From Methylorubrum salsuginis (GTDB taxonomy: Bacteria; Pseudomonadota; Alphaproteobacteria; Rhizobiales; Beijerinckiaceae): a DNA stretch of 64,000 nt. The position numbers and the translations under genes are program-made. Within the stretch, counting starts at the first letter, position 1, and the number at the start of each line of letters is the position of its first letter. The stretch lies in contig NZ_FOSV01000017.1 of assembly GCF_900114375.1 (NCBI RefSeq), positions 1 to 64,000 of the forward strand, in the 5' to 3' direction. Below are positions 1-64,000 of the stretch, piece by piece. The notes beneath the pieces are model-generated. The model had not been told where the DNA came from. It made no database searches and saw nothing but the letters and a program-made list of their open reading frames with translations.

Positions 1-333
1 CCGACCCTCGATGCCATCCCGCCGCTGAGCACGGGCCGGCGCGGTCGACCGCGCCGACGCCCCGACAAGCTGCACGCCGACAAGGCCTACGAGGCCAAGG
101 CGCGCCGCCAGGAGTGTCGGGCGCGTGGGATCGTCCCACGCATCGCCCGCAAAGGCATCGAGAGCAGCCAAAAGCTCGGCCGCCACCGCTGGGTCGTGGA
201 GCGCACTCACGCTTGGTTCAACCGCTTCCGCCGCCTGCCCGTCCGCTACGAGCGCCGCGCCGACATCTACGACGCCTTCACCACCCTCGCAGCCAGCCTC
301 ATCACCCTCAACCAGATCAGACGGTTCTGTTAG
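1..333 (+). mobile_element. IS5-type transposase, 3' end only
   Basis: This is an open frame running in from the left edge, 110 codons ending in TAG. It shows the C-terminal part of an IS5-group DDE transposase: a D in the HADKAY segment, the basic GRPRRRPDK stretch before it, and the conserved ERTHAWFNRFRRL helix carrying the catalytic E, followed by the usual YERRADIYDAF tail. The N-terminal part, and possibly an overlapping upstream frame (many IS5 relatives use a -1 frameshift), lie outside the window. The bases just after the stop (TAGGCGCTC, from about 331) look like the inner part of a terminal inverted repeat, so the element probably ends near 340-345; the other end cannot be checked. 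Nothing in the visible part suggests decay. Confidence 0.85.
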
Positions 334-537
334 GCGCTCTTATATCGAATCGCTAAGATTGTCTGGTTCGTCAGGCAGATGTGCGATCTTGCGCAAAGAT
401 CTCCGTTATCCCCTCTCTCGACCGCAGGGGGACGAACCCGTCTTCGAAGCCGGGGCACAAGTGCCATGTCGAGCGCATGACGGACGGTAGGACAATCGAC
501 GAGGCGGCTTTAATTCAATCATCATGACCGGCGAGGA

Positions 538-1986
538 ATGGTTGGCGCCCGCGCGAATGTCCGACGCCGACTGGTCATGCACGAACCGCCTCCGTTCCCG
601 CTCGACGATCCGTATCCCGGCAATGACCGCACCGGCCGCCGGGAGGGCGCCTCCGAGAGCGGGCGAGCCGCCCCGCTCTGGCTTCTGCTCGTGGGACGTG
701 CCGAGGTGCGCCGACACTGGCACCTGCTTCTGGCCATGGGAAGCATCGGCGTCGTCCTCGGTATCCTGACGCTGATCGACTCCCTCGACGGCGCGCTCCA
801 CGTCCCGGAGCGCTGGTTCGGCCTGCTGCTTCTGATCGAGGGTGGGGCCTCGCTCATCGTCGCGACGACCGCCCTCGGCGCCGCCCGCCGCCTGCGCCTG
901 CTCAAGGGCGCGGTGTTGCTGGCGTTGGCCGTGCTGATCGTGGCGGCGACGCGCCACAGCACCTTCCTGCTCGCCATGATCTTCGGCACCGTCTTCCTGA
1001 TCGACGGCGCGATCCGGATCGTCATCGCCGGCGTGCTGAAATTCTCCGGATGGCGGATGTCGGCCGCGCTCGGGGCCTTCGGCGTCGCGTTCGGCGTGTT
1101 CCACCTCCAGCCCTGGCCGACATGGTATGCCGGAACGGTGGGGTACTGCCTCGCGACGTTCCTGATCCTCGCGGGGGTGCGTGTCGCGCTGACCGGCGTG
1201 CTGATCCGGCGGATGTCCGTGGGTCCGGAAACGGCGTTCGCCGCGACGGGGTCCGACAGCCTGACGGTCTATGTCTGGACTCCGACCGGGCGGGCCACGA
1301 CGCCGGCCCGGCAGCGACTGATCCGCCGCTACGTCGCCTCCGTCAACGCCCGCGGGATCTTCTCGACGGGGCACGCGGCGCTGGCCCAGGGCGACGACCT
1401 CTATCTCAGCCATTATCCGGCCGTGGAGATCGATCGCTCGGCGGGGAACCTGCGCACGACCCTGCGGGCCGGGCCGGAGAACGACGTGCCCGGCCGCTTC
1501 CTGCCGTCCTATGCCTTCGAGGCGGACGATTGGTGCGAGGCGACCGTCGCGGTCACGCTCACCGGCATCGACGCCGCCCGATTGCGGGCGTTCTGCGACG
1601 CGTATCGACGCGATTCCACCTACAACTTCACCGGCCGCAACTGCTCCACCACCGTCGCGAGCGCCCTCGACGCGGCGGTGGAGGGCGCCTTCGCCCGCGG
1701 CGGAACGCCGTGGCGGCGCCTCGCCAAGGCGATGACGACCCCTGAGTTCTGGGCCGCGGCGCTCCTGCGCAACCGGGCTGCCGCCATGACGTGGACGCCG
1801 GGCCTGGTGCTCGATTACAGCCGCGCGCTCAGCGCGCTGCTCGATCCCGTCGCGCCGGTGCCGGCCATCGCATGGGCGGACGTCCGGCGACGGCTCCTCG
1901 GGCGCGGGCGGGGCCGCGCGATCACCGTCTTGACCCGGCTCGTGCGGCGGCGCCCTTCACCGTGCCCGGAGACGCGAGAGGCATAA
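538..1986 (+). CDS. HdeD-like membrane protein fused to an Lnb/DUF4105-like domain
   Basis: A 482-residue protein of two parts. Residues about 60-215 hold roughly six hydrophobic helices with the pattern of the DUF308/HdeD acid-resistance membrane family. Residues about 235-400 are soluble. They contain a GHAAL motif (His about 279), a second His in LSHYP (about 292), and a NFTGRNCST motif with Cys about 369. A His-before-Cys order with an NC(S/T)T box resembles the Lnb N-terminal (DUF4105) family, a papain-like fold. A peptidase or amidase role is inference, and its substrate is unknown. The ATG at 538 has a purine-rich GGCGAGG directly before it; the ATG at 577 is an alternative. The gene stands alone downstream of the IS remnant. 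Confidence 0.7.
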   Translation: MVGARANVRRRLVMHEPPPFPLDDPYPGNDRTGRREGASESGRAAPLWLLLVGRAEVRRHWHLLLAMGSIGVVLGILTLIDSLDGALHVPERWFGLLLLIEGGASLIVATTALGAARRLRLLKGAVLLALAVLIVAATRHSTFLLAMIFGTVFLIDGAIRIVIAGVLKFSGWRMSAALGAFGVAFGVFHLQPWPTWYAGTVGYCLATFLILAGVRVALTGVLIRRMSVGPETAFAATGSDSLTVYVWTPTGRATTPARQRLIRRYVASVNARGIFSTGHAALAQGDDLYLSHYPAVEIDRSAGNLRTTLRAGPENDVPGRFLPSYAFEADDWCEATVAVTLTGIDAARLRAFCDAYRRDSTYNFTGRNCSTTVASALDAAVEGAFARGGTPWRRLAKAMTTPEFWAAALLRNRAAAMTWTPGLVLDYSRALSALLDPVAPVPAIAWADVRRRLLGRGRGRAITVLTRLVRRRPSPCPETREA

Positions 1987-2217
1987 TATCGATCGGCGAC
2001 GATCCTGATCCATCGCCGATTGCCCCCGCGACGGTGGGGCGGCGGGCGTCCGTCGGACGCGCGGAACAGGACCATCGGTCCGGTTCCGTGCCGCTCGGCA
2101 TAAGTGTCTCTCACAAAAGTCCCGCTGCGCCGTCGCGCCCGGAGAGGACACCGACCGTGAACGGGCGTCTTGTGAGGCACTCGAAGCGGCTTCCCCGAGG
2201 CCGCGTCGCATGACCCG

Positions 2218-3444
2218 TCAGGGTCGGACGGTCGTGAGGGCGTCGGCGATCGCCTGCATCACCGCCAGCGTCTCGGCCTCGTCCTGCTCGGCGCCGTGAT
2301 CGCTGAGCTTCACGATGACCGTGCGGGTCTCGCGGTTCACGTAGACGTATTGGCCGTAGACGCCGATCGCCGAGATATCGCCGTCATCCCCGCCGGGGGC
2401 GTGCCACCATTGGGCCGAGTAGTGCCAGCCGTCCACGGCGCGTCGGGCCGGGGTCGTGATCCGCTCGATCCAGCGGGCGGGCACGATGCGGGCGCCGCCC
2501 GCGCGGCCCTGATCCGCCACGAGGAGACCGAGGCGGGCGAAGTCCCGCGCCGTCGCATTGATGCAGCAGAACGCCTTCTCGACGCCGCCGGGGCGGTCGA
2601 GATTCCACGTCGCCTCGGCTTGCGCGCCCATCGGCTTCCAGATCCGCTCCGAGAGCAGCTCCGCCAACGGCTTGCCCTCGACGCGGGCCAGGATCAGGCC
2701 GAGCACCTCGGTGTCGATGCTGCGGTAGCGGCCCTCGCTGCCCGGCTTGAACGCCAGCCGCGCATGGTCGCGCACGAAGGCCGTGATGTCCCGCGTCAGG
2801 TACATGCCGGCCGTTCCGGTCAGCGGCTGCCGCGGATCGTAGTTCTCCGGCACGTCGAGCCCGCTCGTCATGTCGAGCAGGTTGCGCACCGTGATCTGTC
2901 CGAACACCGCCGGATTGCGCAGTTCGGGCAGGAGGTCGGCCACGCGGTCGGTCTCGGCGAGTTTGCCGCGGGCGATGGCCGAACCGACCAGCAGGGAGAC
3001 GATGGACTTGCCCACCGACCAGGACGGGAACGCCGTCGCCGGGCCGGTGCCGGGCCGGTGCCATTCGTGGACCAGGACATCGTCCTGCACCACGAGGAAG
3101 GCATTGGTGTGCGTCGCCGCCAGCATCGTGGCGAGCGGCACCGTCTGCCCCTTCCACGGGACCTGATCGAGGATCGGGCGGGGCTCGAACGGCAGGGGGC
3201 GGGCCCGCGCGGGCGCCGCCACTTTCCGGCTCGCGAACCAGCCGCCGACGGCCGAGGGCTCGATCACGGCCAAAGCCGCGAGGGTGACGGGATTGGGCAG
3301 CCCGATCACGGCGGTGGCGCCCCAGGCGCCGCCCGCGGCGAGCGCCGTACCGATCGCGGCGACCGCGATCCGACGGCGCGCGGGCGACTTGCGGGGCGAC
3401 GGCGCGCGGATCGACGGTTCGGGAAGCGTGGACGCCGCGGACAT
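2218..3444 (-). CDS. Serine beta-lactamase-family hydrolase (class C/NylB-like)
   Basis: About 408 residues from the ATG at 3444. An N-terminal basic stretch and one hydrophobic segment (near residues 25-45) suggest a membrane anchor or signal, placing the enzyme in the periplasm. The catalytic SxxK is seen in WSVGKS, and the paired Tyr in GRYRSIDTEVLGLIL, as in class C beta-lactamase-like and 6-aminohexanoate-dimer hydrolase-like proteins. Such proteins hydrolyse amides or esters, and few are true lactamases; the substrate cannot be predicted. The frame stays open to a GTG at 3585, but that start would abut the divergent SMR gene and add a low-complexity leader, so the ATG is preferred. No convincing ribosome binding site precedes either start. 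Confidence 0.8.
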   Translation of the reverse strand: MSAASTLPEPSIRAPSPRKSPARRRIAVAAIGTALAAGGAWGATAVIGLPNPVTLAALAVIEPSAVGGWFASRKVAAPARARPLPFEPRPILDQVPWKGQTVPLATMLAATHTNAFLVVQDDVLVHEWHRPGTGPATAFPSWSVGKSIVSLLVGSAIARGKLAETDRVADLLPELRNPAVFGQITVRNLLDMTSGLDVPENYDPRQPLTGTAGMYLTRDITAFVRDHARLAFKPGSEGRYRSIDTEVLGLILARVEGKPLAELLSERIWKPMGAQAEATWNLDRPGGVEKAFCCINATARDFARLGLLVADQGRAGGARIVPARWIERITTPARRAVDGWHYSAQWWHAPGGDDGDISAIGVYGQYVYVNRETRTVIVKLSDHGAEQDEAETLAVMQAIADALTTVRP

Positions 3445-3587
3445 GGCCACAGGGTGTCGCCCAGGAGGTTGAAGATTCCCTTGCCGCCCTGGGGGCGCGG
3501 CGTGGGGCAAACCCTCAAGACATTCCCGGTAGACAAGCGTCGGCCCGCCCGTCGGTCGGGACGCGCGCTCCGGCAAGGACGTCACTG

Positions 3588-3920
3588 GTGACCCTGCATC
3601 CGCTCATGATCCTCGGCTTCGCCATCTGCGCCGAGGTGACGGCCACACTGGCCCTCAAAGCCGCCGACGGCCTGACGCGGCCGGGCCCGACCGTGATCGT
3701 GATCCTCGGCTACGGCACCGCTCTCTGGCTCATGTCCAACAGCATGGACATGCTGCCGATCGGCGTCGTCTACGCGATCTGGGCGGGGGTCGGGATGGTC
3801 GGCGCGGCGCTCGGCGGCGCCTGGCTCTACGGAGAACCGATCAACACGACGCTGCTGGTCGGCATCGGGGTCGTCGCGCTGGGCGTAACGATCCTCGCGG
3901 TCGGGCAGGGCCAGCACTGA
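3588..3920 (+). CDS. SMR-family multidrug efflux protein
   Basis: 110 residues, the usual size for small multidrug resistance transporters, with four hydrophobic helices. The conserved membrane Glu is in the AEVTATLALK segment (about residue 16), and the WAGVG motif of helix 3 is present. Family members exchange protons for quaternary ammonium or guanidinium compounds as antiparallel dimers in the inner membrane. The start is GTG. It lies directly against the upstream end of the divergently transcribed hydrolase frame, so the two may share a control region. Only one SMR gene is present, so a homodimer is expected. Whether it exports drugs or guanidinium cannot be told from sequence. Confidence 0.88.
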   Translation: MTLHPLMILGFAICAEVTATLALKAADGLTRPGPTVIVILGYGTALWLMSNSMDMLPIGVVYAIWAGVGMVGAALGGAWLYGEPINTTLLVGIGVVALGVTILAVGQGQH

Positions 3921-4426
3921 AGCGGACCGAGATGGCTGTCGTGAGCGAAAGAGCTCCTGACCGGACGCAGCCACCAAAAGGGTAGCCGCCCTGCTCATGG
4001 CCGCGACACGCGAGGTCAGTGTTCAATCCGCCGACCTGCTCCGGTTGGAACGGATCGAGGTGCACCGCAACCGTCGGGGTCTTGCGAGCTGTGCGGTGAT
4101 GATCGCCTCGAACGTTCCGGCCGGGTTGATCGCGGCCCTGCCGTTCCGCGCGGCCACGACGATCTTACTGGTGCTTGGACTTCTCCGAATGCGCCTGATA
4201 GTTGAGCCGGGGGCCACCTGCCGGACTAACCCAGACTCATAAAAATAAAAATTCCGAACACCCAAGGCTATCAAAAGAATCTGGGCGCAAAGAAAAGATC
4301 GATCTGGAAACGGGTTCGATAAGGTGAGCCCATCGCACCCCGTTCGTCAAGCTTGATTGGCGTGCGGAAGACGGTAACCTGGGTCGTCAACAGCTTCGGT
4401 CACCGGACGATCGGCTTTTCTCACGC
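3921..4426. other. Intergenic stretch with an AT-rich patch, no supported gene
   Basis: About 500 bases between the SMR gene and the SWIM gene. Short open frames exist on both strands (for example 3997-4242 on + and 4023-4274 on -) but show no recognisable motif or ribosome binding site. Positions about 4236-4300 are strikingly AT-rich for this genome, with runs of A around 4240-4255. This is a plausible place for the promoter of the five-gene cassette, although no clear -35/-10 pair could be picked with confidence. Confidence 0.5.
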
Positions 4427-5800
4427 ATGACCTTGACGGCGGCCCAGATCCTCGACCTCGCGCCCGACGCGTCGAGCCGCAAGGCCGGCCAGGATCAGGC
4501 CAAGCCTGCCAAGTGGGGCGGGCTCGGCCGGGCCGGAACGGTGATCTGGGGCGAGATCAAGGGCAGCGGCGCGAGCCCCTACCGCACGGTGGCGGATCTG
4601 GCCGGGCCGGCCTCCAAATGCACCTGTCCGAGCCGGAAATTCCCCTGCAAGCACGCGCTCGGCCTGATGCTGGTCGATGCCGCCGCGCCGCTTGCCGAGG
4701 CCGAGCCGCCCGACTGGGTGGCGGCCTGGACCAAGGGCCGCGAGAGCCGCGCCGCGGCGGCGGAGACCCGCAGCGCCGAGCCGGCCAAGCCCGTGGACGA
4801 GAAGGCGCAGGCCAAGCGCCGGCAGGCGCGCGAGGACCGCGTCGCGGGTGCGCTGGACGACCTCGCGCTCTGGCTCGGCGACCTGATGCGCCGCGGGATC
4901 GCGAGCACGCGGGCCGAGCCCTACGCCTGCTGGGACCGCGTCGCCGGGCGCCTCGTGGACGGTCAGGCCCCCGGCCTCGCCCGAAGGGTGCGGGCCCTGC
5001 CCGGCCTCGCCGTGGGCGCCGCTGCCCCCGGCGCGCCCCGGCCGGAGGAGGCGATGGCCCTCGCCCTCGGCCGGATCGGTCTCCTGGTGCGGGCGGCGCG
5101 GCGCATCGACCGGCTCGCCCCCGAGCAGGCCGCCGCCGTGCGAGCCGCCATCGGCTACCCGGTCGGGGCCGAGGCGATGGCGGAGCAGCCGGATCGCGCC
5201 GAGGATTGGGCCGTGCTCGCCCACACGGTCGAGGAGGAGGACCGGCTCACCGCCCGCACGATCTGGCTCGCCGGGCGCGAGAGCGGGGCGCTGGCGCAGG
5301 TGATCGATTACGGCGCGGCCGGATCGCCCCTGCCGCCGGTCCCGGCCGCGGGGCAGGATTTCGCCGGATCGCTCGCCTTCCATCCCGGCGCGCCGCCGCT
5401 GCGCGCCGTGCTGCGGGAGGGCCGGGCGGCGCCGTCGCCCCCCGGCCCGCTGCCCGGAGGCACCCGCGTGGCGGAGGCGCTCGACGGCTATGCCGCGGCG
5501 CTGGCGCTCGCGCCCTGGCTCGAATCCTGGCCGCTGCGCCTTTCCGGCATCCGCTTCGGGCACCTGCCGGAACACGGCGCGGGCGCACCCGCCTTCGGTG
5601 TCGGCGACGCCACCGGCTGCCTCGCCCTGCGCGGCGATCCACGCCTGCCGGCCCTCGTCGCGGTGGCCGGCGGCGCACCCGTCGATCTGTTCGGCCTCTA
5701 CGATGGCTTCGGCCTCGCCCCCTTGGCGCTGGTCGCGGAGGGCCGTCTCTACGCGGTGCCGGCCCAGGACCCGCGGCCCGTGCTGATGCGGGCGGCCTGA
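4427..5800 (+). CDS. SWIM zinc-finger protein, first gene of a five-gene cassette
   Basis: 457 residues. A SWIM zinc-binding motif CxC-x6-CxH is visible at residues 65-76 (CTCPSRKFPCKH), flanked by the usual GSGASPYRTVAD strand before it and an ALGLML helix after it. SWIM domains bind DNA, RNA or protein; the remaining 380 residues (Ala/Arg-rich helices and a C-terminal region) have no recognised catalytic motif. The stop overlaps the next start by one base (TGATG at 5798-5802), indicating translational coupling with the DUF5691 gene. This gene type repeatedly precedes DUF5691, MoxR, DUF5682 and VWA genes in actinobacteria, myxobacteria and proteobacteria (recall, not searched). The function is unknown. 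Confidence 0.85.
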   Translation: MTLTAAQILDLAPDASSRKAGQDQAKPAKWGGLGRAGTVIWGEIKGSGASPYRTVADLAGPASKCTCPSRKFPCKHALGLMLVDAAAPLAEAEPPDWVAAWTKGRESRAAAAETRSAEPAKPVDEKAQAKRRQAREDRVAGALDDLALWLGDLMRRGIASTRAEPYACWDRVAGRLVDGQAPGLARRVRALPGLAVGAAAPGAPRPEEAMALALGRIGLLVRAARRIDRLAPEQAAAVRAAIGYPVGAEAMAEQPDRAEDWAVLAHTVEEEDRLTARTIWLAGRESGALAQVIDYGAAGSPLPPVPAAGQDFAGSLAFHPGAPPLRAVLREGRAAPSPPGPLPGGTRVAEALDGYAAALALAPWLESWPLRLSGIRFGHLPEHGAGAPAFGVGDATGCLALRGDPRLPALVAVAGGAPVDLFGLYDGFGLAPLALVAEGRLYAVPAQDPRPVLMRAA

Positions 5801-7374
5801 TGACGGAGCCGTCGGCCGGCCGGGGTTGGGACGCGGCACTCGCCGCCGCGCTGATCGGGGCCGAGCGCGCCCCGCCGCCATCCGGGAACGGTGCGCTCGC
5901 CGACCTCGATCCCGGCGGCGAGGCGGGCCCGCGGCTGCTGGCGCGGCTCGCCGCCCATGGGCTGCACCACCTCGCCGGAACGGGACGCGCGGCCGGAGCC
6001 CTGACCCCGCTGCCGCCGCGGATGGCACACGGCCCCGAATGCCCTCCGGCCGCGGCGACGCGGCTCGCCCTGCTGCTCGCCGCCGGCCCGTCGCGGTCCC
6101 GGCTGGCGGAATGGTGCGACCTTGCCGCCGCCTCCGGCGTGCGCGCCCCCGTGTGGCTGCTACCGGCGCTGGCGCCCCATCGGCCGGACATCGCCTCGGT
6201 CGAGACCATTGCCGGCGCGGAACTCGACTGGCTCGCCCAGGCCTGCGGCGGCACGGCCGGGACCGCGCCCGCGCCGGAGGATTGGCAGGAGGGGACGCCG
6301 CAGGAGCGCCGCGCCGCCTTCGTCGCCTTCCGCGCGCGCGATCCGGACGGGGCCCGCGCCGCCCTGGAGGCGGGCTTCAAGGCCGAGAAGGCGCAGATGC
6401 GCGAGACGCTGGTCTACGCTCTCGAAACGGGCCTGGGCCTCGCCGATGCCGACTTCCTGGAAACCTGCCTCGACGACCGCGCCGCGGGCGTGCGCAGCGC
6501 GGCCCAACGCCTGCTGCCGCACCTGCCCGGTTCGCTCTTCGCCTCGCGCATGGCGGTGCGGGCCAAGACCGCGCTGAGCGTCGAGAGCAAGCCGCGCAGG
6601 TCGGGCGAACCGGCGCTGACCCTCGCGGTGACGCTGCCCGAGGAATCGCCGACGCTCGCCCGCGACGGCGTAACCCCCAACGCCTACGAGCAGCGCGGCG
6701 GCGGGGCGCGGGCCGGGATGCTGCGCGAGATCCTCGCCGCCGCCCCGCTCTCGGCTTTCGCCGAGCACCCGCCGGCCGTGTGGATCGAGCTGGCACTGCG
6801 CTGCGACTTCTCGGAACCGGTCTTCGAGGGACTGTTCCGCACCATCGCCCGCGAGCGCGACCCGGATTGGCTGCGCGACACCGCCGCCGTCCTGGCGCAG
6901 GCCTATGCCGGCCGGATCGAGGGCGTGCGCCGCACGAAGCCGCTGCGGGATCTCTGGGCCCGCGCCGTCACCCTGCTGCCGCCGGCCGATTGGGACGCCA
7001 CCGTCCGCGAGGCGATCCGGGCGGGCGGGAACGACGTCGTCCTGGCCTTCCTCGGCACCGGCCCCGCCGCCCTGTCCGAGGGCGTGAGCGCGGCCGTGCT
7101 CGACTGGCTCGCCCAGGTGTCCCGCGGCTCGCCGTCCGACCGGCACCAACTCGCCAAATCCTGGCTGCTCGACCGGCTCGGCGAGCGGCTCGAACCGAGC
7201 GAGGACGCCGCGGCCGCCGCCGCCGCCATCCTGGCGCGCCTGCCGGAGGATGCCGGCGAACGCCGCCTCGGCGAGCAATTCCCCCGGCTCGTCGAGACGC
7301 TCGAGCTGCGCGCCGCGATGAGACGTGAGTTCTCGAGCATCGTCCTGGATATCGGATCCAAGACGATGCTCTAA
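5800..7374 (+). CDS. DUF5691-family protein, second gene of the cassette
   Basis: 524 residues, mostly predicted helical, with a HEAT-like feel (repeated Ala/Leu helices, for example around residues 190-260 and 330-480) but no catalytic motif. The start is the ATG that overlaps the SWIM gene stop. The frame is open far upstream inside the SWIM gene, but only as a shadow. The last residues (EFSSIVLDIGSKTML) are encoded by an interspersed palindrome: GAGCATCGTC at 7335-7344 pairs with GACGATGCTC at 7363-7372. The native C-terminus has therefore probably been replaced or extended by a repeat insertion. Neighbours suggest a scaffold or adaptor role with the MoxR-VWA pair. Family assignment is by recall and context. 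Confidence 0.75.
   Translation: MTEPSAGRGWDAALAAALIGAERAPPPSGNGALADLDPGGEAGPRLLARLAAHGLHHLAGTGRAAGALTPLPPRMAHGPECPPAAATRLALLLAAGPSRSRLAEWCDLAAASGVRAPVWLLPALAPHRPDIASVETIAGAELDWLAQACGGTAGTAPAPEDWQEGTPQERRAAFVAFRARDPDGARAALEAGFKAEKAQMRETLVYALETGLGLADADFLETCLDDRAAGVRSAAQRLLPHLPGSLFASRMAVRAKTALSVESKPRRSGEPALTLAVTLPEESPTLARDGVTPNAYEQRGGGARAGMLREILAAAPLSAFAEHPPAVWIELALRCDFSEPVFEGLFRTIARERDPDWLRDTAAVLAQAYAGRIEGVRRTKPLRDLWARAVTLLPPADWDATVREAIRAGGNDVVLAFLGTGPAALSEGVSAAVLDWLAQVSRGSPSDRHQLAKSWLLDRLGERLEPSEDAAAAAAAILARLPEDAGERRLGEQFPRLVETLELRAAMRREFSSIVLDIGSKTML
7335..7372. repeat. Palindromic arm pair (interspersed repeat) overlapping a gene end
   Basis: GAGCATCGTC at 7335-7344 is the exact reverse complement of GACGATGCTC at 7363-7372, giving a 10-bp stem with an 18-base loop. 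The 3' arm carries the last codons before the stop of the DUF5691 gene. It is followed within nine bases by the second palindrome at 7381-7434, so the two form one composite REP-like unit. Confidence 0.75.
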
Positions 7375-7380
7375 GTTTCT

Positions 7381-7434
7381 GTGCCGCATCGTCTTTTTCC
7401 GAAAGCCGGTTCCCACCTTTCGGGAGGATGCTCT
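7381..7434. repeat. REP-like palindromic repeat, copy 1
   Basis: A 54-base unit beginning GTGCCGCATCGTC and ending GGATGCTCT. CCGAAAG (7400-7406) pairs with CTTTCGG (7417-7423), and GCATC pairs with GATGC near the ends, giving a hairpin. A second copy of the same length is at 40297-40350, with about 43 of 54 positions identical by eye. It lies in the gap between the DUF5691 and MoxR genes. Confidence 0.8.
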
Positions 7435-7483
7435 TGCGGCGCGAATTCGCCTGACCCTCCACCGCACGGGAGATCACCCAAGG

Positions 7484-8575
7484 ATGACGACGAACAAGGG
7501 AGCGCAGCTGCGCCGGGCCGCGGAGGATGCCTTCGCCGAGGAGATCGAGGCCCTGCACGCCGCCGACGACCGGCCGCGCCCGCCGAACTGGCAGCTCTCG
7601 CCGCAGGCCGTCGTCACCTATCTCCTGGGCGGGCGCCTCGCCTCGGGCTTCGAGGTCACCCCCAAATACATCGGCGAGCGGCGGCTGATGGAGATCGCGG
7701 TCGCCACGCTGGCCACCGACCGGGCGCTGCTGCTGCTCGGCGTGCCCGGCACCGCCAAGAGCTGGGTCAGCGAGCATCTGGCGGCGGCCATCTGCGGCAC
7801 CTCGCGCCTGATCGTGCAGGGCACCGCCGGCACGAGCGAGGAGGCGATCCGCTACGGCTGGAACTACGCGCTGCTCCTCGCCAAGGGCCCGAGCCGGGAG
7901 GCGGTGGTCGGCTCGCCGATCCTGCGGGCGATGAGCGAGGGCCGCATCGCCCGCGTCGAGGAATTGACCCGCATCCCCTCCGAGACGCAAGACAGCTTCA
8001 TCACCATCCTCTCGGAAAAGACCCTGCCGATCCCCGAGCTGAACGAGGAGGTGCCGGCCCGGAAGGGCTTCAACCTGATCGCCACGGCCAACAACCGGGA
8101 CCGCGGCGTCAACGAGCTGTCGAGCGCGCTCAAGCGGCGCTTCAACACCGTGGTGCTGCCTCCGCCGGCCACCATCGAGGCCGAGATCGCCATCGTCGAG
8201 AGCCGGGTCGCCGCACTGGGCCGCGCCTTCGAGATCCCGGCCGAGCCGCCGGGGGCCGACCAGATCCGCCGCGTCGTCACGATCTTTCGCGAATTGCGCG
8301 AGGGCGTGACGGTCGATGGGAAGAGCAAGGTCAAGCAGCCTTCGGGCACGCTCTCGACCGCGGAGGCGATCAGCGTCGTCGGCAGCGGGCTGGCGCTCGC
8401 GGCGCATTTCGGCGACGGCCGGCTCTCGGCCCACGATCTGGTCTCGGGGATCAGCGGCGCCGTGGTGAAGGACCCGGTGCAGGACGCCATCGTCTGGCGC
8501 GAATATCTCGAGACGGTGGTGAAGGAGCGCGACGGCTGGAAGGACCTTTATCGGGCCGCCCGCGAGAGGGCGTGA
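7484..8575 (+). CDS. MoxR-type AAA+ ATPase, third gene of the cassette
   Basis: 363 residues from the ATG at 7484, with GGGAG about 12 bases upstream. Walker A is GVPGTAKS (about residues 86-93). A Walker B-like acidic pair lies in GRIARVEELTRIPSE, and a sensor-1 region in FNLIATANNRDRGVNELSSALKRRF with the arginine finger. MoxR ATPases act as oligomeric chaperones, often inserting metals or cofactors or activating complexes with a VWA partner; the VWA gene two places downstream fits that pairing. An upstream in-frame start at 7325 would run through the repeat and the DUF5691 3' end, so it was rejected. The next gene starts six bases after the stop. Confidence 0.9.
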   Translation: MTTNKGAQLRRAAEDAFAEEIEALHAADDRPRPPNWQLSPQAVVTYLLGGRLASGFEVTPKYIGERRLMEIAVATLATDRALLLLGVPGTAKSWVSEHLAAAICGTSRLIVQGTAGTSEEAIRYGWNYALLLAKGPSREAVVGSPILRAMSEGRIARVEELTRIPSETQDSFITILSEKTLPIPELNEEVPARKGFNLIATANNRDRGVNELSSALKRRFNTVVLPPPATIEAEIAIVESRVAALGRAFEIPAEPPGADQIRRVVTIFRELREGVTVDGKSKVKQPSGTLSTAEAISVVGSGLALAAHFGDGRLSAHDLVSGISGAVVKDPVQDAIVWREYLETVVKERDGWKDLYRAARERA

Positions 8576-8580
8576 GCCCG

Positions 8581-10893
8581 ATGCCCGACATCCGCCTGTT
8601 CGGCATCCGCCATCACGGCCCCGGCTCGGCCCGCTCGCTGCGGGCCGCCCTCGACGCCTTCGCGCCGGACTGCCTGCTGATCGAGGGCCCGCCGGAGGCC
8701 GAGGCGCTGATCCCGCTCGTCGCGCACGAGGCCATGGCGCCCCCCGTCGCGCTCCTCGTCTACCGGCCGGAGCAGCCGCGCGACTGCGCCTTCTTCCCGT
8801 TCGCGGCCTTCTCGCCGGAATGGGTGGCGATGCGCCATGGGCTGGCCGCGGGCGTCACCGTGCGCTTCATCGACCTGCCGCAGGCGATCCAGTTGGCGGA
8901 AGTCCCGCCCCCGGCGGAGGCGGCCCCGGAAGGTCCCCTCGACGCCGTGCCGGAGGCCATGGCCGAGGAGGCGACCGCCGGGGCGCCCCATGAGGCGCTC
9001 CCCGAGGCACGCCACGCCGCGATCCGGCGCGATCCCCTCGGTGAGTTGGCTGAGGTGGCGGGTTATCCCGACGGCGAGCGCTGGTGGGACGCCCTGATCG
9101 AGAGCCGCGCGGGCGAGGATGGCGACGTGTTCGCCGCGATCCACGAGGCGATGGCCGCTTTGCGCGAGGGCGCCGGGCCGGACCCCGACGAGCCGGAGCG
9201 CGAGGAGGCCCGCGAAGCCCATATGCGCGGCGCCATCCGCAAGGCCGCCAAGGAGGGGTTCGAGCGCCTCGCGGTCGTCTGCGGCGCGTGGCACGTGCCG
9301 GCGCTGGCCCGGCACGATGCGCGCGGGCAATCCTCCGTGGATGCCGCGACCCTCAAGAATCTGCCGAAAACCAAGGTCGCCTGCGCCTGGGCGCCCTGGT
9401 CCTACGAGCGGCTCGCCACGGCGAGCGGCTACCGTGCGGGCGTGCTCTCGCCCGAATGGTACGACACCCTGTGGCACCACGAGGACAAGGTCGCCGCCCG
9501 CTGGCTCGCCCGCGCGGCGGCGCTGCTGCGCGCGGCCGACCTCGACGCGTCGCCGGCCTCGGTGATCGAGGCGGCCCGCCTCGCCGAGGCGCTGGCGGCG
9601 TTCCGCGGACGCGCGCGCCCGTCGCTCGAAGACCTCGACGAGGCGGCGCAGGCGACGCTGTGCTTCGCCGACGCCGCGCCGATGGCGCTGATCCGGCGCA
9701 AGCTCGTCATCGGCGAGCGCCTCGGCGCGACCCCGCCGGACAGCCCCTCGACGCCGGTCGAGGCCGACTTCGCCGCCCAGTGCAAGCGCCTGCGGCTCAA
9801 GCCCGGCGCGGATGCTGGCGAGATGACCCTCGATCTGCGCAAGGAGAACGACCTCGCCCGCAGCCACCTTCTCAACCGGCTGGCGCTCATCGGCATTCCC
9901 TGGGGCACGCGGCGGGAGGCGCGAGGGCGCGGCACCTTCAAGGAGGCGTGGTTTCTGAGCTGGCAGCCCGATTGGGTGGTCGAGCTCGTGGCCGCGTCGG
10001 CGCTGGGCGGCACGGTGGCCGAGGCCGCCGCGGGCCGGGTGCGGGAGCGGGCGCGGGCGGCGACCCGCGTCGCCGAACTCTCGGGCCTGATCGGCACGCT
10101 GCTGGATGCCGACCTCGCCGACGCCACCGCGGACGTGATCCGGGCGCTCGACGCCCGCGCCGCCGTCTCGGCCGACGTGTTCGATCTGATGGACGCCCTG
10201 CCGCCGCTGGCCGAACTCGCCCGCTACGGTTCGGTGCGCTCGACTGAGACCGCCCCCGTCCTCGCGGTCGTGCGCGGGCTGGTGCCCCGCGTGGCCGCCG
10301 GCCTCACGGCCAACTGCCAGAGCCTCGACGACGATGCGGCCGCAGCGGCCAGGACGCGCATCGTCGCCGTCTCGGGCGCCGTCGCGCTGCTGGAGGAACC
10401 CGAACTGAAACAGGCGTGGCAGGAGGCTTTGCGCGGATTGGCCGACCAGGAGCACGTCCATGGCCGCGTCGTCGGCCGCGCCGTGCGCCTGCTGTTCGAC
10501 GACGGCGCTATCGCGGCGGAGGAGGCCGGCGACCGCCTGCGCCGCGCGCTGTCGCGGGCCGCCGGGGCGCTCGCCGCCGCGGCCTGGATCGAGGGCTTTC
10601 TGGAGGAGGGCGGCCCGGCGCTGATCCACGGCCAGGGCTTGCTCGGGATCGTCGATGACTGGCTCGGCGGCCTCGACGACGCCCTGTTCACCGAGTTGCT
10701 GCCGCTGGTGCGGCGCACCTTCGCCAGCATGGAGAAGGCCGAGCGCCGGGCGATCGGCGAGGCTTTGGCCCGCCCTGGCGGCGCCGGCCTCGCCGCGGAC
10801 GAGCCCGGCCGAACCTTCGACGCGGAGCGTGCGGCCAAGGTGCTGCCGATCCTGCGCCTGCTCCTCTCCCCGGACGCCGGAGACGCCGCATGA
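8581..10893 (+). CDS. DUF5682-family protein, fourth gene of the cassette
   Basis: 770 residues. It opens with LFGIRHHGPGSARSLR and an LIEGPPEAE motif about 40 residues in. A later ERLAVVCGAWHVPALARHD segment (about residues 220-240) recalls the TraB/EreA-like fold, in which conserved His and Glu residues form an active site. This makes a hydrolase or metal-dependent activity possible but unproven. The C-terminal half is helical and poorly conserved. It starts six bases after the MoxR stop, and its TGA overlaps the VWA start (ATGA at 10890). DUF5682 proteins are found almost only beside MoxR and VWA genes (recall). No signal peptide is seen, so it is expected to be cytoplasmic. Confidence 0.8.
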   Translation: MPDIRLFGIRHHGPGSARSLRAALDAFAPDCLLIEGPPEAEALIPLVAHEAMAPPVALLVYRPEQPRDCAFFPFAAFSPEWVAMRHGLAAGVTVRFIDLPQAIQLAEVPPPAEAAPEGPLDAVPEAMAEEATAGAPHEALPEARHAAIRRDPLGELAEVAGYPDGERWWDALIESRAGEDGDVFAAIHEAMAALREGAGPDPDEPEREEAREAHMRGAIRKAAKEGFERLAVVCGAWHVPALARHDARGQSSVDAATLKNLPKTKVACAWAPWSYERLATASGYRAGVLSPEWYDTLWHHEDKVAARWLARAAALLRAADLDASPASVIEAARLAEALAAFRGRARPSLEDLDEAAQATLCFADAAPMALIRRKLVIGERLGATPPDSPSTPVEADFAAQCKRLRLKPGADAGEMTLDLRKENDLARSHLLNRLALIGIPWGTRREARGRGTFKEAWFLSWQPDWVVELVAASALGGTVAEAAAGRVRERARAATRVAELSGLIGTLLDADLADATADVIRALDARAAVSADVFDLMDALPPLAELARYGSVRSTETAPVLAVVRGLVPRVAAGLTANCQSLDDDAAAAARTRIVAVSGAVALLEEPELKQAWQEALRGLADQEHVHGRVVGRAVRLLFDDGAIAAEEAGDRLRRALSRAAGALAAAAWIEGFLEEGGPALIHGQGLLGIVDDWLGGLDDALFTELLPLVRRTFASMEKAERRAIGEALARPGGAGLAADEPGRTFDAERAAKVLPILRLLLSPDAGDAA

Positions 10894-12050
10894 GCGCCAT
10901 CACGGACGCCGAACGCCTGCGCCGCTGGCGCCTCGTGCTGGGCGGGGAGGCCGCCGACGGCACCGGCTGCGCCCTGTCGGAGCAGGACCGCCGCCTCGAC
11001 CGGGCGCTCGGCGCCCTCTACGATTCCGACCGCAAGGGGGGCCTCGGTGCCTCGGCGCCGTCCGTGCCGCGCTGGCTCGGCGACATCCGCGAATACTTCC
11101 CGGCCTCCGTGGTGCAGGTGATGCAGCGCGACGCCTTCGAGCGGCTCGACCTCAAGCGGATGCTGACCGAGCCGGAGATGCTGGAGGCGATCCAGCCCGA
11201 CGTATCGCTGGTCTCGACCCTGATCTCGATGCGGGCGCTGCTGGGCGGTCGCACCAAGGAGACCGCCCGGCTCGTCGTGCGCCGGGTGGTGGACGAATTG
11301 ATGCGCAAGCTCGAGGAGCCGCTCAAGCAGGCGGTCACCGGCGCCATCGACCGGGCCAGCATCAACCGCCGCCCGCGCCATGCCGAGATCGACTGGAACC
11401 GCACCATCCGGGCGAACCTGCGCCACTATCAGGCGGAATACCGGACCGTCATCCCCGAGACCCGGCTCGGCCACGGCCGCAGGAGCCGCGGCTCGCTCAA
11501 GGACGTGATCCTGTGCATCGACCAATCCGGCTCGATGGCGCGCTCGGTGGTCTATTCGAGCATCTTCGGGGCCGTGATGGCCTCGCTCCCTGCGGTCTCG
11601 ACGCGGCTCGTGGTGTTCGACACCGAGGTGGTGGACCTCTCCGACCAGCTCGACGATCCGGTCGAGGTGCTGTTCTCGGTCCAGCTCGGCGGCGGCACCG
11701 ACATCAACCGCGCGGTCGGCTATTGCGAGGCCCGCATCACCCGGCCCGAGGACACGGTGCTGGTGCTGATCTCCGACCTCTACGAGGGCGGCGTCGAGGC
11801 GGGCCTGCTCGCCCGGGCGCAACGCCTCGTCGCCTCGGGCGTGCAGGTTGTGGCGCTGCTGGCGCTTTCCGACGAGGGCGCCCCCTCCTACGACCGGGCG
11901 CTCGCCGCCCGCCTCGCGGCGCTGGGCGTGCCCGCCTTCGCCTGCACGCCGGACCTGTTTCCGGACCTGATGGCGGCCACGATCCGCAAGATGGACCTCA
12001 ACCAGTGGGCGGCGGCATCCGGGATCAGCGCCGTGGCGGCCGACGGCTGA
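10890..12050 (+). CDS. VWA-domain protein, fifth gene of the cassette
   Basis: 386 residues. An N-terminal helical region of about 200 residues precedes a von Willebrand A domain with a complete MIDAS: DQSGS (Asp 211, Ser 213, Ser 215), Thr about 270 in GGGTDINRA, and an Asp in ISDLYEGG. VWA partners of MoxR ATPases bind client proteins through the metal site. No signal peptide or membrane segment is visible, so the whole cassette is likely cytoplasmic. The ATG overlaps the stop of the DUF5682 gene. A 10-bp perfect inverted repeat (12061-12070 with 12090-12099) follows the stop and may end the operon. Confidence 0.9.
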   Translation: MSAITDAERLRRWRLVLGGEAADGTGCALSEQDRRLDRALGALYDSDRKGGLGASAPSVPRWLGDIREYFPASVVQVMQRDAFERLDLKRMLTEPEMLEAIQPDVSLVSTLISMRALLGGRTKETARLVVRRVVDELMRKLEEPLKQAVTGAIDRASINRRPRHAEIDWNRTIRANLRHYQAEYRTVIPETRLGHGRRSRGSLKDVILCIDQSGSMARSVVYSSIFGAVMASLPAVSTRLVVFDTEVVDLSDQLDDPVEVLFSVQLGGGTDINRAVGYCEARITRPEDTVLVLISDLYEGGVEAGLLARAQRLVASGVQVVALLALSDEGAPSYDRALAARLAALGVPAFACTPDLFPDLMAATIRKMDLNQWAAASGISAVAADG

Positions 12051-12060
12051 TATTTTGCAG

Positions 12061-12099
12061 CATCGGCCCGAGTGGGATTGCCCGGCTTCCGGGCCGATG
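12061..12099. terminator. Hairpin after the five-gene cassette
   Basis: CATCGGCCCG at 12061-12070 and CGGGCCGATG at 12090-12099 are perfect reverse complements with a 19-base loop. There is no T tract, so it is a weak terminator or an mRNA 3' stability element. Confidence 0.5.
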
Positions 12100-12111
12100 G
12101 GTCGCTGTTGC

Positions 12112-12154
12112 CTGAAGGATCGTCCGGGATTTCGGATCCGGGGCGACCCTTCAG
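12112..12154. terminator. Second hairpin, over the 3' end of the UPF0060 gene
   Basis: CTGAAGGATCGTCC (12112-12125) pairs with GGGGCGACCCTTCAG (12140-12154) over about 14 positions, with one mismatch and one G-T pair. It lies between convergent genes and covers the stop codon of the minus-strand UPF0060 gene, so it could end transcription from both sides. Confidence 0.45.
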
Positions 12155-12480
12155 CTCCCCCGCGGCGCGAACAGGATCACCGCCATTCCGACCAGGCAGA
12201 TCACGCCGCCGGCCAGATCGAACCGGTCGGGGCGGTGCCCCTCGACCAGCCACAGCCAGAGGATCGAGGCCGCGACGTAGACCCCGCCATAGGCCGCGTA
12301 GGCGCGGCCGGCGGCCTCGCTCTCGACGAGGGTGAGCAGGAACGCGAACAGGGCGAGCGAGGCGAGGCCGGGAAGAACCCACCAGACCGAGCGGCCGAGC
12401 CGCATCCAGGCCCAGAAGGCGAAGCAGCCGCCGATCTCGGCGAGTGCGGCGGCGGAAAAGGCGAGGAGCGTACGGGTCAT
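12151..12480 (-). CDS. UPF0060 (YnfA-type) membrane protein
   Basis: 109 residues with four predicted membrane helices. The signature [12 protein letters not shown] near the N-terminus and [16 protein letters not shown] in helix 3 mark the UPF0060/YnfA family, a relative of the drug/metabolite transporter (SMR-like) fold. Some members have been linked to efflux, but the substrate is unknown here. The ATG at 12480 was chosen because the family usually begins just before the first helix; a start 15 bases upstream (12495) is also in frame. It is convergent with the VWA gene. Its stop sits inside a hairpin. Confidence 0.85.
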
Positions 12481-12522
12481 CGCCCCGGCTTGCACCGAGG
12501 CGGAGGCGAGGCCAAGCCGGCG

Positions 12523-12813
12523 TCAGGCATCGTCCTCGGGGGCGAACACCTCGCCGCGCTCGGCCAGGCGCACGTTGCCCTCGTCGGCCCGGAGCTGGCG
12601 CGCCGCGCGATACGCGACGGCGGCCCGGTGCAGCCGCGCCTCGTCCGGATCGGCCGGCTCGGGGGCGGAGGGGTCGGCCCGGTCGGCCAGCGCCTCCACC
12701 GCGCGGTCGAGAGCTGCCCGCTCGTCGCCGTCGAATCCGGCCGGATCGCCGAACCCGAGCCGGCGCGCGGCGAGCCCGGCCAGGACCTGCCGCTTCGTCT
12801 CCCAATCCGCCAT
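12523..12813 (-). CDS. Small hypothetical protein, acidic and helical
   Basis: 96 residues beginning MADWETKRQVLAGLAARRLG. It is rich in Ala, Asp, Glu and Arg, with long amphipathic helices and no membrane segment, cysteine or known motif. It lies just upstream of the UPF0060 gene on the same strand (about 40 bases apart), so the two may be co-transcribed. I do not recognise the family; codon use and start position look like a real gene. Confidence 0.55.
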   Translation of the reverse strand: MADWETKRQVLAGLAARRLGFGDPAGFDGDERAALDRAVEALADRADPSAPEPADPDEARLHRAAVAYRAARQLRADEGNVRLAERGEVFAPEDDA

Positions 12814-12943
12814 GGCGCTCCCTCCGGTCAGCGACCTCTGCCGGACTCAGCGCGCGGGTGCGGGCGCGGTTCCGTTGGCATGAAACCCGTGTTGTGCAAC
12901 CCGTGTTTCGGGACCCGCTGCGGCGCCTCGCCGGTTGCCCGGC

Positions 12944-14041
12944 ATGACCGACATCCTCGAACGTAGGCCGGACGCCCGCCCAAGGCCGGCACGGCTGTGG
13001 CGCCCGCGCCGGGTGCTCGTCACTCCGGCCGCGCTGGAGCACGCCCATGGGCGCGCCATGGCCGAACGGGCGGACGCCGAGGGGCTGCCGGTCGAGCGTC
13101 TGGCGAGCAACCGCCTCACGGCGCAGAAGGGCGATCCGCGCCGGGTCTATGCCGAGGCCAAGGCGACGTTGGCCATCGTCGTGGCCCCGCCCTCGAAGCT
13201 CAAGCTCCAGCCGATCCCGCCGAGCGCCGACTGGCGCTTCGACCTCGCAGAGGGCTGCCCGGCGCATTGCCAGTACTGCTACCTCGCCGGCTCGCTCTCC
13301 GGCCCGCCGGTGACCCGCGCCTACGCCAATCTCGACGCGATCCTGGCCAACTTGCGCGACTATGTCGGCCGCGGCGGCGTCACCAGCGCTTCGCCCGAGC
13401 GGGCCGCGGAGGGCACCACCTTCGAGGCCTCCTGCTACACCGATCCGCTCGGCATCGAGCATCTCACCGGCTCGCTCTCGGCGGCGATCCGGCATTTCGG
13501 CGCCTGGGACGCCCCGGTGCAGCTGCGCTTCACCACCAAGTTCGCGGCCGTGGCCCCGCTGCTCGACCTGCCGCATCGCGGGCGCACCCGCATCCGCTTC
13601 TCGGTCAACGCCGCGCCCGCCGCCCGTTACGAGGGCGGGACCGCGCCGCTTCACGAGCGCCTCGCCGCGATGGGCGCCGTGGCGGAAGCGGGCTACCCCG
13701 TCGGCCTCACCCTCGCGCCGATCCTGCCGGTGGAGGGCTGGCGCGGGGCCTACGACGCCCTGCTCACGGAAGCCGCCGACGCCCTCGCTCGCGTGCCGGC
13801 GCCGGACCTGACCGTCGAACTCATCACCCACCGTTTCACGCCGGGCTCGAAGACGGTGCTGGAGGGCTGGTATCCGGGCTCCGACCTGCCGATGCGGGAG
13901 GCCGAGCGCAGCCGCAAATTCACGAAGTTCGGCTCGGTGAAATACGTGCTGCCGGCGGACACGATGCGGGAGATGCGGGGGTATTTCTACGAGCGCATCG
14001 GCGAACGGCTGCCGTTCGCCAAGATCTTGTATTGGACGTGA
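12944..14041 (+). CDS. Spore photoproduct lyase-like radical SAM protein
   Basis: 365 residues from the ATG at 12944. The CxxxCxxC iron-sulphur motif is CPAHCQYC (Cys 105, 109, 112), followed by YLAGSLSG. The spacing and the downstream FTTKFAAVAPLLDLPHRGRTRIRFSVNA segment match the SPL family. The founding member repairs the thymine spore photoproduct; this organism makes no endospores, so a different pyrimidine lesion or a non-repair role is likely. The neighbouring endonuclease III-like gene is convergent and also handles pyrimidine damage, which is suggestive but may be chance. A TTG nine bases upstream (12935) is a weaker alternative start. Confidence 0.85.
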   Translation: MTDILERRPDARPRPARLWRPRRVLVTPAALEHAHGRAMAERADAEGLPVERLASNRLTAQKGDPRRVYAEAKATLAIVVAPPSKLKLQPIPPSADWRFDLAEGCPAHCQYCYLAGSLSGPPVTRAYANLDAILANLRDYVGRGGVTSASPERAAEGTTFEASCYTDPLGIEHLTGSLSAAIRHFGAWDAPVQLRFTTKFAAVAPLLDLPHRGRTRIRFSVNAAPAARYEGGTAPLHERLAAMGAVAEAGYPVGLTLAPILPVEGWRGAYDALLTEAADALARVPAPDLTVELITHRFTPGSKTVLEGWYPGSDLPMREAERSRKFTKFGSVKYVLPADTMREMRGYFYERIGERLPFAKILYWT

Positions 14042-14058
14042 GAGCCGGCGTTTCCGCC

Positions 14059-14817
14059 TCACCCCTTCATCCGCGCGTGCCCCGTGGGACACAGGTCGAG
14101 CAGCGGGCAAGCATCGCAGGCCGGGCTGTGGTGGAAGCACACCTTCTGCCCGTGCAGCATCAGCACTTCGTGGTTGTCGTAGAGCGCCTGCGCCGACCAG
14201 TCGTCCGGAAGCTGGGCCCGCAGGATCGGATGGCTCGGGCCGACATCGACGCTCCGGCCGATCAGCCCGGTGCGCTGCGCCACCCGGTGATGATGGCTGT
14301 CGACGGGAAGGGCCGGCATCCGCAGGGTGCTGAACGAGAGCACCGCCGCGCTGGTCTTCGGGCCGATGCCGGGGATCGCCTGGAGCCACGCGCGGGCCTC
14401 GTCCACGCGCATCTCGGCGAGAAAACCGAGGTCGAGCGCGCCGTTCCTCTCACGCACCGCCGCCAGCACCGCCTTGATGCGCGGCGCCTTCAGCTCCGGC
14501 CAGGTGACGCCCCGGATCGTCGCCTCGATCTCGGTCGCATCCGCGGCCTCGACCGCGGCCCAATCCGGCCAGCGCGCCCGCAAGGCCTTGAAGGCCCGCC
14601 CGGACTCGGCGTTGCGGGTGCGGTGGGACAGGAGCGAGGAGATCAGCTCGGAGAGCGGATCGAGGCTGTGGAAGTAGGGGATCGGGCAGCCATAGACGCC
14701 GCAGAGCCGGCGGTGGATGTCGAGCGCCTTCTCCTTCAGCGCCGCGCTCGGCGCGGGCGGTTCCGTGCGGCGGGCGCGGCGGGGAGCGGGGATGTCGAGT
14801 CCGGGCAGCATCGGCAT
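14059..14817 (-). CDS. Endonuclease III-like DNA glycosylase
   Basis: About 252 residues. The helix-hairpin-helix is LQAIPGIGPKTSAAVLSF, with Lys in the position of the endonuclease III nucleophile. VDSHHHRVAQRTGLI carries the catalytic Asp. The C-terminal Cys pattern C-x6-C-x2-C-x5-C (CFHHSPACDACPLLDLC) is the [4Fe-4S] loop. This is a HhH-GPD base-excision enzyme acting on oxidised pyrimidines or mismatches. The classic LSAQTTD segment is replaced by LLSHRTRN, so it belongs to a divergent branch rather than canonical Nth. The start is either the ATG at 14817 or the one at 14811. It is convergent with the SPL-like gene, 17 bases between stops. Confidence 0.85.
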   Translation of the reverse strand: MPMLPGLDIPAPRRARRTEPPAPSAALKEKALDIHRRLCGVYGCPIPYFHSLDPLSELISSLLSHRTRNAESGRAFKALRARWPDWAAVEAADATEIEATIRGVTWPELKAPRIKAVLAAVRERNGALDLGFLAEMRVDEARAWLQAIPGIGPKTSAAVLSFSTLRMPALPVDSHHHRVAQRTGLIGRSVDVGPSHPILRAQLPDDWSAQALYDNHEVLMLHGQKVCFHHSPACDACPLLDLCPTGHARMKG

Positions 14818-14858
14818 ATGAGCCGAATCCGCCAGCGGACTCCCCGGTTCCTGCGACC

Positions 14859-15638
14859 TTACTTCGCCTGCTCCTTCGTCGTCTCCTTGGGCAGCGCGTA
14901 GATGTTGATGTCGAGCTTCTCGTCCGAGCCGCCCTTGAGGTCGCTGACATATTCCTCGACGAAACGGTCCTGCACGTCGATCTCCTTCACTTCGAGATAG
15001 GCCGTCAGGGTCTCGTAGGTGCCGTCGATCTCCTCGTAGGTGCCGGTGTGCCGGTAGCGCAGCGCCTTGCCGGAGGGCGTCGAGCCGAACTTCACCCCGT
15101 CGACTTCGGCCCCGCCCGCGGGCGCCGCCTCGATCGGGATCATCGCCTCGTACTGGAAACCGTCCTCCTCGGTCTTGGTGAAGACGGCGAGCGGGCGCCC
15201 GGCCGGCTTCACACCCGCCTTGGCGAGCGCCGCCTCGATCCGCTTGAACGACTCGGTGAGGCTCGCCACCGCCTCGTCCCATTTGGTCTGCCCCGAGACG
15301 ATGGCGGTGGGCTTGGCCGGCAGCGTCACCTCGTCGACGTCGTTGGCTTCGGTGGGCGCCGGCACCAGTGTCGGCAAGGCCGAGGCGCCGGGCTTGGCGA
15401 CGGGGGCCGGATCGGACCCGCCGGGATCGCGCACGGGCGCCTGTTCGGGGGCGGGCATCGCCGTGCCGGGGCCGGATTTCGACGGGTCGGGCGCCGTCGT
15501 GACCGGAAGCGGGTCGGTCTCGGCGGGGGAGGGGGCGTTGGTGGGAGGCGGGGCGTTCTGGGCCAGGGCGGCGAGCGGGCCGAGAAGCAGGAGGCCGGCG
15601 GCAACGAGGGCGGGACGGGTCAAGGCGCGAGGCTCCAT
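14859..15638 (-). CDS. Exported protein with a GyrI-like effector-binding domain
   Basis: 259 residues. A signal peptide is clear (hydrophobic [17 protein letters not shown] near residues 10-27). A Pro/Ala/Thr-rich spacer to about residue 110 follows. The C-terminal 140 residues ([19 protein letters not shown] to the INIYAL end) match the GyrI-like/SOUL-type small-molecule-binding fold, including the [14 protein letters not shown] strand-helix that closes the pocket. It is probably a periplasmic ligand-binding protein, ligand unknown. It lies 40 bases upstream of the glycosylase gene on the same strand and divergent from dapF. Confidence 0.75.
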
Positions 15639-15793
15639 CGGGTCCGCGGCATGAGGCGGGGTCGCGCTTTAACGTTAGGGCCGAACGCGGGGTTTCGCGA
15701 GGGTGCAGACCGGCCGCGCGCATCGATCCCGCGACGCGGACGCCGGATTGGGCTATGGGGCGGCCCAACTCCTCTCATCCGCAAAGAGGTCGC

Positions 15794-16687
15794 ATGAGCC
15801 CTCTCGCAGACCGCCGCTTCCTGAAGATGCACGGTGCGGGCAACGCCATCGTGGTGTTGGACCTGCGCGGCACCGCTCTCCGCGTCACCGCGGCGGAAGC
15901 CCGCGCCATCGGGGCCGATCCGCGCTCGCGCTTCGACCAGTTGATGGTCGTGCACGATCCCGTGAGCCCCGGCACCGACGCGTTCATGCGCATCTACAAC
16001 ACCGACGGCTCGGAATCGGGCGCCTGCGGCAACGGCACCCGCTGCGTCGCCTACGCGCTCCACGACGACCCGGCCATGGCGCGCCCGGCCGAGGGCGGGC
16101 GGCTGACGCTGGAAACCAAGGCCGGACGGGTGGCGGTGAACCGTGTCGGCGAACTCTCCTTCACCGTGGACATGGGCCAGCCGCGGCTGAAATGGGACGA
16201 GATCCCCCTGGCCGAGCCGTTCCCCGACACGCGGCGCATCGAGTTGCAGCTGGGGCCGATCGACGATCCGGTGCTGCACTCGCCGGCCGCCGTCAGCATG
16301 GGCAACCCGCACGCGATCTTCTTCGTCGAGCGCGACCCCGACACGTTCGATCTCGGCCGCATCGGCCCGCTGCTCGAGGCGCATCCGATCTTCCCCGAGC
16401 GCGCCAACATCTCCATCGCCCAGGTGACCGGCCGCGACACCATCAAGCTCCGGGTCTGGGAGCGGGGCGCCGGGCTGACGCTCGCCTGCGGCACCGCCGC
16501 CTGCGCCACCGTCGTCGCCGCCGCGCGCCTGCGGATGATCGGGCGCGCCGCCCGCGTGGCGCTGCCGGGCGGCGAATTGTCGATCGAGTGGCGGGCCGAC
16601 GACCACGTGCTGATGACCGGGCCGGTCTTCCTCGAAGGGGAGGGCACCTTCGCGCCCGAGATTTTTGCCGGGGCTTCCGCCGGATGA
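15794..16687 (+). CDS. dapF: Diaminopimelate epimerase
   Basis: 297 residues. It interconverts LL- and meso-diaminopimelate in the cytoplasm for lysine and peptidoglycan synthesis. The two catalytic cysteines are seen in GACGNGTRC (Cys 78) and LACGTAAC (Cys 232), and the N-terminal KMHGAGN is typical. The start is the ATG at 15794 with AGAGG nine bases upstream; a start at 15755 lacks such a site. The stop overlaps mtaB (ATGA), and ftsY and yciB follow on the same strand. Confidence 0.96.
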
Positions 16688-17901
16688 GCGTCGAGACGCT
16701 GACCTTCGGCTGCCGGCTCAACACCGTCGAATCCGAGGTGATGCGCGCCCGCGCCGAGGCGAGGGCCGCCGACCGCGACCTCGTGCTGGTCAACACCTGC
16801 GCGGTAACGACGGAAGCCGGGCGGCAGGCCCGCAAGGCGATCCGCCGGCTCGCCCGCACGCGGCCGGGCGCCGAGATCGTGGTGACGGGCTGCGGCGCCG
16901 AGGTCGAGCGCGAGTCTTACGCGGCGATGCCGGAAGTGGCGCGCCTCGTCGGCAACGCGGTGAAGCTGAAGCCCGAAAGCTGGGGCGAGGCCGCCGACAT
17001 CATGGCGGCTCGGGCCGCGGACTCCACCGCCATCGACCGGATGGCCGGGCATACCCGGGCCTTCGTGCCGGTGCAGAACGGCTGCGACCACCGCTGCACC
17101 TTCTGCGTCATCCCGTTCGGGCGCGGGAATTCCCGCTCGGTGCCGTTGGCCGATGCGGTGGCGCAGGTGCGCCGCATCGTCGAATATGGCGGGCGCGAGG
17201 TGGTGCTGACCGGCGTCGATCTCACGGCTTACGGCCGCGATCAGGACGCCGACCTCACCCTCGGGCGCCTCGTTCGGGCGATCCTGCGGGAGGTGCCCGA
17301 TCTCGCGCGGCTGCGCCTGTCCTCGATCGATTCGGTCGAGGCCGATCCCGACCTGATCGCGGCGTTCGCCGAGGAGCCGCGGCTGATGCCGCATGTCCAC
17401 CTCTCGCTCCAGGCCGGCGACGACCTGATCCTCAAGCGGATGAAGCGCCGCCATTCCCGCGCCGACGCGATCCGCTTCTGCGAGGACCTCCGCCGGCTTC
17501 GCCCCGGCCTCGTCTTCGGGGCCGATCTGATCGCCGGGTTTCCGACCGAAACGGACGATCAGTTCACGCGCTCCCTCGACCTCGTGGCGGAATGCGGGCT
17601 GACGCATCTGCACGTCTTCCCCTACTCGCCCCGCCCCGGCACCCCGGCCGCCCGGATGCCGCCTGTCGAGCCGGACGCCATCCGCAGCCGCGCCGCCCGG
17701 CTGCGCGAGGCCGGGGCGGCGGCGTTGGCGCGCCATCTCGATGGGGCGGTCGGCCAGACCCGGCTCGTGCTGACGGAGCGGGGCGGGATGGGGCGGACGG
17801 AGGATTTTTCGGGGGTGCGGTTCGCGAGCGAGGTGGCGCCCGGGGAAATCCGCGAGGCAAACATCACCGGTCACGACGGCCAAGTGCTGATCGCGGCGTA
17901 A
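16684..17901 (+). CDS. mtaB: tRNA t6A37 methylthiotransferase
   Basis: 405 residues. This radical SAM methylthiotransferase converts t6A37 to ms2t6A in tRNAs reading ANN codons. The N-terminal UPF0004 domain has the expected cysteines (TFGCRLN, VNTCAVT, VTGCGA). The radical SAM motif is CDHRCTFC (Cys 134, 138, 141), and the C-terminal part is a short TRAM-like region. The MtaB (e-MtaB) branch is indicated by [10 protein letters not shown] and [17 protein letters not shown]. The ATG overlaps the dapF stop. A hairpin follows at 17913-17936. Confidence 0.93.
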
Positions 17902-17912
17902 ACGCTGCGATT

Positions 17913-17952
17913 CCTTCTCCCCTCTGCGGGAGAAGGTGGCCCCCGAAGGGGG
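17913..17952. repeat. Paired palindromes after mtaB (interspersed repeat family B)
   Basis: CCTTCTCCC (17913-17921) pairs with GGGAGAAGG (17928-17936), followed at once by CCCCCGAAGGGGG (17940-17952). A related unit lies at 18032-18076 and a shorter one at 20971-20995. It sits between convergent mtaB and the pseudouridine synthase gene and probably serves as a bidirectional terminator. Confidence 0.7.
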
Positions 17953-18030
17953 TCGGATGAGGGGAGACCCCGTATCAGGATCGGGCAGTGAGCCGGAGGG
18001 CGGGCGCCTCGTTCGGCACCGTCGCTCCCC

Positions 18031-18789
18031 TCACCCGCCCGCTCCGCGGGCACCCTCTCCCGCGGAGGGGAGAGGGTTGTTCTCGGCACCGTCCGGCGCG
18101 AGGCCACAGGCCGACAAGCCGTCCAGCATATGCCCCGGCGCGGGCGCACTCACCGCAATCGCCGCCCGCTTCGGATAGAGCGGCAAGCTCAACCCCCGCG
18201 CATGGAGCTGCAACACGCCGTCCCGCCCGGCGCCGCCGTAGATCGCGTCGCCGACGATCGGCCAGCCCATCTCCGAGCAATGGACGCGCAGCTGATGCGT
18301 GCGCCCGGTCACCGGCCGCAGCTCCATCCAGGCGCGCCCCTCGGCGCGGCCGAGCACGCGGAAATGCGTCAGCGAGGGCAGGCCCGCCGGGTCGGCCTTC
18401 ATCCACCAGCTGCGCGGATCGTCGGAACGGCGGGCGAGCGGCAGGTCGATCTGCCCCTCGTCGGGCGGCGAACCCTCCACCAGCGCCCAATAGGTCTTTT
18501 CGACCTTCCCATCCGCGAACAGCCGGTTCAGCCGGGCCAGCGCCTTGGCGTGGCGCCCGAGCACGAGGCAGCCCGAGGTGTCGCGGTCGAGCCGGTGGGC
18601 GGCCTCCGGGCGGCGCGGCAGGCCGAAGCGCAGCGCGTCGAGTGTGTCGGTGAGCGTCGGCCCGCCTTTCGGCCCCGGATGCACCGGCAGACCCGCCGGC
18701 TTGTCGATGACGAGCATCAAGGCATCGCGGTAGAGGAGGGAAAGCCCTATCTGCGGGTCGACGCTGCGGTTCGGTGCCTCGGGAATCAT
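18031..18789 (-). CDS. RluA-family pseudouridine synthase
   Basis: 252 residues. The catalytic motif HRLDRDTSG holds the essential Asp, and VTGRTHQLRVH is the second family signature. No S4 domain is seen. It isomerises uridine to pseudouridine in rRNA or tRNA; the exact target is not predictable. The last 16 residues or so (NNPLPSAGEGARGAGG) and the stop are encoded by an interspersed palindrome at 18032-18076, so the native C-terminus has probably been altered. It is convergent with mtaB and divergent from ftsY, whose start is about 45 bases away. Confidence 0.9.
   Translation of the reverse strand: MIPEAPNRSVDPQIGLSLLYRDALMLVIDKPAGLPVHPGPKGGPTLTDTLDALRFGLPRRPEAAHRLDRDTSGCLVLGRHAKALARLNRLFADGKVEKTYWALVEGSPPDEGQIDLPLARRSDDPRSWWMKADPAGLPSLTHFRVLGRAEGRAWMELRPVTGRTHQLRVHCSEMGWPIVGDAIYGGAGRDGVLQLHARGLSLPLYPKRAAIAVSAPAPGHMLDGLSACGLAPDGAENNPLPSAGEGARGAGG
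18032..18076. repeat. Paired palindromes forming the 3' end of the pseudouridine synthase gene
   Basis: GCCCGC (18037-18042) pairs with GCGGGC (18046-18051), and CCCTCTCCC (18053-18061) pairs with GGGAGAGGG (18068-18076). It has the same two-hairpin layout as 17913-17952 but is inside a reading frame. Confidence 0.75.
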
Positions 18790-18835
18790 GCCCCTGGGCT
18801 AGAGTGCCGGACCTTCGTGAGCAAGGTTTTCGAGG

Positions 18836-20278
18836 ATGAGCGACGACGAGAAGCCCGGCTGGTTCGGGCGCCTGTTCGGGCGGAAGGGCCCGGAGCCCAA
18901 GCCGTCCGAGGAGGCGGTGGTGCCGGAGCCGACCTCGCCGGCCTCCGAATCCGAGGGCGTGCCGGACTTCGCCACCGGCGCCGACGACGTCAGCCACGTG
19001 CCGCCGCCGGTGAGCGAGCCCTCGCCCGAGGATCCGGACAAGAACCGCATCCCCGACGAGATCGAGGGTGCCGACCTCCAGCCCGAGCCGCAGCCGCCGG
19101 TGGAGGACGTGGCGTTCGAGGAACCGCAGGAGGAGACACAGGAACTCGCGCCCGAGCCGGAGCCCGAACCGGCCCCCGAGCCCCTGCCCGCCGCTGCGGA
19201 GAAGCGCGGCTGGTGGTCCCGCGTCACCGGCGGCGAGGCGCCGCCCGCCGAGCCGACGGCTCCGGCGGAAGCCGACATCCAGCCGGTCGACGCCGCCGCC
19301 GCGCTCGCGAGCGACGCGGTTCAGGGCGCGGTCGAGGGCAGCGAGAAGCGGGGCTGGTGGTCGCGCCTCACGGGGGGCCTCAAGCGCACCTCCTCGGCCC
19401 TATCCGACCGGGTGACCGGCCTCTTCACCAAGCGCAAGCTCGACGCCACCACCCTCGAAGACCTCGAAGACGCGCTGATCCAGGCCGATTTCGGTGTCGA
19501 GACCGCGACCCGGATGGCCGAGGCGGTCGGCAAGGGCCGCTACGAGAAGGGCATCTCCCCGGACGAGGTGCGGGCGATCCTGGCGAGCGAGATCGAGCGG
19601 GCGCTGGAGCCGGTGGCGGTGCCGATCACGCTCGATCCGGCGAAAAAGCCCTACGTGATCCTGACCGTCGGGGTGAACGGCGCCGGCAAGACCACGACCA
19701 TCGGCAAGCTCGCCCTCAAGTTCAAGGCGGAGGGCCGCAGCGTGATGCTGGCGGCGGGCGACACGTTCCGCGCCGCCGCCATCGAGCAGCTTCGGGTCTG
19801 GGGCGAGCGCACGAACGTGCCGGTGATCAGCCGGGCGCAGGGCTCGGACGCCGCCGGCCTCGCCTTCGACGCCTTCAAGGAGGCCCGCGAGGCCGGCACC
19901 GACGTGCTGCTGATCGACACCGCCGGCCGGCTCCAGAATAAGGCCGGGCTGATGGCCGAGCTGGAGAAGATCGTGCGGGTGATCCGCAAGCTCGATGCGG
20001 AGGCGCCGCACGCGACGCTGCTGGTGCTCGACGCCACGGTGGGGCAGAACGCGCTCAGTCAGGTCGAGCTGTTCTCGCAGGCCGCGCCGGTGTCGGGCCT
20101 GGTGATGACCAAGCTCGACGGCACGGCGCGCGGCGGCATCCTCGTGGCGCTCGCCGCCAAGTTCGGCCTGCCGGTGCATTTCATCGGCGTCGGCGAGGGC
20201 GTGGAGGATCTGGAGCCGTTCGCGGCCCGGGACTTCGCCCGCGCCATCACCGGCCTGCCCAGGGAGGAGCGCGCATGA
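18836..20278 (+). CDS. ftsY: Signal recognition particle receptor FtsY
   Basis: 480 residues. It is the receptor for the signal recognition particle, guiding ribosomes to the inner membrane. The N-terminal 180 residues are acidic and Pro-rich, with the motif KRGWW..R near residue 122 repeated near residue 165; this is the membrane-targeting A domain. The N domain follows, then the GTPase G domain with [15 protein letters not shown] (P loop), DTAGRLQNK and [10 protein letters not shown]. It lies about 935 bases downstream of mtaB, across the pseudouridine synthase gene, and its stop overlaps yciB (ATGA). Confidence 0.96.
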
Positions 20279-20922
20279 TCACCGACCGCACGACCGATCG
20301 GACCGGCATGCCCGTGGAAAGCGTGCCCCCGCGCCGCCACCTGCCGCCGCTGCTGAAGCTCGCCCTGGAGATGGGCCCGCTCGTCGTGTTCTTCCTCGGC
20401 AACGCCTATGCCGAGCGCTTCGGCGTGCATCCCGAGAGCAAGCTGTTCGTCGCGACCGGGGTGTTCATTGGTGCCACGATCCTGTCGCTCGGCATTCACT
20501 TCGCCCTGCTGCGGCGGCTGCCGATCATGCCGCTCGTCTCCGGCGTGGTCGTGCTGGTGTTCGGCGGCCTGACGCTGGCCCTGCAGGACAAGACCTTCAT
20601 CATGATGAAGCCGACCATCGTGAACACGCTGTTCGGTCTCGTCCTGCTCGGCGGCCTCGCCTTCGGCAAGCCCCTGCTCTCCGTCGTCCTCGACAGCATG
20701 TTCGCCCTCACCGACGAGGGCTGGCGCAAGCTGACCTTCCGCTGGGGCCTGTTCTTCCTCGCGCTCGCCGCCCTCAACGAGATCGTCTGGCGCACGCAGA
20801 CGGAAGATTTCTGGGTGAACTTCAAGGTGTTCGGCATCATGCCGCTCACCATTGTGTTCGCGCTCGCGCAGACGCCGCTGCTGCTGCGGCATGAGAAGAA
20901 GGATGGGGCGAAGGGGTCCTGA
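20275..20922 (+). CDS. yciB: Septation protein A / YciB family membrane protein
   Basis: 215 residues with five or six membrane helices. The signature [22 protein letters not shown] near the N-terminus and RPTxxN-like [10 protein letters not shown] in the middle identify the IspZ/YciB family. It is an inner-membrane protein linked to cell division and envelope integrity; the mechanism is unsettled. The ATG overlaps the ftsY stop. In Rhizobiales the next genes are usually ccmG, ccmD and ccmC on the other strand; here those are 42 kb away. Confidence 0.92.
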
Positions 20923-20970
20923 ACGGAAGGCGCTACGGCGTCCGGCCGATCGCACCGGCGCCCGCGCAAC

Positions 20971-20995
20971 CCCTCGCCCTTCTGCGGGGAGAGGG
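20971..20995. repeat. Short family-B palindrome between yciB and crtC
   Basis: CCCTCGCCC followed by TTCTGC and GGGGAGAGGG forms an imperfect hairpin like those at 17913 and 18053. It lies exactly between the yciB neighbourhood and the photosynthesis block. Confidence 0.5.
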
Positions 20996-21020
20996 AGCTC
21001 AGCAGGCACCAGTGTGACCG

Positions 21021-21917
21021 TCAGCCGATCCGCCGCGGCATCCGGAACGGCAGCATGAACTGCACCGCCGGATTGCGAAAACGCCCGAGCGACAGGCTCT
21101 CATGGACCGGCCGCACCGCCTCGCCGTCGAGCGTCGAGGCCAGGAGCGAGCGGGCGTAGAACGGCGTATCTTCGAAAGTCTCGACCACGCTCGCCCGCCC
21201 GTCGTCGCTGCGGGTCGGGCGCGGCATCTTCCAGAAGCGCGTCTTGGGCAGTTCGGCCGCGAGCGGCGGGCGCATGTCGCGGCGGCTGCCGTCGGCATCG
21301 AAGCGCAGCGTCAGGTTCTGGCCGCTGCCGTCCTTGCGGCGCACGTCGTAGAGGATCGCCGAGCCGCGTTTCAGGGAGGCCCGACACCACGTCCAGTCGG
21401 CGAACGAATCCTCGAGCCGCCCGTCGCCGTCGTTGGTGTCGAAGTAGCCGTTGCCGCGCCACCCCAGCTCGGGGGCGGTGAAGGCGGCTTCGACCTCGCA
21501 GGACGGGGCCATCGGCCACCAGCGGTGCAGGCCGTGGGAATCGAGGGTGAAGGGCTGGGCCGTGATTCCCCGCGGGCGCACCCGCACCGTGCCCCGTAAG
21601 CGCCGCGGGATCGGCGCGCCGCGCTCGTCGAGGCGGATCGTCAGTACGCTGCCGTCCCAGTCGAGGGAGGACGGGCCGATGGCGATGGAGGTGGCGTCGC
21701 GGGAGAGCGAGCGGGCGTTGCGCTCGGTCATGGTGAAGCGCTTGTCGGCGCCGTAGAGCACGACGTTGACGGCGCAGTGATTGAACGGATCCTGCTTCGC
21801 GTTCAGGAAGTAATAGGGCGAAAACACGCTGCCGATGAAGGCGATGACGGTGAGCCCGTGGCGCCCGTCCTCGCTCAGCGCATCGACGTACCACCAGACA
21901 TAGCCGCCCCGCGCCAC
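21021..21917 (-). CDS. crtC: Carotenoid 1,2-hydratase (hydroxyneurosporene synthase)
   Basis: About 298 residues. It adds water to the psi end of acyclic carotenoids, the first step toward spirilloxanthin- or spheroidene-type pigments. The family signature GGYVWWYVDALSEDGRHG opens the protein, followed by IAFIGSVFSPYY and NHCAVNVVLYG. No ATG lies upstream of the conserved N-terminus. The GTG at 21917 is the best placed initiation codon, which makes crtC overlap the 3' end of crtD by 43 bases, so translation is likely coupled. The start is uncertain. The gene is transcribed leftward with crtD, away from the bch-puf genes. Confidence 0.88.
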   Translation of the reverse strand: MARGGYVWWYVDALSEDGRHGLTVIAFIGSVFSPYYFLNAKQDPFNHCAVNVVLYGADKRFTMTERNARSLSRDATSIAIGPSSLDWDGSVLTIRLDERGAPIPRRLRGTVRVRPRGITAQPFTLDSHGLHRWWPMAPSCEVEAAFTAPELGWRGNGYFDTNDGDGRLEDSFADWTWCRASLKRGSAILYDVRRKDGSGQNLTLRFDADGSRRDMRPPLAAELPKTRFWKMPRPTRSDDGRASVVETFEDTPFYARSLLASTLDGEAVRPVHESLSLGRFRNPAVQFMLPFRMPRRIG

Positions 21918-23407
21918 GTCGGCGTCGAAGCGAGGTCCGCGATCAGTGCCGCCGCCGCGAGCCGGCCGGATTGCGCCGCCATCGGCACCCCCGGCCCCGG
22001 ATGCACGCTCCCCCCCGCCAGATAGAGCCCCGGCACCTTCGTCCGCGCCCCCGGTCGCTTGAACGTCGCCGTCCACCCGTGCGAGGCCCGGCCGTAAAGC
22101 GCCCCCCCGGTCCCCGGAAACAGGGCTCCGAAGTCCTCCGGCGTCGTCACCGCGGCCGGCGAGACCGGCTCCAGCGTCAGCCCGCAGGCCGCGAGTCTCT
22201 TCGTCCAGCTCGTCTCGCATGCGGCGATCTCCTGAGGGGTGAAGCGGCGCTCGCCGTCGGCGGGCGCGTTGACGAGGACGAGCAGCCGCTCGGGACCGTC
22301 GGGGCCGGCGCCGGCATCGTCCCGGTCCTGCGCGCAGACATAGATCGTGGGGTCCGGCGGCAGGCGCCGCCCACGCAGGATCGCGTCGAACTCGGCGCGA
22401 TAATCGGCGGAAAAGAACACGCTGTGATGCGCGAGTGTGAAGCCGCGCGCCCGGGCGTTTAGGCAGAAGGTCACCGCCGAGAGCGAGCGCTCGCGGGCCG
22501 GCACCCGGTCGCCCTCTCGCGCCGCGTCCGGCCCGAAGAGCCCCGCGCCGAGCGCCGCCACGTCGCCGCCCGCGATCACCGCCTCCGCCGCGATCCGCTC
22601 GCCATCGGCGAGTTGCACCCCCGCGATCCGGCCGTTTTCGGTGACGATGCGGGCGACATGAGCCCCCGTGCGGATTCGCGCGCCGCGCCGCTCGGCGAGG
22701 TCGGCCACCGCGCGGGCGAGCCGACTCAAGCCGCCCTCGAGGGTCCAGACGCCGGCCTGCTCGACATGGGCGACCAGCATCAGCGTCGCGGGGGCTGCGA
22801 AGGGCGAGGCGCCGCAATAGGTGGCGTAGCGCCCGAACAGCTGGCGCAGCCGCGGATCGCGAAAGTACTCGCCCAGCGCCGACCACAGGGTCGCGAAGGG
22901 CCGGATACGCCAGAGATCACCGATGCCGGTGAGCCCGACGCGCTTGCCCAGTTCGACCGGGTTCGGCCGGTCCGAGCGGATGAACGGCCCCTCCAGCGTA
23001 CGGTAGACTTCCGCGGCCCGCGCGCAGAAGCGGCGATAGCCGTCGGCCTCGCGGGGTCCGGCGAAGGCGGCGATGGCCGCGGCCGAGGCGTCGATATCGG
23101 CGAATAGGTCGAGCCGTTCGTTCGCCGTCCAGGCGTGGCGCGCCAGCACGGACGCCGCGCGCAGCCGCACCTCCGATTCGAGCGAGGCGCCGGCCTGCGA
23201 AAAAAGCTCCTCGAACACCCAGCGCATGGTGAAGACGGTGGGGCCCGCCTCGATCGCCGCTTCACCGACGGGCAGCGCCCGCATCTTGCCGCCCACCGTC
23301 GCGGCACGCTCCAGCACCGTCACGTCGAACCCGCGCGCGGCGAGCGTCAGGGCCGCGGAGAGTCCGCCGATGCCGGCGCCGACGACGATGACGCGCTTCT
23401 CCGCCAC
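21875..23407 (-). CDS. crtD: 1-hydroxycarotenoid 3,4-desaturase / methoxyneurosporene dehydrogenase
   Basis: 510 residues. It is an FAD-dependent desaturase of the CrtI/phytoene desaturase family that introduces the 3,4 double bond of hydroxylated or methoxylated carotenoids. The dinucleotide-binding motif is VIVVGAGIGGLSAAL at the N-terminus, and the C-terminal signature is LYLAGGSVHPGPGVPMA. CrtD rather than CrtI is inferred from the crtC/crtF context. The chosen start is the GTG at 23407, with GAGGG about eight bases upstream; the open frame to 23638 is a shadow of crtE. It is divergent from crtE across a PpsR-type operator. Confidence 0.88.
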   Translation of the reverse strand: MAEKRVIVVGAGIGGLSAALTLAARGFDVTVLERAATVGGKMRALPVGEAAIEAGPTVFTMRWVFEELFSQAGASLESEVRLRAASVLARHAWTANERLDLFADIDASAAAIAAFAGPREADGYRRFCARAAEVYRTLEGPFIRSDRPNPVELGKRVGLTGIGDLWRIRPFATLWSALGEYFRDPRLRQLFGRYATYCGASPFAAPATLMLVAHVEQAGVWTLEGGLSRLARAVADLAERRGARIRTGAHVARIVTENGRIAGVQLADGERIAAEAVIAGGDVAALGAGLFGPDAAREGDRVPARERSLSAVTFCLNARARGFTLAHHSVFFSADYRAEFDAILRGRRLPPDPTIYVCAQDRDDAGAGPDGPERLLVLVNAPADGERRFTPQEIAACETSWTKRLAACGLTLEPVSPAAVTTPEDFGALFPGTGGALYGRASHGWTATFKRPGARTKVPGLYLAGGSVHPGPGVPMAAQSGRLAAAALIADLASTPTWRGAAMSGGTSMR

Positions 23408-23455
23408 GAAACCCTCATGTCTGCCGGGTTGAGCGTTGATCCCGGAAACGGAAAG

Positions 23456-23473
23456 TGTCAATCTGGAATGACA
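23456..23473. promoter_or_regulatory. PpsR/CrtJ-type operator between crtD and crtE
   Basis: TGTCAATCTGGAATGACA is a perfect TGT-N12-ACA palindrome, the consensus recognised by the redox/light repressor PpsR (CrtJ). It lies 40-60 bases from both divergent starts and could control both. Another TTGACA-like half site follows at 23494-23499. The regulator gene is not in the window. Confidence 0.75.
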
Positions 23474-23513
23474 GAACAAGAGACAACATGACTTGACATA
23501 GGGAGAGAGCGCC

Positions 23514-24383
23514 ATGGATGTCGGAAGGCGGATCGAAACGGCGCTCGATGTGGCGGTCTCGCATCTGGAAGCGCCCGGCGCGCCGCCGCAGCTGGCGGAG
23601 GCGATCCGATACGCGGTCTTCCCCGGCGGCCACCGCATCCGCCCGCGCCTGTGCCTCGCCGTGGCGCTCGCCTGCGGCGACGACGATCCGGCGGCCTCCG
23701 ACGCGGCGGCCGCCGCGATCGAGCTCCTTCATTGCGCCAGCCTCGTCCACGACGACCTGCCCTGCTTCGACGATGCGCCGATGCGCCGCCAGAAGCCCTC
23801 GGTCCACGCCGCCTTCGGCGTGCCGCTGGCGGTGCTGACCGGCGACGCGCTGATCGTCGCCGCCTTCGAGACGCTGGCCCGCGGCGCCGCCCGCCGGCCG
23901 GAACGGCTCGCGGCCCTGGTCGGCCTCGTGGCGCGGGCCGCGGGCTCCCCCGTCGGCATCGTCGCCGGACAGGCCTGGGAATCCGAGGCGCATGTCGATC
24001 TGAGCGCCTACCAGCAGGCCAAGACCGGTGCGCTGTTCGCCGCCGCCACCGTGGCCGGTGCGGCGGCCGCGGGCGCCGCGCCGCTGCCGTGGCGCCTGCT
24101 CGGCGAATGCCTCGGCGAGGCTTACCAAGTCGCCGACGACCTGCGCGACGTCGCCTGCCGCCAGGAGGAGATCGGCAAGCCCGCCGGGCGCGACGCCACC
24201 CTCGGGCGCCCCAACGCCGCGGCCTTGCTCGGCATGGGCGGCGCCCTGGACCGGCTCAAGCGCCTCACCCGCGAGGCCATGGAGGTGATTCCGGTCTGCC
24301 CCGGCCTGGAGACGATCCGCGCCGAGATCGAGGCGCAGAGCCGGTTGTTCCTGCCGGCCTCGCTGCGCCCGGCGCTCGCCTGA
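23514..24383 (+). CDS. crtE: Geranylgeranyl diphosphate synthase
   Basis: 289 residues, a trans-prenyltransferase that makes GGPP for carotenoids and for the phytyl tail of bacteriochlorophyll. The first aspartate-rich motif is in VHDDLPCFDDAPMRR and the second in YQVADDLRD. GGHRIRPRL near residue 40 is the substrate-binding loop. The ATG at 23514 has GGGAGAGAG upstream. crtF follows after nine bases, so the two form an operon. It is transcribed away from crtD under the shared TGT-N12-ACA operator. Confidence 0.92.
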   Translation: MDVGRRIETALDVAVSHLEAPGAPPQLAEAIRYAVFPGGHRIRPRLCLAVALACGDDDPAASDAAAAAIELLHCASLVHDDLPCFDDAPMRRQKPSVHAAFGVPLAVLTGDALIVAAFETLARGAARRPERLAALVGLVARAAGSPVGIVAGQAWESEAHVDLSAYQQAKTGALFAAATVAGAAAAGAAPLPWRLLGECLGEAYQVADDLRDVACRQEEIGKPAGRDATLGRPNAAALLGMGGALDRLKRLTREAMEVIPVCPGLETIRAEIEAQSRLFLPASLRPALA

Positions 24384-24392
24384 GAAGGCTCG

Positions 24393-25550
24393 ATGCCCGC
24401 CGCAACGACGCAGTCCGAGCGGCCGGCAGCGGCGCCCGTCCGCCGCGGCTGGCGCGAGCGCTGGCTCGCCTTCCGCAACGGCACGGTGGCAAGCCCGGCC
24501 TTCCAGCGCTGGGCCGCCGGCTTCCCGCTCACCCGCGGCATCGCCCGGCGCAACACCCGCGCCCTGTTCGATCTCTGTGCCGGCTTCGTCTATGCGCAAG
24601 TGCTGTTCGCCTGCGTGCGGCTCGACCTATTTCGGTTGCTGCAGCCCGGCCCGCTCGCGCCCGAAGTCATCGCCCGGCGCCTCGACCTGCCCCCCGAGCG
24701 CGCCCTCACGCTGCTGAAGGCCGCCGCCTCCCTCGACCTGCTGACCCGCCTGCCCGACGGCCGCTTCGGCCTCGCCGATCTGGGGGCCGCAATGATCGGC
24801 AACCCGTCGATCGCGGCCATGGTCGAGCACCATTCCATGCTCTACGCCGACCTCGCCGACCCGGTCGCGCTGCTGCGGGACAAGCCCGACCGCACCCGGC
24901 TTTCGGCCTACTGGCCCTATGCCGGGGGCGGGGCCGAGGTCGCCGCCGATTCGGTCGCCGCCTATAGCGGGCTGATGGCCGCCTCGCAGGCCATGATCGC
25001 GGGCGACGTGCTCGACGCGCTGCTGCTCTCCGACCGCGCCTGCCTCATGGACATCGGCGGCGGGGAGGGCGTTTTTCTTTTCGAGGCTGCCCGGCGCCAT
25101 CCGCACCTGACGCTGAAGCTCCTCGATCTGCCGCCGGTCGCCGAGCGGGCCCGCGCCCGATTCGAATCGGCCGGGTTCGGATCCCGCGTCACCTGCCATG
25201 GTGGCAGCTTTCGCGAGGGCATCCTGCCGAACGGCGCCGATGCGATCTCGCTGGTGCGCGTCGTCCACGACCACGACGATTCGGTCGTCGAGCCGCTTTT
25301 GCGCGCGGTCCATGCCGCCCTCCCGCCCGGCGGCCTCGTCGCCATCGCCGAACCGATGGCCGGCACGTCGGGCGCCGAACCCATCGGCGACGCCTATTTC
25401 GGCTTCTACCTCATGGCGATGGGCAGCGGACGGCCCCGCACGGCCGCCGAACTCTCGGCGATGCTCCTTGAGGCCGGCTTCACCGACATCCGCGAACGCC
25501 CGACCCGCCGGCCGCTCCTGGCAAAACTGATCACGGCAAAGCGCACCTAG
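24393..25550 (+). CDS. crtF: Hydroxyneurosporene / demethylspheroidene O-methyltransferase
   Basis: 385 residues. It methylates the C-1 hydroxyl of acyclic carotenoids with SAM, acting after CrtC and CrtD. A winged-helix-like dimerisation region (residues about 60-140) precedes a class I methyltransferase domain with MDIGGGEGVFLFEAARRHP as SAM-binding motif I and LVRVVHDHDD near the active site. The C-terminal part matches O-methyltransferase family 2. It is coupled to crtE by a nine-base gap. The next gene, bchC, has its own operator-promoter region. Confidence 0.9.
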   Translation: MPAATTQSERPAAAPVRRGWRERWLAFRNGTVASPAFQRWAAGFPLTRGIARRNTRALFDLCAGFVYAQVLFACVRLDLFRLLQPGPLAPEVIARRLDLPPERALTLLKAAASLDLLTRLPDGRFGLADLGAAMIGNPSIAAMVEHHSMLYADLADPVALLRDKPDRTRLSAYWPYAGGGAEVAADSVAAYSGLMAASQAMIAGDVLDALLLSDRACLMDIGGGEGVFLFEAARRHPHLTLKLLDLPPVAERARARFESAGFGSRVTCHGGSFREGILPNGADAISLVRVVHDHDDSVVEPLLRAVHAALPPGGLVAIAEPMAGTSGAEPIGDAYFGFYLMAMGSGRPRTAAELSAMLLEAGFTDIRERPTRRPLLAKLITAKRT

Positions 25551-25565
25551 CAGTGTAAACTCTGC

Positions 25566-25593
25566 TTGACGCTTTTTGGTGTCAGTCTAGGAT
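25566..25593 (+). promoter_or_regulatory. Likely promoter of bchC
   Basis: TTGACG at 25566-25571 and TAGGAT at 25588-25593 are separated by 16 bases, close to a sigma-70 layout. The -10 lies inside the TGT-N12-ACA operator at 25580-25597, so repressor binding would block polymerase. A partial TGTAAAC half site precedes the -35. Confidence 0.55.
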
Positions 25594-25597
25594 GACA
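25580..25597. promoter_or_regulatory. PpsR/CrtJ-type operator before bchC
   Basis: TGTCAGTCTAGGATGACA is a perfect TGT-N12-ACA palindrome, 54 bases before the bchC ATG. It is nearly the same sequence as the site between crtD and crtE (differences only in the central part), which supports a common repressor for crt and bch-puf genes. Confidence 0.78.
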
Positions 25598-25650
25598 CAA
25601 GGCGCACCACCGACCGGTGGAGTCGCGACAACCAGGGCGGAGGCGAGGAC

Positions 25651-26589
25651 ATGGAGGCTTTGGCCGTCGTCCTTGAACGACCGGAGCACTTGGCGCTCAG
25701 CCGCCTGGCGCTGACCCCTGCCGCCGCGGGCGACGCGGTGGTCGCCGTCTCCTGGAGCGGCATCAGCACCGGCACCGAGCGCCTGCTCTGGTCGGGCCGG
25801 ATGCCGACCTTCCCCGGCATGGGCTACCCCCTCGTCCCCGGCTACGAATCCGTCGGCACCGTCGTCGCGGCCGGGCCCGAATGCGGGGTCGCGGTCGGGC
25901 AGACCGTGTTCGTGCCCGGTGCCCGCTGCTTCGGCGAGGTGCGCGGCCTGTTCGGCGGCGCCGCCTCCCATCTCGTGGTCCCGGCAGCCCGCCTCGTGCC
26001 GGTCGATGCCGGTCTCGGCGACCAAGCCTGCCTGATTGCGCTCGCGGCCACCGCCTACCACGCTTTGTCCGGCGTCACGCCGGGTTCGGCCAGCCTCATC
26101 GTCGGCCACGGCGTGCTCGGGCGGCTGCTCGCCCGTCTGACCGTGCTGGCGGGCGGCCAACCGGTGGTGTGGGAGCGCGATCCCGTCCGCCGGGACGGCC
26201 GCTTCGGCTATCCGGTGATCGCCCCCGAGGACGACACCACCCACGACTACGCCACCATCACCGATGTCAGCGGCAGCGCCGGCCTCCTCGACACGCTGAT
26301 CGGCCGGCTCGCGCCGCAGGGCGAGATCGTGCTGGCGGGCTTCTACGAGGCGCCGCTCTCCTTCGCCTTCCCGCCCGCCTTCCTGCGCGAGGCCCGCCTC
26401 CGAGTCTCGGCCGAGTGGAGGCCGGACGATCTCGCCGCGGTGACGGCGCTGGTGCGCAGCGGCGGCCTGTCGCTCGACGGGCTGATCACCCATCGCCTCC
26501 CCGCGACCCAGGCCGAGGAGGCCTATCGCACCGCCTTCACCGACCCGGCCTGCCTCAAGATGATCCTCGACTGGAGGGCCTGCGCATGA
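25651..26589 (+). CDS. bchC: Bacteriochlorophyllide a dehydrogenase
   Basis: 312 residues. It is a medium-chain dehydrogenase-like protein that oxidises the 3-hydroxyethyl group to the 3-acetyl group in bacteriochlorophyll a synthesis. The start ATG follows GGCGGAGGCGAGG. The N-terminal GroES-like region has WSGISTGTERLLWSG. The nucleotide-binding half contains LIVGHGVLGRLLARL. The stop overlaps bchX (ATGA), making bchC the first gene of the bchCXYZ-puf superoperon seen in purple bacteria. Confidence 0.93.
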   Translation: MEALAVVLERPEHLALSRLALTPAAAGDAVVAVSWSGISTGTERLLWSGRMPTFPGMGYPLVPGYESVGTVVAAGPECGVAVGQTVFVPGARCFGEVRGLFGGAASHLVVPAARLVPVDAGLGDQACLIALAATAYHALSGVTPGSASLIVGHGVLGRLLARLTVLAGGQPVVWERDPVRRDGRFGYPVIAPEDDTTHDYATITDVSGSAGLLDTLIGRLAPQGEIVLAGFYEAPLSFAFPPAFLREARLRVSAEWRPDDLAAVTALVRSGGLSLDGLITHRLPATQAEEAYRTAFTDPACLKMILDWRACA

Positions 26590-27590
26590 ACGTCCAGCTC
26601 AACAAGGCGTCGCTGAACGCCGCGGAAAAGCTGCGTGAGGAGGCGGCCCATGAGCCGGATCCGGTCGCCACGGGCCCGGTCAAGCGCGAGACGCAGATCA
26701 TCGCGATCTACGGCAAGGGCGGTATCGGCAAGTCGTTCACGCTGGCCAACCTCAGCTACATGATGGCCCAGCAGGGCAAGAAGGTGCTGCTGATCGGCTG
26801 CGACCCGAAGAGCGACACCACCTCGCTGCTGTTCGGCGGCCGGGCCTGCCCGACCATCATCGAGACCTCGACGCGGAAGAAGCTCGCGGGCGAGCAGGTC
26901 GCCATCGGCGACGTCTGCTTCAAGCGCGACGGCGTCTACGCCATGGAACTCGGCGGCCCCGAGGTCGGGCGCGGCTGCGGCGGGCGCGGGATCATCCACG
27001 GCTTCGAGCTGCTCGAAAAGCTCGGCTTCCACGAATGGGGCTTCGACTTCGTCCTGCTCGACTTCCTCGGCGACGTGGTCTGCGGCGGCTTCGGCCTGCC
27101 GATCGCCCGCGACATGTGCCAGAAGGTCATCGTCGTCGGCTCGAACGACCTGCAATCGCTCTACGTCGCCAACAACGTCTGCTCGGCGGTCGAATATTTC
27201 CGCAAGATGGGCGGCAATGTCGGCGTCGGCGGCCTCGTCATCAACAAGGACGACGGCACCGGCGAGGCGCAGGCCTTCGCCCAGGCGGCGGGCATCCCGG
27301 TCCTGGCCTCGATCCCGGCCAACGAGGACATCCGCCGCAAGAGCGCGAATTACGAGATCATCGGCAAGCCCGACGGGCAGTGGGGTTCGCTCTTCGCCGC
27401 GCTGGCGCAGAACGTGGCGGACGCCGCGCCCCACCGCCCGACCCCGCTCTCGCAGGACGGCCTGCTCGGCCTGTTCTCCAGCGAGACCACGGGGCGCGAC
27501 TACGTGCTGGAGCCCGCCACCATCGAGGACATGTGCGGGGTCTCGACCCTGGTGAAGCCGTCCCTCGAAGTCGTCTACGACGAGGTCTGA
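26586..27590 (+). CDS. bchX: Chlorophyllide a reductase, iron protein subunit X
   Basis: 334 residues. It is the NifH-like ATPase that passes electrons from a [4Fe-4S] cluster to BchYZ for reduction of ring B. The P loop is GKGGIGKS (residues 43-50). Cluster cysteines lie in GRGCGGRGI and DVVCGGFGLPI. The C-terminal extension is typical of BchX compared with BchL. The start ATG overlaps the bchC stop. BchY begins three bases after its stop. Confidence 0.96.
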   Translation: MNVQLNKASLNAAEKLREEAAHEPDPVATGPVKRETQIIAIYGKGGIGKSFTLANLSYMMAQQGKKVLLIGCDPKSDTTSLLFGGRACPTIIETSTRKKLAGEQVAIGDVCFKRDGVYAMELGGPEVGRGCGGRGIIHGFELLEKLGFHEWGFDFVLLDFLGDVVCGGFGLPIARDMCQKVIVVGSNDLQSLYVANNVCSAVEYFRKMGGNVGVGGLVINKDDGTGEAQAFAQAAGIPVLASIPANEDIRRKSANYEIIGKPDGQWGSLFAALAQNVADAAPHRPTPLSQDGLLGLFSSETTGRDYVLEPATIEDMCGVSTLVKPSLEVVYDEV

Positions 27591-27593
27591 GGC

Positions 27594-29123
27594 ATGGCCG
27601 TCTCCCTCGACATCGGCGCCTTGCGCGCCCGCAAGCCGGCGGAACCGGTCAACCTCGAGGCCACCAAGGCTGACGGCCTCGGCTGCCACGCCGGCAAGGA
27701 CGCGATGCGGGCGGCTGCCGAGGCCGCCGGGATGTCCGAGACGCTGGAGCGGCTGCGTCAGGATTATCCGGCGGGCCCCCACGACCAGCCGCAGAGCATG
27801 TGCCCGGCCTTCGGCAGCTTGCGCGTGGGCTTACGCATGCGCCGCACCGCGACGATCCTCTCAGGGAGCGCCTGCTGCGTCTACGGGCTGACCTTCACCT
27901 CGCATTTCTACGGGGCGCGCCGGAGCGTCGGCTACGTGCCGTTCAATTCCGAGACGCTCGTCACCGGCAAGCTGTTCGAGGACATCCGCGAGGCGGTCCA
28001 TGCCTCGGCGAGACCTGAGGAATGCGACGCCGTCGTCGTCATCAACCTCTGCGTCCCGACCGCCTCGGGGGTGCCGCTGCGCCTGCTCCCGAAGGAAATC
28101 GACGGGGTGCGCATCATCGGCATCGACGTGCCGGGCTTCGGCGTGCCGACCCATGCAGAGGCCAAGGACGTGCTGGCCGGCGCGATGCTGAAATTCGCCC
28201 GCTCGGAGGCCGAGCAGGGTCCGGTCCAGGCGCCTCGCGGCGGTCGCTCCGAACGCCCGAGCGTCGCTCTGCTCGGCGAGATGTTCCCGGCCGATCCGGT
28301 GGTGATCGGCGCGCTGCTCGAACCGCTCGGCCTCTCCGCCGGCCCCGTGGTGCCGACGCGCGAATGGCGCGAACTCTACGCCGCCCTCGACGCCACCGCG
28401 GTCGCGGCGATCCATCCGTTCTACACCGCGAGCATCCGCGAGTTCGAGGCGGCCGGGCGGCCCGTCATCGGCTCCGCCCCGGTGGGTCACGACGGCACCG
28501 CTGAATGGCTCTCCGCCATCGGCAACGCCTGCGACGTGCCCTCGGAAAAAATTGCGGCGGCGCAGAACCGGATTCTCCCCGCGATCCGCGGTGCGCTGTC
28601 GGCCATGCCGATCAAGGGCCGCATCACGCTGTCGGGCTACGAGGGCTCGGAGCTTCTGGTCGCCCGCCTCCTGATCGAGAGCGGCGCCGAGGTGCCTTAC
28701 GTCGGCACCGCCTGCCCGCGCACGCCCTGGTCCGAGCCGGACCGGGTCTGGCTGGAGGAGCGCGGCGTCACGATCCGCTACCGCGCCTCGCTCGAGGACG
28801 ATCTTGCCGCCTTCCATGAATTCCGGCCGGACCTCGCCGTCGGCACCACGCCGGTGGTGCAGCACGCCAAGGAGCGCGGCACGCCGGCGCTCTACTTCAC
28901 CAACCTGATCTCGGCCCGGCCCCTGATGGGGGCCGCGGGCGCCGGCTCGCTCGCCCGCGTGATCAACGCCGCGCTCGCCAACAAGCCCCGTTTCGATGCC
29001 ATGCGCGACTTCTTCGAGGGTGTCGGCACGGGCCATGCCGCCGGCATCTGGCAGGAGATTCCCAAGCTCAAGGCCGCGCCGAAGGCGGCGGCTCCCCTCA
29101 AACCGATCGGGGAGATGGCCTGA
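27594..29123 (+). CDS. bchY: Chlorophyllide a reductase subunit Y
   Basis: 509 residues. It is a NifD/BchN-like subunit of the BchYZ catalytic component that reduces the C7=C8 bond of chlorin to bacteriochlorin. Conserved cysteines for the shared cluster appear in [18 protein letters not shown] and [11 protein letters not shown]. The last base is shared with the bchZ start (TGATG). Confidence 0.95.
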
Positions 29124-30589
29124 TGCTCGTCCTCGATCACGACCGCGCCGGCGGCTACTGGGGCGCCGTCTACGTCTTCACCGCGATCAAGGGGCTCCAA
29201 GTCGTCATCGACGGTCCCGTCGGCTGCGAGAACCTGCCGGTCACCTCGGTGCTGCACTACACCGACGCGCTGCCGCCGCACGAACTCCCCATCGTCGTCA
29301 CGGGGCTGGCGGAAGAGGAACTCGGCCGCCACGGCACCGAGGGCGCGATGAACCGGGCCCATGCCACGCTCGATCCGGGCCAGCCCAGCGTCGTCGTCAC
29401 CGGCTCCATCGCCGAGATGATCGGCGGCGGCGTCACCCCCGAGGGCACCGGCCTCCAGCGCTTCCTGCCGCGCACCATCGACGAGGACCAGTGGCAGGCG
29501 GCCGATCGGGCGATGTCCTGGCTCTGGCAGGAATACGGCGCCAAGCGCTTCGCCAAGAAGGGCATCCCGGCCCGCCCCGAGCGCAAGGCCGGCGAGAAGC
29601 CGCGCGTCAACATCATCGGCCCGGCCTACGGCACCTTCAACATGGCGTCCGATCTCGCCGAGATCCGTCGCCTGGTCGAGGGGCTCGGCGCCGAGATCAA
29701 CCTGACCTTCCCGCTCGGCTCGCATCTCGCCGACGTGCCCAAGCTCGTGAACGCGGATGCCAATATCTGCCTTTACCGCGAGTTCGGGCGCCTGCTCTGC
29801 GAGAGCCTGGAACGGCCCTACCTCCAGGCGCCGATCGGCGTCCTGTCGACCACCAAGTTCCTGCGCTCGCTCGGGGCAATCCTCGGGCTCGATCCCGAGC
29901 CGTTCATCGAGCGCGAGCGCCACACCACGATCAAGCCAGTCTGGGATCTCTGGCGCTCGGTGACACAGGACTTCTTCGGGACCGCGAGCTTCGGCATCGT
30001 CGCCACCGAGACCTATGCCCGCGGCGTCCGGCACTTCCTCGAAGAGGAGATGGGGCTGCCCTGCCACTTCGCGTTCGCGCGCAGCGCCGGACAGAAGCCC
30101 GACAACGCCGCGGTGCGTGACGCCATCAAGGCCAACCCACCGCTCGTGCTGTTCGGCTCGTTCAACGAACGGATGTACCTCGCCGAGGCCGGCGGGCGGG
30201 CGGCCTACGTGCCGGCCTCCTTCCCCGGCGCGATCATCCGGCGGCACACCGGCACGCCGTTCATGGGCTACGCGGGCGCGACCTACCTCGTCCAGGAAGT
30301 CTGCAACGCCCTGTTCGACATGCTCTTCCACATCCTGCCGCTCGCCCGCGACATGGATGCGGTCGAGGCGACGCCCGCCCGCACCCACCGCGAGCTGCCC
30401 TGGGATTCGGCCGCACGGGAAAAGCTCGAAGCGCTGGTCGAGGCGCAGCCGGTGCTGGTGCGGATCTCCGCGGCCAAGCGCCTGCGCGACGCCGCCGAGC
30501 GCGCCGCCCGCCGCGCCGCGGCCGAGCGGGTGGCCCCCGCCCATGTCGAGCGGGCGCAGGCCGACCTCACCGTGGGGGCCGCCGCATGA
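29123..30589 (+). CDS. bchZ: Chlorophyllide a reductase subunit Z
   Basis: 488 residues, the NifK/BchB-like partner of Bch[25 protein letters not shown] carries the cluster Cys and the usual N-terminal motif. The C-terminal 60 residues ([19 protein letters not shown] onward) form the small PCP_red-like domain that ends BchB and BchZ. The stop overlaps the start of the pufQ-like gene (ATGA), so the bch and puf parts are translationally linked. Confidence 0.95.
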
Positions 30590-30885
30590 GCGCGACCGCC
30601 ACGTCCCCCCTTCACCGTCCGGCCCGCGTGAGCGGCGGACCCATCGCGGAGAGCCACTCCATGCAACGCTCCCTGACCGCACCGTCCCGCCACACCAGCG
30701 AGGCGATCCAGTTCCGGATCATCCTGGCGGCGACCTACCCGTTCTTCCTCGCCGCCGCCCTGGCGCAGCGGGTGCTCCCCGGGCGCGCCCCGACGCGGCG
30801 CGGCCTGCCCGTGATGCGCCGGTCGGTCTTCGGCGAGGCCAAGGCCATGGCGGTCTCGGCCATTCCCTTCGCCTTCATGGGCTGA
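30586..30885 (+). CDS. PufQ-like small protein
   Basis: 99 residues in the place of pufQ (between bchZ and pufB) in other purple bacteria. One hydrophobic segment is seen ([20 protein letters not shown]), followed by a basic, Pro-rich tail. PufQ is a single-helix membrane protein needed for bacteriochlorophyll supply. Residue similarity to described PufQ is weak, so the call rests on position, size and topology. The start at 30586 overlaps the bchZ stop; an internal ATG at 30661 would give a 74-residue protein, closer to the usual PufQ length. Confidence 0.55.
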
Positions 30886-30936
30886 CCTTCCAGCCCGAGG
30901 CGAACTCACCTTCCGTGCGGTGTCACGGGGGATCCT

Positions 30937-30965
30937 ACGCCGCGATTGTCATCGAGTTGCGGCGT
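30937..30965 (+). promoter_or_regulatory. Stem-loop in the pufQ-pufB gap
   Basis: ACGCCGC (30937-30943) pairs with GCGGCGT (30959-30965), loop 15 bases. It may be an mRNA processing or stability element upstream of pufB. No operator of the TGT-N12-ACA type is present in this gap. Confidence 0.35.
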
Positions 30966-31017
30966 CACCCGCTGCGTCCCCGAAAAGGGCGCGGCCCAAC
31001 CAGCGGAGGTTCAATCG

Positions 31018-31251
31018 ATGGCCAGCGGAATGACCACTGAAAGACCGAGCAGCCTCTCAGGGCTGACGGAACCGGAAGCCAAGGAGTTCCACGCGATCTT
31101 CCTGACGAGCTTCATCATCTTCACGGCGATTGCCGTGGTCGCCCACATCCTCGTCTGGCTGTGGCGCCCCTGGCTTCCCGGGCCGAAGGGCTACGCCATG
31201 CTCGACGGCGTGCAGCAGGCCGCCCACGGCCTCGTTTCGATGATCAGCTGA
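31018..31251 (+). CDS. pufB: Light-harvesting 1 beta polypeptide
   Basis: 77 residues with a single membrane helix. The bacteriochlorophyll ligand is His 43 in [16 protein letters not shown], with the second conserved His 25 in EFHAIF. The antenna beta signature is complete. The C-terminal tail (about 20 residues beyond RPWLPG) is longer than in many LH1 beta proteins. The start ATG follows GGAGG at eight bases; the open frame from 30946 is not used. pufA starts 10 bases after the stop. Confidence 0.95.
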
Positions 31252-31261
31252 GGAGGATCGC

Positions 31262-31450
31262 ATGCACAAGGTTTGGCTTCTGTTCGATCCGCGCCGCACG
31301 CTGGTGGCGCTCTTCACCTTCCTGTTCATCCTGGCGCTGCTGATCCACTTCATCCTGCTCAGCACCGACCGGTTCAACTGGCTGGAAGGCCCGAAGGACG
31401 CCAAGGCGGCCGCCGCCCATAGCCTCGTCCTCCCGTCGATGCCGGGCTGA
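31262..31450 (+). CDS. pufA: Light-harvesting 1 alpha polypeptide
   Basis: 62 residues, a single-helix antenna protein forming the LH1 ring around the reaction centre. [12 protein letters not shown] at the N-terminus and the ligand His 29 in [17 protein letters not shown] are diagnostic. GAGGAGG lies nine bases before the ATG, a strong ribosome binding site fitting high antenna output. A GC-rich hairpin follows in the pufA-pufL gap. Confidence 0.96.
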
Positions 31451-31464
31451 CGCGCGAACACCCC

Positions 31465-31494
31465 GCCGCGGGCCGGTCCCGACCCGCCCGCGGC
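31465..31494 (+). promoter_or_regulatory. pufA-pufL intercistronic stem-loop
   Basis: GCCGCGGGC (31465-31473) and GCCCGCGGC (31486-31494) are perfect 9-bp complements with a 12-base loop. In Rhodobacter a hairpin at this place protects the pufBA 3' end, so antenna mRNA outlasts reaction-centre mRNA. The same role is inferred here from position. Confidence 0.75.
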
Positions 31495-31528
31495 ATTCCC
31501 TCTCCGACCCCCCGGGAGGAACCGGCCC

Positions 31529-32353
31529 ATGGCGATGCTGAGTTTCGAGCGAAAATACCGGGTCCGCGGCGGCACCTTGCTCGGCGGCGACCTGTTCGAC
31601 TTCTGGCTGGGGCCGTTCTACGTCGGCTTCTTCGGGGTCACGACGATGTTCTTCACGGTGCTCGGCACCGCGCTGGTGATCTACGGCGCGGCGATCGGCC
31701 CGACCTGGAACATCTGGCAGATCAACATCGCCCCGCCGGACCTGAAATACGGGCTGGCGCTGGCGCCCCTGAAGGAGGGGGGCCTGTGGCAGATCATCAC
31801 CTTCTGCGCGGTCGGGGCGTTCTCGTCCTGGGCCCTGCGCGAGGTCGAGATCTGCCGCAAGCTCGGCATCGGCTACCACGTGCCGTTCGCCTTCTCCGTG
31901 GCGATCTTCGCCTACGTGACGCTGGTGGTGATCCGCCCGTTCCTGATGGGCGCCTGGGGCTACGGCTTCCCCTATGGCATCCTCAGTCACCTCGATTGGG
32001 TGTCGAACACCGGATACCAGTACCTGCACTTCCACTATAACCCGGCGCATATGCTCGCGGTGAGCTTCTTCTTCACCACGACCTTCGCGCTGGCGCTGCA
32101 CGGCTCGCTGATCCTGTCCTCGACGAACCCGCCGAAAGGCGAGACCGTCAAGACGCCGGAGCATGAGGACACCTACTTCCGCGACACGATCGGCTACTCG
32201 ATCGGCACGCTCGGCATCCACCGGCTCGGCCTGTTCCTGGCGCTGTCGGCGGGCTTCTGGAGCGCGGTCTGCATCGTCATCAGCGGGCCGTTCTGGACGC
32301 AGGGCTGGCCCGAATGGTGGGGCTGGTGGCTCAACCTGCCGATCTGGCGCTGA
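31529..32353 (+). CDS. pufL: Reaction centre L subunit
   Basis: 274 residues with five membrane helices, the usual length. It binds half of the special-pair and accessory bacteriochlorophylls, a bacteriopheophytin and the primary quinone region. [22 protein letters not shown] contains the special-pair and accessory His ligands, and the later IHRLGLF region holds a non-haem iron His. CGGGAGGAA precedes the ATG. A 128-base gap separates it from pufM, in contrast to the overlap found in Rhodobacter. Confidence 0.97.
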
Positions 32354-32384
32354 AACCCGGCGTAACGAACCAAGACTGACATCC

Positions 32385-32408
32385 GCGGCCGGCGCCCCCG
32401 CCGACCGC
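32385..32408 (+). promoter_or_regulatory. Hairpin in the pufL-pufM gap
   Basis: GCGGCCGGCG (32385-32394) pairs with CGCCGACCGC (32399-32408) with one mismatch and a four-base loop. It could stabilise or process the pufL mRNA end. Confidence 0.45.
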
Positions 32409-32481
32409 GCCCCCGGTAACGATCGATCGACGGGCACGAGGATCCACCTCGGGCGACCGTAGGTCCAGGGAGGGAGAATCC

Positions 32482-33459
32482 GTGGCCTACTACCAGAATA
32501 TCTTCACCGCGGTGCAGGTGCGCCCGCGCGAGCCGGAGCACGGTATCCCGGTCGCGGTCGACAACCGCGTCGGCAAGCCGTTCAACAGCTACCTGTTCGG
32601 GCTCCTCGGCAATTCGCAGGTCGGGCCGATCTACGGCGGCTATCTCGGGGCTTTGTCGCTGACCTGCGGCCTGATCGCCTTCGAGATCATCGGCCTCAAC
32701 ATGCTGGCTTCCGTGAACTGGGACCCGATCCAGTTCGTGCGCCAGCTCCCCTGGCTGGCCCTGGAGCCGCCGCTCCCCAAATACGGCCTCAAGGTGCTGC
32801 CGCCCCTCAACGAGGGCGGATGGTGGCTGATCGCCGGCTTCTTCCTCACCGCCTCGGTGCTGCTGTGGTGGGTGCGCATGTACCGCCGCGCCAAGGCGCT
32901 GGGGCTCGGCTCGCACACCGCCTGGGCCTTCGCCGCGGCGATCTGGCTCTACCTCGTCCTCGGCTTCATCCGGCCGCTGATGATGGGTTCGTGGAGCGAG
33001 GCGGTGCCCTTCGGCATCTTCCCGCACCTCGATTGGACCGCCGCCTTCTCGCTGCGCTACGGCAACCTGTTCTACAACCCGTTCCACATGCTCTCGATCG
33101 CGTTCCTGTACGGATCGACGCTGCTCTTCGCCATGCACGGCGCCACCATCCTGGCGACCAGCCGCTACGGCGCGGAGCGTGAGATCGACCAGATCGTGGA
33201 CCGCGGAACGGCCACCGAGCGCGCCGCCCTGTTCTGGCGCTGGACCATGGGCTTCAACGCCACGATGGAATCGATCCACCGCTGGGCGTGGTGGTTCGCG
33301 GTGCTCACCACGATCACCGGCGGCATCGGCATCCTGCTCACCGGCACGGTCGTCGACAACTGGTACCTCTGGGCGGTCAAGCACGGTGTCGCGCCGGCCT
33401 ACCCGCAGGTCTACGGGCCGATCACCGATCCGCTCAGCACGCCGGGAGCGACGCCATGA
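32482..33459 (+). CDS. pufM: Reaction centre M subunit
   Basis: 325 residues, five membrane helices, partner of PufL. The special-pair region [14 protein letters not shown] and [10 protein letters not shown] with iron and quinone ligands are present. The start is GTG at 32482, with AGGGAGG upstream. The C-terminal extension past the last helix is about 25 residues, as in species with a bound PufC cytochrome. The stop overlaps pufC (ATGA). Confidence 0.97.
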
Positions 33460-34568
33460 AGACACTTCTCGTCGTCGCGGCGGCGGTCGTCGCCACCTTC
33501 CTCACCATCGCCCAGTTCGGCACCGCCGGCTGGACGAGGCCCCCGATCCTGGCCCAGCAGCACGGCTTCCGCGGCACGGGCATGGACCAGATCCAGACCA
33601 AGGCGGGGGCGGCCGCGCTCAAGGCCGCCAACGTCGCCCCCGATCCGGCCGAGCCGGTCGAGCAGGGCACCGACAAGGCCGGCGCGACCTATCAGAACGT
33701 CCAGGTGCTGAAGGACGTCAGCGTCGAGGAATTCAACCGCCTGATGACCTCGATGACCGAGTGGGTGGCGCCCGAGCAGGGCTGCACCTACTGCCACAAC
33801 ACCGAGAACATGGCCGACGACAGCCTTTATCAAAAGAAGGTCGCCCGGCGCATGATCCAGATGGTGCAGCACATCAACACCACCTGGAAGGAAAAGCATG
33901 TCGGCGAGGCGGGTGTGACCTGCTACACCTGTCACCGCGGACAGCCGGTGCCGAAGAACGTCTGGTTCGACAATCCGGGGCCGAACTACAAGACCGCGTT
34001 CACGCCGCGCAACAACGGCCAGAACCTGGCCTCGCCCTCGGTCGGCCTCGCCTCGCTGCCCTACAACACCTTCGCCGAGTTCTTCGCCAAGAAGGACGTC
34101 GATCAGAACCTGATCCGCGTCAACGCCACGACGGCCCTGCCCGAGAGCAAGGGCAAGCCGATCCAGGACGCGGAGCGGACCTACGGCCTGATGATGCACA
34201 TGTCGTCGGCGCTCGGCGTCAACTGCACCTACTGCCACAACACCCGGGCGATCTCGAACTGGTCGCAGAGCACGCCTCAGCGGACTCTCGCCTGGCACGC
34301 GATCCGGATGGTGCGGGACCTCAACGGCGACTACATCGAGCCACTGACCTCGACCTTCCCGCCCAACCGCCTCGGTCCGACCGGCGACGCGCCGAAGCTG
34401 AACTGCGCCACCTGCCACAACGGCCAGAACAAGCCGCTCGCCGGAGCCCACGTGGTCGAGACCTATCCGGAGCTGACCCAGGTGACGGCCGAGGCCGGCG
34501 CAGCTCCGCCCCAGGAACCGGCTCCGGCCAAGGAACCGACTCCGGCCCCGGCCCCCGCTCCGAATTAG
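33456..34568 (+). CDS. pufC: Reaction-centre tetrahaem cytochrome c
   Basis: 370 residues. Four CxxCH haem sites: Cys 110-His 114, Cys 156-His 160, Cys 257-His 261 and Cys 317-His 321. It re-reduces the photo-oxidised special pair from the periplasmic side. The N-terminal hydrophobic helix (residues about 3-22) has no lipobox Cys, so the protein is probably held by an uncleaved helix rather than by lipid. The last 30 residues are a Pro/Ala repeat tail. The ATG overlaps the pufM stop; a strong terminator follows. Confidence 0.95.
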
Positions 34569-34605
34569 CGGAACCCGGTCGCCCGCAGGGATCCGAACAA
34601 CATCG

Positions 34606-34637
34606 CCGCCGGCCCGAACCCTCGGGCCGGCGGTTTT
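34606..34637 (+). terminator. Intrinsic terminator after pufC
   Basis: CCGCCGGCCCGA (34606-34617) pairs perfectly with TCGGGCCGGCGG (34622-34633), loop four bases, followed by TTTT. This is the clearest intrinsic terminator in the window and marks the end of the bch-puf superoperon. Confidence 0.88.
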
Positions 34638-35142
34638 CGTCGTTCACCCCGTCGCCGCGGTTCCCGAGGCGATCCGGCGTGACCTTTTTGTCGCGACGGC
34701 CTTCCGTGAGGCCGATCACGGACGACGCGTCGCGGTCAGGACATCTTCATGAAAGGCAGCCATGCGATAACGCGTGGAAGGCATCCCGTTCCGGCGGGCC
34801 GCCGAGGCTTCGACCACACCGAGGCTGTAGACCAATATTCATGCGAGCGCCAGCATCGCCGCAACGGATCAATACGACGATGAACCGCCGCGCCCGAAGC
34901 CAGATCAAGAGAAGATCCGCAGCGGCGAGGCGATTTTCTGTCGTTCGGCCTGGCGTAGAGCGCATATCGAGCCGTCGATGGCGAGATGCCGGCAATAGCT
35001 TCGCAGTTTGTGTGCGAGACATGCTGATATTCCGCTTAAATTTGGACACGATTGGTCCTATGAACGCGGATTGGTCGCAGTCTCCGAACGGAGCCGATCA
35101 GGACGGCGGCCGTAGGGTCGCCGGAAGGTGGGGGGCAGGGCG
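34638..35142. other. Intergenic stretch, no supported gene
   Basis: About 500 bases between the puf terminator and the type I secretion genes. Open frames on either strand (such as 34747-35049 on -) have no recognisable motif and no ribosome binding site. Positions 34750-35070 are less GC-rich than their surroundings, which may mark a promoter region for the secretion genes or a worn horizontally acquired remnant. No clear promoter elements could be fixed. Confidence 0.45.
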
Positions 35143-36894
35143 GTGAGCAGAGGGCGCGACAGGAACGAGATCGCTGCGGCACTGGGACAGTGCAAGGCGG
35201 CCTTCATCGGCGTCGCCGTGATGAGCGGCCTCGTCAACATCCTCTACCTCACCGGCTCGTTCTACATGCTCGAGGTCTACGACCGGGTCATCCCGAGCCG
35301 GTCCGTGCCGACCCTGATCGGCCTCAGCGTGCTGGCGCTGGTCCTCTACGGCTTCCAGGGCGTGCTGGAGGCGATCCGCTCGCGCATCCTGGCGCGCATC
35401 GGCGCCGCCCTCGACGAATCCCTGAGCGGCCGGGTGTTCGACATCGTCGTGCGCGCGCCGCTCAAGGGCGCGGTGCCCGGCGACGGCCTGCTTCCGCTGC
35501 GCGACCTCGACCAGATCCGCTCGTTCCTGTCGGGCACCGGCCCCTCGGCCTTCTTCGATCTGCCGTGGATGCCGATCTATGTCGGCATCTGCTTCCTGTT
35601 CCATCCCTATATCGGTGTCGCGGCGATTATCGGCACGGCGATCCTGGCCGGGCTTACCTTCCTGACCGACCGGGCCACCAAGACGCCGACCCAGGCCGCC
35701 ACCGGCCACGGGCTGCGCCGCAACGGGCTCGCCGAATCCGGCCGGCGCAACGCGGAGGTACTCGCCGCCATGGGCATGCAGCAGCGGCTGGCGGCCCGCT
35801 GGGCCTTGGCCAACCGCGACTACATGCAATCGCACCAGAGCGTGGCGGATGTCGGCGGCGGCTTCGGCGCCGGCTCCAAGGTGTTCCGCATGGCGCTGCA
35901 ATCGGGCGTGCTCGCGCTCGGCGCGTGGCTGGTGATCCACAACGAGGCAACCCCCGGCATCATCATCGCGGGGTCCATCCTCGTGTCCCGCGCCCTGGCG
36001 CCGGCCGAACTCGCCATCGCCAACTGGAAAGGCTTCGTCGCCGCCCGCCAGAGCTGGCGGCGCCTGTCGGAGCTGTTCGCCAAGCTGCCGGCCTCCGAGC
36101 AGCCGCATGCGCTCCCGGCCCCGAGCCAGGTCATCTCGGTGGAGGGCGTCAGCATCGCCCCGCCCGGCACGCCGCGCGTGGTGGTGCAGGACGTCACCTT
36201 CACCCTGAAGGCCGGCCAGGGCGTCGGCGTCATCGGCCCCTCGGCCTCGGGCAAGTCCTCGCTGGTGCGTGCCATGGTCGGCGTCTGGCCGCCGGTGCGC
36301 GGCAAGGTCCGCATCGACGGCGCGGCCCTCGACCAATGGTCGAGCGACGATCTCGGCCGGCATGTCGGCTTCCTGCCCCAGGAGGTGGAGCTGTTCGCCG
36401 GAACGGTGGCCGAGAACATCGCCCGGTTCGAGCCGAACCCGCCCTCCGAGCTCGTCATCGCCGCGGCCCGTGCGGCCGGCGTCCACGATCTGATCCTGCG
36501 CCTGCCGGAGGGGTACGACAGCCGCATCGGCGAGGGCGGGGCCGGCCTCTCCGCCGGCCAGCGCCAGCGCATCGGCCTCGCCCGCGCGCTCTACCGCGAT
36601 CCCTTCCTCGTGGTGCTCGACGAACCCAACGCCAACCTCGACAGCGAGGGCGAGAACGCCCTGACCCAGGCGATCCTGGGCGTGCGCCAGCGCGGCGGCG
36701 TCTGCGTCGTCGTCGCCCACCGGCCGAGCGCGCTGGCCGCCGTCGACCTGATCCTGATGATGGCCGACGGGCGCGCCCAGGCCTTCGGGCCGAAGGACGA
36801 GGTGCTGAAGCGCGTGCTGCGCCCGGCTCCCGCGCCGGTGGCGGCCCCGCCCGCCGCGCAAGCCGTCGCCAACGCCCGGCAGGAGAGCGCCTGA
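35143..36894 (+). CDS. Type I secretion ABC transporter (PrtD-like)
   Basis: About 583 residues. An N-terminal transmembrane domain (GSFYMLEVYDRVIPSRSVPTL is typical of the PrtD/HasD group) is followed by a nucleotide-binding domain. That domain has Walker A GPSASGKSSL, signature LSAGQRQRIGLARAL, and Walker B FLVVLDEPN. There is no N-terminal C39 peptidase-like domain. Start codons are GTG; 35143 has a GGGGGCAGGG ribosome site at suitable spacing, while 35128 is an in-frame alternative. The stop overlaps the HlyD-like gene by one base. No TolC-type gene or RTX substrate is linked. Confidence 0.9.
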   Translation: MSRGRDRNEIAAALGQCKAAFIGVAVMSGLVNILYLTGSFYMLEVYDRVIPSRSVPTLIGLSVLALVLYGFQGVLEAIRSRILARIGAALDESLSGRVFDIVVRAPLKGAVPGDGLLPLRDLDQIRSFLSGTGPSAFFDLPWMPIYVGICFLFHPYIGVAAIIGTAILAGLTFLTDRATKTPTQAATGHGLRRNGLAESGRRNAEVLAAMGMQQRLAARWALANRDYMQSHQSVADVGGGFGAGSKVFRMALQSGVLALGAWLVIHNEATPGIIIAGSILVSRALAPAELAIANWKGFVAARQSWRRLSELFAKLPASEQPHALPAPSQVISVEGVSIAPPGTPRVVVQDVTFTLKAGQGVGVIGPSASGKSSLVRAMVGVWPPVRGKVRIDGAALDQWSSDDLGRHVGFLPQEVELFAGTVAENIARFEPNPPSELVIAAARAAGVHDLILRLPEGYDSRIGEGGAGLSAGQRQRIGLARALYRDPFLVVLDEPNANLDSEGENALTQAILGVRQRGGVCVVVAHRPSALAAVDLILMMADGRAQAFGPKDEVLKRVLRPAPAPVAAPPAAQAVANARQESA

Positions 36895-38240
36895 TGTCCA
36901 CGAGCCTCGCCCCCATCGCGGGCCTCAGCCCCGCTCTGCCGCGGCCCACCGCCCACGGCTCGATCCGCCGTCATCTCGCCGTGGCGCTCGGGCTGGCCGT
37001 CGTCCTCGTCTTCGGCATCGGCGGCTGGGCCACCTTCACCCACGTCTCGGCCGCCGTGATCGCGCCCGGCCAGCTCGTGGCCGAGACCGACATCAAGAAG
37101 GTCCAGCACCCCACCGGCGGCGTCGTCGGCCAACTCCTCGTGCGCGAGGGCCAGAGGGTCTCGGCGGGCGACGTGCTGATCCGCCTCGACGAGACCCAGA
37201 CGCGGGCCAATCTCGACATCGTCCTCAAGGCGATGGACGAACTCGCCGCGCGGCGCGCCCGCGACGAGGCCGAACGCGACGGCCACAAGACGATCCAGTT
37301 CCCCGACGAGCTGGTCTCGCGGATCGACAGCGACCCCTCGGTCGCCCGGCTCATCGACGGCGAATCGCGCCTGTTCGCCTCGCGCGTCGCCGGCCGCGAG
37401 GGCCAGAAGGCGCAGCTGCGCGAGCGCGTCGATCAGCTCCGCCAGGAGATTTCCGGCCTCACCGAGCAGGCGGCGGCCAAGGACCGGGAGATCGTCCTGA
37501 TCGGCCAGGAACTGAAGGGCGTGCGCGAACTCTATTCCAAGAACCTCGTGCCGCTGTCGCGCGTCACGGCGCTGGAGCGCGACGGCGCGCGGATCGAAGG
37601 CGAGCGCGGCCAGCTCATCGCCTCGACCGCCTCGGCCCGCGGCAAGATCGCCGAGACCGAGTTGCAGATCTTCCAGATCGATCAGGAGATGCGCACCGAG
37701 GTCGGCAAGGATCTGGCCGAGATTCGCGGCAAGTGGTCGGAGCTGCGCGAGAAGCGCATCGCGGCCGAAGATCAGCTCAAGCGCATCGAGATGCGCGCGC
37801 CGCAGGACGGCTACGTCCACCAGATGACCGTGCACACCATCGGCGGCCTCGTGACGCCGAGCGAGCCGGCCATGCTGATCGTGCCGGCCGCCGACCAGCT
37901 CCTCGTCGAGGTGCGGGTGCAGCCGCAGGACATCGACAATGTCCGCGTCGGCCAGAAGGCCAACCTGCGCTTCTCCGCCTTCAACATGCGCACCACCCCG
38001 GAGATCGACGGCGTCGTCGTGCGGGTCTCGGCGGACGTGACGACCGATCCGAAGACCGGGATGAGCTTCTACACGGCGCGCATCCGCATCGCCGACGACG
38101 ACAAGAACCACCTCAAGGGGCTGCGGCTCGTGCCCGGCATGCCGGTGGAGTCCTACACGCAGGTCGGCGAGCGCTCGGTGCTGTCCTATCTGACGAAGCC
38201 GCTGACCGACCAGCTGGCGAAAGCGTGGCGCGAGCGGTAG
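36894..38240 (+). CDS. HlyD-family type I secretion adaptor
   Basis: 448 residues. One membrane helix near residues 28-50 is followed by a biotinyl-lipoyl-like half (QHPTGGVVGQLLVREGQRVSAGDVLIRLD), a long coiled coil (about residues 90-290), and the C-terminal beta-barrel part ending with GMPVESYTQVGERSVLSYL, typical of PrtE/HasE adaptors. It links the inner-membrane ABC protein to an outer-membrane channel. It is translationally coupled to the transporter gene (TGATG). Confidence 0.92.
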   Translation: MSTSLAPIAGLSPALPRPTAHGSIRRHLAVALGLAVVLVFGIGGWATFTHVSAAVIAPGQLVAETDIKKVQHPTGGVVGQLLVREGQRVSAGDVLIRLDETQTRANLDIVLKAMDELAARRARDEAERDGHKTIQFPDELVSRIDSDPSVARLIDGESRLFASRVAGREGQKAQLRERVDQLRQEISGLTEQAAAKDREIVLIGQELKGVRELYSKNLVPLSRVTALERDGARIEGERGQLIASTASARGKIAETELQIFQIDQEMRTEVGKDLAEIRGKWSELREKRIAAEDQLKRIEMRAPQDGYVHQMTVHTIGGLVTPSEPAMLIVPAADQLLVEVRVQPQDIDNVRVGQKANLRFSAFNMRTTPEIDGVVVRVSADVTTDPKTGMSFYTARIRIADDDKNHLKGLRLVPGMPVESYTQVGERSVLSYLTKPLTDQLAKAWRER

Positions 38241-38399
38241 CCGCGACACCTTGCCTGCGGAGGCCGTTGTCTGGTAAGGCGGCGGCCTTCCCGCGATGTC
38301 ATGAACCGCCATCGCCGGAGTGCCGCTTGCGGCGCTCCGTTCCGAGAAACACTTTCTGACAACAGGCGGCCGGTCTCGATCCGCGCCGACGTGAGACCG

Positions 38400-38525
38400 A
38401 TGAAGATTCGCAACTCCCTCAAGTCCCTCCGCGGCCGTCACCGCGACAACCAGCTCGTCCGCCGCAAGGGCCGGGTCTACGTCATCAACAAGACCCAGAA
38501 GCGCTTCAAGGCCCGCCAGGGCTGA
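38400..38525 (+). CDS. rpmJ: Ribosomal protein L36, cysteine-free form
   Basis: 41 residues, [18 protein letters not shown] at the start and [11 protein letters not shown] at the end. Canonical L36 has a CCCH zinc site; this copy has no Cys at all, matching the C-minus (YkgO-like) type used under zinc limitation or as the sole L36 in many alphaproteobacteria. The frame is open to 38301 but the ATG at 38400 fits the family. A hairpin without T tract (38541-38546 with 38552-38557) follows. Confidence 0.95.
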
Positions 38526-38540
38526 TAAGCTGACACGCTG

Positions 38541-38557
38541 GCGCCCGAGCAGGGCGC
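38541..38557. terminator. Hairpin after rpmJ
   Basis: GCGCCC (38541-38546) and GGGCGC (38552-38557) with a five-base loop; no T tract. Confidence 0.4.
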
Positions 38558-38606
38558 GGCGTGCGGGCGCGTTGACGCTCCTTGTGACCGGGTGGATGTT
38601 GGCTTC

Positions 38607-39212
38607 ATGCCGCGCCGCCCGTTTCCGTTTCTGATCCTCTTCCTCGCCCTGGCCGGGACGAATGCCGTCGCCGCCCCGGCCCCCGAGCCGGGCGGGCGCG
38701 AGCAGCCGGACAAGGAGCGCAAGGCGCCGCCGCCGGTCAGCCTCGACGACCTCTACAAGCGGCTCAAGGACTCGGACGACGAGGCAGAATCGAAGGCCGT
38801 CGCCACCCTCATCGAGCGCCGCCTCGGTCGCTCCGGCAGCGCCACCGCCGACCTCCTCTCCGACCGCGCCCGCCAAGCCATGGCCGGCAACGAGCTGCCG
38901 CTCGCCGTCGAGCTGATGGACCGGGCCGTCGCCCTGGAGCCCAACTGGGCCGAGGGCTGGAGCCGGCGCGCGACCCTGTTCTGGCGCCTCTCCGACACGC
39001 AGAACGCCATCGCCGACCTGCAGCGCGCCCTGGTGCTCGAGCCGCGCCATTTCGAGGCCTGGGCGGCCTTGGGCAAGCTCTACCTCGCCGCAGACGACAA
39101 GGGCCGCGCTATGGACGCGTTCCGCCGGGCGGAGGCGCTCTACCCGCGCTGGGACATCCTCAAGAAGGCGATCGACCGGCTGAAGCCCGACGTGGACGGC
39201 CGCGACCTCTGA
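38607..39212 (+). CDS. Exported TPR protein
   Basis: 201 residues. A signal peptide (RPFPFLILFLALAGTNAVAA) is followed by a charged linker and at least two tetratricopeptide repeats between residues about 90 and 180 (AVELMDRAVALEPNWAEGWSRRA, AIADLQRALVLEPRHFEAWAALG). TPRs mediate protein contacts; this one is probably periplasmic and its partner is unknown. The ATG at 38607 was preferred over the upstream GTG at 38592. The alpha/beta hydrolase gene starts eight bases after the stop. Confidence 0.8.
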   Translation: MPRRPFPFLILFLALAGTNAVAAPAPEPGGREQPDKERKAPPPVSLDDLYKRLKDSDDEAESKAVATLIERRLGRSGSATADLLSDRARQAMAGNELPLAVELMDRAVALEPNWAEGWSRRATLFWRLSDTQNAIADLQRALVLEPRHFEAWAALGKLYLAADDKGRAMDAFRRAEALYPRWDILKKAIDRLKPDVDGRDL

Positions 39213-39220
39213 TTCCGGCC

Positions 39221-40216
39221 GTGCCCGACCTTCTCCGCTTCGCCGCCGGCTTCCTCGCGCTCGCCGCCGGCCTCGTCGTCCTGGCGCTCGGGGCCGCCGC
39301 CGCGGCGACCCTGTTGATCGCGGCCCGCGTCGAGGCGCGCTATCCGCCGGCCGAAACCCGCGTCGCCGTCGCGGGTGGACGAATCGCCTATCTCGAAGAC
39401 GGGCCGCGGGAGAATGCGCGGGGCACGGTCGTGCTGCTGCACGGCGCCTCGGCCAACGCCTACGATCCGATGGAGGGCGTCGGGCGCGGCCTCGCGCGCG
39501 CGGGCTTCCGCGTCGTCTCCTTCGACCGGCCGGGCTACGGCAACAGCGACCGGATCGCGGGCGGGGAGGCCGCGACGCCCGCCTTCCAGGCGCGGGCGCT
39601 GCACGAGGCGATCGACCGGCTCGGGCTCGGGCCGGTGATCCTCATGGGCCATTCGTGGTCCGGCGCGCTGGCGCTGCGCATGGCCCTCGACCGACCGGAG
39701 CGGACGGCGGGCCTCGTGCTGCTCGCGCCCGTGGCGATGCCGTTCCCGCCCACTGCGCTGCCCTGGTGGGCCGGGCTCGCCCTGAAGCCGCCGGTGACGT
39801 GGCTGCTGACGCGGACGATCGCGGTGCCGTTGGGGCTCTACTACCTGCCCGGCGTCGCTCAAGGAGTGTTCCGGCCGGAGCCGCCGGTCGAGGATTATGT
39901 CGGACGAAGCCGCGCGCCGCTGATCCTCCGGCCGGGTCCGGCGCTTGCCAACATCCAGGATCTCGCCGGCCTGCCGGCGGCTTTGGCCGAGCAGGCGCCG
40001 CGTTACGGCAGCCTTCGCGTGCCGACGGTGATCGTGTCGGGGGAGGGCGATCCGGTCGTGGTGACCGGCAAGCAGGCCGAACCACTGAGCCGGGCGATTC
40101 CGGAGGCGCGCCTCGTCACCCTGAAGGGCGCCGGCCACATGATCACCTACACCGCGCCCGACGCCATCGTGCGGGAGACGGAAAGCCTGCTCGCTCGGCT
40201 GCCCGGCCGCTCGTGA
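39221..40216 (+). CDS. Alpha/beta hydrolase, membrane-anchored
   Basis: 331 residues. A hydrophobic N-terminal helix (about residues 8-35) is followed by an alpha/beta hydrolase fold. The oxyanion region is VVLLHGASANAYD, the nucleophile elbow GHSWSG, the acid is likely Asp in VSGEGDPVV, and the catalytic His is in GAGHMITY. The substrate is unknown. It starts with GTG eight bases after the TPR gene, so the two are probably one operon. It is convergent with dinB. Confidence 0.85.
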   Translation: MPDLLRFAAGFLALAAGLVVLALGAAAAATLLIAARVEARYPPAETRVAVAGGRIAYLEDGPRENARGTVVLLHGASANAYDPMEGVGRGLARAGFRVVSFDRPGYGNSDRIAGGEAATPAFQARALHEAIDRLGLGPVILMGHSWSGALALRMALDRPERTAGLVLLAPVAMPFPPTALPWWAGLALKPPVTWLLTRTIAVPLGLYYLPGVAQGVFRPEPPVEDYVGRSRAPLILRPGPALANIQDLAGLPAALAEQAPRYGSLRVPTVIVSGEGDPVVVTGKQAEPLSRAIPEARLVTLKGAGHMITYTAPDAIVRETESLLARLPGRS

Positions 40217-40291
40217 GACCGGCTCGCCTCTTCCCCGCCGCTTCGGCCAGGCGCCTCGTGCCGGGCCTCGGATCCGGCATGAGGCGCTCGC

Positions 40292-41605
40292 TCACTGTGC
40301 CGCATCGGCTTTTTCGGAAAGCCGGCGGCCACCTTTCGGACCGGCACTCTCGCCGGTGAAGACCAGTCCCCGCTGGATCGCGCCTGCGCCGAACTTTTCC
40401 CGCACCCGGTCGAGGGCGGCCTCGCGGCGGGCCAGCCGCTCGATGTCTTGGTCGGCGAGATCGCCGCGGTCGGCATGGAGACCGGCGCAGAGGTCGCCGC
40501 CGCCGATGCCGATCAGCCGGAACGGGGTGCCGTCGCAGGCCGCGCGCAGCATCGGCTCGCCGGCGCGAAACAGGCTCTCGGCGAGTTGCGTCGGGGGAAG
40601 GCCACCGCGGGTGCGGGTGCGCAGGCGGAAGCGCGCGTCCTTCAGCTTCAGGGTGACGCTGCCGGCCGCCAGTTCCGACCGCTTCAGCCTGGCCGAGACC
40701 CGCTCGCACAACCGCCACAGTATCGGCCGCAGCTCGTCGAAGCGGGCGATGTCGGCGGCGAACGTGGTCTCGGCCGAGACGCTCTTGGCCTCACGGGTCG
40801 GGCGCACGGGGCGCCCGTCCCGGCCCTCGGCCAGGGCCATGAGGCGCAGCGCGTCGCGCCCGAGCGCCCCCTGCAACCGCTCCGCCCCGACCCGCGTCAG
40901 GTCGCCGACCCGGTGGACGTTGAGCCCGGCCAGCCGGTTGCGCGCGCTCTCGCCGATGCCGGGCAGGATGCCGACCGGGCGCTCCGACAGGAACGCGACG
41001 GCATCCTCGCCGGCGATGATCGAGAAGCCGCGGGGCTTGTCGAGGTCCGAGGCGATCTTGGCCAGGAACTTGTTCACCGAGAGCCCGACCGAGACCGTGA
41101 TGCCGATCTCGGCCTCGACCCGCGCGGCGAAGCGGGCCAGCGTCAGGGCCGGGCTCGCACCGTGCAGGCGTTCGGTGCCCGAGAGGTCGAGGAAGGCCTC
41201 GTCGATCGAAACCGGCTCGACCAGCGGCGTCAGCGCCAGCATCATCGCCCGCACCTCGCGGCCGACGCGGGCGTACTTTTCCATATCGGGCTTGATGACG
41301 ACGGCGTCGGGACAGCGCTTCAACGCCTCGAACATCGGCATGGCCGAGCATACGCCGGAGATGCGGGCGAGGTAGCAGGCGGTCGCCACCACGCCGCGCT
41401 TGCCGCCGCCGACGATCAGCGGACGATCGCGCAGGGATGGGTCGTCGCGCTTCTCGACCGCGGCGTAGAAGGCGTCGCAATCGACATGGGCGATGGTCAG
41501 CCGGTCGCGGGCCGGATGATCGACGAGCCGCGGCGAGCCGCAGGCGCGGCAGCGGCGGGCACCCTCGCTTTGCGTCGTCAGGCAATCGCGGCAGAAGGGG
41601 GACAC
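40292..41605 (-). CDS. dinB: DNA polymerase IV (Y family) with N-terminal zinc ribbon
   Basis: 437 residues from the GTG at 41605, with GGAGG four bases upstream. A translesion polymerase. Catalytic acidic residues are in AHVDCDAFYAAVE and SIDEAFLDLSG. The helix-hairpin-helix region is GILPGIGESARNRL, and the little-finger domain follows. An extra N-terminal module, CRDC then CRAC (Cys 5, 8, 19, 22), looks like a small zinc ribbon found in rhizobial DinB. The last 17 or so codons (GPKGGRRLSEKADAAQ) lie inside an interspersed repeat, so the C-terminus is repeat-derived. It is divergent from cobK, 43 bases apart. Confidence 0.92.
   Translation of the reverse strand: MSPFCRDCLTTQSEGARRCRACGSPRLVDHPARDRLTIAHVDCDAFYAAVEKRDDPSLRDRPLIVGGGKRGVVATACYLARISGVCSAMPMFEALKRCPDAVVIKPDMEKYARVGREVRAMMLALTPLVEPVSIDEAFLDLSGTERLHGASPALTLARFAARVEAEIGITVSVGLSVNKFLAKIASDLDKPRGFSIIAGEDAVAFLSERPVGILPGIGESARNRLAGLNVHRVGDLTRVGAERLQGALGRDALRLMALAEGRDGRPVRPTREAKSVSAETTFAADIARFDELRPILWRLCERVSARLKRSELAAGSVTLKLKDARFRLRTRTRGGLPPTQLAESLFRAGEPMLRAACDGTPFRLIGIGGGDLCAGLHADRGDLADQDIERLARREAALDRVREKFGAGAIQRGLVFTGESAGPKGGRRLSEKADAAQ
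40297..40350. repeat. REP-like palindromic repeat, copy 2
   Basis: A 54-base unit of the same family as 7381-7434. Its end arms GTGCCG (40297-40302) and CGGCAC (40342-40347) are complementary, and GAAAG pairs with CTTTC inside. Where the two copies differ at their ends the pairing is kept, which supports a selected hairpin. It overlaps the 3' end of dinB. Confidence 0.8.
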
Positions 41606-41648
41606 GGAACCTCCGCCACCAGCCCGCGGCTTCGAGAAGACAGTACGA

Positions 41649-42503
41649 ATGACGAACGCGGCGGACCAGGGGCAACCGGGCGGCGAGGCGCCCCGTCCTC
41701 CGAAAATTCTCGTTCTCGGGGGCACCACCGAGGCGAGTGCGCTGGTCAGAAGGCTGGCCAGGCGGCCGGATCTCGACATCACCCTGTCGCTCGCCGGGCG
41801 CACGGCCGCGCCGCGGGCCGAGCCGGTGCCGACGCGCATCGGCGGCTTCGGCGGGGTGGACGGGCTGACGGCCTGGATCGCGGCCCACGGCGTCGCCGCG
41901 GTGATCGACGCGACCCATCCCTTCGCCGCCCGCATCTCCGCCAACGCTGCCACGGCGTGCCGCGCGGGCGCCGTGCCGCTCCTGGCGATCCGTCGCCCCT
42001 GCTGGGTGCGGCAGCCGGGGGATGCGTGGACCGAGGTGGAGAGCGTCGCGGCCTGCGTCCCGGCTCTGGGCGACATCCCGAAACGGGTTTTCCTGACGAT
42101 CGGGCGGCAGGAACTCCCGGCCTTCGCGGCAGCGCCGCAGCATTCCTACGTCGTGCGCACCATCGAGCCGGTCGCCGACGCGCTGCCGGTTCCCACCGTC
42201 ACCGCGTTGCGCGCCCGCGGGCCGTTCTCACTGGACGACGAGATGCGGCTGATGCGGGAGGCCCGGATCGACGTGCTGGTGACGAAGAATTCCGGGGGGA
42301 CGGCGACCTATCCGAAGATCGAGGCGGCGCGCCGGCTGCGGCTGCCGGTCGTCATCGTGCAGCCACCGGTGCTGCCGGATGTGCCGTCGGCGACGGATGC
42401 GGAGGGAGCGGTGGAATGGCTCGAAGAGCGTTTTTCGCGCTCGGCGCCGCGCCCGGCCCGGGCCGTCGATGAACGCGAAATCTCGGGCTCCGGTTCGGCG
42501 TAG
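41649..42503 (+). CDS. cobK: Precorrin-6A reductase
   Basis: 284 residues. It reduces precorrin-6A with NADPH in aerobic cobalamin synthesis. KILVLGGTTEASALVRRLA, AVIDATHPFAARISANA and LVTKNSGG are the family signatures. No other cob gene is in the window, so cobK is separated from its pathway. It is divergent from dinB. Cobalamin made by the pathway would be needed by the ethanolamine ammonia-lyase encoded 14 kb away, but no direct link is implied. Confidence 0.92.
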   Translation: MTNAADQGQPGGEAPRPPKILVLGGTTEASALVRRLARRPDLDITLSLAGRTAAPRAEPVPTRIGGFGGVDGLTAWIAAHGVAAVIDATHPFAARISANAATACRAGAVPLLAIRRPCWVRQPGDAWTEVESVAACVPALGDIPKRVFLTIGRQELPAFAAAPQHSYVVRTIEPVADALPVPTVTALRARGPFSLDDEMRLMREARIDVLVTKNSGGTATYPKIEAARRLRLPVVIVQPPVLPDVPSATDAEGAVEWLEERFSRSAPRPARAVDEREISGSGSA

Positions 42504-42597
42504 GCAGCCGGGTTTCGGGCCGGGCGGCGACCGGGAGAGCGCCCGGCCGGAATCGAAGGGCCGCTTTGGCCGGGACGGAACGTCGATCGTAATGCGC

Positions 42598-42621
42598 GAT
42601 CCCCGCGCGGTCGCGGGGATC
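42598..42621. terminator. Bidirectional hairpin between cobK and the L,D-transpeptidase gene
   Basis: GATCCCCGCG (42598-42607) and CGCGGGGATC (42612-42621) pair perfectly with a four-base loop. It lies between convergent genes. Confidence 0.65.
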
Positions 42622-42680
42622 GTTCAACCGTCAGGTGATTCGTGCCACGCCGATGCGACGGCGTGGGCGAAATCCCGCGA

Positions 42681-44108
42681 TCAGTTCTTGAGCGAGCCCG
42701 TCGTGGTCACCGCCGCCTGAGACTTGGCGGATGCGGTCGCCGCCTTCGGCGCGGCCTCGTGAGCCGGCTTGGGCTTCGTGGCTGCCGCCGCCGGCTTGCG
42801 CGGGGCAGAATCGGGTTCGGCCGCCGCCTTGTCCTTCTTGGCGCCGAGGTTGCCCAGCACCTTGTGGTAGGCGGTGGCATCCCCCTCGGCGTCGGCCACG
42901 GTGATGCGGGCCGCTTTGGCGCCCGGCTTCGTCTCGTCCTTGGCCGGGGCCTGCACGGCCACCACCGTCACGGGCTTCTCGCTCGCCTTGCGGGCGGCGG
43001 CGGCCTTGGTCGGGCCGGGCGCGTCGGCGGGGGCGGCGGCGACGAGGATCGGCTTGCCCTTGGCGTCGATCTCGATCTCGCTCGGGCCGAGCGCGAGGCT
43101 CTCGGGCCGGCTCACCTCGCCGAGATGGTGGCGGCCGTAATCCTTGGCCGTGTAGGCCAGCTCCTTGTCCTTCTCCTTCTCGGAATCGGTCAGGCTGGCG
43201 AAGGTGGTGGTCGGCGCCGGTTGCGGGCGGAAGACCGGGTTCTGGCCGCCGTCCTCGTAGACCACGCGGGTGGCCGGCGTGCCCTTGGCGATCAGCTCGG
43301 CGACCTCGCGGTTGTCGCGGTCGCGCTTCTCGGCCACCAGGGTGTCGATCCGCGGGGTGCAGTTGCCCGCCGCCACGTCCGACCCGCCGAACACGTATTT
43401 GGTGCCGCAGGCGGCGACCCGCGGCTCGTCCTTGAGGGCCTCGAAATAGTCCGAGCCCTCCTTGAGGTTCTTCCAGAACGGGGCGTTCGGATCGTTGCGG
43501 AACTTGGCGATGTTCGCCGCCGTCATCCGGAACGGATAGGCCTGGAACTGGAACGCGCGCTGGCCGCCGTTGAACGCCTCGCGGGCGATGGCGTAGATCT
43601 CCGCCATCGACGCGTCGGTCATGGCAAAGCACCCGGCCGACGAGCAGGTGCCGTGGACCATGATGTAATTGCCGGTGCCGCCCTTGGCGCGATCGACAGC
43701 ATTGGGATAGCCGACGTCGAACGACAGGTAATAGCTGGAATTCGGGTTCATCTGACCCGGCGTGATCGTGTAGAAGCCCTCGGGCGCCTGCCGGTCACCC
43801 TGCTTGTTCTTGGGGCCGAGCTGGCCCGACCAGCGGCAGATCGGGAAGGTCTTGAGCAGCGCGTACTGGCCGGTGCCGGTGCGCTTCCAGACCTCCATCT
43901 CCGATTCCTTCTTGAAGGCGCGGATCAGGATCGGGTCGGATTGGCTCATGCCCTTGGTCTGCATGAGCGAGAGGGTCTGCGGCGGAATCGGCGTCAGGCT
44001 GCGGGTCGAGGCGCCGCCGAGCATGGCGCTGTCGTTGCAGGCACCGAGAGAGAGCGCGAGGCTCGTCGCCAGAGCGGCGGCAGCCGCCGCCAACGGACGC
44101 ACAGCCAT
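42681..44108 (-). CDS. YafK-like L,D-transpeptidase lipoprotein
   Basis: 475 residues from the ATG at 44108. A lipobox LSLGAC (Cys 24) marks an outer- or inner-membrane lipoprotein. The YkuD catalytic motif HGTCSSAGCFAM supplies His and Cys, and the IRAFKKESEMEVWKR start of the domain fits the YafK/DpaA branch, which can cut or form peptidoglycan cross-links. After about residue 330 the protein continues as an Ala/Lys/Pro-rich low-complexity tail of about 140 residues, not typical of the family. Family membership is clear, while transferase versus hydrolase action is not. Confidence 0.87.
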   Translation of the reverse strand: MAVRPLAAAAAALATSLALSLGACNDSAMLGGASTRSLTPIPPQTLSLMQTKGMSQSDPILIRAFKKESEMEVWKRTGTGQYALLKTFPICRWSGQLGPKNKQGDRQAPEGFYTITPGQMNPNSSYYLSFDVGYPNAVDRAKGGTGNYIMVHGTCSSAGCFAMTDASMAEIYAIAREAFNGGQRAFQFQAYPFRMTAANIAKFRNDPNAPFWKNLKEGSDYFEALKDEPRVAACGTKYVFGGSDVAAGNCTPRIDTLVAEKRDRDNREVAELIAKGTPATRVVYEDGGQNPVFRPQPAPTTTFASLTDSEKEKDKELAYTAKDYGRHHLGEVSRPESLALGPSEIEIDAKGKPILVAAAPADAPGPTKAAAARKASEKPVTVVAVQAPAKDETKPGAKAARITVADAEGDATAYHKVLGNLGAKKDKAAAEPDSAPRKPAAAATKPKPAHEAAPKAATASAKSQAAVTTTGSLKN

Positions 44109-44252
44109 GGGGAACCCGTCCTCGAATACATTCGTCCGCCGGACTTCAGCCCGTTGACGGACGCCACTCCCCGTAACCCATAGACCGGGTAAACTTACCC
44201 GGACCTTACCACAAGGCATCGCCGCATTTGGTCGGCCAGTGTGGCCCGCGGG

Positions 44253-44984
44253 TTACGGTTCCCGAGGAAGTCGCGCCCGCTCCCGCACCAGGGCGGTCAC
44301 GAAGGCGTCATCGGCGGGGTCGGCGAAGCGGATTCCGGTGGAGGGCGAGCGGGTCTCGACCTTCAGCCAGTCGAAGCCGTCCTCCCTGGCTCGCTCGACG
44401 ATCGAGGGATGCACCGCGCCGGGAGCGAGTTCCAGCACCGTCAGGTGGTTTTGCGCACGCCGGGCGGCGAGCAGCTTGCGAATCGCGGGGAAAACCTCAT
44501 CGGCCGTGGGAACCGTCGTCATCAAGTAGAAGCGGTTTCGCGTCCCCGGTGCATCGAGCGCCGTGCGCAGGCGCCGGACGCCGGCCTGGAGGAAGCGGAA
44601 ATCGTCGTCGCTCGCGGCCGGGTCGTGGTGGTTGAACACGAACGGGATCGCATGTCGCTCGCGGTAGAGCCGATGCCCGCAGCGCGTCTCGTCCGGTGCC
44701 ATGCGCTCGTCCGGCGGCGTGCTCTCGTACTGGGTGCGGTCGAGAAGCGCCGAGAAATCGTCCGCGAGGCAGTCACGGACCATGCCGGGCGCGGAGAAGA
44801 TCCAGTCGAACGGCCCGGACCACGTGCGCAGCCCCTCGGCCTTGAGGATCTGCGCCATGTGGCAGTGGCTGCCCAGCGACACGTGGTTGAGCGCGCCCGG
44901 CTCGCGGGTGTCGCGGAGCTGCAGGCGATGGGGCAAGCGTTTCCGCAGACGCCCCAGCAACCGGGCGAGGGGGAGGGGCGCCAC
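44253..44984 (-). CDS. DUF1796 putative papain-like cysteine peptidase
   Basis: 243 residues. The N-terminal VSLGSHCHMAQILKAEGL and SGPFDWIFS blocks match DUF1796, annotated as putative papain-like peptidase, with Cys in the first block as presumed nucleophile. Such proteins often sit in glycan or surface-polymer loci. Here the gene lies nine bases downstream of accA on the same strand, probably by read-through. Function unproven. Confidence 0.75.
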   Translation of the reverse strand: MAPLPLARLLGRLRKRLPHRLQLRDTREPGALNHVSLGSHCHMAQILKAEGLRTWSGPFDWIFSAPGMVRDCLADDFSALLDRTQYESTPPDERMAPDETRCGHRLYRERHAIPFVFNHHDPAASDDDFRFLQAGVRRLRTALDAPGTRNRFYLMTTVPTADEVFPAIRKLLAARRAQNHLTVLELAPGAVHPSIVERAREDGFDWLKVETRSPSTGIRFADPADDAFVTALVRERARLPREP

Positions 44985-44993
44985 GGCCCCGCC

Positions 44994-45956
44994 TCAGAGC
45001 TTGCGGCCGATCTCCAGGAACTTCTGAGCGCGCCGGTCGCGGATCTCGTCCGGGCCGAGACCGTCGAATTCCGCCAGCGCCCGGGCGAGCGCGTCGCCGA
45101 CCGCGGCAAGCGCCGCCTCGCGGTCGCGGTGGGCGCCGCCGGTCGCTTCGGGCACGATGCCGTCGACGATGCCCAACCGCAGGAGATCCTGGGCGGTGAT
45201 CTTCATGGCGGTGGCGGCCTCATGCGCCCGGCCCTGGTCGCGCCACAGGATCGAGGCGGCGCCCTCGGGCGAGATCACGCTGTAGATCGCGTGTTCCAGC
45301 ATCAGCACCTTGTTGGCGGTGGCGATGGCGATGGCCCCGCCCGATCCGCCCTCGCCGATGACGATCGCCACGTTCGGGACGCCGAGCGCGAGGCAGGCCT
45401 CGGTGGAGCGGGCGATGGCCTCGGCCTGCCCGCGCTCCTCGGCCTCGATGCCGGGGAAGGCGCCGGCGGTGTCGACGAAGGCCAGCACCGGCAGGCCGAA
45501 GCGGTCGGCGGTCTCCATCAGGCGCACCGCCTTGCGGTAGCCCTCGGGCCGGGCCATGCCGAAGTTGTGGCGCAGGCGCGCTTCCGTGGTCGCGCCCTTC
45601 TCCTGGCCGAGCACCAGCACCGGTCGGCCGCGGAAGCGTCCGAACCCGCCGATGATGGCCTCGTCCTCGCCGAAGCTGCGGTCGCCGGCCAGCGGCGTAA
45701 ATTCCTCGATCAGCCCGGCGCAGTAATCGACGAAGTGCGGCCGCTGCGGATGGCGGGCGACCTGCGTTTTCTGCCAGGGGGTGAGCCCGGCATAGAGGTC
45801 GGAGAGCGCCTGGGCGGCCTTGGCCTCTAAGCGACCGACCTCCTCGCTGATCGACACCGCGCCGTCGCGCTGGCCGAGGGCCCGGAGTTCTTCGAGCTTG
45901 GCTTCGAGTTCCGCGACGGGCTTTTCGAAGTCGAGATAGGAGCGCGTCGCCGCCAT
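44994..45956 (-). CDS. accA: Acetyl-CoA carboxylase carboxyltransferase alpha subunit
   Basis: 320 residues, the usual length. It transfers the carboxyl group from biotin to acetyl-CoA in the first step of fatty acid synthesis, with AccD. SYLDFEKPVAELEAKLEEL at the N-terminus and VIGEGGSGGAIAIATANKVLMLEHAIYSVISPEG are typical. The start ATG at 45956 is that of the family; the open frame to 46040 is not used. accD is not nearby, as usual. Confidence 0.96.
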   Translation of the reverse strand: MAATRSYLDFEKPVAELEAKLEELRALGQRDGAVSISEEVGRLEAKAAQALSDLYAGLTPWQKTQVARHPQRPHFVDYCAGLIEEFTPLAGDRSFGEDEAIIGGFGRFRGRPVLVLGQEKGATTEARLRHNFGMARPEGYRKAVRLMETADRFGLPVLAFVDTAGAFPGIEAEERGQAEAIARSTEACLALGVPNVAIVIGEGGSGGAIAIATANKVLMLEHAIYSVISPEGAASILWRDQGRAHEAATAMKITAQDLLRLGIVDGIVPEATGGAHRDREAALAAVGDALARALAEFDGLGPDEIRDRRAQKFLEIGRKL

Positions 45957-46329
45957 CGAATGTCGGTCCAGTCCAATTCGGGTCCGCAGGCCCCCCGGCG
46001 CGGTGGGGGGTGATGTCGGGAAAGCGGGCGCGGGTGTCAACCGTGGCGACCCGATGGGCCGCGTTCACTGCCTTCCTATCACCCGCAACGACCGTCATTC
46101 CGGGGCCGCGCGAGCGGAACCCGGAATCCCGACCGGGCGCCACGTCGCCGCTTGAGCCGGGGATCCCGCATCACGGGCGGATTCCGGGATCTCGCCTTCG
46201 GCGACCCCGGGAATGACGACGGGAGTGGGCTGTCATGACCGTACCGGCGGCTCTCGTTCGACTTCGCCCCCGCCTTCGGGCATGTCCGTGCCGGACTGCC
46301 CGCGCGGCGCGCAACGGAGAGACGTTTCC
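45957..46329. other. Intergenic stretch carrying a large inverted repeat
   Basis: This gap between divergent accA and the 3-hydroxybutyrate dehydrogenase gene is mostly filled by an interspersed inverted repeat (see 46092-46219). A ribosome site GGAGAGA (46316-46322) precedes the downstream ATG. No gene is supported. Confidence 0.6.
46092..46219. repeat. Large imperfect inverted repeat (about 128 bases)
   Basis: CCGTCATTCCGGGG (46092-46105) is matched by CCCCGGGAATGACG (46205-46218) in reverse complement with one extra G. Internal GGAACCCGGAATC and GGATTCCGGGATC segments also pair. This layout is a well-known type of alphaproteobacterial interspersed palindrome or small MITE. Confidence 0.65.
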
Positions 46330-47115
46330 ATGAGCCTCACAGGGAAAACCGCCGTCGTCACCGGCTCCACCAGCGGCATCGGCCTCGCCATCGCGCGAGG
46401 GTTCGCCAAGGAAGGTGCCAACGTCGTCCTCAACGGTTTCGGCAAGCCCGAGGAGATCGAGGCGGCCCGCACCAAGATCGAGAGCGAGTTCGGCGTGAAA
46501 GCGGCCTATTCGCCCGCCGACCTGACCAAGCCCGCCGAGATCGGCGGATTGATCGACCTCGCCGTCGAGACCTTCGGCAGCGTCGATATCCTCGTCAACA
46601 ACGCGGGCGTGCAGTTCGTCTCGCCGATCGAGGAATTCCCGCTGGAGAAGTGGGACCAGATCATCGCGCTCAACCTGTCCTCGGCGTTCCACACCATGCG
46701 GGCGGCGATCCCCCACATGAAGACCAAGGGCTGGGGCCGGATCATCAATACGGCCTCGGCGCATTCGCTCGTCGCCTCGCCCTACAAGTCGGCCTATGTC
46801 GCGGCCAAGCACGGGATCAGTGGGCTCACCAAGTCGGCGGCGCTCGAACTCGCGACCTTCGGCATCACGGTCAATTGCATCTCGCCGGGCTATGTCTGGA
46901 CGCCCCTGGTCGAGAGCCAGATCCCCGACACGATGAAGGCGCGCGGCCTCACCAAGGAGCAGGTGATCGAGGACGTGCTCCTGAAGGCGCAGCCGACCAA
47001 GGAATTCGTCACCGTCGATCAGGTGGCCGCGCTCGCGGTGTTCCTGTGCGGCGACGGCGCCAGCCAGATCACCGGCGCCAACCTCGCCATGGATGGCGGC
47101 TGGACCGCGCAGTAG
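46330..47115 (+). CDS. 3-hydroxybutyrate dehydrogenase
   Basis: 261 residues, a short-chain dehydrogenase that oxidises D-3-hydroxybutyrate to acetoacetate in polyhydroxybutyrate turnover. The NAD-binding motif is GSTSGIG, the structural motif NNAGVQ, the catalytic YVAAKHG, and the substrate-specific region VWTPLVESQI before QIPDT matches the family's HBDH members. The ATG at 46330 has GGAGAGA upstream. A strong hairpin (47133-47159) follows. Confidence 0.93.
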   Translation: MSLTGKTAVVTGSTSGIGLAIARGFAKEGANVVLNGFGKPEEIEAARTKIESEFGVKAAYSPADLTKPAEIGGLIDLAVETFGSVDILVNNAGVQFVSPIEEFPLEKWDQIIALNLSSAFHTMRAAIPHMKTKGWGRIINTASAHSLVASPYKSAYVAAKHGISGLTKSAALELATFGITVNCISPGYVWTPLVESQIPDTMKARGLTKEQVIEDVLLKAQPTKEFVTVDQVAALAVFLCGDGASQITGANLAMDGGWTAQ

Positions 47116-47132
47116 CTCTTTCGGACTTTTCA

Positions 47133-47159
47133 GGGCCGGCGCCTTCACCGCGCCGGCCC
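47133..47159. terminator. Hairpin between convergent genes
   Basis: GGGCCGGCGC (47133-47142) and GCGCCGGCCC (47150-47159) pair perfectly with a seven-base loop. The following bases are only partly T-rich. It probably ends transcription of the dehydrogenase gene. Confidence 0.55.
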
Positions 47160-47172
47160 CTTGCTCTCGGCC

Positions 47173-47532
47173 TCAGCGGCGCGAATTGTTCACGAGCAGG
47201 GCGAGGCCGTAGCCGACCGCGCCCGCGATCAGCAGGGCCAGGAACGGGTTCTCGCCGACCTGGCTCTGCACCCGCTCGCGCCCGTCGCGCAGATACGTGC
47301 CGCCGTGGCGCGAGACGCGGTCGTAGGCGTCGCTGGCATAGTCACCGAGATCGTCGGCGACGTCGCGCACGGTGTCCTTGGCCTGCCCGTAGAGGCGCTG
47401 GGCCTTGCCTTCCGCCTCGCGGTAGCGGCCCTCAAGCGAGTCCCGGTCCGAGCCGACGGCGTCGCCGACCACGCCCTGCGCCCGCCCGCCCAGATCCTTG
47501 GCGGCGCCGACGATGCGATCCGTGTCAACCAT
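47173..47532 (-). CDS. CsbD-like stress protein with C-terminal membrane helix
   Basis: 119 residues from the ATG at 47532. The N-terminal 60 residues (DRIVGAAKDLGGRAQGVVGDA, EGKAQRLYGQAKDTVRD) have the CsbD-like pattern of short amphipathic repeats. The C-terminus (VGENPFLALLIAGAVGYGLALLVNN) is the DUF883-type membrane anchor seen in ElaB/YqjD proteins. Both families are linked to stationary phase or stress, sometimes ribosome tethering. It is a chimera of the two patterns. A start 39 bases upstream (47571) is less likely. Confidence 0.8.
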   Translation of the reverse strand: MVDTDRIVGAAKDLGGRAQGVVGDAVGSDRDSLEGRYREAEGKAQRLYGQAKDTVRDVADDLGDYASDAYDRVSRHGGTYLRDGRERVQSQVGENPFLALLIAGAVGYGLALLVNNSRR

Positions 47533-47722
47533 GGTGGAACTCCTCTTGTCTCGCTCAGGCCACCGCGCCAAGCGGCGTGGCCGGTCTCGGACGGGAGAAC
47601 GCTCAGGCCGCCGGGATCGGTCCCGCGATGCAGCGTAAAAACCGCCGGAGCGGAGGGCCGGCTTGACGTGGGCGCGTGCCAGGACGACCTCAGCGACATC
47701 TCACCCCACCGAAGGCCAGCCC

Positions 47723-48031
47723 ATGTCCGAGATCGATCCCGCCACGCAGACCGAATTGGAGGCGGCGGTGTTCCGCCGGCTCGTCGCGCATCTGCGCAAC
47801 CGCACCGACGTGCAGAACATCGACTTGATGAATCTGGCGGGCTTCTGCCGGAACTGCCTGTCGAATTGGCTCAAGGACGCCGCCGACGAGCGGGGGCTCG
47901 CCCTCACCAAGGACCAGAGTCGCGAGCACGTCTACGGCATGCCCTACGAGGAGTGGAAGCGGACGCACCAGACCGAGGCGAGCCCCGACCAGCAGGCGCG
48001 GTTCGCGGCCGAGCAGGCAAAGGGTCACTGA
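47723..48031 (+). CDS. DUF1244 family protein
   Basis: 102 residues. The block LAGFCRNCLSNWLKDAADERG and the later YGMPYEEWKRTHQTEAS are the DUF1244 signature, a small helical protein conserved in alphaproteobacteria and gammaproteobacteria. The conserved FCRNC pair may bind metal or be redox active, which is unproven. It is monocistronic and convergent with the membrane-thioesterase fusion gene. Confidence 0.85.
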   Translation: MSEIDPATQTELEAAVFRRLVAHLRNRTDVQNIDLMNLAGFCRNCLSNWLKDAADERGLALTKDQSREHVYGMPYEEWKRTHQTEASPDQQARFAAEQAKGH

Positions 48032-48101
48032 TCGACCTCGAAGGCCGACACTGCGGACGCGGCCGGATTTCTCTCGGCCCGCCCGCGAAGGATGCTCGAT
48101 C

Positions 48102-49898
48102 CTACGACGCCATCGGCGGCGCAAGCGCCGGCTCCTCGCGCCAGCGCGCCGGCGCGGCGCCTGCGGGCGCATACGGCAGAAACCCCTCGACGATGCTTTT
48201 GGGGATATCGAGCGGCCGGTAGGTCCGCGTGTCCACGAACATCAGGCTCTGCTCGCCGCGCCCCAGCAGCCCCTGCGCCGCGCTGTGGATCTCATGCTCC
48301 AGCGTCACGAACTTGCGGTTGGCGTGCTTCACCCGGATGCGCACCGTCAGCGCCTCGAACTCCCGCGCCTCGCGGCGGAAATCGTGCTGGAACGACTTCG
48401 TCAGGATGTAGAACTCGGTCGAGGCGAGATCGAAATCCGGGACGCAATGCCGGAAGAACAATTCGCGCGCCTTGCCGACCCAGCGGACGTAGTTGGCAAA
48501 ATAGATGTTCCCGACCGAGTTGGTGTCGTCGTAGGTCGGCGTCAGGCGGATCACGAAGTCGCGGCCCTCGAAGCCCTCGGCGCCGCCGAGGTGGTCGTTG
48601 ACGACGCGGATCACCGTGGCCGTGGGCTCGGGCGCCGGGGCCGGAACCGCCGGGGCGGGCGCGCTCCAGCCGAGATATTGCGCTAGCATCGGCAGGGCGC
48701 CGATGAGCGGCACCAGGGCGGCCAGCGTCAGGAGCGCGGCGTTGGGGGTGACGTAGCCGGCCACCGCCAGGAGCGCCGCGGTGGCGCCCAGCAGCGCGCA
48801 CAATACCGGATCGTAGGCCCGCTGGGCGCCGAGCACCTCCAGCAGCAGGCAGGCGGCAGCACCCGCGAGCAGGGTGGCGAAGGGCAGCATCAGGTAGATC
48901 ATCGACAGGTTCGCCGCCGCGACCGCCGCGGCGAGGGCCCCCGCGGCGAGGACGATCCAGAGCGGCGAGGCGACGAGGCTCGCGGGCACGAAGGTGAGCA
49001 GCACCGACTGGCTGCGCGCCGTCAGCCCGGTCATCGACCAGCGCAGGGCCGCGTAGGCGCTGTCGATGGTGGAGAGAGCGGCGATCGCCGCCCAGAGGGC
49101 GAAGGCGAGCCCGGCTCCGTCGAGACCGGTTCGCAGAACGGCGGCGGCCACCGCCGGCTGGAACCCGGCGAGGCCATCGGCGGTCGTCACGGCTCCGGCC
49201 GGCCCCGCCGCGGAGGCGATCAGCGCGTTGAGGGTGAGGAGCCCGAGGAAGAGGACGGCGCCGACTCCGTAGGCGAGCCGCACCGATCCGCCGCCGCGCC
49301 GGATCTCCACCACCCGCTGCCAATGCTGGAGATCGGTCCAGGGTCCGAGCAGGAATCCGACCAGCGTCGGGGCGACGAGGCCGAAGAAACGCTCGTCGGC
49401 GACGAAGAGCGGCGTCGGTCCAGCGGGCGCCGCCATACCGAGCCCGGTCCAGGCGACGAATCCCGCGCCGATCCCGAGCGCCAGCAACCCGGCATGGACC
49501 CAGCGCAGGCGGCGCAAGGTCAGCGCGTGCCCGAGAATCGCCGCGACCAGCACGAGGCCGACGATGGCGCCGGCCGCCCGCTCGCCGAACAAGGGCGCGC
49601 CGACATACCGGAACAGCGCGAACAGGGTGATGGCCACCGCGAAGAGCTGCGCCAGCAGGAACAGCCCGGCATAGGCGCCTTCCGCCCGGCGCAGGATCGC
49701 CGCCGGATCGCGGCGCCGATCCCCCAGCACCCAGCCGAACAGGAACAGCCCGAGGGCGTTCGGCAGGGCGAAGGCGGCAAAGCCCGCCCAGCCATGGGCC
49801 AGCACCACGTGGACCGCGTAGAAGAAGCCGAGCCCCCACAACCAGGAGAGAGCCACGGTCGGCGACCAGGAGAGGGATTCCGAGAGGTTCGAGCGCAT
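48102..49898 (-). CDS. Transporter-like membrane protein fused to a hotdog thioesterase domain
   Basis: 598 residues. The first 415 hold about 12 hydrophobic helices with a sodium:solute symporter-like layout (ALSWLWGLGFFYAVHVVLAHG; FLLGPWTDLQHWQRVVEIRRGG; LWAAIAALSTIDSAYAALRWSM). A Pro/Ala linker (about 415-435) leads to a cytoplasmic hotdog domain resembling FadM/YbgC acyl-CoA thioesterases (TYDDTNSVGNIYFANYVRWVGKARE; Asp in the usual catalytic place). A transporter joined to a thioesterase suggests coupled uptake and acyl processing, or membrane sensing; this is inference. Terminal stop and start look normal, so the fusion is genuine rather than a frameshift. Confidence 0.75.
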   Translation of the reverse strand: MRSNLSESLSWSPTVALSWLWGLGFFYAVHVVLAHGWAGFAAFALPNALGLFLFGWVLGDRRRDPAAILRRAEGAYAGLFLLAQLFAVAITLFALFRYVGAPLFGERAAGAIVGLVLVAAILGHALTLRRLRWVHAGLLALGIGAGFVAWTGLGMAAPAGPTPLFVADERFFGLVAPTLVGFLLGPWTDLQHWQRVVEIRRGGGSVRLAYGVGAVLFLGLLTLNALIASAAGPAGAVTTADGLAGFQPAVAAAVLRTGLDGAGLAFALWAAIAALSTIDSAYAALRWSMTGLTARSQSVLLTFVPASLVASPLWIVLAAGALAAAVAAANLSMIYLMLPFATLLAGAAACLLLEVLGAQRAYDPVLCALLGATAALLAVAGYVTPNAALLTLAALVPLIGALPMLAQYLGWSAPAPAVPAPAPEPTATVIRVVNDHLGGAEGFEGRDFVIRLTPTYDDTNSVGNIYFANYVRWVGKARELFFRHCVPDFDLASTEFYILTKSFQHDFRREAREFEALTVRIRVKHANRKFVTLEHEIHSAAQGLLGRGEQSLMFVDTRTYRPLDIPKSIVEGFLPYAPAGAAPARWREEPALAPPMAS

Positions 49899-50529
49899 CG
49901 CCGCCTATCCGCGACCCGGTCCGCGGCCCGGGACATCACAAGACTAGGCGCGGATCGACGCGCTCGATACGCAGCAAACCGCATGCCTCACAAGAATTTC
50001 AGTGGTTGTTGCCAAATTCTTTCATCCACAATCACCCGCCATAGATCTTAAATATTCCCAATATTTTCTCGATGTTGAGCCCATATAAGGCAAGTTGCCC
50101 GATATGCGACCGCGTGTTGCCTTGGCCGAGCGACACGTTGGGCATGTTTCAGGAACGGAGAAATGTCTCGCCTCGATTTGAGCAAGCCCCCTCGGCATCC
50201 CGTGGGACAGGTCGTCACCGAGGGTTGCGCCTGTCGATCCGAGGCGTCGTCCCCGACAGATCAGTCGTAGCCCTATCGGATACGGTACACGCAGTGCGTT
50301 CATCGGAACATCGCGGAGCTGTTTTTTCGCGACGACCGGTCATCGGCGGGCGGATCCTGCGATGTGTCTTCGGCTCGATTGTCCTTGTCGCGTCGTGCAC
50401 CCGCCTGGCGTCGTCCGATGCGGCATCGCCTCGGGCGGGTCCACGGCCGAGCCATGCATCGCCCCGCGCACCGACGCTTGCCTCGCGCAAGCCATTGCCG
50501 TCACCATCGAACCGGGCTCGGAGGCCGGC
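49899..50529. other. Intergenic stretch with an AT-rich palindrome
   Basis: About 630 bases between divergent genes. Positions 49975-50110 are unusually AT-rich and contain a perfect 7-3-7 palindrome (see 50050-50066). The rest has open frames without motifs (for example 50072-50611). Regulatory DNA for one or both neighbours is the simplest reading. Confidence 0.45.
50050..50066. promoter_or_regulatory. AT-rich operator-like palindrome
   Basis: AAATATTCCCAATATTT is a perfect inverted repeat with a CCC centre, set in an AT-rich patch 150 bases upstream of the minus-strand fusion gene and 460 upstream of the plus-strand oxidoreductase. The form suits a dimeric repressor; which one is unknown. 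Confidence 0.45.
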
Positions 50530-51795
50530 ATGGTCACGCACGACGTCGTCATCGTGGGAGGAAGCGTCGCAGGTTGCGCCGCCGCCATGCTGTTTGCCCG
50601 CGAAGGCCTGACCGTCGCGCTGGTGGAGCGCAGCCCGGATCCGGACGCCTACAAGCGGCTCTGCACCCACTACATCCAGGCGAGCGCCCTGCCGGTGCTG
50701 GAGCGGCTCGGCCTGACCCGGGCGATCGAGGCCAGCGGCGGCGTCCGCAACCGGCTCGACCTGCACACACGCTGGGGCTGGATCCGCGAGGGCGAGGCGG
50801 CACCGGGGCATCCGACCCACGGCTACAACCTGCGCCGCATCCGGCTCGACCCGCTGATCCGCGCGCACGCCGCCGCCACGCCCGGCATCGAGTGGCTGCC
50901 CGGCCACGCCGCGACCGGGCTCGGGATCGAGGACGGGCGGGTGGCCTCGCTCACGGTCCGCGACGGCCAGGGCGTCGAGCGGATCCTACGCGGGCACCTC
51001 CATGTCGGGGCGGACGGGCGCGCCTCGCCGGTGGCGCGCTGGGCCGGGCTGACCGCCCGCGAGACGCCCAACGCCCGGTTCTTCTACTACGCCGCCTATC
51101 GCGGCCTCGATCCGAACGGCGGGCGCTCGCGGATGTGGATGGGGGAGGAGGGCATCGGCTACACCTTCCCCAACGAGGACGGCATCACGGTCGCCGCGGC
51201 GACGCTGCCGAAGGCGCAGCTTCCCGCCTTCAAGGCCGACCCGGAGGCCGCGCTCGCCCGCACCCTCGCGGCCTTGCCGGAGGGGCCGAACCTCGCGGCG
51301 GCCGAGCGCGTCGGCCCGGTGATGGGCTTCGTCGACATGCCGAACCTGCGCCGTCCCCCGGCCCGGCCCGGCCTCGCGCTTCTCGGCGACGCGGCGCTCT
51401 CGGTCGATCCGGTCTGGGGCACCGGCTGCGCCTTCGCCCTCCAATCGGCGGCTTGGCTGGTCGAAGCCAGCGCCGAGACGATCCTGTCGCACGGCTCGAT
51501 CGACCACGCCCTCAAGGCCTACGCCCGGCGCCACCGCCGGGAGCTGGCGGGCCACGCATGGCACATCGCGAGCTACGCCCGCGGACGCCGCTGGTGGCTG
51601 CCCGAACGCCTGATGCTGGAGGCCGCCGCCCGCGATCCGGCGCAGGCGGCCCGGCTGTTCGCCTATGCGGGCCGCAGCCTCGGCCTCACCGATTTCCTGT
51701 CGCCTCCGGCGCTGGCGCGGGCTGCCGCGACGGTGCTGCGCACCCGCTTCGCGGGCGGGCGGCCCCGGCTCGACCCACGGGTGGAGACGGCCTGA
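50530..51795 (+). CDS. FAD-dependent monooxygenase-like oxidoreductase
   Basis: 421 residues from the ATG at 50530. The dinucleotide-binding start is DVVIVGGSVAGCAAAMLFAREG, an RxxLD-type motif (RRIRLDPLIRAHA) follows, and the second FAD motif is LALLGDAALSVDPVWGTGC. This places it with the group A flavoprotein monooxygenase / geranylgeranyl reductase superfamily (tryptophan halogenase-like at the active site region). The substrate is not known. It has no operon partners. An in-frame upstream extension to 50362 has no ribosome site. Confidence 0.82.
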   Translation: MVTHDVVIVGGSVAGCAAAMLFAREGLTVALVERSPDPDAYKRLCTHYIQASALPVLERLGLTRAIEASGGVRNRLDLHTRWGWIREGEAAPGHPTHGYNLRRIRLDPLIRAHAAATPGIEWLPGHAATGLGIEDGRVASLTVRDGQGVERILRGHLHVGADGRASPVARWAGLTARETPNARFFYYAAYRGLDPNGGRSRMWMGEEGIGYTFPNEDGITVAAATLPKAQLPAFKADPEAALARTLAALPEGPNLAAAERVGPVMGFVDMPNLRRPPARPGLALLGDAALSVDPVWGTGCAFALQSAAWLVEASAETILSHGSIDHALKAYARRHRRELAGHAWHIASYARGRRWWLPERLMLEAAARDPAQAARLFAYAGRSLGLTDFLSPPALARAAATVLRTRFAGGRPRLDPRVETA

Positions 51796-52159
51796 AGCCC
51801 CATCGCCCTCCGGCGCGACCGCCCGCATCCGCTCCGAGAACAGATCCGCCTCCGCCGTCTCCGCCCCCATGTCGGCGACCGGGCCTGTGGCGGCGGCAAG
51901 GGCGCAGGCCGTAGGCCTCGCGGAACGAGCGGCTGAAGGCGGCGCTGTCGGGGAAGCCATAGGCAGACGGCAGTACCCGGCCTCCCGCCGAATTGTGGGC
52001 GGGGTGCCGCGGCACCCCGTTCCTCCGGGTGACCCTGTCCGGGCCTGCCTGGGCGCGATGGGTCGCGCCGGAGGGGTCGGTCGCAGCCGCCGGAACGCAA
52101 CGGTGGACCTGATCCGAGGGGACGGGCGGACGCGCTCCGCACGTCGGGCCCGCATCCGC
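51796..52159. other. Intergenic stretch holding an AraC remnant
   Basis: Apart from the short AraC-like remnant at about 51914-51991 on the minus strand, no gene is supported. The sequence is GC-rich and all six frames carry long meaningless open stretches. Confidence 0.45.
51914..51991 (-). pseudogene. Remnant of an AraC-family regulator (C-terminal helix only)
   Basis: The minus strand encodes AYGFPDSAAFSRSFREAYGLRP, the second helix-turn-helix block that ends AraC/XylS regulators. Before it the frame holds no first helix-turn-helix, and after it the sequence runs into GC-rich low-complexity codons without the usual end. It is therefore a decayed 3' fragment, or the edge of a deletion, next to the oxidoreductase gene. 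Confidence 0.5.
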
Positions 52160-52693
52160 CTACGGCACCGCCGTCACCCGATCCGTCATCGCCGCATCCG
52201 CCGGCGTCCCCTTCCGCACGCGCGAAAACGCTTCCCCGGCCTGCCGGGCCAGGGTTTCGAGCCGCGCCAGCGTCGTTGGATCGAACAGGACCATGGCGCA
52301 CCAATAGGCGCCGAGCGCCGCCACCGGCTCCGGTGCACCGATCGGAACCATGACGAGGCTGCAGATCGCCTTGTTGGCGTAGGCCGGTCGCGGCACGCGG
52401 GGGTCGGCGGCGATGTCGGGGATCACGACGGTCTCGCCGTGGAGCATCGCCCATCCCGAGACGCAATCGTCGAGGGGAAAGCGGGAACCGCGCCAGAGCG
52501 GTTCGATCGAATCTTCGGCCGCATAGAAGCAGGATGGCCCGTCGCGCAGGACGATCGCGGCACCGTCGGACCCTGCGATGCGCCGGGCCGTCAGCCGCAG
52601 GATTTCGACCACTTCGTCGACGGATCGCGCCTCCGCCAGCATCGCGGCGGTGCGCTCCAGCTGGGGGTCGGCCTTGGGATACACATCCACCAT
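52160..52693 (-). CDS. GAF-domain protein
   Basis: 177 residues from the ATG at 52693. One GAF domain covers residues about 20-165, with the CVSGWAMLHGETVVIPDIAADPRVP block common to GAF sensors that precede HWE-type histidine kinases; no kinase domain follows here. It may bind a small ligand or act as a stand-alone partner. No chromophore-binding Cys in a bilin position could be assigned. A longer frame to 52834 exists but begins with low-complexity residues. Confidence 0.78.
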   Translation of the reverse strand: MVDVYPKADPQLERTAAMLAEARSVDEVVEILRLTARRIAGSDGAAIVLRDGPSCFYAAEDSIEPLWRGSRFPLDDCVSGWAMLHGETVVIPDIAADPRVPRPAYANKAICSLVMVPIGAPEPVAALGAYWCAMVLFDPTTLARLETLARQAGEAFSRVRKGTPADAAMTDRVTAVP

Positions 52694-52879
52694 GGCACCC
52701 AGTACCTTGCCGGCCGGCAGCCGTACAGACGACGGCACGCCGTCGGAACACGCCGACCCGGAGGATGGTTGCCGCCGCCGCGATCGTCGGGGCGGCGCCG
52801 ATGCGTCATCGCAAGGCCGTGCCCTCCCGATCACGCCGCCATGACCGGCCCGAACCGGCGTGGACCGGTTCGGGAGCGA

Positions 52880-53767
52880 TCAGCGCCGCTTGCGCGTCGA
52901 GCCCGTGGAGAGCGTCTGCGCCTGGGCCATGGCGTCGGCCCGGTCGGCCTCGCTCGCCGAGGCCCAGGCCTTGTCGTAGAGATCGACGATCCAGGCGTCC
53001 GACGCGCCCTGCACGCCGGCCCGCGCCAGCGCAAGCCAGCTCAGGCCCTTCACCGTTTGGCGCGGCATGCCGGTGCCGTTGACCAGGAGGTCGCCCAGCA
53101 GCGCCTGCGCCGGGCGGTGGCCCTTCTCGGCGGCGAGGTTGAACCAGCGCGCGGCCTTGCGCGGATCCTGCTCGACGCCGGTGCCTTCGAGGTAGAGCCG
53201 GGCGAGATTGTACTGCGCGTTCGGGTCGCCGAAATACGAGGCGGCGTAGTTGAACATCTCGTAGGCGCGCTCGGGGTTCGAGCGCACGTAGGTGCCCTTG
53301 ATCCCCTCCAGGAAGTAGGTGCCGAGCGCGTTGAAGGCGCTGGCCAGCACGCCGGAATTCGGCGTGTCGGGGGCGTCGTCGGTGGTGTCGTCGGCGATGC
53401 GCGAAAAGTACTCGAACGCCTTGAGGTCGTCCTGGGGCACGCCGTCGCCCGCCGCGTACATGCGGCCGAGCTTCCACAAAGCCAGGGTCTGGCCCTGATC
53501 GGCGGCGTATTCCAGCGCCCGCACGGCGCCCTGCTTGTCGCCCGCGTTGTAGTCGCGCACGCCCGAGCGGAGGGCGTCGCGGCCCGACCGAAAGCCTTTC
53601 TCGGGCACGGGGGTGCGCGCGGCCGCGTCGAGCGCCGTCGTCGGCTCGTTGGCGGCGAGCATCAGCGTGAAGCCCAGGAAGCCGGCGAGCAGGGCCGTGC
53701 GGAGCCGACCCGGATCGGCCCCGGCCGGCCACGCGGGCCGGTATGGGACAGTCCTAGATGTCGGCAT
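52880..53767 (-). CDS. exoR: ExoR-like Sel1-repeat periplasmic protein
   Basis: 295 residues. A signal peptide (LLAGFLGFTLMLAANEPTTA) precedes several Sel1-like repeats. Residue runs such as DLKAFEYFSRIADD, ALGTYFLEGI, YAASYFGDPNAQYNLARLYLEGTG and LVNGTGMPRQ follow Sinorhizobium ExoR closely in order. ExoR is the periplasmic inhibitor of the ExoS-ChvI two-component system that controls exopolysaccharide and envelope genes. The start ATG overlaps the ilvD stop by 14 bases. Identity with ExoR is by recall; the Sel1 architecture itself is clear. Confidence 0.72.
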   Translation of the reverse strand: MPTSRTVPYRPAWPAGADPGRLRTALLAGFLGFTLMLAANEPTTALDAAARTPVPEKGFRSGRDALRSGVRDYNAGDKQGAVRALEYAADQGQTLALWKLGRMYAAGDGVPQDDLKAFEYFSRIADDTTDDAPDTPNSGVLASAFNALGTYFLEGIKGTYVRSNPERAYEMFNYAASYFGDPNAQYNLARLYLEGTGVEQDPRKAARWFNLAAEKGHRPAQALLGDLLVNGTGMPRQTVKGLSWLALARAGVQGASDAWIVDLYDKAWASASEADRADAMAQAQTLSTGSTRKRR

Positions 53768-55484
53768 AGATGTGCGTCTCCTGGGCGCCGCCCGGATGCG
53801 TGACGGCGCCGTTGACCGCGGGGCCCACGGTCTGCGCGTATTTCCAGAGATAGCCGGAAGTCGCGGTGTTGCCCCGCGGCGTCCATTCCGAGCGGCGCTG
53901 GGCCAGTTCCTCGTCGGAGAGCGCCACGTCCAGCGTGCCCTTGATCGCGTCGAGCGTGATCATGTCGCCGTCGCGAAGCAAGCCGATCGGCCCGCCGATG
54001 GCGGCCTCGGGGCCGACATGGCCGACGCAGAAGCCGCGGGTCGCGCCGGAGAAGCGCCCGTCGGTGATGAGCGCCACCGTGTCGCCCATCCCCTGGCCGT
54101 AGAGAGCCGCGGTGGTCGAGAGCATCTCGCGCATGCCGGGGCCCCCCTTCGGGCCCTCGTAGCGGATGACCAGAACCTCGCCCGGCTTGTAGGTGCGGTT
54201 CTGCACGGCCTCGAAGCAGGCTTCCTCGCCATCGAACACGCGGGCCGGGCCGGTGAACATCTGCTTTTCAGCAGACATGCCCGCGACCTTCACGATCGCG
54301 CCCTCCGGGGCGAGGTTGCCGCGCAAACCCACCACGCCGCCGGTGACGGTGATCGGCCGGTCGGCCGGGCGCACCACATCCTGATCCGGATTCCAGGCGA
54401 CCTTGGCGAGGTTTTCCGCGATGGTCCGGCCGGTGACGGTGAGGCAGTCGCCGTGCAGGTAGCCGTGGTCGAGCAGCGTCTTCATCAGAAGCGGAATGCC
54501 GCCGACCTCGAACATGTCCTTGGCGACGTAGCGCCCGCCCGGCTTGAGGTCGGCGATGTACGGCGTCTTGCGGAAGATCTCGGCCACGTCGAACAGCGTG
54601 AACTCGATGCCGCATTCATGCGCGATCGCCGGCAGGTGCAAAGCCGCGTTGGTCGAGCCGCCGGAGGCCGCCACCGTCGCGGCGGCGTTCTCCAGCGCCT
54701 TGCGGGTGACGATGTCGCGCGGGCGGATGTTCTTGGCGATCAGCTCCATGACCTTCTCGCCGGCTGCGGCGCAGAATTGGTCGCGAATCTCGTACGGCGC
54801 CGGGGCGCCCGCAGAGTAGGGCAGGGCGAGGCCGATGGCCTCCGAGACGGTCGCCATGGTGTTGGCGGTGAATTGCGCGCCGCAGGCACCCGCGGAGGGG
54901 CAGGCGACCCGCTCCAGCTCGTCGAGGTCGTCGAGGCTCATGTCGCCGACGGCGACCTTGCCGACGGCCTCGAACAGGTCCTGCACGGTGACGGGACGGC
55001 CGCGGAACGAGCCGGGCAGGATCGAGCCGCCGTAGATGAAGATCGACGGCACGTTGAGGCGCACCATCGCCATCATCATGCCGGGCAGGGACTTGTCGCA
55101 GCCGGCGAGACCCACGAGGGCGTCGTAGGAATGGCCGCGGATCGTCAGCTCGACCGAATCGGCGATGACCTCGCGCGAGGGCAGCGAGGCGCGCATGCCG
55201 CCATGGCCCATGGCGATGCCGTCGGTGACCGTGATGGTGCAGAACTCGCGCGGCGTGCCCTTGGCGGCGGCCACGCCCTTCTTCACCGCCTGCGCCTGGC
55301 GCATCAGCGAAATGTTGCAGGGCGCCGCCTCGTTCCAGCAGGAGGCCACGCCGACGAGCGGCTGATGGATCTGCTCGGTGGTGAGGCCCATGGCGTAGAG
55401 ATACGAGCGGTGCGGTGCCCGCTCGGGCCCCTCCGTCACGTGCCGGCTCGGCAGCTTCGACTTGTCGGTCTGACGCGCGTCCAT
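53754..55484 (-). CDS. ilvD: Dihydroxy-acid dehydratase
   Basis: 576 residues. It dehydrates 2,3-dihydroxy acids to 2-oxo acids in valine, leucine and isoleucine synthesis. Cluster cysteines are in VASCWNEAAPC, LAGCDKSLPGM and CPSAGACGAQFTANTM. The C-terminal TDGRFSGATRGFCVGHVGPEA is typical. Length and ends are normal. The exoR-like gene follows with a short overlap, so some co-transcription is likely. Confidence 0.95.
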   Translation of the reverse strand: MDARQTDKSKLPSRHVTEGPERAPHRSYLYAMGLTTEQIHQPLVGVASCWNEAAPCNISLMRQAQAVKKGVAAAKGTPREFCTITVTDGIAMGHGGMRASLPSREVIADSVELTIRGHSYDALVGLAGCDKSLPGMMMAMVRLNVPSIFIYGGSILPGSFRGRPVTVQDLFEAVGKVAVGDMSLDDLDELERVACPSAGACGAQFTANTMATVSEAIGLALPYSAGAPAPYEIRDQFCAAAGEKVMELIAKNIRPRDIVTRKALENAAATVAASGGSTNAALHLPAIAHECGIEFTLFDVAEIFRKTPYIADLKPGGRYVAKDMFEVGGIPLLMKTLLDHGYLHGDCLTVTGRTIAENLAKVAWNPDQDVVRPADRPITVTGGVVGLRGNLAPEGAIVKVAGMSAEKQMFTGPARVFDGEEACFEAVQNRTYKPGEVLVIRYEGPKGGPGMREMLSTTAALYGQGMGDTVALITDGRFSGATRGFCVGHVGPEAAIGGPIGLLRDGDMITLDAIKGTLDVALSDEELAQRRSEWTPRGNTATSGYLWKYAQTVGPAVNGAVTHPGGAQETHIYADI

Positions 55485-55859
55485 CGCTGATCTCGTGCCC
55501 CGGTCCCGCTACGCATCCGAGGCCGCTGACCCCCGGAGGGGGCTTCGCGAAAGCGCCGTTCGACGCCCTCGAAACTCCGCGATAAATCGTTGGAGCGACT
55601 GCATTTACCGCGACCCCGGAAGTCGTCCCGGTTTATGGTGGGATTGCGGCGCTCGAAGGCACTCCCCAAGGCAAAGTCGGGTTGGTTTCGCGGTGTGTCG
55701 GGCTCGCAACAGCCACGCTTCGGGCAGGTCACGGCAGAGCATGGCCGCGGTCGGGCGAGCCGGCGTTTGCAGGCTTCGCGGACAGCCGAACCCTCACCCG
55801 TGCGATGCCTCAGGACGAAGCCTCGTCCGCGCGAGCTGCTCGGGCGGGGAACGCGTGGC
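55485..55859. other. Intergenic stretch upstream of ilvD
   Basis: 375 bases between the ilvD start and the end of eutC, both on the minus strand. It must contain the ilvD promoter. No clear -35/-10, leader peptide or attenuator hairpin could be identified. A plus-strand frame (55495-56079) runs into eutC without motifs. Confidence 0.4.
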
Positions 55860-56639
55860 TCAGCGCGATTCGATCGCGGCGGCGGCCTCGCCCGATTCGA
55901 TCAGGCGGTCGCTCTCGTCCTTGAGGTTCACACCCGTCAGCCCGCGTGAAAAGGCCTGGCTCAGCAGCCAGTTGAGCTTGAACGCGGCAAGATCGTGCGA
56001 GAGCCCGGCCGGGCGGACGTTCGAGATGCAGTTGCGCTCCGCGTCCGAGCGACCGGGTCTGGGGTCGAAGGTGACGTAGAGACCGAGACTGTCGGGCGAG
56101 GACAGGCCGGGGCGCTCGCCGATCAGCACCGCGACGGCGCGGGCCTTCAAGGCCTCGCCGGCCTCGTCGCCGAGGGCGACGCGGGCTTGGGCGGCGATGG
56201 TCACCGGGGCGAGGCGCCAGCCGGCCTTGTCCGCATGCGGCTTGAAGGCTTTGAGCATGGCCGCCGCGCCCTCGTGGACCGCGCGGGCCGAGAGGCCGTC
56301 GGCGACGACGAGGGCGAGGTCGGCGGGCTCGCCTGCGGCCTCCGCGAGCGCCTTGCGGCTCTCGGGAGAGAGGCGGCGACCGTAATCGGGGCGGCGCAGA
56401 TAGGTCGCCCGGTCCTCAACGCGGGAGGCGACGGTGACGGTCGCGAACCCCAAGGCCTCGATCTCGGATGCCACCTGCGCCGCCTCCAGCGGCGTGTGAA
56501 CGGCGTCGCGGGCCTGGGCGTGGGCGAGACCGAATTTCAGCACCTCGCGGGTCGGCAGGCCGGCGCCCGCGCGTCCGAGGCCGATCCGGGCCGGGGTCAG
56601 CCCGGCAAGGCGCTGCCAGAGATCGTCGGTCTCACTCAT
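55860..56639 (-). CDS. eutC: Ethanolamine ammonia-lyase small subunit
   Basis: 259 residues. With EutB it forms the adenosylcobalamin-dependent enzyme that converts ethanolamine to acetaldehyde and ammonia. Family marks include ARIGLGRAGAGLPTREVLKFGLAHAQARDAVH, VVADGLSARAVHEG, VLIGERPGLSSPDSLGLYVTFDPRPG and the Cys-containing RNCISNVRP. The start ATG overlaps the eutB stop (ATGA). No eut microcompartment, kinase or aldehyde genes are linked. Confidence 0.95.
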   Translation of the reverse strand: MSETDDLWQRLAGLTPARIGLGRAGAGLPTREVLKFGLAHAQARDAVHTPLEAAQVASEIEALGFATVTVASRVEDRATYLRRPDYGRRLSPESRKALAEAAGEPADLALVVADGLSARAVHEGAAAMLKAFKPHADKAGWRLAPVTIAAQARVALGDEAGEALKARAVAVLIGERPGLSSPDSLGLYVTFDPRPGRSDAERNCISNVRPAGLSHDLAAFKLNWLLSQAFSRGLTGVNLKDESDRLIESGEAAAAIESR

Positions 56640-58018
56640 GCGGCGAGGTCCGGCGCGGCGGTGAGCAGGCGGGCGGCGGCCCCGCCGGGAAGCAGGGTGC
56701 CGGCGGCATCGGTCAGGCCGATGCGGGCGAGCCATTCCTCGAATTCCGGCGCCCGCTTCAGCCCCAGCACCTCGCGGATGTAGAGCTGATCGTGAAACGA
56801 GGTGGACTGGTAGTTCAGCATCACGTCGTCGGCGCCGGGGATGCCCATCACGTAGGTGCAGCCGGCGGCACCCAGGAGCGTGAGCAGGGTGTCCATGTCG
56901 TCCTGATCGGCCTCGGCGTGGTTGGTGTAGCAGACATCGACGCCGAGCGGCACGCCCATCAGCTTGCCGCAGAAATGGTCCTCCAGCCCGGCCCGGATGA
57001 TCTCCTTGCCGTTGTAGAGATATTCCGGCCCGATGAAGCCCACCACCGTGTTGACCAGAAGCGGCCGGTAGCGCCGGGCCACCGCATAGGCGCGGGCCTC
57101 CAGGGTCTGCTGGTCGATGCCGTGATGGGCGTCGGCCGAGAGCGCCGAGCCCTGACCGGTCTCGAAATACATCACGTTGTCGCCGAGGCTGCCGCGCTTG
57201 AGCGCGAGTGCCGCCTCGTGCGCCTCCTGCAGGATCGGCAGGGTGACGCCGAAGCTGGCATTGGCCTTCTGCGTACCCGCGATCGACTGGAACACGAGAT
57301 CGACCGGCAGCCCCCGGTTCATCGCGTCGAGGGTGGTGGTGACGTGGGTGAGCACGCAGGCCTGCGTCGGGATCTCCAAGCGAGCGATGATCCCGTCGAA
57401 CAGCCGCAGCAGGCCCCCCATGGTCTGGATCGAATCGGAGACCGGGTTGATGCCGATCACCGCATCGCCGCAGCCGTAGGAGAGGCCGTCGAGAATCGAG
57501 GCGGTGACACCGGCCAGATTGTCGGTCGGATGGTTGGGCTGGAGCCGCACGGCCAGCGTGCCGGGCAGGCCGATGGTGTTGCGGAACTTCGTGACGACGC
57601 GACACTTGCGGGCGACCAGGATCAGGTCCTGGTTGCGCATGATCTTCGAGACCGCCGCCGCGATCTCCGGCGTGACGCCGGGCGCGATGCGGGCCAGCGT
57701 CTCGGACGAGGCCGTGAGCAGGAACTCGCGGAAGTCGCCGACGGTGAGATGCGCGATCTCGGAAAACGCCGTCTCGTCGTGATCGTCGAGGATCAGGCGG
57801 GTGACGTCGTCGTCCTCGTAAGCGATCAGCGGTCGGGCCAGGATGTCCTTCAACGGCACCTCGGCGAGGCACCAGCGCGCCGCCATGTTCTCCTCCGCCG
57901 AATCCGCGGCGATGCCGGCGAGACAATCGCCGGAGCGGATCGGCGTCGCCTTGGCCATCAGGGACGCGAGGTCGGCGAAGACGTGGGTGCGCGGGCCGAC
58001 GGTGTGGCGATAGGGCAT
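56636..58018 (-). CDS. eutB: Ethanolamine ammonia-lyase large subunit
   Basis: 460 residues, the catalytic TIM-barrel subunit. LQPNHPTDNLAGVTASILDGLSYGCGDAVIGINPVSDS, KANASFGVTLPIL and VCYTNHAEADQDDMDTLLTLL are conserved family segments. The ATG at 58018 starts MPYRHTVG; the open frame to 59044 is a shadow of the upstream gene. It is followed directly by eutC. The transglutaminase-like gene is 77 bases upstream on the same strand. Confidence 0.96.
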   Translation of the reverse strand: MPYRHTVGPRTHVFADLASLMAKATPIRSGDCLAGIAADSAEENMAARWCLAEVPLKDILARPLIAYEDDDVTRLILDDHDETAFSEIAHLTVGDFREFLLTASSETLARIAPGVTPEIAAAVSKIMRNQDLILVARKCRVVTKFRNTIGLPGTLAVRLQPNHPTDNLAGVTASILDGLSYGCGDAVIGINPVSDSIQTMGGLLRLFDGIIARLEIPTQACVLTHVTTTLDAMNRGLPVDLVFQSIAGTQKANASFGVTLPILQEAHEAALALKRGSLGDNVMYFETGQGSALSADAHHGIDQQTLEARAYAVARRYRPLLVNTVVGFIGPEYLYNGKEIIRAGLEDHFCGKLMGVPLGVDVCYTNHAEADQDDMDTLLTLLGAAGCTYVMGIPGADDVMLNYQSTSFHDQLYIREVLGLKRAPEFEEWLARIGLTDAAGTLLPGGAAARLLTAAPDLAA

Positions 58019-58095
58019 TCCGGGTCGCTCCTGCCTCTGATCACAGGATGCAAGGATCGGGGGAGATGTCGAGGTGTCCGACGTGGACGATCCTC

Positions 58096-58956
58096 TTACG
58101 CCGCCCCGGCATGGGGCGCCGGCTCCTCCGTCGAGATCGCATCGACCGTGCGCTCGGTCGCCTCCGGGCCACCGTCGGCGCGGTCGATGCGGATTTCCAT
58201 GCCCGTCGGCTCCATCTCGCCGTAGGGCGTGGCGAAGGCGATCTCGGCGGCGTCGCGGCCGATGCCGATGCGCACGAGCCCGTCGAGATGGGCTTGGCGC
58301 GTGGCGTCGAACAGCCACCAGCGCCCGTCGAGATAGGCCTCGAACACGGCGTGGAAATCCCTCGGCACGAGGCCGTAGGCATAGCAGCTCACGAACCGGG
58401 CCGGGATGCCCAGCGCGCGGCAGAAGGCGGTGCCGAGATGGGCGAAGTCGCGGCACACCCCCGCCCGCTTCAGCAGGCTCTCGTCGGCCGTGGTCTCGCC
58501 GTCGCTGGCGCCGCGCCGATAGGCGATGTGGTCGTGGATCCAGTTGCAGATCGCGGTGACGCGCTTGTGTCCCTTGGGCAGGTGGCCGAACTCGGCCTCG
58601 GCGAAGGGGGCCAGCCGGTCGGACGAAACGAAGCGGCTCGGCAGCAGGAACGGCAGGATGTCGATCGGCAGTTCCGAGACCGGCGTTTCGGAAATCGTTT
58701 CCGGATCGGCGCGCACCACCTTGAGTTCGACTTCCGCATCGTATTCCAGCGAAAACGGGCCGGGCAGCACGTTCACGCCGAGATAGCGGTTCCTGAGATC
58801 CGGCGTGATGGTTCTCCGGCGGGAGAGGTCGGGCGCGAGCGTGAGGGTCTCGCTCATCACCGCGAGGCTCTTCAGGTGGGCGACCTCCACATTGAAGATG
58901 AAGGTCGTGGGCGTCTTCACCTCGTAGGCGAGGCTGCAGCCGAGCTTGAAGCGCAA
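58096..58956 (-). CDS. Transglutaminase-like cysteine protease family protein
   Basis: About 286 residues. An N-terminal beta domain (FKLGCSLAYEVKTPTTFIFNVE) precedes a transglutaminase core with Cys in LLKRAGVCRDFAHLGTAFCR, His in VPRDFHAVFEAYL and Asp in WWLFDATR. Bacterial members are thought to act as peptidases or cross-linkers on unknown substrates. No ATG fits; a TTG at 58956 with GGAG nine bases before it is preferred, and the TTG at 58998 is an alternative. Co-transcription with eutBC is possible. Confidence 0.85.
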   Translation of the reverse strand: MRFKLGCSLAYEVKTPTTFIFNVEVAHLKSLAVMSETLTLAPDLSRRRTITPDLRNRYLGVNVLPGPFSLEYDAEVELKVVRADPETISETPVSELPIDILPFLLPSRFVSSDRLAPFAEAEFGHLPKGHKRVTAICNWIHDHIAYRRGASDGETTADESLLKRAGVCRDFAHLGTAFCRALGIPARFVSCYAYGLVPRDFHAVFEAYLDGRWWLFDATRQAHLDGLVRIGIGRDAAEIAFATPYGEMEPTGMEIRIDRADGGPEATERTVDAISTEEPAPHAGAA

Positions 58957-59208
58957 AGGGTCGAGTCTCCGGATGGGCGACGATCCAGGCGTCTGCAAGG
59001 TTTACGCCTGTCCACTCGACGGGTGGACCGACCGCCGCGCTCACACGATTTCAAAAAATTAACTCTAGGTTGATTTATCTCTTCAAGTCGTGCGATGCTT
59101 CGAATCGCGGCGCGAGGGCGCCGAGACTGACTTTCCAACACTTCGCGTGCGGAACGATCGCGCTGCCGTCGTCCTGACGGACGGCCGGTCAACTCGTGGG
59201 AGGTTTCC

Positions 59209-59685
59209 GTGGCTGTCAATTTTCAGGTCGTCGGAATTTTTTACAAAACCCAGGTCGATCTCGGTCAGGTCGGCGGGAATACGGTCGGAGACATCATTGA
59301 ATATCTCTACAGAGCCGATCCGACCTTCTATCGTTCGTATATGATTGCGGATGGCAACCAGATTATCAGCATGCTCGGCGTAAGGCAGGTCAACCCCTTC
59401 TCGGGGCGGACCGGGATCCAGTATCCGGCCGGCTTCTATGGGCTGACACAGACCTTCACGTCGCCGACACCGAACCCCTACACGGTCTGGCAATATTATC
59501 TTTCGGACCAGAACAACGTGCGCCAGCCGACGTCCGGCGACCTGTCGTACACCCAGGCCCAGGTGCAGGACGGATGGTCGATCATCTGGCGGCTCGTGAC
59601 GATTCTGAACGGGCCGGGCAACCTGTCGAAGCGCCTGAAGCAGTTCGATACGAAGCTCGTCACGGACCTGACGGGCACGCCTTGA
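59209..59685 (+). CDS. Low-GC orphan hypothetical protein
   Basis: 158 residues from a GTG at 59209 with GGGAGG six bases upstream. The protein is rich in Tyr, Phe, Gln and Asn (for example YLYRADPTFYRSYMIADGNQ and PYTVWQYYLSDQNN). It has no membrane segment, signal peptide, Cys or known motif. Its GC content and codon use, and those of its 150-base leader, are clearly lower than in the neighbours, suggesting recent transfer. I do not recognise the family. Its strong ribosome binding site indicates that it is expressed. Confidence 0.65.
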   Translation: MAVNFQVVGIFYKTQVDLGQVGGNTVGDIIEYLYRADPTFYRSYMIADGNQIISMLGVRQVNPFSGRTGIQYPAGFYGLTQTFTSPTPNPYTVWQYYLSDQNNVRQPTSGDLSYTQAQVQDGWSIIWRLVTILNGPGNLSKRLKQFDTKLVTDLTGTP

Positions 59686-59735
59686 GATCGGCGGTCCGCC
59701 TGTCGCATCCCCTCGGACGTGACGGGCGGATCCTG

Positions 59736-60344
59736 TCAGATGGGGCCCGGTGCCGTTCTCCGCAGCAGCAGCACCGTCAGCGAGCGCACGCCCTGCGCCC
59801 CGTGGATCAGCACGCCCTCGATGTCGGCGGTCGCCGAGGGGCCGGTGTGCAGCACCGCGTAGGCAGATTGACCGAATTCGGGCCGCTTGTAGGCGGCCTG
59901 GATGTTGGCGAGGAGGTCGGCGGGGTCGAGCAGCACGATCAGGTGCTGGGCGAGGTAGGCGACCGAGTTCACGATCAGGTCGCTTTCCGTGAACAGCACC
60001 GAGCCGGTCTCGGCGACACCGAAGCGGGCGCGCACGATGGCGACATCGACGTCGGCCATGTCCTGCGGGCGCTGCGCCGCGCGGAGATCGCGGTTACCGC
60101 TGTATTCCGGAACGGCGGAGGCGATGACGGCGGCGCCCGCCAGCCGCGAGCGCACGGGGGCGAACGGATCGGCCGGGCTGCCGGCACGCTCGACGCGGCC
60201 GCCCATCCGGGCCAGCCGCTCGGTGAACTCGGCCACGAGATCGTCGCCGACCAGCGGGGCGAAATCCGGCACCGCGGGCAGCGGGTAATCGCCCGCCGGC
60301 CGGTTCGCCTTAAGCCGGGCGAAGATGGCTTCGCGCGCGCTCAC
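59736..60344 (-). CDS. lutC: Lactate utilisation protein C (LUD domain)
   Basis: 202 residues. It is a LUD-domain subunit of the LutABC iron-sulphur L-lactate oxidase complex. VAETGSVLFTESDLIVNSVAYLAQHLIVLL is the LUD core motif and LHTGPSATADIEGVLIHGAQGVRSLTVLLL the C-terminal part. The start GTG overlaps the lutB stop (GTGA at 60341-60344). Confidence 0.9.
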   Translation of the reverse strand: MSAREAIFARLKANRPAGDYPLPAVPDFAPLVGDDLVAEFTERLARMGGRVERAGSPADPFAPVRSRLAGAAVIASAVPEYSGNRDLRAAQRPQDMADVDVAIVRARFGVAETGSVLFTESDLIVNSVAYLAQHLIVLLDPADLLANIQAAYKRPEFGQSAYAVLHTGPSATADIEGVLIHGAQGVRSLTVLLLRRTAPGPI

Positions 60345-61906
60345 GATTGCCCGTCCTTGTTCATGCGGTTCTGCCGGTACCACGCGTGGAAACTCTGGCG
60401 CGGGGCGTGGGGCATCTCGCGCTTCTTCCCCCAGGTGTTGGCCGGGTTGTAGACGGCAAAGCGCGGCAGGGCGCGCAATGCCGAATCCGCGGTGGAGATC
60501 GCAGCGCGGTAGGCGGCGGGACGGCTGAGCACGGCGCCGGCGGCCTTCATCATGCCCTGCTTCAGGAGCGGGATCTGGTGTTCTTCCGCCAGCACCTTGC
60601 GCCACGCGAAGATCTGCTCGTGGATGTTGATCTTGACTGGGCAGACGTTGGTGCAGGAGCCGTTCATGGTCGAGGAGAACGGCAGGGTCGAGTATTTCCG
60701 CTTGTTGAAGGTCGGATCGATGATGAGCCCGATCGGCCCCGAATAGGTCGCGCCGTAGGAGAGGCCGCCCGAGCGCCGGTAGACCGGACAGGTGTTCATG
60801 CAGGCGCCGCAGCGGATGCATTTGAGCGAGGTCCAGAACTCCTCCATCCCGAGGCGCTCGGAGCGGCCGTTATCGACCAGCACCATGTGCATCTCGGTCC
60901 CGGCGCGGGGCGCGCGGAAGTGGGAGGTGTATTGCGTGATCGGCGAGCCCAGCGCCGAGCGCGACAGGAGGCGAATGAAGACGCCGAGATGCTCGACCTT
61001 CGGGATGATCTTCTCGATGCCGATCGAGTGAATCTGCAGCGGCGGCACGTTGCCCGAGAGGTCGGCATTGCCCTCGTTGGTGCAGGTTACCACCGTGCCG
61101 GTCTCGGCGATGGCGAAGTTGCAGCCGGTGAGCCCGGCATCGGCCTTCAGGATCAGCGGGCGCGTGGTCTCCCGCTGGCTCTCGGCGAGGTAATGGGCGT
61201 CGTCGTTGTCCGGGTCGGTGCCCAGCGTCCGGGCGAACACGTCGGCGACATCCAGGCGCGTCTTGTGGACGGCGGGCATCACGACGTGGCTCGGCTCCTC
61301 CTCGTCGAGCTGCTGGATGCGCTCGCCGAGATCGGTCTCGATGATGTCGATGTCGTGGGCCGCCATGAAGTGGCGGAAGCCGCACTCCTCGGTGAGCATC
61401 GACTTCGATTTCACCAGCGACTTGGCGCCGTGCTTCTGCAGGATGTCGAGGACGATGCGGTTATGCGCCGCCCCGTCCTCGGCCCAGTGGACGTGAACGC
61501 CGTTGGCCTTCGCCGCCGCCTCGAACTGCGCGAGGTAATCGTCGAGATGGGTGAGGGTATGCGCCTTGATCTGCGAGGCGATCTCCCGCAGCTCCTCCCA
61601 TTCGGGGATGCCGTGAGCGGCCGCGTCGCGCTTCTTGCGCACGTCCCACAGGCGCTCGTCATGGGCCTTCTGGTGCAGCGGCGCGGCGAGGAAGCGCTCG
61701 GCGGCCTCGCCCTGATCGATCGGGCGGTTGCCCTTGATCTTGGCGCCGCGGGGCTGCGGCTCGCGCGGGGCGTCGGCGCGGATCGGCTTCGAGGCGGCTT
61801 CCGCGTGCTGGAGGCGTCGGCCGTCGGGGCCGCGCTCGCTCTCGTCGCTCGGAGCGCGGACTTCGGGGTGGATCACGCCCTCGCGCGGATTCAGCTCCTC
61901 GCTCAT
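60341..61906 (-). CDS. lutB: Lactate utilisation protein B (iron-sulphur, LUD domain)
   Basis: 521 residues. A long charged N-terminal extension (about 75 residues, with no match recalled in Bacillus LutB) precedes the LUD domain (CNFAIAETGTVVTCTNEGNADL). The ferredoxin-like clusters follow: CIRCGACMNTCPVY and, further on, SCTNVCPVKI. It passes electrons from lactate to the quinone pool as part of LutABC. The ATG overlaps the lutA stop (ATGA). Confidence 0.92.
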   Translation of the reverse strand: MSEELNPREGVIHPEVRAPSDESERGPDGRRLQHAEAASKPIRADAPREPQPRGAKIKGNRPIDQGEAAERFLAAPLHQKAHDERLWDVRKKRDAAAHGIPEWEELREIASQIKAHTLTHLDDYLAQFEAAAKANGVHVHWAEDGAAHNRIVLDILQKHGAKSLVKSKSMLTEECGFRHFMAAHDIDIIETDLGERIQQLDEEEPSHVVMPAVHKTRLDVADVFARTLGTDPDNDDAHYLAESQRETTRPLILKADAGLTGCNFAIAETGTVVTCTNEGNADLSGNVPPLQIHSIGIEKIIPKVEHLGVFIRLLSRSALGSPITQYTSHFRAPRAGTEMHMVLVDNGRSERLGMEEFWTSLKCIRCGACMNTCPVYRRSGGLSYGATYSGPIGLIIDPTFNKRKYSTLPFSSTMNGSCTNVCPVKINIHEQIFAWRKVLAEEHQIPLLKQGMMKAAGAVLSRPAAYRAAISTADSALRALPRFAVYNPANTWGKKREMPHAPRQSFHAWYRQNRMNKDGQS

Positions 61907-62646
61907 GAAGCGGCTCCGTTCAGCACCTGGGCGATGTGGATGTATTTCAGCGGCACGCCGAGGCGTTCGGCGCAGCCCTTCTGATGCATCAGGCAGGAGG
62001 AATCGGCCGAGACGACGTAGTCGGCCCCGGCACGCGCCTGATCCGTCACCTTGTCGTAGCCCATCTTGGCCGAGACCGCGGGCTCGAACACCGAGAAGGT
62101 GCCGCCGAAGCCGCAGCACTCGTCGGGACGGGCCAGATCGACGATCTCGAGGCCCTTCACCTTCCTCAGGAGGTTGAGGGGCTTGGAGAAGTACGGCCGG
62201 TTCAGTTCGGACGGACGGGCATGGCCGATGCCGCGCAACGCGTTGCAGTTCGAGTGATAGGCGACCTTGTGCGGGAAGGCCGCCCAGGGCAGCGCCTCGA
62301 TCTTCAGCACGTCGTGAAGGAACTCGACAAGCTCGAAGGTCTTGGCGCGCACCGCCTTGACCTCGTCGGTCTGCGGGATGGCGGTGAGGTGCTCGCGCAC
62401 CTGATGCACGCAGGAGCCGGACGGGGCGACCACGTAGTCGAACCCGGAAAAGTTCTTGACGAACAGCGCCTCGGTGGCGGCGGCCTCGGCGTGGCAGCCG
62501 GTGTTGGTCATCGGCTGGCCGCAGCAGGTCTGATCGAACGGGTACTCGACGTCGAGGCCGAACCGTTCCAGCAATTCCAGCGTCGCGATGCCGACCTCCG
62601 GCTCGAACGCATCGACGTAGCAGGGGACGAACAGCCCGATCCGCAT
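61903..62646 (-). CDS. lutA: Lactate utilisation protein A (CCG-domain)
   Basis: 247 residues with two CCG (heterodisulfide reductase-like) repeats: CCGQPMTNTGC with an upstream VPCYVD, and HSNCNALRGI with DECCGFGGTFS. These bind iron-sulphur clusters. The start ATG at 62646 gives the family N-terminus MRIGLFVPCYVD. lutA is the first gene of the leftward lutABC operon, and no regulator (LutR/LldR) is adjacent. Confidence 0.92.
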   Translation of the reverse strand: MRIGLFVPCYVDAFEPEVGIATLELLERFGLDVEYPFDQTCCGQPMTNTGCHAEAAATEALFVKNFSGFDYVVAPSGSCVHQVREHLTAIPQTDEVKAVRAKTFELVEFLHDVLKIEALPWAAFPHKVAYHSNCNALRGIGHARPSELNRPYFSKPLNLLRKVKGLEIVDLARPDECCGFGGTFSVFEPAVSAKMGYDKVTDQARAGADYVVSADSSCLMHQKGCAERLGVPLKYIHIAQVLNGAAS

Positions 62647-62769
62647 GGCGCTTCTGTGCTTGTTTTGAACCGCGAGCGCCGCTTGGTCCCCTGGAACGGT
62701 TACAAGCTGACGCTCAGGGTGCAATACGCCCCTGAGAGGACGGTTCCAAGCGCCGGCCCGACAGCCCGG

Positions 62770-63369
62770 TCAGTTCGTCACGGGGGCGGGGCGGCCGGCG
62801 GCGCGGATGCGCTCCAGGACGCTGGCGTAATTTTCCGGCGTCAGGATGCCGACGAGCTTGTCGCGGATCGTGCCGTCGGGGCCGATGATGAAGGTCTCCG
62901 GCACGCCGTAGACGCCGAGATCGATCCCGGCCCGGCCGCTCGCGTCGGCGCCGACCGCGGAGAAGGGCAGGCCGTGCCGCTCCAGCCAGCGGCGCCCGGC
63001 GTCGCCGGGGTCCTTGTAGTCGATGCCGACCAAGCGGATGCCGGGCTCCTGCGCGAGCCGCATCAGCATCGGGTGTTCGATCTGGCAGGGGGCGCACCAC
63101 GAGGCGAACACGTTGAGCACCGTGACCCCACCCTTCAGGTCGGCGCTCGTCAGCCCCGGCACCGGCTGGCCCTTGGCCTGGAGGCCCGGCACGGGGCCGA
63201 GGGCGAAGGCCGGCACCGGCTTGCCGATCAGCGCCGAGGGCAGGGCCTGCGGGTCGGCGCCCGAGCGCAAGCGAATGAAGAACACCACCGCCAGCACCGC
63301 GAAGACGACGACCGGCAACAGGACGAGGAACGAGCGCCGGGGGCGCTCGGCGGCCGGATTGGTGCTCAT
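62770..63369 (-). CDS. ccmG: Cytochrome c maturation thioredoxin CcmG/DsbE
   Basis: 199 residues. One N-terminal membrane helix anchors a periplasmic thioredoxin fold with active site WCAPC (Cys 92, 95). It reduces apocytochrome c cysteines before haem attachment. The conserved ASWCAPCQIEHPML and GVYGVPETFIIGPDG segments are clear. The start overlaps the ccmD stop (ATGA). It is the last gene of the ccm run in this direction; PufC and other c-type cytochromes depend on it. Confidence 0.94.
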   Translation of the reverse strand: MSTNPAAERPRRSFLVLLPVVVFAVLAVVFFIRLRSGADPQALPSALIGKPVPAFALGPVPGLQAKGQPVPGLTSADLKGGVTVLNVFASWCAPCQIEHPMLMRLAQEPGIRLVGIDYKDPGDAGRRWLERHGLPFSAVGADASGRAGIDLGVYGVPETFIIGPDGTIRDKLVGILTPENYASVLERIRAAGRPAPVTN

Positions 63370-63509
63370 CGCTGATCGCCCTGCAACTCGGCCAGCGCCC
63401 GCTTCTGCGCCCGCCCGTCCCGCCAGCCGTGGAGGATCAGCGCGGCGAGCACCAGGGCGGTGAAACCGAAGGCGCCCGCGATGTAGGGGGTGTAATGTCC
63501 GAACTCCAT
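63366..63509 (-). CDS. ccmD: Haem exporter protein CcmD
   Basis: 47 residues, a single-helix protein that helps release haem-loaded CcmE from CcmABC. HYTPYIAGAFGFTALVLAALILHGW is the helix with its Tyr-rich start, and the basic tail is usual. The ATG at 63509 fits the family; the frame is open to 63584. Confidence 0.88.
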   Translation of the reverse strand: MEFGHYTPYIAGAFGFTALVLAALILHGWRDGRAQKRALAELQGDQR

Positions 63510-63519
63510 CGCGCGCCCC

Positions 63520-64000
63520 TCAGATCGCCTGTCCCACGGGCAGGGGCGCGGCGGCGCGGGTGACCGGCGCCTGCGCCCCGGCATCCAGCCGCTCGGCCTG
63601 CCGGATCAGCAGGCTGCGCACCCGGCGGCGATAGATTTCGGTGCGCATCGCCTGGAGATGCAGCGTCACGCCCAGCAGCGTCATCGCCAGGATCATCTCG
63701 AGCAGCGGGTAGAGCATCGAGGAATAGACGGTCGGCCCGCCCATGCGCAGGATCGAGGCCGGCTGATGCAGCGTCGACCACCAGTTCACCGAGAACTTGA
63801 TGATCGGCAGGTTCACGGCGCCGACAAGGGTGAGGATTGAGACCGCGCGGGCCGCCCGGCTCGGGTCCTCGATGGTGCGCCACAGGGCGATGATGCCGCA
63901 ATAGAGCAGGAACAGCACCAGCATCGAGGTCAGCCGCGCGTCCCAGACCCAGTAGGTGCCCCACATCGGCTTGCCCCAGAGCGAGCCGGTGACGAGGCAG
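63520..64000 (-). CDS. ccmC: Haem exporter CcmC, N-terminus beyond the window
   Basis: The visible C-terminal 160 residues contain the haem-handling WWD-like motif (SLWGKPMWGTYWVWDARLTS) followed by three or four membrane helices. CcmC presents haem to CcmE. The frame runs off the right edge, so the start is not seen. A tail of about 25 residues beyond the last helix (RLDAGAQAPVTRAAAPLP) is common. ccmD follows after 10 bases. Confidence 0.94.
   Translation of the reverse strand, partial: CLVTGSLWGKPMWGTYWVWDARLTSMLVLFLLYCGIIALWRTIEDPSRAARAVSILTLVGAVNLPIIKFSVNWWSTLHQPASILRMGGPTVYSSMLYPLLEMILAMTLLGVTLHLQAMRTEIYRRRVRSLLIRQAERLDAGAQAPVTRAAAPLPVGQAI

Follow-up and report, generated by a model that had tools for sequence, protein, structure and literature searches.

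Organization of the cassette

Five complete genes occupy the segment described here of the window (the whole analysed stretch, the first 64,000 nucleotides of Methylorubrum salsuginis contig NZ_FOSV01000017.1), all on the + strand and in the order SWIM, DUF5691, YehL-type MoxR, DUF5682, CoxE-type VWA (Table 1). Gene coordinates and Pfam matches confirm what the initial annotation had read from the letters: five same-strand genes with close junctions and one larger gap. SWIM and DUF5691 overlap by 1 base (TGATG) and DUF5682 and VWA by 4 bases (ATGA); 5 bases separate MoxR from DUF5682, and 109 bases separate DUF5691 from MoxR. The repeat lying in this last gap is a dispersed genomic element and no part of the system; its pattern has 47 genome matches at ≤1 mismatch, against 0 for the reversed control pattern. 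Since the DUF5691 and MoxR frames overlap in a relative (L003), the repeat was likely inserted into the gap in M. salsuginis. Hymenobacter and Deinococcus have a small gene annotated between MoxR and DUF5682; as a candidate conserved component it was dropped after comparison of 16 such regions, among which only three from Methylobacterium match one another.

Table 1. Features of the cassette (window coordinates)
Feature	Position	Strand	Evidence
SWIM zinc-finger protein, 457 aa	4427..5800	+	Pfam PF04434, 25.8 bits (cut-off 19.6); 52 relatives aligned
SWIM zinc ligands C65, C67, C74, H76	4619..4654	+	invariant in 53/53 aligned rows
DUF5691 protein, 524 aa	5800..7374	+	Pfam PF18944, 267.8 bits (cut-off 27)
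Dispersed palindromic repeat, DUF5691-MoxR gap, outside the system	7399..7423	+	genome pattern count
MoxR AAA+ ATPase, YehL type, 363 aa	7484..8575	+	AAA_5, 128.5 bits (cut-off 22)
MoxR P loop, residues 86-93	7739..7762	+	G86, G89, K92 in 82/82 rows
MoxR Walker B acidic pair E159-E160	7958..7963	+	E-E in 82/82 rows
DUF5682 protein, 770 aa	8581..10893	+	Pfam PF18934, 862.8 bits (cut-off 26)
DUF5682 TraB/ChaN-like N-terminal domain (TIKI superfamily), residues 1-~280, border by eye	8581..9420	+	motifs, hhalign
DUF5682 H11 of GIRH motif, candidate active-site residue	8611..8613	+	88/88 rows
DUF5682 E35, candidate active-site residue	8683..8685	+	88/88 rows
DUF5682 R211 of RExxM motif	9211..9213	+	88/88 rows
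DUF5682 H238 of GAWH motif, candidate active-site residue	9292..9294	+	88/88 rows
DUF5682 helical C-terminal region, residues 420-770	9838..10890	+	AlphaFold2 secondary structure
VWA protein, CoxE type, 386 aa	10890..12050	+	VWA_CoxE, 178.9 bits (cut-off 26.4)
VWA MIDAS DxSxS (D211, S213, S215), completed by T270, D296	11520..11534	+	aligned rows

The P loop of MoxR and the MIDAS of the VWA protein, both called complete at first reading, are complete and also conserved in aligned relatives, the MIDAS through D211, S213, S215 and D296 in 78 of 78 rows and T270 in 74 of 78; the acidic pair of Walker B, E-E here, is usually D-E. MoxR is 40% identical to E. coli YehL (226 bits over 350 aligned positions), against 22 bits over 54 positions (E 0.57) for RavA; of five MoxR-type proteins of its own genome, four give no match and one gives 21 bits. 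In a tree it groups with YehL, on the far side of a branch (support 0.98) from RavA and these five proteins. When the five cassette proteins were scanned with Pfam, the bpMoxR model reached 21.6 bits, short of the 27 required. YehL is one of seven named subfamilies of MoxR ATPases, and the available portion of the paper that names them assigns it no partner enzyme (PMC3893208). An assigned function for this branch was not found in the literature searched.

Distribution and modularity

That the five families occur together, a point which the initial annotation had proposed to check, is borne out. All five genes are present at 54 of 72 related loci (25 in Methylobacteriaceae and 29 elsewhere; the count excludes L001, the genome itself, and L002, E. 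coli), and the cassette is spread over five phyla. Among 240 Alphaproteobacteria, own genome included, the same 3 genomes hold DUF5682 and above-cut-off DUF5691, with one further DUF5691 match below cut-off; among 197 Actinomycetes, DUF5691 is found in 38 genomes, and DUF5682 lies ≤3.4 kb away in 38 of 38. Within the genus the distribution is uneven, 46 of 99 genomes having DUF5682. The five-gene set is thus an evolutionary unit, its association far above chance. Seven loci with room for the full set break it. Six belong to Saprospiraceae, with DUF5682 alone at four (L037, L043, L060, L070), MoxR 3 kb distant at L062 and VWA absent within 10 kb downstream at L036; the seventh, from Anaerolineae (L066), has MoxR only. 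Six genomes with broken sets were searched, and DUF5691 is present somewhere in 5. No paper in the literature searched mentions DUF5682 or DUF5691, and the earlier description of the set as conserved but unstudied is supported.

The innermost association is that of MoxR, DUF5682 and VWA. Of the 64 loci among the 72 that have MoxR, 58 also have a VWA gene nearby; at 14 loci chosen for lower-scoring DUF5682 (96-347 bits), MoxR and VWA adjoin it in all 14. These 14 represent three further subtypes (B, C and D), in which the trio occurs without DUF5691. Among the neighbours scanned, DUF4132 appears at 1 locus of subtype B and at 3 loci of subtype C, and in subtype D the single neighbour checked lacks a SWIM motif. 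A shared MoxR-DUF5682-VWA core with varying neighbours, that is to say a modular plan, is shown by these arrangements. E. coli YehL, YehM and YehP are counterparts of MoxR, DUF5682 and VWA (40, 26 and 37% identity over the aligned parts), and YehQ carries SWIM motifs like the window SWIM protein, with no detectable similarity beyond the motif. Unlike the window cassette, the E. coli control genome has no DUF5691 match; in its place the DUF4132 protein YehI is encoded nearby. Judged by these similarities, E. coli yehI-yehLMPQ follows the MoxR-DUF5682-VWA subtype plan without DUF5691. The locus called molR is, we take it, the yehF-yehI region adjoining yehL.

A TIKI-like domain in DUF5682

The initial annotation had spoken of TraB/EreA-like features of DUF5682. 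The TraB part stands on motifs and profile comparison; the EreA part stands less well, since DUF5682 has no equivalent of the first Glu in the 2His/2Glu set of Ere proteins. The motifs GxRH, E, RExxM and GxxH follow one another through the N-terminal domain, and H11, E35, R211 and H238 are invariant across DUF5682 subtypes, with G8 in 82 of 88 rows (these rows represent 86 genes, with two entries each for those of the window and of L062; L094, whose match starts late, is left out). The order GxxH, E, R, GxxH and similar spacing are shared with the TraB/GumN (E. coli YbaP) and ChaN-like members of the TIKI superfamily; unlike these, the DUF5682 domain has a helical region attached and an AAA+ chaperone as its linked partner. 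By hhalign the domain reaches 28.1 and 25.6 where the shuffled maxima are 20.8 and 18.5; none of 60 column shuffles reaches its score to TraB or to ChaN, and four unrelated profiles give 13.5-15.1. The corresponding hhalign probabilities are only 10% to TraB and 5% to ChaN, to be read beside the mere 25% that links ChaN with TraB, accepted relatives. A single Ere sequence scores 16.7 with the domain, near control level; the same sequence scores 18.1 with ChaN and only 13.9 with TraB itself, so that this comparison is without power.

The AlphaFold2 model of DUF5682 has a mean pLDDT of 83.4. Foldseek against viral models gives a TraB family protein as best match of the N-terminal domain (probability 1.00, E 7.3e-3, TM 0.41 by target); no match at E ≤0.001 was found for DUF5682 in either the PDB or the viral models. 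In the PDB fold search with the whole model, helical-repeat matches dominate, those of the C-terminal region reaching Z 10.7 without being specific, and ChaN or Ere structures are absent among the matches listed; the N-terminal domain matches 7w5z_E (Z 9.6, 185 aligned, 5.0 Å rmsd). A search of PDB sequences with the TraB profile found no TraB chain. By motif the domain resembles TraB/ChaN more closely than EreA. We take the N-terminal domain of DUF5682, newly recognised here, to be TraB/ChaN-like on sequence grounds, and the protein to be a putative hydrolase. PMT is reported as a non-catalytic TIKI fold (PMC6254334), and DUF5682, given its missing Ere-type Glu, could by analogy be one too.

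SWIM and DUF5691

The AlphaFold2 model of DUF5691 (mean pLDDT 85.3) is mostly helical and predicted to be solenoid-like from about residue 150. Its fold matches are HEAT/ARM-like (Z ≤9.2), which for helical models indicates fold type and not family. In one Hymenobacter, SWIM and DUF5691 are fused in one gene, and the two belong together; this fits an adaptor without proving the target selection suggested in the initial annotation. A kinship of DUF5691 with DUF4132 proteins was also considered, hhalign giving 24.6 where shuffled profiles reach at most 20.3, and the idea rejected: the comparison lacks specificity, DUF5691 scoring 24.7 with the helical part of DUF5682 as well, so that the similarity is likely of a general helical-repeat kind.

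Competing explanations

The MoxR and VWA proteins might instead mature a metalloenzyme, inserting metal into, or reshaping, an unlinked client with DUF5682 as a non-enzymatic scaffold, in the manner of NorQD and CoxDE. This is unlikely on balance. The window VWA protein matches VWA_CoxE, the family of the VWA partner in NorQ-NorD and CoxD-CoxE, and known MoxR-VWA pairs mature metalloenzymes in the accounts available (PMC13036017; PMC7159879). A B12-binding protein lies beside the cassette at five Streptomycetaceae loci and in Catenulispora (6 of 106 flank proteins). Unlike NorQ-NorD and CoxD-CoxE, however, the window cassette has no linked reductase or dehydrogenase client in view, and we know of no counterpart in them of DUF5682, SWIM or DUF5691. 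The Methylobacteriaceae flanks argue in the same direction: no gene is common to more than 5 of 26 loci (a count that comes without a background rate for rearrangement in the genus), so that no client gene is fixed there, in keeping with the first reading that no substrate gene is linked. The putative active-site residues of DUF5682, moreover, are invariant across subtypes, which a scaffold would not require. A link with molybdate is ascribed to the E. coli gene molR, but in the part of that paper at hand moeA and moeB are not differentially expressed in the strains compared (PMC8533742). The same source, as far as available, says that molR has been described in the LexA regulon and that Deinococcus radiodurans drA0165-drA0166 (DUF4132 relatives) are strongly induced on DdrO depletion (PMC8533742), as would suit a DNA-damage or general stress module whose machine remodels a repair complex, with nucleic acid bound by the SWIM zinc finger. 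These observations were made on DUF4132 or WGR proteins and not on the window cassette, and simple patterns detect no LexA-type box upstream: boxes of the GTTC-N7-GTTC / GAAC-N4-GTTC type are absent from 31 upstream regions, and GAAC-N4-GTTC / CGAA-N5-7-TTCG from 18 Streptomycetaceae divergent regions. The former pair is absent from the whole window too, so the SOS-box search is without measured power. Such a stress module is very unlikely.

An anti-phage or other conflict system with DUF5682 as effector, of the kind represented by the MoxR-vWA ternary systems (Kaur et al. 2020), would account for the patchy distribution, variable flanks and changing partners, and plasmids carrying DUF5682 occur in Rhizobium, Deinococcus, Methylosinus and Hymenobacter. 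Those systems likewise join MoxR and VWA to a third conserved component, which is VMAP, iSTAND, FtsH or beta-propeller in the available description (PMC7159879) and DUF5682 here; in Pfam scans of the five cassette proteins none of these families attains its cut-off. Nor does any of the five match PADLOC at E 0.1. The initial annotation had proposed to check for clustering in defence islands; the flanks were scanned at E 1e-5 (up to 2 proteins per side at 27 of the 72 loci, 106 proteins): each PADLOC family occurs in at most one protein, against a maximum of two in the controls (89 proteins, 17 arbitrary regions). The flanks match 46 families and the controls 16 (families, not protein counts), and this larger number counts, to a limited extent, against our best reading; the flank test is weak because the control lacks gene-by-gene matching. 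Many of the flank families listed (25 of the 46, ranked by members) are PD-T4-6 models and may all be one kinase. A common neighbourhood at 14-15 Streptomycetaceae loci, and rarity in phages (1 of 50,697 records, with none confirmed in a viral-contig scan), also speak against a conflict role, which the initial annotation had entertained and which we regard as quite unlikely.

A proposed gated hydrolase

What we tentatively prefer, at somewhat less than an even chance, is an ATP-driven MoxR-VWA chaperone that gates a TIKI-type hydrolase of its own, the target being brought by an SWIM-DUF5691 adaptor; complex, activity and role are all predicted. The YehL-type MoxR would assemble as an ATPase ring, by analogy with other MoxR proteins, and the VWA protein would link the ring to DUF5682 via its MIDAS face, much as the MoxR ring of NorQ-NorD acts on its target enzyme through the VWA partner (PMC13036017, in the sections available). 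In DUF5682 a helical stalk would carry the predicted TraB/ChaN-like catalytic domain, and ATP-driven remodelling would open, load or activate the enzyme. SWIM and DUF5691 may form a single adaptor unit (zinc finger and helical solenoid) bringing the target, for which our guess is a protein or peptide in an intracellular stress response; in the sister systems, E. coli yehI-yehLMPQ included, a DUF4132 protein would stand in for the missing DUF5691. The broader proposal, unlikely as it stands, is that MoxR-DUF5682-VWA forms the core of a group of ATP-gated intracellular TIKI hydrolases (probably proteases), widespread yet unrecognised, in at least four subtypes, each aimed by its adaptor. The adaptors would be SWIM with DUF5691 in the present cassette, DUF4132 in E. 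coli yehI-yehLMPQ and other systems, and unnamed proteins in the fourth subtype.

MoxR-VWA pairs are common among bacteria, and for the YehL branch the present analysis supplies a conserved partner, DUF5682, for which an enzyme fold is predicted and candidate active-site residues are named, together with a modular plan. E. coli yehLMPQ and several DUF families are united in one testable hypothesis, and three cassette parts are present in E. coli and open to testing there. Clp and Lon feed substrate into a chamber; if the broader proposal is true, the proteolytic principle would instead be that a chaperone switches on a TIKI enzyme.

Gene order and conservation of the five-gene set

The SWIM, DUF5691, MoxR, DUF5682 and VWA genes of the window (see table) lie in a host genome of 63 contigs and 5.32 Mb, whose nearest named relatives in the DUF5682 search are Methylorubrum and Methylobacterium. 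All five family assignments exceed the Pfam cut-offs; against NCBIfam, MoxR matches MadB, GvpN and LonB ATPases weakly, far under the cut-offs. SWIM and DUF5691 overlap by 1 base, 109 bases separate DUF5691 from MoxR, 5 bases separate MoxR from DUF5682, and DUF5682 and VWA overlap by 4 bases. The 109-base gap, between DUF5691 and MoxR, holds a palindromic element with 47 genomic copies at no more than one mismatch; because the DUF5691 and MoxR frames overlap at another locus (L003), with no gap, the gap in the window probably arose by insertion. No sigma-70 promoter turned up in a simple scan; the three terminator-like hairpins, two of them at the VWA gene end, are not in excess over shuffles (3 vs mean 2.2). 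The cassette's neighbours encode a beta-lactamase-family protein, an SMR-type small multidrug transporter and a YnfA-type protein.

Coordinates of the cassette and associated features (L-numbers denote loci of relatives or records)
Feature	Location	Coordinates	Strand	Basis
SWIM, DUF5691, MoxR, DUF5682, VWA, in that order	window	4427-12050	+	Pfam family assignments
MoxR Walker B acidic pair	window	7958-7963		
Palindromic element	window	7399-7423		
Hairpins, VWA gene end	window	12030-12049		
Hairpin	window	4396-4414		
Beta-lactamase-family protein	window	2221-3585		
SMR-type transporter	window	3588-3917		
YnfA-type protein	window	12154-12495		
Broken VWA gene	L159	11160-12385		
DUF5691 array	L102 (G243:C71)	5839-14143		
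B12-binding protein	L040	4798-5358		
B12-binding protein	L063	4800-5225		
B12-binding protein	L072	4652-5239		
B12-binding protein	L073	4619-5161		
B12-binding protein	L056	3949-4371		
B12-binding protein	L033	1009-1605		

A DUF5682 search, with one genome per species, yielded 72 loci. The co-occurrence of the five families, which the initial annotation had put forward among the things to check, holds: the complete set is present at 54 of the 72, 25 in Methylobacteriaceae and 29 elsewhere (Diaphorobacter, five Rhizobium, Phyllobacterium, 16 Streptomyces/Actinacidiphila, three Nocardioides, Catenulispora, an Actinomycetes MAG and an Anaerolinea MAG). All five genes are co-linear in 38 of these; the 16 from Streptomyces and Actinacidiphila have SWIM-DUF5691 transcribed divergently from MoxR-DUF5682-VWA, and the set thus survives inversion. 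Among the 18 incomplete loci, eight end at a contig edge (L017, L024, L025, L038, L050, L053, L054, L071), two others occupy contigs 3.5 and 5.0 kb long (L032, L049; the latter is without MoxR within the 1.6 kb present), and a Methylobacterium locus (L064) is fragmented, with no VWA seen. The real exceptions are seven: Saprospiraceae L036, L037, L043, L060, L062 and L070, and Anaerolineae L066. DUF5691 occurs somewhere in nine of ten genomes searched, including five of the six exceptions among those ten. In one Anaerolineae genome, five tandem DUF5691 genes adjoin SWIM (L102), on a different contig stretch from the same genome's DUF5682 locus, L066.

Unselected genomes were surveyed as well. 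Of 240 Alphaproteobacteria, the genome of the window among them, three have DUF5682, and above-cut-off DUF5691 occurs in the same three; one extra DUF5691 match is below cut-off, in a frame with stops. Of 197 Actinomycetes, 44 have DUF5682 and 38 DUF5691, all 38 falling within the 44 and each placing the two genes 1.1-3.3 kb apart (Fisher p 1e-34, a statistic that ignores relatedness).

Distribution and flanks

Within the genus, typed by DUF5682 score per position alone, 46 of 99 genomes have DUF5682: 37 of the window type (three partial or in pieces, one with a second type as well), eight with the second type only (322-341 bits) and one with a short piece containing a stop. No flanking gene family is common to more than five of 26 Methylobacteriaceae loci (from 32, window included); in contrast, 14-15 Streptomycetaceae loci have flanking genes in common. 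Of 106 flank proteins, six are B12-binding proteins close to the cassette, five from Streptomycetaceae loci and one from Catenulispora; in Streptomycetaceae, succinyl-CoA ligase genes lie on the opposite side of the cassette.

DUF5682 is present in 28 of 72,556 plasmid records, some of them chromosome-sized, and 15 cover at least 80% of the query. A Deinococcus taeanensis plasmid carries the full set; on a Methylosinus OB3b plasmid (L159) the cassette VWA gene is broken into three frames, with transposase genes nearby. A single phage record of 50,697 has a DUF5682 match, and none of 34 candidate DUF5682 stretches in viral contigs was confirmed.

A MoxR-DUF5682-VWA core with variable partners

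In MoxR, the G and K residues of the P loop, together with N203, R218 and R219, are invariant in 82/82 rows (one gene twice). The Walker B acidic pair of MoxR proteins is usually D-E; in the DUF5682-linked proteins it is E-E (residues 159-160), again in 82/82 rows. In the VWA MIDAS, D211, S213, S215 and D296 are present in 78/78 rows and T270 in 74/78. The window MoxR clusters in a tree with E. coli YehL, one of seven MoxR subfamilies named in PMC3893208, and with MoxR proteins of all subtypes, separately from RavA and five own-genome MoxR-type proteins.

At 14 loci chosen among lower-scoring DUF5682 matches of Actinomycetes, MoxR and VWA adjoin DUF5682 in every case, and DUF5691 is absent from the stretches examined. 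These loci sort as subtypes B (n=4), C (n=5) and D (n=5), with the E. coli locus placed with C. A DUF4132 protein is among the genes conserved within B and C (representatives scanned: one B locus, three C). Both subtype C neighbours examined carry CxC...CxH SWIM motifs; the single subtype D neighbour examined (488 residues) has neither a SWIM motif nor a Pfam match. E. coli yehI (DUF4132), yehL, yehM, yehP and yehQ fit the plan of subtype C; YehQ has two SWIM motifs, outside which it does not detectably resemble the SWIM protein of the window. On an E. coli plasmid record (L160) that carries resistance genes, the yehI-yehLMPQ to mlrA segment is flanked by IS26 copies.

The best evidence that SWIM and DUF5691 may act together is their fusion in one 1009-residue protein of a Hymenobacter plasmid, in which the whole-SWIM-protein profile covers residues 4-459 and Pfam DUF5691 residues 499-1000; the Pfam SWIM match is below cut-off, yet the CxC...CxH motif is there. 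The SWIM ligands are unchanged in 53/53 rows. The DUF5691 model (pLDDT 85.3) is predicted mostly helical, with solenoid-like structure matches that do not suffice to name a family.

DUF5682 as a putative TIKI-type protein

The DUF5682 model (mean pLDDT 83.4) comprises an alpha/beta domain (residues 1 to ~280) and a helical region (420-770). Nineteen columns were inspected in an 88-row alignment (86 genes) covering every subtype; H11, H12, E35, E80, D98, W169, R211, E212, M215, G235 and H238 are invariant. TraB shows the same motif order, GxRH - E - RExxM - GxxH, with H41, E67, R228 and H252 (YbaP numbering) invariant in 12 proteins and with similar spacing (H-E, 24 in DUF5682 vs 26; R-H, 27 vs 24); in a global alignment the first GxRH, E35, RExxM and last GxxH of DUF5682 fall on their TraB counterparts. 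Profile comparison scores DUF5682 at 27.9 against TraB (probability 10%) and 25.0 against ChaN (5%), vs 13.5-15.1 against four unrelated profiles; TraB and ChaN, accepted relatives, score 30.7 (25%) against each other, and none of 60 column shuffles reached the real DUF5682 score to TraB or ChaN. As an independent line, a comparison of the DUF5682 model with viral protein models ranks a TraB family protein first (probability 1.00, E 7.3e-3). Comparison with a single Ere sequence (DUF5682, 16.7) is uninformative, because TraB and ChaN themselves score just 13.9 and 18.1. PMC6254334 describes the TIKI catalytic set as 2His/2Glu together with a basic residue that is conserved. DUF5682 has the two His, the Arg and a single Glu; it lacks the Glu that precedes the first His by two residues, which places the motif closer to the TraB than the Ere type. 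The TraB half of the TraB/EreA likeness first suggested for DUF5682 is supported by motifs and profiles; the Ere half is weaker by motif.

Proposed action and alternatives

In NorQ-NorD, the MoxR ring engages the VWA protein and twists and stretches its linker, enabling metal insertion into the target (PMC13036017), and a shared MoxR-VWA principle, in which VWA captures a client peptide and the ATPase changes its conformation, is set out in PMC7159879. DUF5682 is the constant companion of the MoxR-VWA pair, and is therefore proposed as the object of ATP-driven action. The genes are associated and their motifs conserved; by analogy, ATP turnover would switch, load or remodel the putative TIKI-type hydrolase, with a target brought in by SWIM-DUF5691. 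The alternatives to such a switched hydrolase are a maturation chaperone, a DNA-damage module and a conflict system; PADLOC matched none of the five proteins, and SWIM, TraB, YehL and YehP are all absent from the conflict-system paper PMC7159879.

The initial view of the set as conserved but unstudied agrees with a literature search (most subscription journals lying outside its reach) that found no study of the gene set and no mention of DUF5682 or DUF5691. Only one genome announcement names at least two of the genes yehM, yehP and yehQ; SWIM, MoxR and VWA co-occur in papers on other topics, and SWIM zinc finger is absent among the matches listed in a wider search. YehL together with MoxR, and DUF4132, are mentioned in published literature, and the gene set may already be mentioned elsewhere, as in the MoxR classification papers. 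The five-gene cassette is a real, testable system of the MoxR-VWA kind, and what is new about it is the assignment of DUF5682 as a putative TIKI-type protein and the proposed core-plus-adaptor plan.
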